33,934 bases of DNA from a virus, in the IMG/VR virus record IMGVR_UViG_3300006102_000004, positions 1-33,934 of that record; one strand, 5' to 3'. A model generated the notes under the pieces. It worked only from the letters and a program-made list of their open reading frames with translations, was not told the DNA's origin and made no database searches. The translations under genes and the position numbers were made by a program. Of this stretch, positions 1 to 33,934 are shown one piece after another (position 1 is the stretch's first letter; the number at the start of each line of letters is the position of its first letter).

Positions 1-855
1 GTTGGCAGTGTAGTAGGCGCGATAGCTGGCATCGTTAGCGCCATCGAGACGGCCCACACGAACACGCTTCTTTCGCGCATTGAAGAGAGCACCCGGTACG
101 TCAAAATTTGGACTGGCGAGCAAAGTCAGAGCATTTTGTGGTCGGTTCAGACGACGGCCGCCCAACTGCTTTATGTCAACGCCTCGCTCGACGACATAAA
201 GTCAACGGTCTGGGCAATGCTCGGGATCATGCAAAATCCGCAATCGGTGGCCACCAGCGATATCGAAAGCGGGATGCTGACGGAGTTGCGGTACACGGTA
301 GACGACCTCGACGACATCAAAACCCACACCTGGGCGGTGCTCGGCGCGCTGAAAGACGGAATCCATATTGGAGGGGTCAGCGGTGGAAGCAGCGATGTCG
401 AGAACGCGATACTCACTGAACTGCAGTACACGGTTGGGGACCTTGACGACATCAAAACTCACATCTGGTCGATAGATGGCACGTTGCAAAAAGGGATTCA
501 GCTAACGGGCGGGGCACCGAGCAACGGAGCAGCTTCTGGCGATCTCACTCCCCTGGCAACCTACATCGGCGCGCAATTCACCACTCTCTACACTTGGCTC
601 GCGAGGGCATTCTTTCCGCTTGAAACGCCAACGGGGAGTCAGGGTAATCTCGTTCTCCCGACTGCGCCAATCTTTGCTCCCAGCACAACCGTCAAATCCG
701 CCGCGGCCGCACCGGTCGCCGCGGGCGGCGGTGGTCTCAATATCAGCATCAACATGAGCGGCCCAGTGGTCGGGCAAAACGGAATGACGCAGTTCGCAAA
801 GACGATTGCGGACATCACGACACAACGGCTCCAGCAGGCCGGGATCAAGTACTAA
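1..855 (+). CDS. Tail tape-measure-like protein, C-terminal part (5' end outside window)
   Basis: The frame is open from base 1 to a TAA at 853-855, so only the last 284 residues are present. The part begins with a Gly/Ala/Ile-rich hydrophobic stretch (GSVVGAIAGIVSAIE), followed by helical, polar sequence. It has three degenerate repeats of a unit ending in (L)DDIK(S/T)xxW, starting near bases 172, 292 and 427; the last two share YTVxDLDDIKTHxW and are 135 nt apart. The C-terminus has an Ala/Pro-rich linker, then ISINMSGPVV and an amphipathic helix. A tape-measure protein sets tail length and is ejected with DNA. The call rests on the hydrophobic plus repeat pattern and on position directly before a baseplate-like gene. 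It could be another large tail protein. The stop codon abuts the next start (TAAATG), implying coupling. Confidence 0.5.
   Translation, partial: VGSVVGAIAGIVSAIETAHTNTLLSRIEESTRYVKIWTGEQSQSILWSVQTTAAQLLYVNASLDDIKSTVWAMLGIMQNPQSVATSDIESGMLTELRYTVDDLDDIKTHTWAVLGALKDGIHIGGVSGGSSDVENAILTELQYTVGDLDDIKTHIWSIDGTLQKGIQLTGGAPSNGAASGDLTPLATYIGAQFTTLYTWLARAFFPLETPTGSQGNLVLPTAPIFAPSTTVKSAAAAPVAAGGGGLNISINMSGPVVGQNGMTQFAKTIADITTQRLQQAGIKY
172..475 (+). repeat. Three degenerate repeats in the tape-measure C-terminus
   Basis: Three copies of a motif that translates to roughly YxVxxLDDIKxxxW begin at about 172, 292 and 427. The second and third copies are also close at nucleotide level and are spaced exactly 135 nt; the first is more diverged. 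Such repeats are common in tape-measure proteins and change tail length in multiples. Confidence 0.6.
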
Positions 856-2547
856 ATGGCCGGGGTGATCCAACTCGTTTTTGAAAACGTCGGCAGCCCG
901 CCAGTCTCCCAGGACATGAGTGCGTATCTTGCTCGGGATGGCTCCCTGCAATGGATCAAGAGCGTCAACCAAAGCTGGACGGCGGCATTCACTCTCAACG
1001 ACAAAGCGGGCTACTTGGCGGCGCACCGGCCCGTCGTCGGTCAGCCATTTCATATTTCCCAAGATGGGGTGGTTCAATTCTCCGGGCTTATCTCTCAGGT
1101 TACAGAGATCGCGTATCCGTCCACCAACACTCTGATGTTTCAGTGTCAGTGCTCAAGCTGGGCAACCATCCTCGATCACCGGGTAGCGACCGCAAGCTAC
1201 CCGCAAGGATCAATTGGCACGACAGTGATAGACGACATCATCACGCGCTTTTGTGCGGGCGACGGGATCACGTTGGGCCACGTCGCTGGTTTTTACACGC
1301 TGCCACAGGACACCGTTTTCAGTCCAACTACGGTGACGGATGCGCTAAATCAGTTGCGCACGTTCAGCGCGGAGCAATGGTGGATCGACGAGAGCAAGGA
1401 CCTGCACACGCAACTGATCGGGCTGGGCGCGGACTCGGGGATCACGATCTCGGACAACGACGGCAAATGGATCAGCGGTTCGATGAAGGTCACGACGACC
1501 ACGCAGAACTTCCGCAACGTGCAGTACGAGATGACGGCGGGACCGGTCGGAACACAAAACACTACCGAGATCTCCACGGCGGACGGAATTAAATTTTTCT
1601 TCGTGACTCGTTTTCCTGTGACGGCTGTGCCAGTCGTCAAGGTCAACGGCGTCACGCAGACGATGTACCAACTTGGAATCGACCCCTACGGTCAAGCGGG
1701 CTGGTACTGGGCGCCGCAGTCCTACGGCGTGCAGCAGGGACAGCAAATCCCGCCTGGCGCCGGGTCGATCATCACGATCATCTACGATTCTTTTTCGCTG
1801 AATTACGTGGTCGAGACCAACCCAACCTCGATTGCGGCGCGGGCACTGATCGAGGGAACCAGTGGCCGCTGGGAGCAAATCGACAACACAGCGAATCTTG
1901 GCAGCGATGCTATCGCGCGCTATTATGCGGACGGCCAACTCTCCAACTACGCCGCAATACCTCAACAGGTGACGTTCGACTCGTACCTGAACGGATTTGT
2001 GATCGGCGACTTTATCACTTTTGCGGTGACACTGCATGGGCTCAGTGGACGCTACACGATCACGGACGTGCAGGCGGTCGAGGTGCCGGGCCTCACGCCA
2101 CCAGCAGTTGGCAAACTACACAGCCAGGTACAAGGGACAGTTCTGTACACGGTGACTGTGACAAACCAGCCGGGCATTCCAACGGTGGTGACGTTTTACC
2201 AGAATATGCAGGCCGCGATCCTCAACGCCACGAACCTTGCCGGCCAGGCGCTCGTGACCGCACAAAGCACCAGCACTGGCGCGCCTATCACAGGCGCTCC
2301 GCTCACGATCCTCGATCTCGCCATCAGTGCGCCGACGACTGTATCCACCGCCGTTGCCAACGGCGCGACTCTCATTGTGAGATTGACGCAAGACGGGACG
2401 GGCAGCCATGCAATCACCTGGGCAAGCATGTTCCTGTATCCTCCGTCCGCGTCATTGGCGCCCAACACCACGACGATTGCCTACTTCGTCGGAGTCGCTG
2501 GACAATGGCTATTGTCGGGGATGCCGATTATCGGGAGGCACGCATGA
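856..2547 (+). CDS. Baseplate hub / tail-tip-like protein
   Basis: 563 residues beginning at the ATG right after the upstream stop. The N-terminal third (MAGVIQLVF..., VGQPFHISQDG..FSGLISQV) resembles siphovirus distal-tail or hub proteins that start with a beta-barrel and describe a field written on the tail tip. The middle (VTDALNQLRTFSAEQWWIDESKDL) is typical of gp44/gpD-like hub domains with a helix followed by a WWI/D strand. The C-terminal ~100 residues form a separate beta-rich domain with TxTxANGATLIVRLTQDGTGSHAITW, a pattern seen at the ends of phage tail appendages. No catalytic motif is visible. Position after the tape measure and before a fibre supports a tail-tip role. It has no signal peptide, unlike the next gene. 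Confidence 0.55.
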   Translation: MAGVIQLVFENVGSPPVSQDMSAYLARDGSLQWIKSVNQSWTAAFTLNDKAGYLAAHRPVVGQPFHISQDGVVQFSGLISQVTEIAYPSTNTLMFQCQCSSWATILDHRVATASYPQGSIGTTVIDDIITRFCAGDGITLGHVAGFYTLPQDTVFSPTTVTDALNQLRTFSAEQWWIDESKDLHTQLIGLGADSGITISDNDGKWISGSMKVTTTTQNFRNVQYEMTAGPVGTQNTTEISTADGIKFFFVTRFPVTAVPVVKVNGVTQTMYQLGIDPYGQAGWYWAPQSYGVQQGQQIPPGAGSIITIIYDSFSLNYVVETNPTSIAARALIEGTSGRWEQIDNTANLGSDAIARYYADGQLSNYAAIPQQVTFDSYLNGFVIGDFITFAVTLHGLSGRYTITDVQAVEVPGLTPPAVGKLHSQVQGTVLYTVTVTNQPGIPTVVTFYQNMQAAILNATNLAGQALVTAQSTSTGAPITGAPLTILDLAISAPTTVSTAVANGATLIVRLTQDGTGSHAITWASMFLYPPSASLAPNTTTIAYFVGVAGQWLLSGMPIIGRHA

Positions 2548-4532
2548 GGAAACTGTTTCCGTTTGTTCTTTTATTTTGTCCGCTCTTCGGGCAAACCAAT
2601 CAGATGCAGTTCTGCGATCAGCAGGTTTCGCCGCATTGCATCACGTGGGCGTGGCCCGCGACGATGTCCAGCAATCCGACGCAAAACATGCCGCCAACCG
2701 TTTGGATCGACCAGAACGGTTTTACCGCCTGGGGCAACGCCACAATCAACGACAGCACGGGCGCGGGCTACGTCGTCTCGAACATCGACCAGACCTTCAC
2801 AAACCAGGACAATGAGACGCGAGGGATCTCTTCAACGGTGCGCGCAGTGCGGACAACCGTAGACGAACCCACGCAAGGTTGGGACCAGTTCGGGGTTGCC
2901 GGTGTCGTCGTGCTCGGGGCAATGAATCTGCCGAGCGATCCAGGCTTCGGGAGTCCGTACATCCGGGGCCAGCAGAAGCCGTTCCAGAGTGAGTTGTACT
3001 ACCAATCTCCGGTCACGCCCTACACTGCGCGGATCGGGCTCAACTATCTCGCCGCGCTTGAGCAGGTCGCGGCAAACGTCACGATTCAAACATGGGCTGG
3101 GCTGGTGGTTGCTCAGCCTGGCGCGCTCGGTGGTGGTGGCCACGTGACGACAGGCTATGGCGTCTGGATTCAAAATTTGCAGGACTCGAACAATATTCTG
3201 ACTTCCACCAATGCGGCGGCGATCAAGATCGATGGGCTGAATAATTTCGGCCGAATCTTGTGGCCAGGCGTATCGCTTTATGCGCCGTCGAGCGGCAACC
3301 TGACGCTCAATGGTAATTTGACCGTCACCGGAACCTGCACCGGATGCGGAGGCTCTTCTCCGATCGGATCAAATGGACAGTTCGCGTACAACAACGCTGG
3401 GACCGAAGCGGGCACATCGGGGATGACCTGGGACGGAACAACAGCGCACATTGTAACCCAGGTTAAGCCAGGGTTGTCTCTCGAAAGCGGTTCCGTTTCT
3501 CCTGTTCTCCAGTGGAAAGATAGCGCCGGGTCTCCTCACATATTCTGGATCACCGAAGGATTTTCATCGGCAAACGACGGTATTTTCGGCATCTACGATG
3601 CGCAGAACTTCGCAACTAGGCTGACAATCAACCAAAGCGGAAATGTGATGGTCAACACGTTCACCGACGACGGAAGCGGAGCAAAGTTGCAGATCTCCGG
3701 GCTGGTGAGTGCAACGACGGGGTTCTACTCTACGAACTCAGCGTTCAACACGATCAATCTTCCGAACGGCGGTGTAGCGGCAACCACGTTCAATGCGTCG
3801 GCATCCGGCTCGCTGGTGATTCAGGCGCTCAATGGGTCCATCGAGAGCAAGGATATGGTCGCGCACGATACGCAGTACAACAGCATCCAGGCAGCATCCG
3901 GTGGGGTGTACGCGAGCAACCTCAGCGCAAACAGTTTCATCTATACGCCAGGCTTTTTAGAGTTTGGAACTGCGGCGGCGAGCAATTCTCCAGCATTCCA
4001 GTTCTCGATATCCAATCGTACAGCCAACCTGCTTGACACACGAGATGGGAGCGGCAACCTGCTGTGGAGAACCGACACTAGCCTATATCCGGCCACTTAC
4101 TTCGAGGGATCGGGCGGCATGATCATGACCGGGATGGCGAGTTCCCAGATTCTCTACGCGGGGTCAGCGTCTTCCGGCGCGACAGCCGATTTGATCAGCG
4201 TCTCTAACTTTTCCGGCAGCGCCATCTTTCGAGTCACAAACACAGGTGGAGTGATCGTTCCGGGAAGCACAACACTGAACAGCACCCTGGGCGTGTCCGG
4301 GGTCGCCACGTTCGGATCGGCGGGCGTTTTTAATGGTGGGCTGTCCACCAGTAGCAGCACAAATTCAACCGTCTATATCGGAAGCGGCGGCAATCTGTTT
4401 CTCCGCACTCTCTCCGGTGCTCCTTCCTGCACTGCCGGCGCTCCACCGACAGGCAACGACGGATTCATCAGTTCCGACCCGGCGACTCACCTGATCTGGA
4501 CCTGTGACGGCGGGACCGCCCATTCGCACTAA
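2544..4532 (+). CDS. Tail-fibre-like protein with N-terminal signal peptide
   Basis: The start is set at ATG 2544 (ATGA overlap with the upstream stop), giving 662 residues. The first ~17 residues, MRKLFPFVLLFCPLFGQ, are a classic signal peptide: two basic residues, a hydrophobic core and a G/Q cleavage site. The rest is low-charge, Gly/Ser/Thr/Asn-rich and beta-like. A segment NLTLNGNLTVTGTCTGC near residue 255 is the repeated-strand motif common in phage tail fibres and side-fibres, and NGQFAYNNAGTEAGTSGM and long Ser/Gly strands follow. The C-terminus (SCTAGAPPTGNDGFISSDP...WTCDG) contains paired cysteines. A fibre-like protein should assemble in the cytoplasm, so the signal peptide is unexpected; see findings. 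An exported host-surface or decoy protein is an alternative. Confidence 0.55.
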   Translation: MRKLFPFVLLFCPLFGQTNQMQFCDQQVSPHCITWAWPATMSSNPTQNMPPTVWIDQNGFTAWGNATINDSTGAGYVVSNIDQTFTNQDNETRGISSTVRAVRTTVDEPTQGWDQFGVAGVVVLGAMNLPSDPGFGSPYIRGQQKPFQSELYYQSPVTPYTARIGLNYLAALEQVAANVTIQTWAGLVVAQPGALGGGGHVTTGYGVWIQNLQDSNNILTSTNAAAIKIDGLNNFGRILWPGVSLYAPSSGNLTLNGNLTVTGTCTGCGGSSPIGSNGQFAYNNAGTEAGTSGMTWDGTTAHIVTQVKPGLSLESGSVSPVLQWKDSAGSPHIFWITEGFSSANDGIFGIYDAQNFATRLTINQSGNVMVNTFTDDGSGAKLQISGLVSATTGFYSTNSAFNTINLPNGGVAATTFNASASGSLVIQALNGSIESKDMVAHDTQYNSIQAASGGVYASNLSANSFIYTPGFLEFGTAAASNSPAFQFSISNRTANLLDTRDGSGNLLWRTDTSLYPATYFEGSGGMIMTGMASSQILYAGSASSGATADLISVSNFSGSAIFRVTNTGGVIVPGSTTLNSTLGVSGVATFGSAGVFNGGLSTSSSTNSTVYIGSGGNLFLRTLSGAPSCTAGAPPTGNDGFISSDPATHLIWTCDGGTAHSH

Positions 4533-4536
4533 TAAG

Positions 4537-4552
4537 TGTTCCACGTGGAACT
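4537..4552. other. parS-like centromere site
   Basis: The 16 bases TGTTCCACGTGGAACT contain a perfect 14-bp palindrome (4538-4551). Known bacterial chromosomal parS sites have the form TGTTNCACGTGNAACA; the Pseudomonas variant is TGTTCCACGTGGAAC plus one base. Only the last base differs from the symmetric consensus. It lies between the tail-fibre stop and the promoter of the small exported gene at 4575, overlapping the expected -35 area. No ParA or intact ParB is seen in the window. Binding by the host ParB is inferred from sequence alone. Confidence 0.65.
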
Positions 4553-4575
4553 ACACTTGCGCTAGTATTGGTACA
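4539..4575 (+). promoter_or_regulatory. Leaderless promoter with operator box for 4575 gene
   Basis: A -10 box TAGTAT lies at 4563-4568 and TTCCAC at 4539-4544 can serve as -35 with an 18-bp spacer. The operator-like box ACTTGCGCTAGT (4555-4566) overlaps the -10. The ATG follows six bases after the -10 and has no Shine-Dalgarno, so transcription is predicted to begin at or next to the start codon. The -35 is shared with the parS-like palindrome. Confidence 0.6.
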
Positions 4576-4850
4576 TGCACAAAGTGTTGCTGTTTTGCTC
4601 ATTAGGATTGCCGTTATTTGCAGCCCCAAAGCCTGTACCGATCCAGAAGCGGGAAGAGGTATCCAAGGCGATGCTGAAGCTCCAGGCGGCCCAGAATGTC
4701 TTACTCAAAGCCCAGATGGACCTGGAGCGCGCTGGCCGTGAATACGAGGCCATGATGCAGCAGGTACGCAAGGACGCCGGCGCCGGGCCGGAGTGCAACC
4801 TCACCATCGACAAGGACTGGCAGTGCCAGGCCGCGCCAAATAAAAAGTAG
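4575..4850 (+). CDS. Small exported coiled-coil protein
   Basis: 91 residues, not recognised as a known family. MHKVLLFCSLGLPLFA is a clear signal peptide with likely cleavage before APKP. Residues ~25-65 (EEVSKAMLKLQAAQNVLLKAQMDLERAGREYEAMMQQV) are strongly helical with heptad spacing, suggesting a short coiled coil. Two cysteines near the C-terminus (PECNLT..WQCQ) could form a disulfide after export. It is the first gene of an early-type unit, driven by a predicted leaderless promoter with an operator box and a parS-like site directly upstream. A superinfection-exclusion or envelope-active moron role is plausible but unsupported by homology. Confidence 0.6.
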   Translation: MHKVLLFCSLGLPLFAAPKPVPIQKREEVSKAMLKLQAAQNVLLKAQMDLERAGREYEAMMQQVRKDAGAGPECNLTIDKDWQCQAAPNKK

Positions 4851-4852
4851 GC

Positions 4853-4890
4853 TTGCACTACTTGCGCGATTGGGATAGTATACATACAGA
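4853..4890 (+). promoter_or_regulatory. Leaderless promoter with operator box for RHH gene
   Basis: TTGCAC (4853-4858), 17-bp spacer, TAGTAT (4876-4881), then ATG at 4890 eight bases later with no Shine-Dalgarno. The box ACTTGCGCGATT (4860-4871) lies in the spacer. The 14 bases TGCACTACTTGCGC recur exactly at the 10267 promoter (10238-10251). The layout suits autoregulation by the encoded DNA-binding protein. Confidence 0.65.
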
Positions 4891-5108
4891 TGCGTGAGAA
4901 AAAAGTCTGTGGACAGATCACCTTCCAAGCCCACCAAAAACTGGAAGCGATCGCCAAAACGTACTCGACCAGCATCGCCGAGATCGTGACGCTTGCGGTC
5001 ACCCGTTTTGTCACCGACGTTGGGCGACAGCCGGAACTCGGTTGGCAACTCCCGGCCGATCCCCGCACCAAGCGCGCCCAGACAGCGGATTCCCCGTCCG
5101 CAGCCTAA
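4890..5108 (+). CDS. Ribbon-helix-helix (CopG/Arc-type) DNA-binding protein
   Basis: 72 residues. Residues 5-11 (KVCGQIT) form the beta strand, 13-24 (QAHQKLEAIAKT) helix A, and 28-43 (SIAEIVTLAVTRFVTD) helix B, exactly the RHH layout including the S/T-x-A/S-E-x-V start of helix B. The remaining ~25 residues are a Pro/Arg-rich tail. RHH proteins bind as dimers to short inverted or tandem boxes. Its own predicted promoter carries an ACTTGCGC box, and the same box occurs before several other units here, making this the best candidate for the phage-wide repressor. That link is inference. It could equally serve as a plasmid-like partition or antitoxin-type autoregulator; no toxin partner is obvious. 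Confidence 0.7.
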   Translation: MREKKVCGQITFQAHQKLEAIAKTYSTSIAEIVTLAVTRFVTDVGRQPELGWQLPADPRTKRAQTADSPSAA

Positions 5109-5118
5109 GTTTTTTCGT

Positions 5119-5130
5119 ACTTCCGCAACT
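5119..5130. promoter_or_regulatory. Degenerate operator-like box
   Basis: ACTTCCGCAACT matches 8 of the 10 fixed positions of the ACTnGCGCnAGT box and lies 45 bp upstream of the clear copy at 5164. It may be a second, weak site for the same regulator; chance similarity cannot be excluded. Confidence 0.3.
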
Positions 5131-5157
5131 ATTTTTGGCCCTTCGCCCTCTCTTTGC

Positions 5158-5211
5158 TTGCATACTTGCGCGAGTAGCGCTAAGCTGTAATTGTTAGAGG
5201 GATCAAGGAGG
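5158..5211 (+). promoter_or_regulatory. Promoter with operator box and strong RBS for 5219 gene
   Basis: TTGCAT (5158-5163), 17-bp spacer, TAAGCT (5181-5186). The operator box ACTTGCGCGAGT occupies 5164-5175. Unlike the leaderless promoters here, a leader follows with a strong Shine-Dalgarno AAGGAGG (5205-5211) seven bases before ATG 5219. The whole arrangement from TTGCAT through GCGCGAGTAGCG to TAAG is nearly repeated at 16289-16317. Confidence 0.7.
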
Positions 5212-5218
5212 TCTCAAA

Positions 5219-5527
5219 ATGAACATAAATGGAGAGCACGGAAAGCTGGAGCGCGGCTACGGGAGCAACTGGTCTCTCACGACACGGTGCAGCGCCGCAT
5301 GGCCACTATGCTGCGAGTATCACCCGGCCCAAGAAATCCTACTCACCCCGGACAGCGGCAAAATTGGCGCGAACCAACCCTACTGCCCAGAGTGCGTTCT
5401 TGAGATGGCTATCGATTTCGCCAAGGTGCGGGCATCCCAAGGCTACCCTCACTGGATGCGCGAGATCCAAGAACTGCTAGACAAAGAATATTCGGCGCTG
5501 CAAGTTCTGGAAGCATTGGGGATATAG
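5219..5527 (+). CDS. Hypothetical Cys-rich protein containing a terS-derived segment
   Basis: 102 residues; no family recognised. The start is fixed by AAGGAGG seven bases upstream. The middle has scattered cysteines (TTRCSAAWPLCCEYH and YCPEC) that could form a small zinc site, followed by a helical C-terminus (EMAIDFAKVRASQGYPHWMREIQELLDKEYSALQVLEALGI). Bases 5271-5305 are identical to 8637-8671 inside terS but are read in another frame, and 5247-5260 match 8696-8709. So residues ~18-29 are probably an out-of-frame copy of terS sequence grafted into this gene. Overlapping reading in another frame looks unlikely to be used. Function unknown; likely an early regulated gene. Confidence 0.6.
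   Translation: MNINGEHGKLERGYGSNWSLTTRCSAAWPLCCEYHPAQEILLTPDSGKIGANQPYCPECVLEMAIDFAKVRASQGYPHWMREIQELLDKEYSALQVLEALGI
5271..5305. repeat. 35-bp direct repeat shared with terS (copy 1)
   Basis: Identical over 35 bases to 8637-8671, which encodes the HTH region of the small terminase. Here the copy lies in a different reading frame of an unrelated gene. A second shared block of 14 bp (5247-5260 and 8696-8709) lies on the opposite side of the 35-bp block in the two genes. Confidence 0.9.
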
Positions 5528-5537
5528 GAGAAACACG

Positions 5538-5771
5538 ATGAGTTGGCCTATGAGTAAAGAGCAGATGTGGCAGCAGTCTGAGAATCGCGAAAACTTGCGT
5601 GTCAACCGACGCGACTACCAAGCGCAGCGCGCAATCAATATCCAAGCCCGCGTGCTGGCGCGGTTGCACCAGATTGCCGAGCGGCGTGGTGACAGCGCGA
5701 TGTGGTATTACATCGGGAAGTTGCAGGCCGCTTATCTGGGATATTCCGAGCCCAATTTACTGGAAGAGTGA
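5538..5771 (+). CDS. Small helical hypothetical protein
   Basis: 77 residues, start supported by AGGAG ~7 bases upstream. It is highly charged and helical, with many Arg/Gln residues (NRRDYQAQRAINIQARVLARLHQIAERRGDSAMWYYIGKLQAAYLGY). The segment from ARVLARLHQIAERRGD to WYYIGKL resembles the small helical proteins of unknown function found in phage early regions. No enzymatic motif is visible. It follows the 5219 gene after ten bases and is probably co-transcribed. Confidence 0.6.
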   Translation: MSWPMSKEQMWQQSENRENLRVNRRDYQAQRAINIQARVLARLHQIAERRGDSAMWYYIGKLQAAYLGYSEPNLLEE

Positions 5772-5772
5772 A

Positions 5773-5852
5773 GCCTTGAGGGATGCGCGCACGCATCTGG
5801 TCGGCCCGGTGAGAACTTCGCGGTCGGCGTTCACGCGCGCATCCCTGAGGGC
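5773..5852. promoter_or_regulatory. Long imperfect inverted repeat in intergenic region
   Basis: Arms at 5773-5790 and 5835-5852 are inverted copies; the inner 12 bases AGGGATGCGCGC / GCGCGCATCCCT pair perfectly and outer pairs extend with mismatches. The 44-nt loop is GC-rich. The element fills the otherwise gene-free 5772-5941 gap. It lacks a T-tract, so a simple terminator is unlikely; a structured leader or small RNA is possible. Confidence 0.5.
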
Positions 5853-5917
5853 TTCATGGTTCACTTTCTGTGAATCTCCTTCCGGTGTGGTCCCGAGCCG
5901 GGAAGGATTCGGGGCGA

Positions 5918-5941
5918 TTTGATTACAAAGGAGAAATCAAA
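5918..5941 (+). promoter_or_regulatory. RBS presented in a small hairpin loop
   Basis: TTTGATT (5918-5924) is complementary to AATCAAA (5935-5941), leaving a 10-base loop that contains AAGGAG. The ATG of the next gene is at 5942, directly after the stem. The stem is AT-rich and weak, so it may expose rather than hide the ribosome site. Confidence 0.4.
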
Positions 5942-6223
5942 ATGCAAGACGACCTGCTGTTGCTTCCCAAACGGGTGCAACTCCACGGATCGGTTGAAAT
6001 CTGCCGATCTTTCTCGTACAAGCTGAACACCGGCCAGTACGAATCACGGGACTTTTTCTGTTCTCAGAAAGCGACATGCGGGGCTGAAGACGCGGAGGCG
6101 ACCAGCAATCTGGTCTACGAATTTTGCAAACGCGAGGTGCTCCGATCAGTCCGCGAGTACCTTGCGGAGCTAAACGATCAACGCAGCAAGCCAGCCGCGG
6201 TAGCGGCATCGGGGAGGCGGTAA
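5942..6223 (+). CDS. Conserved phage/mobile-element small protein beside SSB-like gene
   Basis: 93 residues from ATG 5942 with AAGGAG nine bases upstream. The core SFSYKLNTGQYESRDFFCSQKATCGAEDAEATSNLVYEFCKREVLRSVREYLAEL is a compact beta-then-helix domain. Proteins with SFSYKLN..YESRDFFCSQKA cores accompany SSB or recombination genes in phages and conjugative elements, from general recollection. It is next to an SSB-like gene, three bases away, so a role in DNA handling is likely but not shown. The function is unknown. Confidence 0.6.
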   Translation: MQDDLLLLPKRVQLHGSVEICRSFSYKLNTGQYESRDFFCSQKATCGAEDAEATSNLVYEFCKREVLRSVREYLAELNDQRSKPAAVAASGRR

Positions 6224-6225
6224 CA

Positions 6226-6750
6226 ATGCCAATCATCGCAAAAGCGGGTGGAGGAAGTTTTGCGCCGGCGCCGGCCGGGACGCATTCGGCGGTCTGCTGT
6301 GATGTTGTTGACCTCGGGGTACTGGAAGTCAATTACGCCGGCAAGACCAAGCGCCAGCACAAAATCACCGTGATCTGGCAGATTGGCGAGCGGAGGGACG
6401 ACGACAAACTGTTCCTGCTCCGCAAGCGCTACACACTCAGTCTGCACGAAAAAGCGTCTTTGCGTAAAGACTTGGAATCCTGGCGCGGCCGATCCTTCAC
6501 GCCAGCCGAACTCGAAGGATTTGACATCGAGACATTGCTCGGCGTTCCGTGCCTACTATCGGTGATCCACCAAGCGAAGGATGGGGACATCTTCGCCAAC
6601 ATCAGCGCGATCATGCGACTACCGAAGGGGATGGAAGCACTGAAAGTGGTGGACTACGTGAGGGTGTGCGATCGCGAGCCAACGCAGGCCGAGCCGACAC
6701 AGCCCCAGTGGGGCGGAATGGAGATAACCGATGATGACGTCCCATTCTGA
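6226..6750 (+). CDS. Phage ssDNA-binding-like protein with acidic DDDVPF tail
   Basis: 174 residues starting at ATG 6226. The N-terminal ~120 residues form a beta-rich, OB-like domain (FAPAPAGTHSAVCCDVVDLG...QHKITVIWQIGE...LFLLRKRYTLSLHEKASLRKDLESW), a pattern of phage single-strand-binding proteins that act at replication or recombination. The protein ends MEITDDDVPF, a near match to the acidic tip DDDIPF of bacterial SSB that recruits partner proteins. The linker before it is Gln/Pro-rich. Upstream gene is three bases away; the next gene overlaps it by 20 nt. Sequence identity to canonical SSB is not evident, so it is a functional analogue call. Confidence 0.7.
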   Translation: MPIIAKAGGGSFAPAPAGTHSAVCCDVVDLGVLEVNYAGKTKRQHKITVIWQIGERRDDDKLFLLRKRYTLSLHEKASLRKDLESWRGRSFTPAELEGFDIETLLGVPCLLSVIHQAKDGDIFANISAIMRLPKGMEALKVVDYVRVCDREPTQAEPTQPQWGGMEITDDDVPF

Positions 6751-6976
6751 CGTACACGATTGTCAGGAGTGGGTGCGCACAGCGCCACTCGATGAAGTGC
6801 GCGACTTTCTGTCGTGGGCGCGCGGTGTACTTGATATGCGCCTGGTCGCGATCGTGGGACGGAAGAAGCGTAAGGATGCCTGGTTCAAGCGCGGCACGCT
6901 GGCGCCGCAAGAAGCCCTGGCATTGCGGGAGGCGACAGTGGAAGACGAACTGGAAAGAGCCAGGAGGTTAAGATGA
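6731..6976 (+). CDS. Small hypothetical protein
   Basis: 81 residues. ATG 6731 overlaps the SSB-like gene by 20 nt; ATG 6734 is an alternative start. Composition is helical with a basic centre (GRKKRKDAWFKRG) followed by an acidic C-terminal helix (EATVEDELERARRLR). Not recognised. Position in the coupled SSB-Gp157 run suggests a role in early DNA metabolism. Confidence 0.55.
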   Translation: MMTSHSDVHDCQEWVRTAPLDEVRDFLSWARGVLDMRLVAIVGRKKRKDAWFKRGTLAPQEALALREATVEDELERARRLR

Positions 6977-7149
6977 CGGAAGCGCAATTCATTTGCTGGG
7001 GTGCCTTCACGCTCTACGCGCTCTTACTGCTGTTTGTACCGGCCGCTGGGCTTGCGGCTTCCGACGCACTGCGCCGTCACGCCGAGGCGGTCGCGGCCGC
7101 GTATCAGGCTTATCGACGGGTCTGGAACCAACGGAGAGAATCAACATGA
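6973..7149 (+). CDS. Small single-pass membrane protein
   Basis: 58 residues. ATG 6973 is preceded by a strong AGGAGG (6962-6967) and overlaps the upstream stop; the TGA at 7147-7149 overlaps the next ATG (7146). Residues ~6-29 (FICWGAFTLYALLLLFVPAAGLAA) form one hydrophobic segment, followed by a basic helix ending in RRVWNQRREST. A single-pass membrane peptide inside an early DNA block could be a superinfection or accessory factor; nothing more specific is visible. Confidence 0.65.
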   Translation: MTEAQFICWGAFTLYALLLLFVPAAGLAASDALRRHAEAVAAAYQAYRRVWNQRREST

Positions 7150-7544
7150 CGAAGCAAAGCCTGACGCTCTATAACATCGAGACGGAACTGTTGGACCTTG
7201 TGCGCCTGCGCGAGGACACCACGGAACCAGAAGAACTCGCCGCTATCGACACTCAGATAGCGGAGTACGTTGGCCGCGAGGTCCGAAAGGTGGACGGGAT
7301 CGCAAGTCTCCTGCGGGAGTTCGAGCGGCGCGCGGAGATCGACCGGGCCGAGGCGAAGCGTATCAGCAAGCGGGCGCAACAGTGGGCCAGACGGGAGGCG
7401 AGGCTGCGTGAAATGGTTACGTCAGTGATGGAGGCAACCGGACAAAAACGGATCGAAGGGCAGCACAGCAGTTTCGTGCTGGTCAAAAAATCCGGCATCG
7501 GTCGAGGTGGCTCAGCCGCCAGTTACCGGCTAAAGGTTGACTGA
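7146..7544 (+). CDS. Siphovirus Gp157-family protein with disrupted C-terminus
   Basis: 132 residues. It matches the Gp157 (PF05565) plan: a short N-terminal LTLYNIETELLDL, then long charged helices (EELAAIDTQIAEYVGREVRKVDGIASLLREFERRAEIDRAEAKRISKRAQQWARREARLREMV) and MEATGQKRIEG. Family members are phage proteins linked to host resistance in streptococci; biochemical role is unknown. The family usually ends with a KNPxSVEV-type tail. Here the tail reads SGIGRGGSAAS instead, but the other frame encodes KNPASVEVAQPP immediately after an A6 run (7485-7490). A single-base indel in that run would explain the difference. The stop is directly followed by ATG 7545. Confidence 0.7.
   Translation: MTKQSLTLYNIETELLDLVRLREDTTEPEELAAIDTQIAEYVGREVRKVDGIASLLREFERRAEIDRAEAKRISKRAQQWARREARLREMVTSVMEATGQKRIEGQHSSFVLVKKSGIGRGGSAASYRLKVD
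7485..7490 (+). other. A6 run: frameshift point in Gp157-family gene
   Basis: Removing one A from this run would restore the reading frame that encodes KNPASVEVAQPPVTG before a TAA. This is a one-base indel or an assembly/sequencing error. A programmed shift would have to be +1, which such a run does not typically drive. Confidence 0.55.
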
Positions 7545-7649
7545 ATGCTCAAGCGCTCAGTGGTTCGAAAAAAGCGAACAACTGCCCGGCGCGGCCGCAT
7601 CGTTGACCGCGCTTACCTCAGCGCAAGAGTTATTATAAAGTCGTGGTAG
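7545..7649 (+). pseudogene. Short basic ORF, possible nuclease N-terminal remnant
   Basis: 34 codons from ATG 7545 to TAG 7647-7649, starting directly after the Gp157 stop. The product is very basic (KRSVVRKKRTTARRGR) and continues IVDRAYLSARV. A run of RGRxxDxAYL is typical of the start of phage HNH or NinG/DUF968-like nucleases, but the expected Cys/His-rich core is missing. It is therefore called a possible truncated remnant; a genuine short peptide gene cannot be excluded. Confidence 0.35.
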
Positions 7650-7690
7650 TCGAGACTTGGCCAATTGATCGCATTAAACCCTACAAGCAG
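7643..7690 (+). pseudogene. ParB/sulfiredoxin-like domain remnant cut by DUF5131 cassette
   Basis: Reading from GTG 7643 gives VVETWPIDRIKPYK, which matches the first strand and loop of ParB-like/Srx-fold domains (usually W-P-I-xx-I-x-PY-x-x-N-PR). The motif stops at PYK. The next four bases lead into the stop codon of the opposite-strand DUF5131 gene at 7695. This is what one expects if that gene was inserted into a ParB-like gene, leaving 15 codons. No downstream half of the ParB-like gene was found before terS. Confidence 0.45.
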
Positions 7691-7694
7691 TGTG

Positions 7695-8495
7695 TCAGCT
7701 TTGAAACATCGGTAGAAGCGGCTGGTTCCGCTTTGCAACGATTTTCTGATGCTGGACTGGAACCAAAGTTGGCGCGACCAAGTGTCCAGGGTATTGGTGC
7801 CACTCCCAGCAAGATCCGTCTTCCTCGACCAGCCAAGGCCGCGTCTCGGTCCGAAAGGCAGAGTCTTGCTTAAAGAAAAATGCCGTCCCGGTCGAAGCGC
7901 TCACATCGCGCAATTCGCGCGCCCAGCGCATATCCATGGAGCGGAAGCCACGTCCGCTCTCACCACCGACAATCAACCAATCAATACCGCGCAGGTCCAA
8001 ACTTGGGAGCGATCCCAGAAGCGGCTCGGCGCTGATAAACTTAACCTTCGCTCCGCATGCGCGAATGGCGTCGGCACGCGACGTCCAGCGATCCTCCTCG
8101 ATGCTGGCGCCCATCCAGATATTTGGCGTCCACGGGCCCGGCCAGTGCGCGGCGCGTTCTGGTCGCTTCGTGAGAATCTGGTAGGTGATCGCTGGCGTTT
8201 CGTTCATGACGCGGAAAATATCGGCGATAAATTCGTCAGGCACGAGCTCGTGCCACATGTCGCTCATCGAGTTGGTAAAAACGCGAGTCCCAGGCTTGAA
8301 TTTACGCGGGCGGTCGAGCCGCTCGGGGTGAAGGATAATGTTGGCTTCCGCGTTGCTTGCTGTCCATGGCTGTTTGCTCCAGCCATATCGCAGACTCAAC
8401 GCTTCGGCGTAGCAGTGCCGGCAGCCTTCGCTCACGCGAGAACAGCCGGTTACGGGATTCCAGGTTTCGTTCGTCCAGCTTATCAAAGTACTCAT
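7695..8495 (-). CDS. DUF5131 (phage Gp37/Gp68 family) protein, radical-SAM-like
   Basis: 266 residues; starts at ATG 8495, ends TGA at 7695. The N-terminus I-S-W-TNETWNPVTGC..VSEGCRHCYA has the family hallmark and a Cys set C18-x6-C25-x2-C28. DUF5131 proteins are phage- and prophage-carried and have been proposed to be radical-SAM-like; the true reaction is unknown. Later motifs (VFTNSMSDMWH, LTKRPERA, WMGASIE, FISAEPLLG, IVGGESG) fit a TIM-barrel-like fold and the family length (~260). It is the only gene here on the minus strand between 856 and 12870 and sits behind its own predicted leaderless promoter. This arrangement is typical of a moron. Confidence 0.85.
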   Translation of the reverse strand: MSTLISWTNETWNPVTGCSRVSEGCRHCYAEALSLRYGWSKQPWTASNAEANIILHPERLDRPRKFKPGTRVFTNSMSDMWHELVPDEFIADIFRVMNETPAITYQILTKRPERAAHWPGPWTPNIWMGASIEEDRWTSRADAIRACGAKVKFISAEPLLGSLPSLDLRGIDWLIVGGESGRGFRSMDMRWARELRDVSASTGTAFFFKQDSAFRTETRPWLVEEDGSCWEWHQYPGHLVAPTLVPVQHQKIVAKRNQPLLPMFQS

Positions 8496-8533
8496 AATAG
8501 GCAGTTTATCATAAATCTGATACTAGCGCAAGT
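8496..8533 (-). promoter_or_regulatory. Leaderless promoter with operator box for DUF5131 gene
   Basis: On the minus strand: TTGCGC (8526-8531), 17-bp spacer, TAAACT (8503-8508), then ATG at 8495 seven bases downstream. The box reads ACTTGCGCTAGT on the minus strand (8522-8533) and overlaps the -35. No Shine-Dalgarno precedes the ATG. The box also lies just upstream of terS on the plus strand. Confidence 0.65.
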
Positions 8534-8541
8534 AGGAAAAA

Positions 8542-8937
8542 ATGGCAGGCCGACCGCCTAAAAAATTCGATTTGGCTGAGCTCGAAAAGCTCTGCATCCT
8601 GCAATGCACCATCGAGGAAGTGGCCGCGTTCTTTGAGGTCTCTCACGACACGGTGCAGCGCCGCATGGCCAAGGAAAAACAGTTTCGCGAAGTGATGGAG
8701 CGCGGCTACCAGAAGGGCAAGATCAGCGTGCGCCGTAAGCAAATGCAACTCCTTGAGGCGGGAAACGCTACGATGGCCGTATGGCTTGGCAAACAACTCC
8801 TGGGGCAACGCGATGGCATCGACTTCTCCGGTCCTGGCGGCGGACCAATCCAGCATGAGCACTCAGCCACAACTGAGCTCCTTAGCCGACTCGCTGGCCT
8901 CGCTTCCCGCGCCCGAGCGACAGAAGATCCTGAATAG
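8542..8937 (+). CDS. terS: Terminase small subunit
   Basis: 131 residues. The N-terminal half has a helix-turn-helix: ELEKLCILQCTIEEVAAFFEVSHDTVQRRMAKE, the DNA-recognition part used to bind pac/cos. The rest is helical (SVRRKQMQLLEAGNATMAVWLGKQLLGQRD), as in phage small terminases that oligomerise and hand DNA to the large subunit. AGGA lies 4-8 bases before ATG 8542. A 35-bp segment encoding SHDTVQRRMA (8637-8671) is duplicated out of frame at 5271-5305. The gene overlaps terL by 83 nt if terL starts at 8855. Confidence 0.85.
   Translation: MAGRPPKKFDLAELEKLCILQCTIEEVAAFFEVSHDTVQRRMAKEKQFREVMERGYQKGKISVRRKQMQLLEAGNATMAVWLGKQLLGQRDGIDFSGPGGGPIQHEHSATTELLSRLAGLASRARATEDPE
8637..8671. repeat. 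35-bp direct repeat shared with 5219 gene (copy 2)
   Basis: Identical to 5271-5305. It codes for the recognition helix of TerS, so this is the likely original copy. Possible meanings are a pac-related binding sequence duplicated elsewhere or a recombination scar. Confidence 0.9.
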
Positions 8938-10225
8938 CCTGCCGGACGCGGTCAATAGGGACCTACTCTACACTTGGCGCTTCTGGGCACGCGCAAACCA
9001 AATCCTCCCTGGAACCGCTGGCGCAGCCGATCCGCGCGAAGACTGGCGTTTCTGGTGCGTGCTCGCTGGCCGAGGCTTCGGCAAGACCAGGACGGGCGCA
9101 GAGACGGTGCGCGAGTGGGCGCGGAACCCGAAGGAACGTATTCTTCTCATTGCGCCGACCGCCTCTGACGTTCGCGAGATCCAATTGGAAGGGCCGTCCG
9201 GCCTGCTGAACTGCTACCCGCCAGGTCAGCGGCCGGATTACAATCCATCCCGCCACCTGCTCACATTTCCAAGCGGCGCGATCGGTTTCACTCGATCAGC
9301 CGAGGAACCTGAAAGACTCCGCGGTCCACAGTTCACGAAGTTTTGGGCGGATGAAATAGGGGCTTGGTCGTCGTTGGAGGCAGCCTGGGATCAGATCATG
9401 TTTGGGTTCCGATTACCGGACAGCAAAATTCAAGGCGTGATAACCACCACCCCGAAGCCACTGAAGATCATTCGTGAGTTGCTGGCCAACCCGTCCACTG
9501 TGATCACTCGCGGAAGTAGCTACGATAACCGCGGCTGGCTGTCCAGTGCTTTTTTTGAGTCCGTCATCAAACGCTACGAGGGAACGCGGCTCGGCCGGCA
9601 GGAGATCAACGCCGAGTTGCTCGACGACACCCCTGGCGCACTATGGACACTGCGTATGATCGACGCGCACCGCATCCGTTTCGCCGATATTCAGTCGGAT
9701 AAAATCGTCCGAATCGTGATTGCAATCGATCCAGCGGTATCGGCGGAAGAAGGAAGCGACGAAACCGGGATCATCGTGGCGGCACTGGTGAAGTCCGGCC
9801 ACGTGCTGATCATAGAGGATTTGTCATGCAAGGAGTCGCCGCTAGGGTGGGCGCGCATCATTGCCGAGGCGTACTTCCGCCACAAGGCTGATCGGGTGGT
9901 TGCAGAGGTGAACAACGGCGGTGATCTGGTTGAGGCCAACCTGCGCGCGGCGGCGCCCAACGTAGCGTTTCGGAAGATTTGGGCCAGCAGGGGTAAGCTG
10001 GTGCGCGCTGAGCCCGTGGCCACCCTGTACGAGCGCGGGATGGTGCATCACGTCGGCCCTTTCCAAAAGCTGGAGGACCAACTTTGCAGTTACGTTCCCG
10101 GCGTGAAGAAATCGCCAGATCGGATGGACGCGCTGGTATTCGCCGTGACCGAACTGGCCATCGACGAAGAGCAAAAGCCGTACCGGATCCAGATGGGTGA
10201 GATGGTCCAGATTTCACCGATTTAG
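8855..10225 (+). CDS. terL: Terminase large subunit
   Basis: 456 residues from ATG 8855 (ATG 8813 is another possible start). The leader DLLYTWRFWARANQ precedes the Walker A loop AGRGFGKT (residues 71-78). Walker B is FWADEIG (163-169, D166/E167), and ITTTPKPL (196-203) is the coupling motif. The nuclease domain begins IVIAIDPAV (D292), has a later acidic site in AEVNNGG, and ends with SPDRMDALVFA. This is the ATPase-nuclease that packages phage DNA into proheads. The start overlaps terS, indicating coupling. Confidence 0.9.
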   Translation: MSTQPQLSSLADSLASLPAPERQKILNSLPDAVNRDLLYTWRFWARANQILPGTAGAADPREDWRFWCVLAGRGFGKTRTGAETVREWARNPKERILLIAPTASDVREIQLEGPSGLLNCYPPGQRPDYNPSRHLLTFPSGAIGFTRSAEEPERLRGPQFTKFWADEIGAWSSLEAAWDQIMFGFRLPDSKIQGVITTTPKPLKIIRELLANPSTVITRGSSYDNRGWLSSAFFESVIKRYEGTRLGRQEINAELLDDTPGALWTLRMIDAHRIRFADIQSDKIVRIVIAIDPAVSAEEGSDETGIIVAALVKSGHVLIIEDLSCKESPLGWARIIAEAYFRHKADRVVAEVNNGGDLVEANLRAAAPNVAFRKIWASRGKLVRAEPVATLYERGMVHHVGPFQKLEDQLCSYVPGVKKSPDRMDALVFAVTELAIDEEQKPYRIQMGEMVQISPI

Positions 10226-10226
10226 T

Positions 10227-10267
10227 ACTTGCGCAAATGCACTACTTGCGCTAGAATAAATCTGCGA
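10227..10267 (+). promoter_or_regulatory. Leaderless promoter with two operator boxes
   Basis: TTGCGC (10229-10234), exactly 17 bp, TAGAAT (10252-10257), then ATG 10267 after nine bases and no Shine-Dalgarno. Two boxes flank the spacer: ACTTGCGCAAAT (10227-10238, covering the -35) and ACTTGCGCTAGA (10244-10255, covering the -10). Two sites 17 bp apart suit cooperative dimers on one DNA face, a tight repression design. Confidence 0.75.
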
Positions 10268-10845
10268 TGAAAATCAGCGAATGCAGTAACGCCCCGCAGT
10301 GGCTCATTGATGCAACAACGATAGATGCCAACATCACCGTGTTGTCGGATGGCTGGGTATATTGGCATGGCGGCTCCTTCGAGGGCGGCTCCTTCAAGGG
10401 CGGCTCCTTCGAGGGCGGCTCCTTCAAGGGCGGCTTCTTCCTGGACGGCTACTTCGAGGGCGGCTCCTTCGAGGGCGGCTCCTTCCTGGGCGGCTCCTTC
10501 AAGGGCGGCTCCTTCCTGGGCGGCTCCTTCCTGGGCGGCTACTTCCTGGGCGGCTCCTTCCTGGGGGGCTCCTTCCTGGGGGGCTCCTTCAAGGGCGGCT
10601 CGGTTTGTGGGGACAACAAATCACTAAATCCGACGTGGATACTCACCGTGATTCCGCAGATCGAAGGCTACCCCAAAACACTGTGCGCCGTCGATGGCGT
10701 GGCTTGGATAAAAGCCGGATGCCACCTGTTCACGCTATCCGATGCCCGCAAGCACTGGTCAAAACGATCGGATCGAACTATGACTCGGGTGCTGCTTGAG
10801 GGTGTGGCGGCGCTAGCGAAAGAGAAGGGATTGACAGAAAAATGA
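10267..10845 (+). CDS. Pentapeptide-repeat protein
   Basis: 192 residues. Residues 35-112 consist of about 15 units of GGSF(E/K/L), with GYF/GFF variants, giving an F every five residues. That is the signature of a right-handed quadrilateral beta-helix; known examples (MfpA, Qnr) mimic DNA and act on gyrase. The charged position alternates E, K and L. N-terminal ~34 residues (KISECSNAPQWLIDATTIDANITVLSDGWVYWHG) and C-terminal ~75 residues (NPTWILTVIPQIEGYP...VAWIKAGCHLFTLSDARKHW) are not repeats; the tail domain with DGVAWIKAGCxxFTLxxAxxHW is seen in other phage proteins. Its own leaderless double-operator promoter marks it as a regulated early gene. Gyrase targeting is unproven. Confidence 0.75.
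   Translation: MKISECSNAPQWLIDATTIDANITVLSDGWVYWHGGSFEGGSFKGGSFEGGSFKGGFFLDGYFEGGSFEGGSFLGGSFKGGSFLGGSFLGGYFLGGSFLGGSFLGGSFKGGSVCGDNKSLNPTWILTVIPQIEGYPKTLCAVDGVAWIKAGCHLFTLSDARKHWSKRSDRTMTRVLLEGVAALAKEKGLTEK
10369..10605 (+). repeat. 15-bp tandem repeat array (about 15 units)
   Basis: Unit GGCGGCTCCTTC plus GAG, AAG or CTG, 10369-10593, with a partial unit after. Codon choice is almost constant except for the fifth codon, indicating recent amplification. The other two plus frames stay open across the array only because the repeat lacks stops there. Confidence 0.9.
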
Positions 10846-11597
10846 TTAGCGTCACCGCCATCTGCTTGACTGCCGACCGCCAGGTGTACACCGAGAGAGC
10901 CATCCGCTGCTTTCTTGCGCAAGACTACACCCAAAAATCGCTCGTGATCCTGGATAGCGGGAAAACGGCATTTGAGTTGCATCAGGTGGGCGCAAATCTA
11001 ATTCTGGCGCGAGTCGAGCACCAGCCCACAGACACGATTGGCCGTCTCCGCAACTTGGCCAACAGCCTTGCGGTCAACACTGACTTGATCTGCCACTGGG
11101 ACTCCGACGACTGGAGTGCGCCGAATCGCATCAGTGAACAAGTGAAGCTGATCCAAACTGAGCAGCGATCCGGCATTGCCGAGTACCCCGATTTGGTCGG
11201 ATGCAACGAGATGCTCTTTTGGAACTCAGTCAAGCGCGAGACCTGGCGCTACAAGCATCCGCACCCCTCATACTGTGTCGGGACGTCAATGATGTACCGC
11301 CGCGAGGCGTGGGAAGCTGTGCGGTTCGACGAGGCAATCACCCAGGGCGAGGACCACAAGTTTTGGATGCAGGGCGTCCCGTGGTACAAGCGCGCTGCGA
11401 TGAGTTCGGTTCCAAAATCAACAGAAATACCGATGGTAGGCGTTTTGAGTCTCTACGCTTCGGAGACGGAGCCTCTCATCATCGCGGAACTTCACGGAGG
11501 CAACACATGCGCAAAAACAGACAAAGACAAGCGCGAGTGGACACGGGAGGAACAGTGGGACAAGAGAGTCAGCCAAATCATGGCGATGCCCAGTTAG
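10842..11597 (+). CDS. Family 2 glycosyltransferase
   Basis: 251 residues starting in an ATGA overlap with the upstream stop. The N-terminus ISVTAICLTADRQVYTERAIRCFLAQDYTQKSLVILDSG is the GT-A nucleotide-sugar fold. ICHWDSDDWSAPNRI (DSDD at 87-90) is the DxD metal/sugar-nucleotide motif, and GEDHKFW carries the acceptor-side acidic residues of GT2 enzymes. Such phage enzymes decorate virion proteins, DNA bases or host surface glycans. With the GT at 11734 and the FkbM/GT pair at 18381-19918 it suggests a phage glycosylation set. Confidence 0.8.
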   Translation: MISVTAICLTADRQVYTERAIRCFLAQDYTQKSLVILDSGKTAFELHQVGANLILARVEHQPTDTIGRLRNLANSLAVNTDLICHWDSDDWSAPNRISEQVKLIQTEQRSGIAEYPDLVGCNEMLFWNSVKRETWRYKHPHPSYCVGTSMMYRREAWEAVRFDEAITQGEDHKFWMQGVPWYKRAAMSSVPKSTEIPMVGVLSLYASETEPLIIAELHGGNTCAKTDKDKREWTREEQWDKRVSQIMAMPS

Positions 11598-11737
11598 CCA
11601 CAGGAGATGAAATAGAACTGGCCGGAGAACGGCTCGCGCGGTATTGCGCAGTGCTGAGTCATGCAAGCTACATGCATCCCTCCGATCGCGCGTTACTCGC
11701 GCGGGCGGTAGACGAGTGGAAGCAGGCGACCAAATGA
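11507..11737 (+). CDS. Small hypothetical protein overlapping glycosyltransferase end
   Basis: 76 residues from ATG 11507, preceded by GGAGG (11494-11498) at good spacing, so the 91-nt overlap with the upstream GT seems genuine. Residues from about 32 onward (DEIELAGERLARYCAVLSHASYMHPSDRALLARAVDEWKQ) form a helical domain; the N-terminal ~30 residues are Gln/Arg-rich and low-complexity. ATG at 11734 of the next gene overlaps its TGA. Not recognised. Confidence 0.55.
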   Translation: MRKNRQRQARVDTGGTVGQESQPNHGDAQLATGDEIELAGERLARYCAVLSHASYMHPSDRALLARAVDEWKQATK

Positions 11738-12435
11738 GCGTCTGGCTTTGCATTCCCTCAAAGCGCTCCGAGGCGGAAGGCACCTTGCCGGCATGGCGTG
11801 AGCGTGGCTACAGGATCGCCGTGGTGCGCGAAAACGGAGACGGTCCAACGTGCTCGGACTATTCTGTCGTTGTACCGGAGTACCTGGGCTGGGCCAGAAG
11901 TACAAATCTACTGATTCGGGCGTTGATCATTGAGGAGCCTGATGCGCAGTGGTTCGTCATCGGCGGCGACGACATCTTGCCGGACGAGAACAAAACCGCC
12001 GATGAGATCGAAGAGCAATGCACAACGCATTTTCGCGGCACCATAGGCGTGATGCAGCCAACCGGCGACCGATGGGGCGATCGCGGCGACATGCACGGCG
12101 CCGTCATCGACCGCATCTGCGGCTCGGCCTGGCTTGGGTACGGATTCTGCCGGCGCGCCAATCTTGGCACGGGCCCGCTGCATGAGGGCTACTACCACAA
12201 CTTCGCGGACGAGGAGTTACAGCACGTTGCCCAGCGGCTCGGCATTCTCTGGCAGCGGCGGGATCTGGTCCAGTATCATCGCCACTGGGCGCGCATGAGC
12301 GGCGGTCAGCGTAGTGCGATGCCAGCCTGGGCGGCAAAGATCAACGATCCAAAGCGGAGCGATTGGTACAAAAGCCAAGCGCTTTTCCAGGAGCGCAAGA
12401 AGGCGGGATTTCCGGGAAGCGAACTACTGCCGTGA
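11734..12435 (+). CDS. Glycosyltransferase-like (GT-A fold) protein
   Basis: 233 residues, ATGA overlap with the gene before. SVWLCIPSKR.. starts the fold; AQWFVIGGDDILPD (GGDD at 77-80) is the DxD-like metal site; residues RGTIGVMQPTGDRW and GYYHNFADEELQHVAQRLG fit acceptor and catalytic loops of GT2-like enzymes. It is shorter than many GT2 members and lacks an obvious N-terminal xVSVIIP strand. It probably works with the GT at 10842. Substrate not deducible. Confidence 0.65.
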   Translation: MSVWLCIPSKRSEAEGTLPAWRERGYRIAVVRENGDGPTCSDYSVVVPEYLGWARSTNLLIRALIIEEPDAQWFVIGGDDILPDENKTADEIEEQCTTHFRGTIGVMQPTGDRWGDRGDMHGAVIDRICGSAWLGYGFCRRANLGTGPLHEGYYHNFADEELQHVAQRLGILWQRRDLVQYHRHWARMSGGQRSAMPAWAAKINDPKRSDWYKSQALFQERKKAGFPGSELLP

Positions 12436-12611
12436 AGTGCGTGATGTGCAAAAAGAATATCAATACGCGACACGGATGGACCAGAGACTCCCCGTGCAAG
12501 CTTTGTCAGCCGTGTTTTGACGCTCTACGTAGCCCGCGCACCATGTACGAAGCAATCCAAATGGCGTTGCATTACCCCGAAGTCGTCGAAGAAAGGTTTG
12601 TGGATCGATAA
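12432..12611 (+). CDS. Small zinc-finger-like protein
   Basis: 59 residues from GTG 12432, which overlaps the upstream TGA (GTGA). Cysteines are CVMC at 3-6 and CKLCQPC at 22-28, a treble-clef/zinc-ribbon-like layout; the rest is a helix YEAIQMALHYPEVVEERF. It could be a small DNA- or protein-binding regulator. The next gene starts two bases later. Confidence 0.6.
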   Translation: MKCVMCKKNINTRHGWTRDSPCKLCQPCFDALRSPRTMYEAIQMALHYPEVVEERFVDR

Positions 12612-12612
12612 A

Positions 12613-12873
12613 ATGGGACTACGATTTCAGCGGCGTTTCAGAATTGTCCGTGGGCTGAACCTGAATCTCTCAAAGTCGGGAATCGGCGTATCGGCCGGAG
12701 TGCGCGGCGCCCACATCGGGATCACCTCGCGCGGGCAACGCTACACCAGCGTAGGACTGCCGGGCACCGGGATATCCTGGCGCGAGTATCACAAGGCACG
12801 GACCGTTGGCTTTCGCGTGTGGCCGCTCTTGGTTGTGCTCCTTGGTGTGCTGGCGCTGATCGTTTTGCGCTAA
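12613..12873 (+). CDS. DUF4236 family protein with C-terminal TM segment
   Basis: 86 residues; ATG 12613. The N-terminal half LRFQRRFRIVRGLNLNLSKSGIGVSAGVRGAHIGITSRGQRYTSVGLPGTGISW is the DUF4236 signature (NLSKSGIG, G-x-R, GxPGTG). The C-terminal VWPLLVVLLGVLALIVLR is one membrane helix. The domain occurs in small bacterial and phage membrane-linked proteins of unknown function. It converges on the minus-strand gene, with stops four bases overlapping. Confidence 0.85.
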   Translation: MGLRFQRRFRIVRGLNLNLSKSGIGVSAGVRGAHIGITSRGQRYTSVGLPGTGISWREYHKARTVGFRVWPLLVVLLGVLALIVLR

Positions 12874-13223
12874 GGCATACGGATTTCTGGTCCTGGCGGC
12901 TTACGCTCGACGAATACCCACAGCCTAGTCCCAAGCCAAACGATAAGATTTCCCGCCAAAACAAACAACGTGATGGCAATTTTCTCCAGCCACCCATTTG
13001 TTTCCTGAAGCCCGTGTTTAATGTCCGAAATGGCTTGCTCGGCAAGAGCGAGCCGATTATCCAAATTTTGCCGCGCTAGTTCGTTGAGTCGATATTCAAC
13101 GTTATCGAGGCGGTCTGTGTTGGTGACAACCTGTTGATCCAGATCGATTTCGGAGCGACGATGTTGGTTTTGTGCGCAGAGAATAGCGACGGCCAAGACA
13201 GCGCCGAAAATCAGTTTTGTCAT
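12870..13223 (-). CDS. Exported/membrane coiled-coil protein, minus strand
   Basis: 117 residues from ATG 13223; an upstream in-frame ATG at 13253 is less likely because the hydrophobic segment then sits deeper. MTKLIFGAVLAVAILCAQ is a signal or anchor sequence (the residue before Cys is Leu, so it is not a normal lipobox). Residues 25-90 are polar with heptad hydrophobics, a long helix or coiled coil. IAITLFVLAGNLIVWLGTRLWVFV (from ~91) is a TM helix, and the tail ERKPPGPEIRMP is short and charged. The shape recalls phage spanins or holin-like membrane pairs, but no family was recognised. It may share the 13268 operator region with the divergent 13312 gene. Confidence 0.6.
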   Translation of the reverse strand: MTKLIFGAVLAVAILCAQNQHRRSEIDLDQQVVTNTDRLDNVEYRLNELARQNLDNRLALAEQAISDIKHGLQETNGWLEKIAITLFVLAGNLIVWLGTRLWVFVERKPPGPEIRMP

Positions 13224-13267
13224 GCCGATTGGTCTTCCCAGAATACAGCACACGCCATCTCTTTTCT

Positions 13268-13306
13268 ACTTGCGCAATTAACTAAACTCACGCTACAATG
13301 TATCCG
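13268..13306 (+). promoter_or_regulatory. Promoter with operator box for 13312 operon
   Basis: TTGCGC (13270-13275), 18-bp spacer, TACAAT (13294-13299), predicted TSS near 13306. The box ACTTGCGCAATT (13268-13279) covers the -35. The leader before ATG 13312 is only about six bases. The site sits between divergent genes. Confidence 0.6.
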
Positions 13307-13311
13307 ACGAG

Positions 13312-13470
13312 ATGACCATGACATTGAGCCGCGGAGAGCTCCTACATCTCGCACGCATTGCTGAGCACGACGAAGCGCTACCGGCGCCGGAACTCGTACG
13401 CGAAGGCGCGGAAGAATTACAGCGGCTCCTGGAAGAAGTGGAATTAGAGGAACTATATGCAAAAGATTGA
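13312..13470 (+). CDS. Short acidic helical protein, first gene of nuclease/replication run
   Basis: 52 residues: ATG 13312 (or ATG 13318). The product is almost entirely helical and acidic, with GEELQRLLEEVELEELYAKD-like C-terminal heptads and ELLHLARIAEHDEALPAPE before. The TGA (13468-13470) overlaps the next start (13457) by 14 nt. It is immediately behind an operator-controlled promoter. Function unknown; possibly a leader peptide or a regulator subunit. Confidence 0.5.
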   Translation: MTMTLSRGELLHLARIAEHDEALPAPELVREGAEELQRLLEEVELEELYAKD

Positions 13471-13903
13471 TTTCACTGGTGCAGTACTGACCAAAATTGA
13501 GCGCACTTCAAAAGAAGGCCGCGCACACTTTTCCGCCTCACTGACTGATAGCCTGAGCAAAGCCATGGAGTGGGGCGAACTACCGGACGGCGCAATCTCA
13601 GTCAAGATGGACGGAGACATTCCAGCGCAGACGGCAACCCTTGTGCCAACTGACAAGGAACTGCGGGAGAAGGGTATCGAGTTCGGAATCACTAAAGTCG
13701 ATGGCTTCCAGGTCGTTCGGCTGGAAGTAGAGCGCACCAAAGGGGTCGCGACCCGGCGTGAAGTAAGATTCGTGGTCGGGTTCGCCGGTGTTGGAATCTG
13801 CGCGCGGCTCGAATCGTACATGACCCGGTTGGGCGACACAAAAGCAAAACTCACGGTCAGCTACATTGAGCAGCAAAAACTCGTGGAGCAGCCGGCTGAA
13901 TGA
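13457..13903 (+). CDS. Hypothetical phage DNA-metabolism protein
   Basis: 148 residues, not recognised. Core strands (MQKIDFTGAVLTKIERTSKEGRAHFSASLTDSL, ISVKMDGDIPAQTATLVPTDK, VDGFQVVRLEVERTKGVATRREVRFVVGF) suggest a mixed beta/alpha fold similar to small phage recombination or single-strand-annealing accessory proteins. The next gene (PD-(D/E)XK nuclease) overlaps it in an ATGA, so both probably act on DNA. No catalytic motif is visible. Confidence 0.5.
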   Translation: MQKIDFTGAVLTKIERTSKEGRAHFSASLTDSLSKAMEWGELPDGAISVKMDGDIPAQTATLVPTDKELREKGIEFGITKVDGFQVVRLEVERTKGVATRREVRFVVGFAGVGICARLESYMTRLGDTKAKLTVSYIEQQKLVEQPAE

Positions 13904-14331
13904 GGAAGTACGGACGGGTCGATGCCAACCACACTGCCATCATCGCCGCGTTGCGAAAGGTCGGCATCACGGCTTTCTCCATCGCCAGCATCGGCAACGG
14001 CAAGGGCGACATCGTAGCGGGCTGGAACGGCCGCAATGTACTTCTCGAAGTAAAGAACCCTAAACAGAAACCATCGAAACAGCGGCTCACGAAAGATGAG
14101 ATCAAGCACCACCGGGAGTGGAATGGGCAGATTGCGGTGGTCAAGACAGCGGAAGAGGCGATAGCGGCGGTGCTGGGCCGCTTGAGGGAAGCGTGTTCGG
14201 CTCCCGACTCTCTCGACAAACTCAGAGGCGTTGTAAAACGCCACAGCCTTGACCGGCTGGCTTCGTTTGTGGATGCCATCGTAGGCAAGCGCCTCACATA
14301 TGAGCGGCTGATTGCGGAGGTGTCCGCATGA
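13900..14331 (+). CDS. PD-(D/E)XK (VRR-NUC-like) nuclease
   Basis: 143 residues. GNGKGDIVAGWNGRNVLLEVKNP carries the nuclease core: D37, 12 residues, then E50-V-K52, i.e. D-x12-ExK. HTAIIAALRKVGITAFSI upstream and LTKDEIKHHREWNGQIAVVKTAEEAI downstream match the VRR-NUC/Hjc-like phage nuclease pattern (W-N-G-Q). These enzymes cut branched DNA during recombination or replication, serving as a resolvase analogue of RusA. ATGA overlaps with both neighbours. Confidence 0.85.
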   Translation: MRKYGRVDANHTAIIAALRKVGITAFSIASIGNGKGDIVAGWNGRNVLLEVKNPKQKPSKQRLTKDEIKHHREWNGQIAVVKTAEEAIAAVLGRLREACSAPDSLDKLRGVVKRHSLDRLASFVDAIVGKRLTYERLIAEVSA

Positions 14332-14810
14332 AGATGTACTACTGGGAAGATCCCGCTGGACTCGGTTGGGACATCGTGGCACAGGCCGATAGCGAGATTG
14401 CCGCTAAGTCCATCGCTAAAGACAAAATCGCGCTGGAAACTTTGCCTGATGATTTTACCAAGATTGCTGAGGCTATCGAACTCGGGAGACCGACCGGAAT
14501 ATTCCATTATTCGGCGGCGCTTTGCATCTTCACTGAAATCGATCCAGTGGATAGCAGGATCAGTAGGCAGGCGCTTTCCGAACTCTCCAAGCAAATGAGA
14601 GAGCGGGCGTCCTTTCACGACAGCGCAAGCTTGACGCGGCTGCTGGAAACCTGGGCGGATGTTTTGGACGCGAAGCCTGATGCTGGATGGGCAGATCGGA
14701 ATCGTGGCGATCTGAAAAACGAGCAAGAGAGAGTCGCGATGCTTGCCGTAAACAGGGCTTGCAAAGGTAAGCCCCTCCAGGATGCGGATATTGACGAGGA
14801 TTGCCGATGA
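14328..14810 (+). CDS. Hypothetical protein in replication run
   Basis: 160 residues, ATGA coupled to the nuclease. Two parts: an N-terminal beta segment (MKMYYWEDPAGLGWDIVAQADSEIAA) and a C-terminal helical acid segment (LLETWADVLDAKPDAGWADRNRGDLKNEQERVAML). No family recognised. Stop codon overlaps the next ATG. Confidence 0.55.
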   Translation: MKMYYWEDPAGLGWDIVAQADSEIAAKSIAKDKIALETLPDDFTKIAEAIELGRPTGIFHYSAALCIFTEIDPVDSRISRQALSELSKQMRERASFHDSASLTRLLETWADVLDAKPDAGWADRNRGDLKNEQERVAMLAVNRACKGKPLQDADIDEDCR

Positions 14811-14965
14811 GCCCGGAATGTCAGCACGATTGGAAAGAAGAGTACTACGGAACCCGCTGCATGAAATGTGATCTGTTCTATCCGTATGGTTGTGCTCCGT
14901 GGGACGATGAAGATCCTTGGTCGAGTGAAAACGATTATGTTGCAGCTTGCGGAGAACAGTCATGA
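14807..14965 (+). CDS. Small Cys-rich zinc-ribbon-like protein
   Basis: 52 residues. Cys/His pattern: C5, H7, C18, C21 (CxH...CxxC), then C29 and C48, with acidic DDEDPW. A zinc-binding ribbon is likely. Starts in an ATGA overlap with 14810 and ends overlapping ATG 14962. Possible DNA- or RNA-polymerase-binding accessory protein. Confidence 0.5.
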   Translation: MSPECQHDWKEEYYGTRCMKCDLFYPYGCAPWDDEDPWSSENDYVAACGEQS

Positions 14966-15066
14966 TCGGCAAAGTGAAAATAATGCAAAGAAAGGCTAAA
15001 GGGAGTCATGTATATAATTCCCCAAATTTGATTAGACACACCCTCGGCAGAGGGTGTATTCTGTAG
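14962..15066 (+). CDS. Possible 34-aa basic peptide
   Basis: ATG 14962 overlaps the upstream TGA; the ORF ends TAG 15064-15066. The product is basic (MIGKVKIMQRKAKGSHVYN..) and has no family. The ORF runs through a TATAAT and a perfect 8-bp stem hairpin, so it may be chance, and the region may instead be a leader. Confidence 0.2.
   Translation: MIGKVKIMQRKAKGSHVYNSPNLIRHTLGRGCIL
15013..15018 (+). promoter_or_regulatory. Candidate -10 box before the replication gene
   Basis: TATAAT matches consensus, but no -35 match was found at 16-18 bp and the extended -10 spacing is off by one base. It could start a transcript whose leader contains the hairpin at 15038-15057. Confidence 0.3.
15038..15057. 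promoter_or_regulatory. Perfect 8-bp stem hairpin in replication-gene leader
   Basis: ACACCCTC (15038-15045), loop GGCA, GAGGGTGT (15050-15057). No T-tract follows (ATTCTG), so not a normal terminator. Located between a TATAAT and the replication gene. Confidence 0.45.
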
Positions 15067-15179
15067 TCCAAAAGGTGGTCTGGAGAAGACCGACCAAGGT
15101 GAGCACCAACAACCTCATCTTAGCGCAACTCCAGATCCAGGTCAATCCGAAAAGGAGCATTTGCGTGAGTATAAGGTTA

Positions 15180-15920
15180 ATGTCTCAGGTCTGGTCGATG
15201 GACCTGCATCACACGAGTAAGATGGTTTTGTTGGCACTCGCCGACAGTGCCAACGACGAGGGGCTGTGTTGGCCTTCAATTTCAACAGTATCCAAGAAAA
15301 CAAGCCTAAGCGAGAGGTCCGTCCAGCGGTGTATTGTAAGACTGGAGACATTGACACTCTTACGGCGCGACCAACGCGACCAGCAATCCTCGCATTTTTG
15401 GATCACTCTCGCAAGTAATTCCCCGGTGACACACAGTCACCCCCCGGTGACAGCCTGTCACCGGGGGGGTGACTGGCTGTCACCCAGAATCATAAGGGGA
15501 ACCGTAAGTGAACCAGAAGAACACACCACACTACCTACTCAAGTAGTAACGCCAGTTGAGAAATTTTCTCCGATTGTGGTGTGCGCCGAATTCAACCGAA
15601 AGTATCCAGGGCAGAAAAGCGAACTTGCTACTCAGCTTTTCCTGAGCATCGTAAACTCCCCTGGCGATGCCAAACTACTTCTTGCGAACCTGGAAAGCTA
15701 CATTGCTTGCGACCAGTGGCGGCGAGGGATTGTGCCATCTGCGGAGAATTGGCTCTCGAAGGGAATGTGGAAGTACTCGCCTCCGAATGGTCCACAGTCG
15801 GCAAAATCCTCACTGAATCGATGGATCGAACAAAACGAGCAAAGAGCTACACGGGGCAAGCGCGAGGAAACAATCGACACGCCGGAAAAGTGGGCCGCGC
15901 TAGAGAGGGAGTTTGGGTGA
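15180..15920 (+). CDS. Replication initiation (lambda O-like) protein with internal origin
   Basis: 246 residues from ATG 15180, with AAGG five bases upstream; the frame is open further upstream but the family start is here. Residues 1-79 are a winged-HTH (MSQVWSMDLHHTSKMVLLALADSANDEGLCWPSISTVSKKTSLSERSVQRCIVRLETLTLL), typical of phage O/DnaT-like initiators that bind iterons. Residues 82-102 are a Pro/Gly/His-rich linker encoded by the iteron array. The C-terminal half (FNRKYPGQKSELATQLFLSIV...RRGIVPSAENWLSKGMWKYSPP) resembles the helicase-loader-interacting half of such proteins. It should melt the origin and load the host helicase; no separate loader gene was identified. Confidence 0.75.
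   Translation: MSQVWSMDLHHTSKMVLLALADSANDEGLCWPSISTVSKKTSLSERSVQRCIVRLETLTLLRRDQRDQQSSHFWITLASNSPVTHSHPPVTACHRGGDWLSPRIIRGTVSEPEEHTTLPTQVVTPVEKFSPIVVCAEFNRKYPGQKSELATQLFLSIVNSPGDAKLLLANLESYIACDQWRRGIVPSAENWLSKGMWKYSPPNGPQSAKSSLNRWIEQNEQRATRGKREETIDTPEKWAALEREFG
15425..15484. other. Iteron array: predicted replication origin inside the O-like gene
   Basis: Three copies of GGTGAC-N5-GTCACC (17 bp): 15425-15441, 15446-15462, 15468-15484, with starts 21 and 22 bp apart (about two helical turns). The second has long C/G runs extending the symmetry to about 14 bp each side. Lambda-like phages carry palindromic iterons inside gene O, and the encoded segment here is the flexible linker between the initiator's domains. 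The 3' flank (15487-15560) is AT-richer and may be the unwinding region. Confidence 0.7.
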
Positions 15921-15926
15921 TTTTGC

Positions 15927-16118
15927 GTGGCTCTTCAAAAAGCGAACAAACTTGCGGATGTACCACCCTGGGAGCCCGGCGTCCCGTTGCGAGACTGGAT
16001 TTGGCTACAGCACGCGCGGTCGATGCGCTCGGCCGAGGTCGCCCGGCCGGCGCCACCTGAACCTATGAGCCCAAAGCACAAACAGTTACCGCTGCGCGGC
16101 GAGACTAACTATGATTGA
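15927..16118 (+). CDS. Small Trp/Arg-rich hypothetical protein
   Basis: 63 residues from GTG 15927, in the same frame as the replication gene and six bases after its stop. ALQKANKLADVPPWEPGVPLRDWIWLQHARSMRSAEVARPAPPEPMSPKHKQLPLRGETNYD has a helix then a Pro-rich tail. Its TGA (16116-16118) overlaps ATG 16111. Possible helicase-loader substitute or accessory; no match recognised. Confidence 0.45.
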   Translation: MALQKANKLADVPPWEPGVPLRDWIWLQHARSMRSAEVARPAPPEPMSPKHKQLPLRGETNYD

Positions 16119-16308
16119 GCCGCATCGGCGAGAGCAGGAATACGCTGCCATGCGGGAGCGCCTGAAGGTGGCAAAGGTTATCAACCCCGAGCTGGCTCAC
16201 CAGGTGGCCGTGTTACAGCGCGAGAATCGCCGGCTGAAGCGTATGATCGAAAAACGCGACAAGGCGATCGAGCGGATCAGAAAAGCGCTTGCATATTCGC
16301 GCGAGTAG
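16111..16308 (+). CDS. Small coiled-coil protein
   Basis: 65 residues. Residues 22-64 (KVINPELAHQVAVLQRENRRLKRMIEKRDKAIERIRKALAYSRE) show leucine/isoleucine heptads, a leucine-zipper-like coiled coil. Starts inside the 15927 gene (overlap 8 nt). It ends inside the promoter for 16334. Likely a dimerising accessory protein. Confidence 0.55.
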   Translation: MIEPHRREQEYAAMRERLKVAKVINPELAHQVAVLQRENRRLKRMIEKRDKAIERIRKALAYSRE

Positions 16309-16333
16309 CGATAAGATGGCTCCGAGGTAACCA
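16289..16333 (+). promoter_or_regulatory. Promoter with operator box for 16334 operon
   Basis: TTGCAT (16289-16294), 17-bp spacer, TAAGAT (16312-16317); box ATTCGCGCGAGT at 16295-16306. Nearly the same as the 5158-5186 promoter (GCTTGCATAnTnGCGCGAGTAGCG-nTAAG pattern). A Shine-Dalgarno (GAGGTAA, near 16323-16329) precedes ATG 16334. Confidence 0.7.
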
Positions 16334-16969
16334 ATGCCAGACGAACAAGTCCGAGTAGTCGCCGATCCGGCTCCCTGCAAGTTTTTACCGGCCACCACTT
16401 CACGCGCGGAAGCCGGTAGTCCGGAATTCGCGGAAGACCGAACCCAGGTAAACTCGCTCAACAATAAATTCCTTTTCGACGCTTCGCTGCTGAAGTTCAT
16501 GGACGGGCTCATGCGCGGTGGCGATCACTTGGCCGACCTGCAAGCGCGCGGGCTTCAGTCGCTCGATGAGTCGATCAATCTTTCGAAGCAGGTTCACGCG
16601 AAGTTCTTTGAGGGACTCGACGACCGCGCGAAACTCGACACTACCACGCGTGCCCAGGCGCTTCGGCACGAGGGCGACAATGCCTATGTGACCCGCTACG
16701 ATCTCTCCAATCCCGTAACGACCGGCACCGGCGATGCTGTCCGCGCCGCCGCTTACACACCGAACCGCGCGACCGATGTTGCCGCTTCAGGCGTTTCGGT
16801 CTCGGCCGAGGCCGTTGCGGCCAACGTCGCCAACTTAATGACGGCCACTCTTGTGCCGTTCACTGCGGCTCTCCAGCAGTTGATCGAGAGTCTCGCAACC
16901 ACCAACGCCTCGATCGCTAATGTGCTAGCGCAAGCGCAGCCCAAAAGCGGCACGGGGACGGGAGCATAA
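16334..16969 (+). CDS. Hypothetical helical phage protein
   Basis: 211 residues with a leader and RBS. N-terminal ~40 residues are disordered; the centre (FMDGLMRGGDHLADLQARGLQSLDESINLSKQVHAKFFEGLDDRAKLDTTTR) is amphipathic helical; the C-terminus (Val/Ala-rich, SVSAEAVAANVANLMTATLVPFTAALQQLIESLATTNASIANVLAQAQ) is a long helix. Such architecture suits a virion scaffold or tail accessory, but it is operator-controlled, so function remains open. Confidence 0.5.
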   Translation: MPDEQVRVVADPAPCKFLPATTSRAEAGSPEFAEDRTQVNSLNNKFLFDASLLKFMDGLMRGGDHLADLQARGLQSLDESINLSKQVHAKFFEGLDDRAKLDTTTRAQALRHEGDNAYVTRYDLSNPVTTGTGDAVRAAAYTPNRATDVAASGVSVSAEAVAANVANLMTATLVPFTAALQQLIESLATTNASIANVLAQAQPKSGTGTGA

Positions 16970-16970
16970 T

Positions 16971-17285
16971 ATGAGCTTTTGGTCTTCTCTTTTTCACGGG
17001 ATCGAAGTCGGTGTTGGGATCGCCACTTCGCCCGGCATCGCGCCGATTATCAGCGTACTTCCGGGCGGCTCGATCATCTCGTCCATCCTAAAAGCGATCC
17101 TTGCCGCCGAAAAGCTAGTGCCCGCATCCGGCAACGGGCCAGCAAAGAAAGTCGCGGTGACGGCGCTGGTGACAGCGCAGCACCCGACGGTCGAGCCAGC
17201 GAAACTGAGCACAGCGATTGACACCATCGTGGCAGCGCTGAATCAACTTGAGGTCGCTGCGGCCGCTGTCGCGCCGGTAAAGTAG
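16971..17285 (+). CDS. Small Ala/Val-rich membrane-associated protein (possible lysis-module or tail accessory)
   Basis: 104 residues; GGGAG lies about nine bases before ATG 16971. MSFWSSLFHGIEVGVGIATSPGIAPIISVLPGGSIISSILKAILAAEKLVP has a hydrophobic, Gly-rich N-terminal half with helices, and the remainder is Ala/Val-rich (KKVAVTALVTAQHP...TIVAALNQLEVAAAAVAPVK). This type of sequence is common beside phage lysis genes, but a canonical holin (two or three TM helices) is not clear. Placed between the 16334 gene and the amidase. Confidence 0.45.
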   Translation: MSFWSSLFHGIEVGVGIATSPGIAPIISVLPGGSIISSILKAILAAEKLVPASGNGPAKKVAVTALVTAQHPTVEPAKLSTAIDTIVAALNQLEVAAAAVAPVK

Positions 17286-17295
17286 AAAGGAAAAA

Positions 17296-17760
17296 ATGTC
17301 TTACGACGCAAAACTATTCATTCCACCGAATCCCGCTGAGGGCGCAACCCCGGCGCAAGCCGCTCACGTGTTGGCGATCTGTGGCAAGATCGGGCTACTC
17401 TCCACCCAGGCGCAGACGGACATCTACGCCCTGGCCACGCCGACTACTGGGCCTATCGGCGCGCCTTACGTGCCATTCGATCAACTGACCGATGTCAACC
17501 CGGACACCGGCTACAATCTGTGTATCGGGCAAAAGTTCCAGGATCAGATGGACCCGCAGTTCACTCAGTGTTCCGTGCTGGTGACACTGATCAATGCAAG
17601 CAATTTCACGGAGTTAGTGGCGACAATGGCCAACGGGTTGTACACCCCGGACAAATTCAATGCGTTGTACGCCGTCCCTGGCGTGTCTGACGCGGTGGCT
17701 GCGTTCTTTGCGCCACCGGTTCCGGTGGTAATCCCTCAAAGCGCGGCAAAGAAAGCCTAG
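17296..17760 (+). CDS. Hypothetical protein before terminator
   Basis: 154 residues with AAAGGA upstream. N-terminal SYDAKLFIPPNPAEGATPAQAAHVLAICGKIGLLSTQAQTDIYALATPTTGPIGAPYVPFDQLTDVNPDTGYNLC, then a helical part ending in Pro/Val-rich PPVPVVIPQSAAKKA. No family recognised. Directly followed by a rho-independent terminator, so it is the last gene of the 16334 operon. Confidence 0.5.
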   Translation: MSYDAKLFIPPNPAEGATPAQAAHVLAICGKIGLLSTQAQTDIYALATPTTGPIGAPYVPFDQLTDVNPDTGYNLCIGQKFQDQMDPQFTQCSVLVTLINASNFTELVATMANGLYTPDKFNALYAVPGVSDAVAAFFAPPVPVVIPQSAAKKA

Positions 17761-17769
17761 AAGGGTTTA

Positions 17770-17811
17770 GGACCCGCTTCACTCGGGGGGGGGCTGCGGG
17801 TCCCTATTTTT
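17770..17811 (+). terminator. Rho-independent terminator
   Basis: Stem GGACCCGC (17770-17777) and GCGGGTCC (17796-17803), loop including a G9 run, followed by CTATTTTT. It ends the operon 8 nt before the amidase start, leaving no room for a normal promoter and RBS there. Confidence 0.85.
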
Positions 17812-17818
17812 GTGCAAT

Positions 17819-18391
17819 ATGATTCTGCCAGTCCGTTATCCCGCCGCAATCTGGAAACCGCTTCTCAACCATTCCTCTCTGGGGCAACTCTCGTTTCGTA
17901 AAATGATCGTCTTACACTCGACTGAGGGCACCACAGCCCAGAGCGCCATCAACACCTTCGCCCAGAGCGTCTTTCCAAATCGCGTCTCGGCTCATTTTGT
18001 GATTGATCGGGACGGTACAGTCTACCAACTCGTGGACTGCAACGACACTGCTTGGCACGCCAGCGCGGTCAACAGCATCTCGATCGGCATCGAGCACGTC
18101 GCGCTCTCGCAGGCGGGTGCCGACTGGTATAACCAAGCAAACGCCACGAAGCCGGGCTGGGTAAGGATGGTGCCACTGCTGGCGACCAACGAGCAGTACA
18201 CCGCGAGTTCCAAATTGGTAACGTGGTTGTGCGCTCAAATGCACATTCCATGCGACAGCAACCACGTCAAGCCGCACTCAGTCGCTAGTCCCCGGGATCA
18301 GCACACCGGCTGTTGCACGGCGACACTGGACCCAGCCAAGGTGATTTCATTGGCGCAGGGCTGGCAATCTTTACCCGCGAATGGCGACTGA
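17819..18391 (+). CDS. N-acetylmuramoyl-L-alanine amidase (Amidase_2) endolysin
   Basis: 190 residues from ATG 17819 (TTG 17810 is a less likely alternative). KMIVLHSTEGTTA gives the first zinc His (H33), SAHFVIDRDGTVYQLVD and TAWHAS (H80) the substrate walls, SISIGIEH the general acid/base region (E92), and PHSVASPRDQHTGCC the later zinc ligands (H153/H162 and Cys). This fits the T7-lysozyme-like Amidase_2 family that cleaves the MurNAc-L-Ala bond in peptidoglycan. No signal peptide, so it needs a holin or other release route. The stop overlaps the next gene by 11 nt. The terminator just upstream suggests control by read-through. Confidence 0.85.
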   Translation: MILPVRYPAAIWKPLLNHSSLGQLSFRKMIVLHSTEGTTAQSAINTFAQSVFPNRVSAHFVIDRDGTVYQLVDCNDTAWHASAVNSISIGIEHVALSQAGADWYNQANATKPGWVRMVPLLATNEQYTASSKLVTWLCAQMHIPCDSNHVKPHSVASPRDQHTGCCTATLDPAKVISLAQGWQSLPANGD

Positions 18392-19052
18392 AGAAGAAAA
18401 AACGGCGATTCGCCAAGCGCTTACCGATGTGCGGAATCCCTGCATTGTTGAGTTGGGCGCTCACTGCGGCGAGGATGAACCTTGGCTACGCGACGCATGC
18501 CAAGTGGTGCCGAAGTACGTCCTGGTCGAGCCGGACCCGCGAAACGTGCAAATGATCATCCGCGAGGGCATCAATTACGCCCGGCGTGGCATTACCTGCG
18601 AAAGCAGACGCGTCATCGTCGGTGCTGTTGCAGAAACCAACGCAACCCGCGAATTTTGGATGAGCGACAACGCGCGCACCGGCGACCACGGTTCTGGATC
18701 GCTGCGCCGGCCGACTGGGCATATCGAGGGAATGCCCTGGATCACTTTCGACCGCAAGACGATGGTTGAATGCTACTCGCTGGACTTCATCTTTGACAGT
18801 CAGTGGCTGCACAAGATCGACCTATTGTGGGTGGACATCCAGGGAGCCGAGCGGGACATGATCGCGGGTGGCCAGATGGCGCTGAAGTATACCCGGTACC
18901 TGTTCATGGAAGCCGAAGAGGTCGAGCTCTATGAAGGGGAAGCGCTCAAACACGAACTTATCGCGATGCTCTCGGGGTGGACGCTACTAAAGGACTTTGG
19001 GTACAACATCTTCCTGAGAAACGAAAACTTCAGCGACCGAGGACCGCGATGA
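18381..19052 (+). CDS. FkbM family methyltransferase
   Basis: 223 residues. The SAM-binding motif I is CIVELGAHCGED (21-32), followed by VLVEPDPRN, and the later LLWVDIQGAE is the FkbM fingerprint. FkbM enzymes O-methylate sugars or small molecules; here it is coupled to a glycosyltransferase at 19049 (ATGA overlap) and probably methylates a sugar added by it. Overlaps the amidase by 11 nt. Confidence 0.85.
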   Translation: MATEEEKTAIRQALTDVRNPCIVELGAHCGEDEPWLRDACQVVPKYVLVEPDPRNVQMIIREGINYARRGITCESRRVIVGAVAETNATREFWMSDNARTGDHGSGSLRRPTGHIEGMPWITFDRKTMVECYSLDFIFDSQWLHKIDLLWVDIQGAERDMIAGGQMALKYTRYLFMEAEEVELYEGEALKHELIAMLSGWTLLKDFGYNIFLRNENFSDRGPR

Positions 19053-19918
19053 AACTGATCGCGCTGATGCCGGTGCGCAATGAGGATTGGGGTCTTGGCC
19101 TCACGTTGCGTGCCGCGCTGATGTGGGTGGACGAAGTGATCGTGCTGCTGCACGCTTGCACAGACGAGAGCTCAAGTATCGCGCGGCGGGTCTCTGTTGA
19201 GAGCGGCGGTCGGGTGGTGGTCTGTAGCCAGTTCGATCCAATTTGGGCCGAGATGAGCCATCGCCAGCAATTACTGCACATTGCCCGCACTCGCGGAGCA
19301 ACCCACATTGCGCTGATCGACGCGGATGAAATTCTGAGTGGCAATCTACTGACAAGAAATCTGATGCCTCATGCTGGCGTTGGCACCATTTTGCAGCTTC
19401 CCATGGCTTGTCTTGCGCGCGGAATTGGCCGCTACTATACCTCGGGTATCTGGTACAACAACTGGGTCACGACAATGTTTCAAGACACCCCGGAAGCGCA
19501 CTGGCAGAGCGAGACCAGGGGCGGCTACGACTTTCACCATCGCCACCCGTTTGGTGTTCCTCTGAGCTTCTACCGCCCAATCGCGCAATCGGAGGGCGGC
19601 CTGATGCACCTTCAGTTTCTTGATGAGCGCCGGCTGCGCGCCAAGCAGGCGCTCTACAAAATGACGGAGCGGTTGCGCTGGCCCGACAAGCACAGTCCCG
19701 AGCAGGTCAATAATCTCTACAACCCCGCCGTCTACCAGAGCGATCCAACACGTGTTGGCACGGCAGAGGTGCCGGAGTCCTGGTGGGCACCGTACAAAGA
19801 CCTGCTCCAGCACCTTCATGCCGACTCCGAGCCCTGGCAGGAAGCCGAGTGTAAGCGGCTCTGGGCTGAGCACGACACACAGACATTCGCGGGATTGGAC
19901 CTTTTCGGTGTAGTCTAG
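19049..19918 (+). CDS. Family 2 glycosyltransferase
   Basis: 289 residues. N-terminal MKLIALMPVRNED...VDEVIVLLHACTDES is the GT-A strand set; HIALIDADEILSG contains DxD (DADE, 91-94). C-terminal (PEAHWQSETRGGYDFHHRHPFG...) has His/Asp residues consistent with acceptor contact. ATGA overlap with the FkbM gene suggests one enzyme pathway. Contains a perfect 14-bp palindrome CCAACACGTGTTGG (19745-19758), unrelated to parS. Confidence 0.8.
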   Translation: MKLIALMPVRNEDWGLGLTLRAALMWVDEVIVLLHACTDESSSIARRVSVESGGRVVVCSQFDPIWAEMSHRQQLLHIARTRGATHIALIDADEILSGNLLTRNLMPHAGVGTILQLPMACLARGIGRYYTSGIWYNNWVTTMFQDTPEAHWQSETRGGYDFHHRHPFGVPLSFYRPIAQSEGGLMHLQFLDERRLRAKQALYKMTERLRWPDKHSPEQVNNLYNPAVYQSDPTRVGTAEVPESWWAPYKDLLQHLHADSEPWQEAECKRLWAEHDTQTFAGLDLFGVV

Positions 19919-19923
19919 GATCA

Positions 19924-21867
19924 ATGGATTTCCGAGCGACTCTCCGAAACGCGAAAGAGTTCCTCTTTCCGCCGATCCCAGAACCGCCACGCGACAACAG
20001 CCCGTTGATGCGCGTGTTGTCCGAAGAAGCTCTTCGCGCCCGTGAGTACGACTCCAAGCTCCGACGCGACTATATGGAGCGCGCCGCGGAACTCATCGAG
20101 GCAAAACAGATGGGAGGCTCGGGGCCGTGGCTGACTCACGAGAACCGCCAGCAACTCGCCGAGCATCCCGAACTGGCGATCCGCGAGTCCAACCCACTGA
20201 TCTCGCAGGGCGCCTACGGGGACATCGAGCTAGCGCTGCAAAACGTGGAGTGGCGTAGAGAAATAAATCTATCCTGGCTTGAGTTCTCCAGGTGGGGGAT
20301 TCAGCAGATCATTCTCATCTCCAGGCTCTACTACATCAAAAACCCCATCGTGCGCCGGCTTGTGGACATCTGCGCGGCTTACGTGTTCGCGCGAGGCGTC
20401 GAGGTGTCCAGCGACAACGACGCAGCCAATGACGTACTCAAAGAATTTTTCGAGCGCAACAAAAAGACCTTCGGCCAGATTGCGCTGGTGGAGGCCGAGC
20501 GGCGCAAGAGCACCGATGGCAATCTGTTCTGGGCCTTCTTCGCGGACACGACGGACAAGGGCTTGGTGTCGATTCGCACTATTGACGCAACAGAAATCCA
20601 GGACATCATCAGCGATCCCGAGGACACGGATAGTCCGTGGTACTACCGACGCACCTGGACCTCGCGCAACTTTGACCCGGCGACTGGACAGGTAACTACG
20701 CAATCGCAAGAGGCTTACTATCCGGCGCTGTACTACTCGCCCGCCACCAAGCCGCAGACGATCAACGCGCACCCCGTCCACTGGGATACGCCGATTCTGC
20801 ACCGCAAGTGCGGGCATGTGAGCAAGTGGTCTTTTGGCTGCCCGCGTGTCTACCCGATGCTCGATTGGGCAAAGGAGGCGAGGAAGTTTCTGGAGGCGTG
20901 CGCCACGGTAAAGCAGGCGCTGGCTCAGTTCTCGATGACGCTCACGACCAAGGGTGGGCAGCAGGCAATGATGGGGGCAAAGCAGCAACTCGAAACTACG
21001 GTTGGTCCGGCAAACTCACTGTGGGACTCGAATCCGCCGCCGGTCAATGCATCGATCTTCGCCAGCGGACCGGGAACGCAACTGGAGCCAGTCATGACAC
21101 GCCAGGCCGGTGCCGACCCGGAGGAGGTGCGCCAGTACAAATTGATGTGCTGCATGTGCGAGGGTGTGCCTGAGACGTTCCTTGCCGATGTCTCAACCGG
21201 CAATCTCGCGACGGCGACAACGCTGGATCGGCCGACAGAGATAGTCTTTTTGGAAAAGCAAGAGGCATGGGTTGAGGACTTAGTGATTATTGCCAAGTAC
21301 GTGCTCAGTGTGAGCAGCGGGGCGCCCAGCGGCAAACTGCGCGAATCGTTGGGGCCGGCCAAGGTCACTATTGTTGAGATGCGGCGCGTCATGCAGCCGA
21401 ACGGCCGCTATATCTACGAGGCGGCGAAAAAGAAGAAGCCTAACACCATCGAAGTGAAGGCGACATTTCCCGCGATTCGCGAAGGCGACATCCCAGAACT
21501 AGCAAAGGCGCTCTCGATTGGCATGACGCTCGGCAACACCAGTGGCCAAGTGGTTGGTATCGACGAAAAGGCCGGCGTGCTGAAGATGTGCGAGTACTTC
21601 GGAATCGAGGATGCGCAAGAACTGGTTGAGGCGATGTACCCGGACAAGGAGTATGACCCGGATCGCACGGCGGAGCCCGAACCGCCGCCAGTGCCGCCTT
21701 TACCGCCAAACCCTGGCGAGGCTCAGGCGCCAGGCGGTGATCCCACTGTACCAAAGCCAGCGGCCGCGCCAGCGGCAAAGGAATCGTTACTCCCGCTGCT
21801 CGGGGACCTAAAACAGATCAGCGAGCAAATGCTCGAAAAGAAGCGCAAGCGAAAACTCAAGACTTAA
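19924..21867 (+). CDS. Portal protein
   Basis: 647 residues. It has the portal layout: N-terminal charged arm, IQQIILISRLYYIKNPIVRRLVDICAAYVFARGVEVSSD (wing/crown entry), RTIDATEIQDIISDPEDTDSPWYYRR, a long stem region (RVYPMLDWAKEARKFLEACATVKQALAQFSM), EVRQYKLMCCMCEGVPETFLADVSTGNLATATTLDRP and a C-terminal Pro/Glu-rich tail (EPEPPPVPPLPP). It forms the dodecamer at the capsid vertex. It begins six bases after the GT stop. Distance from terL (19924 vs 10225) is unusual because accessory, replication and lysis genes are inserted between. Confidence 0.8.
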   Translation: MDFRATLRNAKEFLFPPIPEPPRDNSPLMRVLSEEALRAREYDSKLRRDYMERAAELIEAKQMGGSGPWLTHENRQQLAEHPELAIRESNPLISQGAYGDIELALQNVEWRREINLSWLEFSRWGIQQIILISRLYYIKNPIVRRLVDICAAYVFARGVEVSSDNDAANDVLKEFFERNKKTFGQIALVEAERRKSTDGNLFWAFFADTTDKGLVSIRTIDATEIQDIISDPEDTDSPWYYRRTWTSRNFDPATGQVTTQSQEAYYPALYYSPATKPQTINAHPVHWDTPILHRKCGHVSKWSFGCPRVYPMLDWAKEARKFLEACATVKQALAQFSMTLTTKGGQQAMMGAKQQLETTVGPANSLWDSNPPPVNASIFASGPGTQLEPVMTRQAGADPEEVRQYKLMCCMCEGVPETFLADVSTGNLATATTLDRPTEIVFLEKQEAWVEDLVIIAKYVLSVSSGAPSGKLRESLGPAKVTIVEMRRVMQPNGRYIYEAAKKKKPNTIEVKATFPAIREGDIPELAKALSIGMTLGNTSGQVVGIDEKAGVLKMCEYFGIEDAQELVEAMYPDKEYDPDRTAEPEPPPVPPLPPNPGEAQAPGGDPTVPKPAAAPAAKESLLPLLGDLKQISEQMLEKKRKRKLKT

Positions 21868-21896
21868 GATATGATTACCTTGAAAGGGAGACGTCA

Positions 21897-22853
21897 ATGA
21901 AATATTTGCTCGCAGCGCTATTGTTTGCCGGAGCGCTCTTCGCCCAGAGCGATGGGTCCCGCGCCATGGACTCGGCCACAACGGTAGTGCATCGCGCCAT
22001 GGCCGCCACCGCTACCCCGGTCATGGATGGCTGGCCCGGAGGAACTCAGCCCCATCCAGTCCATTACATCGCGCGTCATCCCGATGGGACGATCTTTGCC
22101 GAGGGCGATACCCACAACCTGCGCACGTCGGCGGGCACCACGTGGCAAGCCGAACTTATGGGCAAGACCACTGCCCCAGCCGACAATAACCAATGCAATT
22201 ATATGGCATTGACCAATACGGCGATCACTCCGGCTGAGTCCGACACGACGCTGTCGGGAGAAATTGTGTCCAATGGTCTCACTAGAATCAAAGGCGCATA
22301 CACGAATCTGAGCGGCACGCTTACAGTCCCAGCCGCTCCGGTTGCGGCGGTAGTGGGAACGACCGGCGCAGTCTCGTACTGGTATTGGGTGGCAGCCTGC
22401 AACCAGGGAATCTGCACCACGCCCAGCACGGCATCGAACAACATCACCACTGCCAATGCGACATTGAGCACCACTAACTACAACACGGTCACGTTCACTG
22501 GTCAAAATGGTGCGGCTACTTATCAGGTCTATCGCACTACCTCTTCCAGCGCACCGAGCGGCACCGGCAGCTTTCTCGTCGGCGGCACTCCGTTTTGCTC
22601 GGCGGCGCTTGCCTGCCAGGTGAACGATATCAGCAACACACTGACATCGCTGACGATTCCGGGCTCGAATCTGACGAACTTCGGGAAGCTTACGCTGGTC
22701 AATACGTGGACTGCGACAGCCTCGCAGAGCGCTCAGGCATTTGGCATCTTCACTAGTTCCGGCGCGACCACGATGTGTTTTGAGGGTACGTTTACGGCGG
22801 TGGCGCTGAACACGAATGACACCTTCCAATTGACGGAAACGGTGTACTTCTAA
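21897..22853 (+). CDS. Exported fibre/appendage-like protein
   Basis: 318 residues; ATG 21897 with AAAGGGAG upstream. MKYLLAALLFAGALFAQ is a signal peptide with likely cleavage at A/Q. Beta-rich body with Thr/Ser, paired Cys (CNQGICTT, CSAALACQ), and a C-terminus QAFGIFTSSGATTMCFEGTFTAVALNTNDTFQLTETVYF that looks like the closing beta-domain of phage appendages. Being directly after the portal gene is unusual for an exported protein. Confidence 0.55.
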   Translation: MKYLLAALLFAGALFAQSDGSRAMDSATTVVHRAMAATATPVMDGWPGGTQPHPVHYIARHPDGTIFAEGDTHNLRTSAGTTWQAELMGKTTAPADNNQCNYMALTNTAITPAESDTTLSGEIVSNGLTRIKGAYTNLSGTLTVPAAPVAAVVGTTGAVSYWYWVAACNQGICTTPSTASNNITTANATLSTTNYNTVTFTGQNGAATYQVYRTTSSSAPSGTGSFLVGGTPFCSAALACQVNDISNTLTSLTIPGSNLTNFGKLTLVNTWTATASQSAQAFGIFTSSGATTMCFEGTFTAVALNTNDTFQLTETVYF

Positions 22854-22889
22854 CGTAGGGGATCGCGATAAGAGGGGATCAAGCCCTAT

Positions 22890-25484
22890 ATGAAGTGGCT
22901 GAAGGTCCTGCTTTTGGCTGTTTCGTGCGGTGGCGCATTTGGCGCGATCACGCTGGTAAAGGACCACGGTGGCACCGGCAGCGCCAGCGCCACCTCGATT
23001 CCTTATACTCTTCCACAGACGCCGGCTTCGGGCGACGTGATGATCTTGTTCTTCACGAGCAGCGCGCTGGCGACCGCTGATACCATCACGTCGATCTCTG
23101 AGACCAATGTGGTTTGGTCGCGAGTCAAGTCTTTCGCCAATGTCGAGCTTGGGGTGGAGATTTGGGCTGGCGTGGTGTCGGCTTCGGCCAGCACAAGCGT
23201 CACGGTCAACATCTCCGGTTCATCGTTCAACGGTGACGTGTTCGAGATTCTCGAATATGCGGGCGTGAGCACTACTGTGGATGCGGCGGCGGTGACGAAC
23301 ACCGCCACCAGCACATCTCCGTCAATCAGCGCATACAGCACCGGCGCGTCTGGCGAACTAATGCTCGTATGCGTGGGAAAGACCGCATCTGGCGCTCCAA
23401 GCGTGCAGCCGACAGGATATACCTCCGCAACGTTCCAGGCGTTCTCAGCGGCGGGAATTCAGGGAAATTATGTATTAAGCAGCACATCCGGCGCGCAAAC
23501 CGCAACATGGACGATCGGGTCAACCCATTGGGGAACCATCGCCGTTGCGCTCAAGCCATCTGGCGTAGCGAACACGAGAACAACATCGGATGCGGCGCTG
23601 GTGATGGATGCTCGCTCTGGCCTGGGCGCGCACTTCGGAAAGCCAAATGACGTGGTCCGCGTATTGGACACCAAAGCGCAATTGGCTGCGCACTTCGGTA
23701 AACCGAACGATGTAGTCCGCGTGCTCGACGTAAGAGTCGGGATTGCCGCTCATTTTGGCAAGCCCAACGAAGTCGTTGTGGTAGGGGATAAGTCGGCTGG
23801 CTTTGCGGCTCATGTTGGGGCAACAACCGAAATCGTCAGAACGCTCGATTTGGTATCGGGCAAAGGCGTTCACGCCGCACTGAATTCGGAAACGATATAC
23901 GCGGCAGACCAACAGGCGAGTATTGGAAGGCACTTTGCGTCCCTGGCCGAAACCGTTTCCGTACTGGATACTAGAACACAATTCAGCGCTCACGTAATGA
24001 GCACGACTGAGGCGGTCTCGACGATGGATATCGCGGGGCGCGGCACCTTCGCGTTAACGAGGGAAGTGCTTTATACGACGAACGGAACTGGTAAAGGATT
24101 TGCGGCTCACTTCGGCACGCCGGCGGAACTGCTACTGGCACGTGATGCGGCCGGCGGAAGCGCGGCGCACTTTGGCAATGCTGCTGATCTGCTGAGCTTA
24201 ATGGAACTGGTTCTGCGCGGACGTACTGTGCAGACATCGGAACAGTTGGCTGTGTTTGATAGCCCATCTCTAACCTCTGGGCGCAAGGCGTCGGTGTCTG
24301 ATGTGCTTTCAATCCTGGACGCAATGTCTGGCTTGGCTGGTCGTGTCCGGGGCGGCAGAGATAATTTGATCCCGTTGGACAGTGGCACTGGATCGGCTGC
24401 TCGCTTTGGAGCATATTCGGACGTGACTCGATCCACCGATACAGGTGTTGGGCTGGGCGCGCACTTCGGAGGGTCTTTGGATCGAGCGGGAACGTTCGAT
24501 CAGTCATCGCGAACTGCGGCGCATTTTTGGTCGAGCTCAGAAGTTCTCTCGCTCTTGGACGCGGCGTCTCGCTTTGTGGCTCGCGCGGCATTTGTCCAAG
24601 AACTATTGAACCTCATGGATACATCGGCTGGACTGGGAACGCATTTCGGAAGCTCCACTGATCGCGGTTTAGCGATGGACCAACGGGCTGTTCTCGCGGC
24701 GCACTTCGGAACGTTCCGCGAATACGCGGGGACATTCGACACGCTCGCTGCACAGGCCGCTCATTTTGGCTCCTTTGTGGATCGATCCTTGGCCTTCGAC
24801 GCTCAGTCCAGGGTTGGCGCGCATTTCCAGTCGACCGCAGACATATTGGCAGCCATGGACTTGGGCGCCAAGACCAGCATGCGGATCATCTCGGTAAGCG
24901 AGCAACTGTCACTGTTCGATTCGGTCCAAGGGCGATCCGCACATTTCGGGGGCTTTGCCGACCGGCTTGCTCTCTTCGATAACGGAGCGGGCCAGGCGGC
25001 GCATGTAACCGGCACTGTTGAGCGCCTCTTTCTGATAGATATCCCTGCTTCGCACGCGGCACACTTCGAGACGTTCTCCGATATCGCGCCTACCGGAGAT
25101 GCTCCCAGTAGAGTAAGCGCGCATCTAGCGGCATCGTTTGAATCGCTGAAACCGATGGATTTGGCGGGGCGTATTCGCGGTGCCACGGCTTACACCTTGG
25201 AACTACTGAGAATGCTGGATTGCTATGTTTGTCCGGGCACCAGCCGGAACTTAACTGCGATTTTCTTTGAATCGCTGAAACCGATGGATTTGGCGGGGGG
25301 TACAATGATGCCGTGGAGTCCAGTTGTGCGATATCCAGGATTTTACAGCCGGGCTCTCACTGTGGGGATTTACACAGCACCATCAGGGAGCGGAATGTAC
25401 TTGAAGCTAGGGACCGTGGCGAACTACATCTATCAGTTGCCAAACGGATTGTACGTTAGACCGAACACGAGGCTTGTATGGTGA
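22890..25484 (+). CDS. Exported protein with 20-aa AHFG repeats
   Basis: 864 residues. Signal peptide MKWLKVLLLAVSCGGAFGA. Residues ~25-230 are a jelly-roll-like domain also seen in 28463-29209 (ISETNVVWSRV, FEILEYAGVSTTVD, SPSISAYSTGASGELMLVCV, TATWTIGSTHWGTIAVALKPSG). From ~231 to ~780, about 27 units of 20 residues follow consensus (G/A)AHFG-x4-D/E-x-L/V-x3-D. The last ~90 residues contain a second FESLKPMDLAG copy and a C-terminal beta segment. It resembles extended fibrous surface proteins; a virion fibre or an exported host-surface protein are both possible. Function unknown. Confidence 0.6.
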   Translation: MKWLKVLLLAVSCGGAFGAITLVKDHGGTGSASATSIPYTLPQTPASGDVMILFFTSSALATADTITSISETNVVWSRVKSFANVELGVEIWAGVVSASASTSVTVNISGSSFNGDVFEILEYAGVSTTVDAAAVTNTATSTSPSISAYSTGASGELMLVCVGKTASGAPSVQPTGYTSATFQAFSAAGIQGNYVLSSTSGAQTATWTIGSTHWGTIAVALKPSGVANTRTTSDAALVMDARSGLGAHFGKPNDVVRVLDTKAQLAAHFGKPNDVVRVLDVRVGIAAHFGKPNEVVVVGDKSAGFAAHVGATTEIVRTLDLVSGKGVHAALNSETIYAADQQASIGRHFASLAETVSVLDTRTQFSAHVMSTTEAVSTMDIAGRGTFALTREVLYTTNGTGKGFAAHFGTPAELLLARDAAGGSAAHFGNAADLLSLMELVLRGRTVQTSEQLAVFDSPSLTSGRKASVSDVLSILDAMSGLAGRVRGGRDNLIPLDSGTGSAARFGAYSDVTRSTDTGVGLGAHFGGSLDRAGTFDQSSRTAAHFWSSSEVLSLLDAASRFVARAAFVQELLNLMDTSAGLGTHFGSSTDRGLAMDQRAVLAAHFGTFREYAGTFDTLAAQAAHFGSFVDRSLAFDAQSRVGAHFQSTADILAAMDLGAKTSMRIISVSEQLSLFDSVQGRSAHFGGFADRLALFDNGAGQAAHVTGTVERLFLIDIPASHAAHFETFSDIAPTGDAPSRVSAHLAASFESLKPMDLAGRIRGATAYTLELLRMLDCYVCPGTSRNLTAIFFESLKPMDLAGGTMMPWSPVVRYPGFYSRALTVGIYTAPSGSGMYLKLGTVANYIYQLPNGLYVRPNTRLVW
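23580..25230 (+). repeat. ~27 tandem 60-nt (20-aa) repeats
   Basis: AHFG codons recur with a 60-nt step (e.g. 23628, 23688, 23748). Degenerate in the middle, well conserved at both ends. The reading frame is unbroken. Confidence 0.85.
25137..25169 (+). repeat. 33-bp direct repeat, copy 1
   Basis: Identical to 25266-25298; encodes FESLKPMDLAG. The pair is 129 nt apart inside the 864-aa gene, pointing to a recent segmental duplication. Confidence 0.9.
25266..25298 (+). repeat. 33-bp direct repeat, copy 2
   Basis: Second copy of 25137-25169, in the same reading frame. Confidence 0.9.
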
Positions 25485-25840
25485 AACTTCTTTGCGCTCT
25501 TGTCCTTTTGGCCGGTTTCGTTTCCGCGGAAACCGTGCTGACGATTACCAAAACGCCCTACGAAGTATTCTCTTGCTCTGTGGACTTCTCCCAGGCTGTT
25601 GGGAGTTCCAATATCGCGCTGGCCGGGGTCACGGCGAAGGATGCGAGCGGGAACGATGCCAGCGTGACAATCATTGCCGCCAACCCGATTCCTGCTGTGG
25701 TTCCGAGCACCAGTAAGGTCGCCTTCTCAATTCAGGGCGGAACTCCTGGTATCAGTTATACTGCTTCGGTCAAGGTCACGAATTCGGCAACCGGGGAACA
25801 ATTTGAGGGAACGATTGTCATCCGAATCGCCCAACAATAG
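25478..25840 (+). CDS. Small exported beta-sandwich protein
   Basis: 120 residues; ATG 25478 overlaps the upstream stop by 7 nt. Signal peptide MVKLLCALVLLAGFVSA. The body (FSQAVGSSNIALAGVTAKDASGNDASVTIIAANPIPAVVPSTSKVAFSIQGGTPGISYTASVKVTNSATGEQFEGTIVIRI) is an immunoglobulin-like beta sandwich of a kind also found as small virion decoration proteins. Either an exported decoration/fibre partner or an exported accessory. Confidence 0.6.
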   Translation: MVKLLCALVLLAGFVSAETVLTITKTPYEVFSCSVDFSQAVGSSNIALAGVTAKDASGNDASVTIIAANPIPAVVPSTSKVAFSIQGGTPGISYTASVKVTNSATGEQFEGTIVIRIAQQ

Positions 25841-26024
25841 CGACCTACTAAACACCTTCGCCGCAGATCCGTGTTGCCGGATCGGTAAAGCTCTAAAGCA
25901 GGGCATCGAAGGGGACACCTGGACCTGTCCGAAGTGCGGAACCGAGTGGAAGCCGCGTGAACTAGGCGCGATTCGACACTGGGAGCCTCACCCTGTCATC
26001 ATGGTCCTTCGGACCAGCCGATGA
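25815..26024 (+). CDS. Small zinc-ribbon protein
   Basis: 69 residues from TTG 25815, preceded by GAGG at 25805-25808. TWTCPKCGTEWKPRELG gives one CPxCG knuckle; an upstream CC (PCCRIGKAL) could supply the other ligands. It overlaps both neighbours (upstream by 26 nt; ATGA with 26021). A DNA/RNA- or protein-binding accessory of the head module. Confidence 0.55.
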   Translation: MSSESPNNSDLLNTFAADPCCRIGKALKQGIEGDTWTCPKCGTEWKPRELGAIRHWEPHPVIMVLRTSR

Positions 26025-27244
26025 AAATCTACCTGATGCGGCACTGCCTCGCGGAAGAGGGCGATGAGATGGACGCCGAGCGCGGGCTTACCGATGTCGG
26101 TGAGAAGCAGACCAAGGTGATGCGCAAGTTCCTCAAGCGCGCCAACGTCCGCCCGGATATCATCATCAGTTCCGATTTTGTGCGCGCTGTAGCGACCGCT
26201 GAGGGTGTGCTCCGCAAAAAGACGGAGTATGTCCAGTCGCCGGCGCTCAGACCAGACGGGACACCGCCGAGCGCCTGGAAAGCGGTGCGCAAACTGGCGG
26301 GCGATGCCAAGGCTGTACTCGTCGTCACCCACGGTCCGCTCGTGCAGCAGATGCTGGCCAGTGTGGCCTTTTGCTTTCTCGATGAGGATTGGGAATACCC
26401 GCACGGCTCAGTTGCGTACATCAACACTCACCAAGGGAAATTTCGTTGGTTCGTCGATCCAAAATTGGCCGCCCATCTAGTGGGGAAGAAACCGAAATCG
26501 GTCGAGAATCCACTCGATGCTGAATTTGCAGGCGCGACCAAGAAGCTGGCAGAGCACTTACTCAAGAGCGAAAAAGCCACAATCGTCGATCCGCTGATTG
26601 CGAAGCTGACCACGGCGGTTGCGCTGCGCTTTCGGCGTCAGTACGCGAAACTTAAAGCCGCGGTACAGAGTGGGTCGCCGATTCAGGCGACGATGCTGCA
26701 CTTGCGCGATCCACAGTTTGCCAAGGTCTACCTGAAGGTCACAGCCGCGGCGTACCAGGGCGGCGCGCAGCACACTGCGGTACAACTCGGAGTGAGGCTG
26801 AGCGAGGCGGCAAAGACTCCTATTGCCAGACTGCCGGGTCCGACGCGAACGGCGGCCGACCTAGAGGATGACTTAGACGAGACCACGCAAGACCGAATCG
26901 CCAACGTTACGAAGTCTGCATTCGCGCAAGGCATGACCATCGCCGGAGTGCTCGGTGTGGTCGGTGCCGCGTTCGCGGATATGGAGGATTCTCGCGCGGC
27001 GACTATTGCGGTTGGCGAGGTATCTGACGCGTTTCACGCTGGCGGTCTCGATGTGGCGGAAGAGGCTGGTGACATCGAGAAAAGGTGGGAGGCTCAGCCC
27101 GATGCCTGCGAGATCTGCGAGGACAACGAAATGCAAGGGTGGATTGATTCCGATGAAGAGTTTGACTCCGGTGACGACGCGCCGCCAGCCCACCCAAATT
27201 GCCGATGTTCCATCGCGTTTCGAAAAGCGGCCGAAGAGGAGTAG
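26021..27244 (+). CDS. SixA-like phosphohistidine phosphatase fused to Mu gpF-like minor head protein
   Basis: 407 residues with two distinct parts. Residues 1-150 match SixA: MKIYLMRHCLAEEG (R7, H8), RGLTDVGEKQ, PDIIISSDFVRAVATAEGV (R55), AVLVVTHGPLV (H104), and a closing GSVAYINTHQGKFRWFVDPKLA. So all four catalytic positions of the histidine-phosphatase fold are present, with C9 in place of the usual Gly in RHG. Residues ~290-400 are the Mu gpF-type head-morphogenesis domain: DDLDETTQDRIANV, then C363-E-I-C366-E-D-N, and APPAHPNCRCSI (H391, C394, C396). gpF is a minor head protein placed near the portal. A linker helix (residues 160-290) joins them. A phosphatase module on a head protein is not something I know from the family; it might act on host phospho-His relays at infection. 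Confidence 0.75.
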   Translation: MKIYLMRHCLAEEGDEMDAERGLTDVGEKQTKVMRKFLKRANVRPDIIISSDFVRAVATAEGVLRKKTEYVQSPALRPDGTPPSAWKAVRKLAGDAKAVLVVTHGPLVQQMLASVAFCFLDEDWEYPHGSVAYINTHQGKFRWFVDPKLAAHLVGKKPKSVENPLDAEFAGATKKLAEHLLKSEKATIVDPLIAKLTTAVALRFRRQYAKLKAAVQSGSPIQATMLHLRDPQFAKVYLKVTAAAYQGGAQHTAVQLGVRLSEAAKTPIARLPGPTRTAADLEDDLDETTQDRIANVTKSAFAQGMTIAGVLGVVGAAFADMEDSRAATIAVGEVSDAFHAGGLDVAEEAGDIEKRWEAQPDACEICEDNEMQGWIDSDEEFDSGDDAPPAHPNCRCSIAFRKAAEEE

Positions 27245-27253
27245 AATACCAGC

Positions 27254-27544
27254 ATGGTAATTCAAACGCCGGCCGATTACACCGGAACGGGAGCGACCGT
27301 CAGCCTCGCTACGATCGCGGGCTTTGACGCATGGTGCAAGATCGTGCAAGTGATGGTCGATGGAGCGGGCGCCCAGTGCCGCATCGGGGATGCGCTGACA
27401 ACGAATGTGCGCGGCACGCCGATCCTGCCGGGGGGTGGACAATTTCTGCCGCCAATTGGTGTCCCGACCGAACAACTTGCGCTCAGCCAAGTTTTTGTGA
27501 ACGTACCGAATGGGACCAAAATTTATGTGCTCTACGTGGCGTAG
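27254..27544 (+). CDS. Small beta-rich virion-like protein
   Basis: 96 residues. MVIQTPADYTGTGATVSLATIAGFDAWCKIVQVMVDGAGAQCRIGDALTTNVRGTPILPGGGQFLPPIGVPTEQLALSQVFVNVPNGTKIYVLYVA is a compact beta fold with no signal peptide, typical of small decoration or adaptor proteins near the head genes. Ten bases after the SixA-gpF stop. Confidence 0.5.
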   Translation: MVIQTPADYTGTGATVSLATIAGFDAWCKIVQVMVDGAGAQCRIGDALTTNVRGTPILPGGGQFLPPIGVPTEQLALSQVFVNVPNGTKIYVLYVA

Positions 27545-28466
27545 TGTTGCTATCGGGATCGCGCTCGCGGCTGTTGCGTTCGCGCAGCCAATTCCACCGC
27601 CCAGCGGCGGCGGCTTTACGCTGACTACAAACGGATCGAGCGGAGCAGCCACGAAAGTTGGTAGCGTGCTCAACATTCCTATCTACACGGGTGGTGGTGG
27701 CGGATTGCTCCCGACTATGACAACCACGTCTAACACGGTGCTCACGCTGAATGCGGCCGCAAGCAGGTATGTGATCGATGGAGACAACAATGCGGCCTAT
27801 GCGTTTACCGCCGCTTCTCCGATCACTCTGACGGCAGGATCTCCAGCGGCCACGGGGACGGTATATATCTGTTTTAACGCGGGCACCGGGCAACTAAAGC
27901 TCTACGCCCCATCCGCCTTTTCTACAAACGGGAATTCGTTAGCGGTGGGTGGAGACCTTGCTTCTCACCTGTCAACCGGAACAAGCTGCGGGACAAACGA
28001 ATTGCAGTTGTATGCCAATACGATGACTTCTCCTGGCGTGTGGGATGCACAGGCCTCCTCAATGAGTTTTTTGCCTTCGGCGAACGCGAAGACTCCCGTT
28101 AGCGGAGACGGCACGACGCTTTCATGCTCTGGTGGAGTGTGCTCAGTGGTTCTCGGCGGAACAGTAGGCGGTCCGGCGCAAACGATTGCCAGCGGAACGA
28201 GTGCCCTTGGAACTTCGGCGATTGCTTCAGGGGCTTGCGCAACCGTTGTGACTACGGCGGCTACGAATGTTCTCTCTACTGACGCGATCTCTTGGAATCC
28301 CAACGCCAGCATCAAGGCCGTCACTGGCTACGTCCCAGCATCGACGGGCGGCTTATCCATCGCTGGCTATCCGACCAGCGGTAATGTGAATTGGGATGTC
28401 TGCAATTGGAGCAATGCTTCTATCACTCCTGGCGCGGTTACCCTCAATTGGCGGGTCATTCGATGA
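27525..28466 (+). CDS. Exported Thr/Ser/Gly-rich protein
   Basis: 313 residues from ATG 27525 (overlaps the previous stop by 20 nt; an earlier in-frame start at 27510 is less likely). MCSTWRSVAIGIALAAVAFAQ is a signal peptide cleaved before PIPPPSGGG. Body low-charge and beta-rich, ending GNVNWDVCNWSNASITPGAVTLNWRVIR, reminiscent of phage tail appendage ends. Two Cys pairs. Next gene starts in an ATGA overlap. Confidence 0.55.
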   Translation: MCSTWRSVAIGIALAAVAFAQPIPPPSGGGFTLTTNGSSGAATKVGSVLNIPIYTGGGGGLLPTMTTTSNTVLTLNAAASRYVIDGDNNAAYAFTAASPITLTAGSPAATGTVYICFNAGTGQLKLYAPSAFSTNGNSLAVGGDLASHLSTGTSCGTNELQLYANTMTSPGVWDAQASSMSFLPSANAKTPVSGDGTTLSCSGGVCSVVLGGTVGGPAQTIASGTSALGTSAIASGACATVVTTAATNVLSTDAISWNPNASIKAVTGYVPASTGGLSIAGYPTSGNVNWDVCNWSNASITPGAVTLNWRVIR

Positions 28467-29209
28467 GGTTCTTGGCCGCAGCGTTCTTGAGCTTTGTTGC
28501 CGTCGCGCAATATGTTCCTTCGGGCAGCCACAATGCCGTGGCTGGCGGTTGTGCGGCCGGAATTGTATTCAAGACGAGTGGCACAGCTGCGGATGCGACA
28601 GGTTCTGGTCTCACCCCACCCACAATCACAGTGGCAGGATGCAACATCGGCATGGTCGCGATCATCGGCACGGCGCCTGGCAAAACTACAACTTCAATTT
28701 CAGACACATTGGCCAATACCTGGACGGCTTGTGCCTCACAGTACAGCCGCGGTGATGGCTACAGTCTGCAAGCATGGTATGCGTTCGGAAGCCAAGCAAC
28801 CGGATCGGATACGATCACGCCGACATTTTCGGGAAACGCGCAGTTCCAGTTCATAACTGTGGTTCAGTATCAGGGAGTGAAAACTACCAGCGCTCTTGAC
28901 TTCTGTAACGGCACGGCGGCTGGGACTCCAGTGTTTGTTCCGCCCTTCCAATATTCATCTCCGAGTCTTACAACCGCTCAAGCAAGCGAGTTGCTCGTGG
29001 TGGCGGCTCCCTTCGGGACCGCGGTTACCTATGTGGCTGGCGTCTTTGGATCAGGCGGGTGTACTTATCGCCTCACAGATTCATTCTCGTTTGCTGGCGT
29101 GGAAGACTGCGTCACCGGTTCGATCCAGACTGCGCAGACCGCTACGATCTTCAATTCGGCGAGTCAAAGCCCATACGCTCTAGCTGTCGTCGCTCTCAAG
29201 GCCCAATAA
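28463..29209 (+). CDS. Exported jelly-roll-like protein (paralogue of 22890 N-domain)
   Basis: 248 residues. MRFLAAAFLSFVAVAQ signal peptide. The body shares motif order with residues 25-230 of the 22890 product: SISDTLANTW, VVQYQGVKTTSALDFC, SPSLTTAQASELLVVA, SFSFAGVED, then ending LAVVALKAQ like IAVALKPSG. Two or three Cys pairs (GGCAAG, CNIG, CTYRL, EDC) suggest disulfides outside the cytoplasm. ATGA overlap with the previous gene. Likely a surface or appendage domain; not identified. Confidence 0.55.
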   Translation: MRFLAAAFLSFVAVAQYVPSGSHNAVAGGCAAGIVFKTSGTAADATGSGLTPPTITVAGCNIGMVAIIGTAPGKTTTSISDTLANTWTACASQYSRGDGYSLQAWYAFGSQATGSDTITPTFSGNAQFQFITVVQYQGVKTTSALDFCNGTAAGTPVFVPPFQYSSPSLTTAQASELLVVAAPFGTAVTYVAGVFGSGGCTYRLTDSFSFAGVEDCVTGSIQTAQTATIFNSASQSPYALAVVALKAQ

Positions 29210-29211
29210 CT

Positions 29212-32200
29212 ATGAGGAAGCTACTCTTTTGGCTGGCAGTCTCGGCCAGCGCGACCAACATCCCGATTTCGGTGCAGGCCACTTCCCAGCAGGCAGTAGC
29301 GACCTACGTATCCACAATTGCCGGTGCCTGTACGCTTGCTCTGACGGACGATTCCGGCTTAGGCGTGACGGTGTGGGACGTAGCGGCATCGAAGTTTGCA
29401 AACTCGAATCTGGACACGAGCAGAGCAGACACCAAGTATCCCATCGGAGGGGTGCTCTATCGCTCGGTGGTCCTCGGGCACCGTTCGTATGAGGTAGGAA
29501 GCGACGGCAAAATCTACAGCCGCTCCTTGCAGGCAGATGCGCACCACACGCTCACTGTGACGTGCGGCTCCGACTCCGGGACAGCGCAATTCGCCACCCG
29601 CACCATAGCTCTCGGAACCGCCTATCCCGAATTGCCGCAATACTGCTCCGGCTCGAAGACCTGGGGATACTGCCAGCCGTCCATCGATTGGACGGTCTCG
29701 GGCAAACAGATAGGCTACGTGGACCGCGTGAACGGAGCGCTCGTGAAGCGCGTATCTGGCTTCGGCGAAGACGCTAACTATCCAGGAATGCGGCCTTACC
29801 CGGACCTAAACACTGCGGGCGTGCCATTCGCCGGGGCGAAGGACCTAAGCGCGGGTTGGACCAACATCAACAACGCTCTCAGCTACCAGGGTGGCACATA
29901 CGCCACCACCACGACCAACAACGCGAAACTATTTCTCGCATTTGGGAACTACGGTTCGTTTGGTGTCATTGGCGGGATGTATGGTAACGGGCCTGGAGTG
30001 GTCGATGACTTGGTCCTACAGGCGTTCACTTCAACGTCCAATGGCACCGATACCGTTTCGGCTTGCCTCACGATAGATGGGCAGACGTGCTGGGCTGGGA
30101 CAGCGACCATCACCCACACTCCATCGACCACGCCGGCGATGGTCACGTGGGGCGATGTCAGCGGAGTGTTTCCGGCCAACCCGCGCACCTCTCCGTATCA
30201 GGCGTGGTCGATGACGTATCCGATTCCCGCGCATCTCGTAGCGGCCGCGCCGATGTCGGCAACCGTGAACGGGACAGCAGTGACCCTTGTGGGGCAAACG
30301 TTCTCCACTGGGATCACGTTCGACGATGAGTGGGTCGCTGGCGCTCCCATCAAGATTCCAACATCAAACTGCACCAACACCATCTGCACCATCGCGTCGG
30401 TGACGGATACCTCGCATCTGGTCATCAACGAATCTCAAGCGAATCTGGGAACCGTGACAGTACAACCGCTCAATGCTGGAATCCTGGTGTGGAAGGCCAG
30501 CGGGATCGGCACTCTGTCGATTAATGCCGCGTTCGGGTTTGCGTATTCGAACGGGGCAGGTGGACTCTACGGCTCCAACGGTGTCGTGGACCAGTGCAGC
30601 CGAGTCCCGACGACCACAAACGTCGACTCCAACAACGTCGCCGTCTCGCCCGCACACAACGGGTTCCTCTGCTGGTACAACCTGGAAAGCATTTTCTTCT
30701 GGGACTCAACGGCGGGCAACGCGCGCTGGATTTCCAACAACTCCTACAATGGAGTTTACTCCTCGAATGTCACCAACGCGCTTGCGGCAAATCCGTTTGA
30801 CGTCACGGACGCGAAGACTTGGTTCACCTTTTTTGACGGGACACAGTGCTGCTCGGGTAATAGTTTCTTCGGGAAAAGCACATACAACCAATCTGATTGG
30901 GTCGCTTCTCCGATCACGTATCCCGCGCAAACTCCTGTGTCCGATGTCACGTTTACGTTTCCGTTTGGCCCGCTCCTGCAAACCTCATTCAACACCTACG
31001 TTTCGGGGAGCCAATACGCCACTGGTGTATCTGCCGGTCTATGGCCGTCGTTTCCCAGTTACTTCGGGAACATTGCGGGCGGCTATGCGTTTTTCAGTGC
31101 AAAGGTGACCCAGGACACCGTTGCGTGGATTTTCCCGTACAACATCATCGGCGGCAATTGGGTTTCTCCGGCTGTCAATACCTACACAGGAAATGTTGGC
31201 TGTGTGGCTGGGCCTATTGGTTGCTCACGGTGGGCGGCATGGCACACTGGCCAGCCCGCAGTAAACAATTTGGGCTGGATGACCGCGAACCGGCTCGCCG
31301 TCAATTCCCCTGGCTCGACTTCCGGCCCCTACCTGATCCCCATCTCGCAGGTGTGGCGGTCGACCGATGGCGTGACGGGAAGCGGCTCCAACGGAGGCTG
31401 GGACACCAATACCTGCGTCCCGGACCAGACCAATTCCAAGAGTTGCGCATCGGGCAATGGTGGTGTCGTGAACTACGCCTATACCTGTCCAGGGGGAACG
31501 TCGGCCTATCAAATCTTGACGCAGCCTCAAGCGAACCTGATTCTCACTGCTGGAGGCGGGACCCCGCCCTCCGTGTTCTACGGCTCAAACAATTGCATCC
31601 AAATCAGAGCGTCCGGGGAACCGTGTGAAGCGTCTCCAGCGACTGGAGAGCAGACCACCTTTGGGACTTGTTCCTGGGACGGGACGAAGGCAAAACTAGT
31701 GGACATCGCGGTCGGCGATTACATCACCGATCCGGTGGATAGCTCCGCATCCCCTACCAACCCGTGCCGCAACTGCGAAATGATGCAGGTGATCTCGATC
31801 AGCGGAAGCTACCCGAATAAACTCATTTGGCTTTATAGGATGAATCTGCCGCCCGATACCACGGGGAACGCTGTGCCGGGGAAACTGGCGCACCTGAACG
31901 CCTGGAGTCCACGGACTTCTCCCGCCGATGGAGATGGCGCTACGTGGTGGCTGGATTTCTCCAATCCAACTGGCGGCTGGCATCCCGATGCCTCTTTCGG
32001 CAATGCCCCCCATGGCTCCTTGACAATCCAAACTCCGCTGGCCAACGCGCTGTTCTCCTCGGGCGGGGCAGGCGGCGGACAATCCAGCCTGCGCTCAGTT
32101 GTCACCGTCGCCGACATCGGTACCACCAACAATCTGGTAACAATCGGGTACGGCCAAAACTTCAACGGTTACAATTACAACCTTCCTTTCCTCGAGGACT

Positions 32201-33174
32201 ACAACGGTGGCACCGCATGGAACGCGAATGAATCACGTCGACGGCTCGTGACGGGTTACCGCACACCGCAGACAGGCGGAGCCGGACCTGGGCAGTTATA
32301 CTCCGTCACTGCCACACTGGTGGGCGGGGCTGGGCACACTCATGTCTATCTGATCGGAGCGCCTCCGGGCACCACATTCAATTTCAAGTCTTCTCCATGG
32401 CACGGCGTAAGCGGTCGCTGGCTCTTGCAGGACATCAGCGGTCCGAGTTCGTCCATCACGGATTCGACACCACAGAGCTTCTGCTACGCCTATGCCGCCA
32501 ATCAGTGTGTCTCGGGAAGTTCCCAAAACGCGCTCTACGTCAACGCTCCCTACATTGAGCCATCCAACACCTGCTGGGGCCAAGCTTGGGACCCGAGCTA
32601 TCCGTGCGTCGTGCCGACCACTGGCGTCTTCGGGCAAGCCATGGTATACAACGGATATGACGCAGACCCGGCTGGAATGAATTTCCTGCGACTCACCGGA
32701 TTGTTCAACCCGCCCTATCTGAGTGCGGGCTTCGAGGCGATAAAGCTCACGCCGGATGGCCGCTGGGGGTTCTACAAGGGATGGAACCCAGAGGGATTCC
32801 GAAGCGAGATTTTCGCCGTGAAGATTCCGAACATCCAACAGGATACGCTCAACCGAACGACGTTTCAACTTACGCCGGTGACCCTCGCGGCGGGCGCAAA
32901 CGCACTTATCCAATTCGGCTACGATTCCAGTTTCCGCTGCCATGGAGTTAGCGACAGCGCGGGGAACTTCATCTCTGGCTACAACGACTCGTGCTACACG
33001 GATGGGACCGGTGCTCAGCCATTCACGTTCTCGCAGGAAGCGACGAACTATACTTCGTGCGGGTCAGGTTGCACTATTCAAATTCCGGCGATCAGCGGCC
33101 GGCTGCTCTACTACCGTGTGCGGCGCTCGAATGGATACGTCGGGCCGACCATCGGACCCGTGCCGATACCCTGA
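29212..33174 (+). CDS. Giant (1320-aa) exported protein of unknown function
   Basis: ATG 29212, two bases after the previous TAA. MRKLLFWLAVSASA begins with a signal-like segment. The body is Ser/Thr/Gly/Asn-rich with many aromatic residues and paired cysteines (e.g. GTCSWDG, CSGSKTWGYC, TNTICT, NPCRNCE), short Ig-like segments (TIAGACTLALTDDSGLGVTVW, ITHTPSTTPAMVTWGDVSG) and repeated WxxGxxx motifs. C-terminal QIPAISGRLLYYRVRRSNGYVGPTIGPVPIP closes it. No catalytic motif or family recognised. Size and Cys content suit an extracellular adhesin or tail-fibre-like protein that folds outside the cytoplasm. The exact signal cleavage is unclear (no A/Q site; ATN). Confidence 0.55.
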   Translation: MRKLLFWLAVSASATNIPISVQATSQQAVATYVSTIAGACTLALTDDSGLGVTVWDVAASKFANSNLDTSRADTKYPIGGVLYRSVVLGHRSYEVGSDGKIYSRSLQADAHHTLTVTCGSDSGTAQFATRTIALGTAYPELPQYCSGSKTWGYCQPSIDWTVSGKQIGYVDRVNGALVKRVSGFGEDANYPGMRPYPDLNTAGVPFAGAKDLSAGWTNINNALSYQGGTYATTTTNNAKLFLAFGNYGSFGVIGGMYGNGPGVVDDLVLQAFTSTSNGTDTVSACLTIDGQTCWAGTATITHTPSTTPAMVTWGDVSGVFPANPRTSPYQAWSMTYPIPAHLVAAAPMSATVNGTAVTLVGQTFSTGITFDDEWVAGAPIKIPTSNCTNTICTIASVTDTSHLVINESQANLGTVTVQPLNAGILVWKASGIGTLSINAAFGFAYSNGAGGLYGSNGVVDQCSRVPTTTNVDSNNVAVSPAHNGFLCWYNLESIFFWDSTAGNARWISNNSYNGVYSSNVTNALAANPFDVTDAKTWFTFFDGTQCCSGNSFFGKSTYNQSDWVASPITYPAQTPVSDVTFTFPFGPLLQTSFNTYVSGSQYATGVSAGLWPSFPSYFGNIAGGYAFFSAKVTQDTVAWIFPYNIIGGNWVSPAVNTYTGNVGCVAGPIGCSRWAAWHTGQPAVNNLGWMTANRLAVNSPGSTSGPYLIPISQVWRSTDGVTGSGSNGGWDTNTCVPDQTNSKSCASGNGGVVNYAYTCPGGTSAYQILTQPQANLILTAGGGTPPSVFYGSNNCIQIRASGEPCEASPATGEQTTFGTCSWDGTKAKLVDIAVGDYITDPVDSSASPTNPCRNCEMMQVISISGSYPNKLIWLYRMNLPPDTTGNAVPGKLAHLNAWSPRTSPADGDGATWWLDFSNPTGGWHPDASFGNAPHGSLTIQTPLANALFSSGGAGGGQSSLRSVVTVADIGTTNNLVTIGYGQNFNGYNYNLPFLEDYNGGTAWNANESRRRLVTGYRTPQTGGAGPGQLYSVTATLVGGAGHTHVYLIGAPPGTTFNFKSSPWHGVSGRWLLQDISGPSSSITDSTPQSFCYAYAANQCVSGSSQNALYVNAPYIEPSNTCWGQAWDPSYPCVVPTTGVFGQAMVYNGYDADPAGMNFLRLTGLFNPPYLSAGFEAIKLTPDGRWGFYKGWNPEGFRSEIFAVKIPNIQQDTLNRTTFQLTPVTLAAGANALIQFGYDSSFRCHGVSDSAGNFISGYNDSCYTDGTGAQPFTFSQEATNYTSCGSGCTIQIPAISGRLLYYRVRRSNGYVGPTIGPVPIP

Positions 33175-33178
33175 ACAC

Positions 33179-33418
33179 TCAAGGCAAAAGGCGTAGCATG
33201 GACATGACCTCTACCGCGGTGTAGCCGCTTAATTCAGCCGGACCGATCTTCCGAAACGCCATAATCCCAGCCTCTCTCATCGCGGCGGCACCGCGCTCAA
33301 AAGCAGCTCGTTCACCGACTGACGCCCGCCGCTTCTTCAGTGCGCGCCAGTTGCGCATGTATTCAGCGCGACCAGGCGCTTCCAGTTTGTCACGTGACAC
33401 CTCTTTGATATAACACAT
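33179..33418 (-). CDS. Small basic phage protein, minus strand
   Basis: 79 residues from ATG 33418. AEYMRNWRALKKRRASVGERAAFERGAAAMREAGIMAFRKIGPAELSGYTAVEVM is helical; proteins with this YMRxWRxxKKxR...FRxIG..ExxGyTAxE layout are small, phage-associated and of unknown function. It is placed between the 29212 gene and the divergent 33446 gene (27 nt apart). It contains the palindrome TGTCACGTGACA (33388-33399). Confidence 0.55.
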   Translation of the reverse strand: MCYIKEVSRDKLEAPGRAEYMRNWRALKKRRASVGERAAFERGAAAMREAGIMAFRKIGPAELSGYTAVEVMSMLRLLP

Positions 33419-33445
33419 TCACGGGTTTATGTTTGAAAGCAAAGC

Positions 33446-33934
33446 ATGGCGAAACTCAGCAAGGGGTTTGAAGTTGTTGCGCTGAAACTCCAGGAAGCCG
33501 ACGAACTCTCCCACAGCGACCTTGCGCGCTGGCTCTCCGATGCGGCTCGCGACATGGACGCCTACATCTGCGATATCTACGGCGACTCGGAATCGGGCGA
33601 AGTCATTCTTTCGGTTGGCGGAGATTTGAAGCGCGTTCCCTACGAAATCAAGCAGGTGAACGGGGCGTCTACCGCAAGCCTCGACATGGAGAATGCGGAA
33701 GACGTGCTGCCGGTGACCAGCTACGTCCCCGAGGCTGATGAGGAAGATCACTACGCGGGCATGAGTGAATCGTTCAAGCGCAAGAACCTCTACACAGTGC
33801 TTCCGCTGTACGAGCGGTTCATCAGCAAGGACGAACGCAACGCGGCCGACGCCAGCGACTTCGCCGGCAAGGGGAAGTCGTTTCCGATTCTCAAGCCAGC
33901 CGACGTGATGGCGGCGGTTCGTTCGATGGGGCGA
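33446..33934 (+). CDS. Head-assembly-associated protein, N-terminal part (runs off window)
   Basis: The ATG at 33446 opens a frame of 163 codons that continues past the end. Sequence: AKLSKGFEVVALKLQEADELSHSDLARWLSDAARDMDAYICDIYGDSESGEVILSV, then an acidic MENAEDVLPVTSYVPEADEEDHY, and FISKDERNAADASDFAGKGKSFPILKPADVMAAVRSMGR. The last block (DFAGKxxSFPIxKPxDVxAAVRxxGR) is a domain found in phage prohead/scaffold-type proteins. Capsid genes presumably follow outside the window. Confidence 0.5.
   Translation, partial: MAKLSKGFEVVALKLQEADELSHSDLARWLSDAARDMDAYICDIYGDSESGEVILSVGGDLKRVPYEIKQVNGASTASLDMENAEDVLPVTSYVPEADEEDHYAGMSESFKRKNLYTVLPLYERFISKDERNAADASDFAGKGKSFPILKPADVMAAVRSMGR

Follow-up and report, generated by a model that had tools for sequence, protein, structure and literature searches.

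For phages, the injection of enzymes that modify the proteins, RNA and nucleotides of the host is established or has been proposed. Among head proteins, MuF proteins fused to enzyme domains have been proposed to be delivered to the host (PMC5576092, PMC5512222, PMC3482391, PMC9503650), and for some of the fused enzymes, namely 2H and RelA/SpoT (PMC5512222) and 2H and Nudix (PMC9503650), nucleotide signals are the predicted targets. In the MuF polymorphic toxins, MuF forms the N-terminal side, the toxin is C-terminal, and an immunity gene lies downstream (Jamet et al. 2017). SPP1 gp7 enters the procapsid through gp6-gp7 binding, i.e., via the portal, and SPP1 virions devoid of gp7 are only about 25% infectious (PMC6316719). 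SixA removes phosphate from nucleoside diphosphate kinase (Ndk), its H8A mutant being inactive (PMC12934123); the phosphohistidine of NPr is another SixA substrate (PMC7948535). A viral ‘sixA’ is attributed to Trubl et al. as a carbon-metabolism auxiliary gene, not validated, in a 2025 review (PMC12713726); sixA is not named in the main text of Trubl et al. 2018. PMC5576092 and PMC5512222 do not mention any phosphatase; PMC3482391 mentions neither SixA nor phosphohistidine, and PMC9503650 mentions no histidine phosphatase. The open-licence literature yielded no MuF-joined histidine phosphatase, no N-terminal enzyme position in a MuF protein, and no description of a virion-carried phosphohistidine phosphatase.

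The window analysed here, 33,934 nucleotides long, is the entire IMG/VR record IMGVR_UViG_3300006102_000004. It contains a gene in which a SixA-type domain (residues 1–150, N-terminal) and a MuF domain (residues 281–407, C-terminal) are fused:

26021..27244, plus strand: SixA-MuF fusion gene, ATG start, 407 aa; homologues fused in one frame in 11 contigs
26021..26470, plus strand: SixA-type histidine phosphatase domain, residues 1–150 (PF00300, NCBIfam sixA, PDB 1ujb, AlphaFold2 model)
26039..26044, plus strand: codons of catalytic R7-H8, invariant in 18/18 phage SixA domains
26183..26185, plus strand: codon of catalytic R55, invariant in 18/18 phage SixA domains
26330..26332, plus strand: codon of catalytic H104 (H108 of E. 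coli SixA, from the 1ujb alignment), invariant in 18/18
26471..26860, plus strand: helical middle region, residues 151–280 (helices in the model; aligns with the N-termini of MuF-only relatives)
26861..27241, plus strand: MuF domain, residues 281–407 (PF04233; PHROG head and packaging families; tblastn)
27107..27208, plus strand: CxxC...HPNCRC motif, C363 to C396, presumed metal site; Cys/His invariant in 7 fusions

The initial annotation described a single frame joining the two domains, and this description is borne out by an ORF that spans exactly 26021–27244, by profile matches at both ends, and by homologues. Residues 3–77 match Pfam His_Phos_1 (PF00300; E 1.2e-10, 41.8 bits, above the cut-off of 21.7). 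The best-fitting NCBIfam model for the N-terminus is sixA (TIGR00249; E 1.1e-17); the score of 64.3 bits is below the cut-off of 74.5, and the protein is SixA-like without being filed as SixA. Residues 1–147 align with E. coli SixA (1ujb), and R7, H8, R55 and H104, the residues singled out by the initial annotation, pair with R7, H8, R55 and H108, i.e., with the SixA catalytic positions. The AlphaFold2 model of the fusion protein, for which 22 related sequences served as input, has a mean pLDDT of 81. For the N-terminal domain of the model, Foldseek places SixA 1ujb first (E 5e-8) rather than another fold, and the modelled domain superimposes on 1ujb over 148 residues with a Z of 19.9 and an rmsd of 2.6. 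In the fold search with the fusion model, MuF part included, phosphatase matches took up the whole list. The fusion of two domains, the SixA identity of the N-terminus and the completeness of the catalytic set are all backed by profile, structural and comparative evidence.

At the other end of the protein, residues 298–398 match Phage_Mu_F (PF04233; E 3.1e-7, 31.5 bits, above the cut-off of 29.6), and numerous PHROG head-and-packaging families match the C-terminal part. The gpF motif that had been noted there is present, with C363, C366, H391, C394 and C396 all in place. A chance motif match is ruled out by the profile scores, the fold scores and the 11 further contigs, and the same 11 contigs, all with the same fusion, rule out an assembly error or chimera joining two genes.

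The genes that place the fusion in its genomic setting are as follows:

8753..10225, plus strand: terminase large subunit (Pfam Terminase_6N/6C)
19924..21867, plus strand: portal protein gene (PHROG portal, E 5.9e-56)
25674..26024, plus strand: upstream ORF with a zinc-ribbon C-terminus (CPKCGTEW) and a tentative start; 4-base overlap with the fusion
27254..27544, plus strand: small head-module gene downstream of the fusion, counterpart of 11557–11850 in contig L018

The start at 26021 is supported by the 4-base overlap (ATGA) with the upstream ORF, and comparable overlaps occur in contigs L033, L035, L037, L159, L160 and L162. Genes resembling the zinc-ribbon ORF precede MuF in L006, L010, L017 and L033. 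The gene after the fusion resembles a conserved head-module gene, and its product has no match in Pfam or PHROG. In the relatives examined, the slot of the fusion has the portal upstream and protease/capsid genes downstream; no capsid gene was identified in the window between the fusion and the contig end. By location, the fusion is a head-module gene. Just before it, at 25478–25840, a Pfam match to Gp77, the fiber-tail adaptor of podophage GP4 (E 2.5e-6), lies in an unusual place for a tail adaptor. The terminase-portal interval of the window holds glycosyltransferase-like and FkbM methyltransferase-like genes (10842–11597, 18381–19052 and 18977–19918), and in L035, L161 and L162 the region before the portal also has genes that look similar by eye.

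With the portal gene as query, 30 related contigs were collected, in most of which a MuF domain was detected by tblastn. Four of the 30 (L004, L006, L010 and L018) carry the fusion in one frame, and later scans added L032, L033, L147, L149, L150, L153 and L162, which brings the total to 12 IMG/VR contigs including the window. When only the fused SixA domain was used for scanning, ten loci were returned; in all of them the domain is joined to MuF, and six of the ten lie on contigs already known. The carriers of SixA-MuF form a group of uncultivated bacterial viruses, within which the fusion has persisted. Many relatives with the same head type have no SixA domain.

Two further arrangements were found. 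In L035, L037 and L159, the SixA domain is accompanied by only the zinc motif of MuF (CxxC...HPxCxC), which sits in a hairpin loop preceding the last SixA strand. In L019, L160 and L161, SixA stands alone between the portal or the preceding gene and the protease; a MuF profile search of these records, which are possibly incomplete, found no MuF. The phosphatase is thus kept where most of MuF is lost, and SixA must in some cases function without a full MuF carrier. L035 (94.8 bits), L037 (79.9) and L019 (75.7) score above the NCBIfam SixA cut-off, and the other fusions tested score under it, like the window protein. The MuF domains of several relatives score under the PF04233 cut-off.

Most of the 18 phage SixA domains have strongly diverged from one another. 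Besides the catalytic set, all 18 are invariant at G14, G27, Q30, S51, T59, L76, P78 and P106. In the three close pairs formed by L004, L006 and L018, the dN/dS of the SixA region is 0.11–0.28, and the region is thus under purifying selection in these pairs. Because the catalytic set is invariant in 18/18 domains and dN/dS is this low, the active site appears to be retained for use. L006 and L018, which by record name come from the same sample, are 92–99% identical over most flanking blocks. SixA columns ~45–98, around and after R55, are only ~35% identical at the amino acid level between the two (L006 10845–11340 and L018 10256–10750); this diverged patch of ~50 residues falls between H8 and H104. 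Recombination or diversification beside the active site would suit a changing target, although their MuF also has a diverged patch (columns 281–340), less sharp than that of SixA.

Several side observations concern the MuF part. Intein-like inserts occupy the HPN/C site of the zinc motif in L005 (11912–13744), L014 (12964–14631), L015 (4174–6102) and L149 (6001–8025); one of them sits in a SixA-MuF fusion, and another begins in L031. They were recognised by Pfam Intein_splicing matches under the curated cut-off in L005, L014 and L015, and by eye in L149. The position of these inserts suggests that the Cys of HPN/C is an essential conserved site. The MuF protein of L008 (11115–12344) has a C-terminal extension of ~140 residues with no Pfam match, possibly an effector at the usual C-terminal place. 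In L115 (7955–10402), a contig from a Holophagaceae MAG, the portal and MuF share one ORF.

Outside this group of viruses, the fusion did not turn up in 84,980 genomes (one per species, scanned with conserved peptide patterns) or in 50,697 isolate phage records; both searches returned SixA alone or MuF alone. A search of the class to which a Bryobacterales genome belongs (399 genomes) gave the same picture among the matches listed. A single-sequence pattern search of viral contigs returned nothing, probably because the patterns are poorly conserved; the portal-gene route succeeded. The view that no described family has this fusion therefore holds for the collections, with genomes taken one per species, and for the open-licence literature covered. 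In a tree of ten phage SixA domains and 24 cellular ones, the latter sampled from genomes of Terriglobia and of the Melainabacteria type, a branch with support of 92/90 separates the phage domains from the cellular ones. In the midpoint-rooted portal tree, the SixA-bearing phages form deep, separate branches, and most relatives without SixA are nested together in one group. With the direction taken from this rooting, the pattern fits one old acquisition of SixA followed by losses; alternatively, SixA may have been transferred several times.

The SixA-less part of the portal tree includes three carriers of a different histidine phosphatase domain:

L017 13027–13608, L022 2830–3423 and L031 3631–4215: permuted histidine-phosphatase domain, insert in the MuF ORF
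L114 6217–6819: permuted histidine-phosphatase domain, standalone; Pfam score of 74 bits once rearranged

L112 is near-identical to L022. The inserts match His_Phos_1 from profile position 10–14 onward (E about 1e-13) and end in GQYFAQHGETDWN, which resembles the missing first strand. When the C-terminal GQYFAQHGETDWN is moved to the front, the Pfam score rises from 50–61 to 64–74 bits (64–68 bits for the MuF-embedded versions), and the match now begins at position 2 instead of 16. The domain is thus, by sequence, circularly permuted; the predicted structure of a permuted-domain protein has a pLDDT of 35, and the permutation is therefore read from the profile alignments. In the permuted domain, the first catalytic Arg is replaced by Q and the second His by S, i.e., two of the four catalytic positions are lost; where the usual catalytic motifs would be, (S/T)SGRxLHIxHA and AQHGE are conserved instead. 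Its activity is doubtful because of the Q and S substitutions, and the domain may not be a phosphatase. A search of isolate phages did not find it. In members of a sister lineage, another N-terminal stretch, beginning WYLANxxGxxDQFASGxGL, precedes MuF or lies inside it (L016 8537–9754, L015 4174–6102 and L031 3058–4926).

The most likely reading of the fusion, to which we would give about an even chance, is that the enzyme is delivered and acts on a host phospho-substrate, with phosphohistidine as the first candidate. The fusion protein would belong to the minor head proteins of a tailed phage. In the manner of SPP1 gp7, its MuF part (the middle helices and the zinc motif) would bind the portal and bring a small number of copies into the procapsid. 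The SixA-type domain would be the cargo, an active phosphatase with a histidine nucleophile; the analogy to MuF effector fusions makes this role plausible (PMC5512222, PMC6316719). At infection, the fusion protein would exit with the DNA into the host and dephosphorylate its target, likeliest a phosphohistidine protein (NPr/PTS, nucleoside diphosphate kinase or a phosphorelay), which could help the phage take over the host or evade signalling. The initial annotation named phosphorelay and PTS histidines, and action on these is plausible; we leave the choice of substrate wide because the window protein scores under the NCBIfam SixA cut-off. In favour of this reading are the SixA fold, the invariant catalytic set, the purifying selection, the 12 contigs with the fusion, the head-module slot, the two trees, and the presence of a distinct, permuted histidine phosphatase within MuF in a sister lineage devoid of SixA. 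Against it stand the contigs that keep SixA without MuF (L019, L160 and L161) or with the zinc motif only (L035, L037 and L159), the C-terminal placement of the toxin in the MuF toxins known so far, the score of the window protein (64.3 against 74.5), and the two catalytic positions missing from the permuted domain. The more specific proposal, that a virion-delivered phosphohistidine phosphatase hits the host at the start of infection and that the permuted fold is its counterpart in the SixA-less sister lineage, is in our opinion tentative and somewhat doubtful.

The SixA domains found without MuF in the same slot indicate that the enzyme does not in every case require a carrier in the virion, and Ndk is a known SixA target (PMC12934123). 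Both points would suit a phosphatase working in the virion-producing cell, where a late product of the head operon would reset phosphohistidine proteins (Ndk, PTS) or the nucleotide supply, the link to MuF being incidental or co-regulatory. However, a covalent link to a head protein (12 contigs) or to its zinc motif (3 more) would be costly for a purely cytoplasmic enzyme, and we consider this explanation unlikely.

Alternatively, a delivered enzyme might act on a small phosphorylated molecule, such as a nucleotide immune signal or a metabolite, and would then serve counter-defence rather than be a phosphohistidine phosphatase. This would agree with scores that, for the window protein and the other tested fusions, lie under the SixA cut-off within the wide His_Phos_1 superfamily, with the nucleotide signals predicted as targets of other MuF-fused enzymes (PMC5512222, PMC9503650), and with the ~50-residue patch (~35% amino acid identity) between L006 and L018, as for a changing target. 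Nevertheless, SixA is the best match in both sequence and fold, and L035, L037 and L019 exceed the SixA cut-off, which makes a small-molecule substrate distinctly unlikely; no link to defence was noticed in the window. That the SixA domain serves the head, as a structural or regulatory element for the portal, packaging or protease with its catalysis directed at a phage protein or unused, would accord with the head-module location, the two placements of the histidine-phosphatase fold in one protein type and the permuted version without two catalytic positions, but is very unlikely given that the four catalytic residues are invariant in 18/18 SixA versions and that the domain is missing from many relatives of the same head type.

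If delivery of the phosphatase with the phage DNA is correct, the phage would target histidine phosphorylation (PTS, Ndk, phosphorelays) within minutes of infecting the cell, and tests could make use of a compact enzyme whose inactive mutant type (H8A) is known. In addition, viral ‘sixA’ genes now catalogued as metabolic may partly be head-protein domains. Compared by description with the viral ‘sixA’ gene of PMC12713726, the gene of the window is likewise sixA-like and viral; the former is listed there under carbon metabolism.

Compared with SixA itself (1ujb; TIGR00249), the domain of the window has the same fold and the four catalytic residues and is compact, without the large insert of phosphoglycerate mutases. 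It differs in being joined to a phage head protein and in scoring below the family cut-off, and in the tree the phage domains group apart from the cellular ones. With MuF/SPP1 gp7 proteins (PF04233, TIGR01641), the fusion shares a C-terminal MuF with CxxC...HPNCRC and a portal-protease-capsid module, but it has an extra N-terminal enzyme, and some relatives keep the phosphatase with most of MuF lost. As in MuF polymorphic toxins and polyvalent proteins, for which virion carriage and delivery have been proposed, an enzyme is joined to MuF in the head module. Unlike in the MuF polymorphic toxins, which are defined by a C-terminal toxin, the enzyme is N-terminal, i.e., the domain order is reversed; the fusion is not evidently a toxin, no immunity gene was recognised, and the next gene is head-module-like. 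The joining of MuF to an enzyme is thus already recognised; the histidine phosphatase class of the enzyme and the reverse domain order are new.
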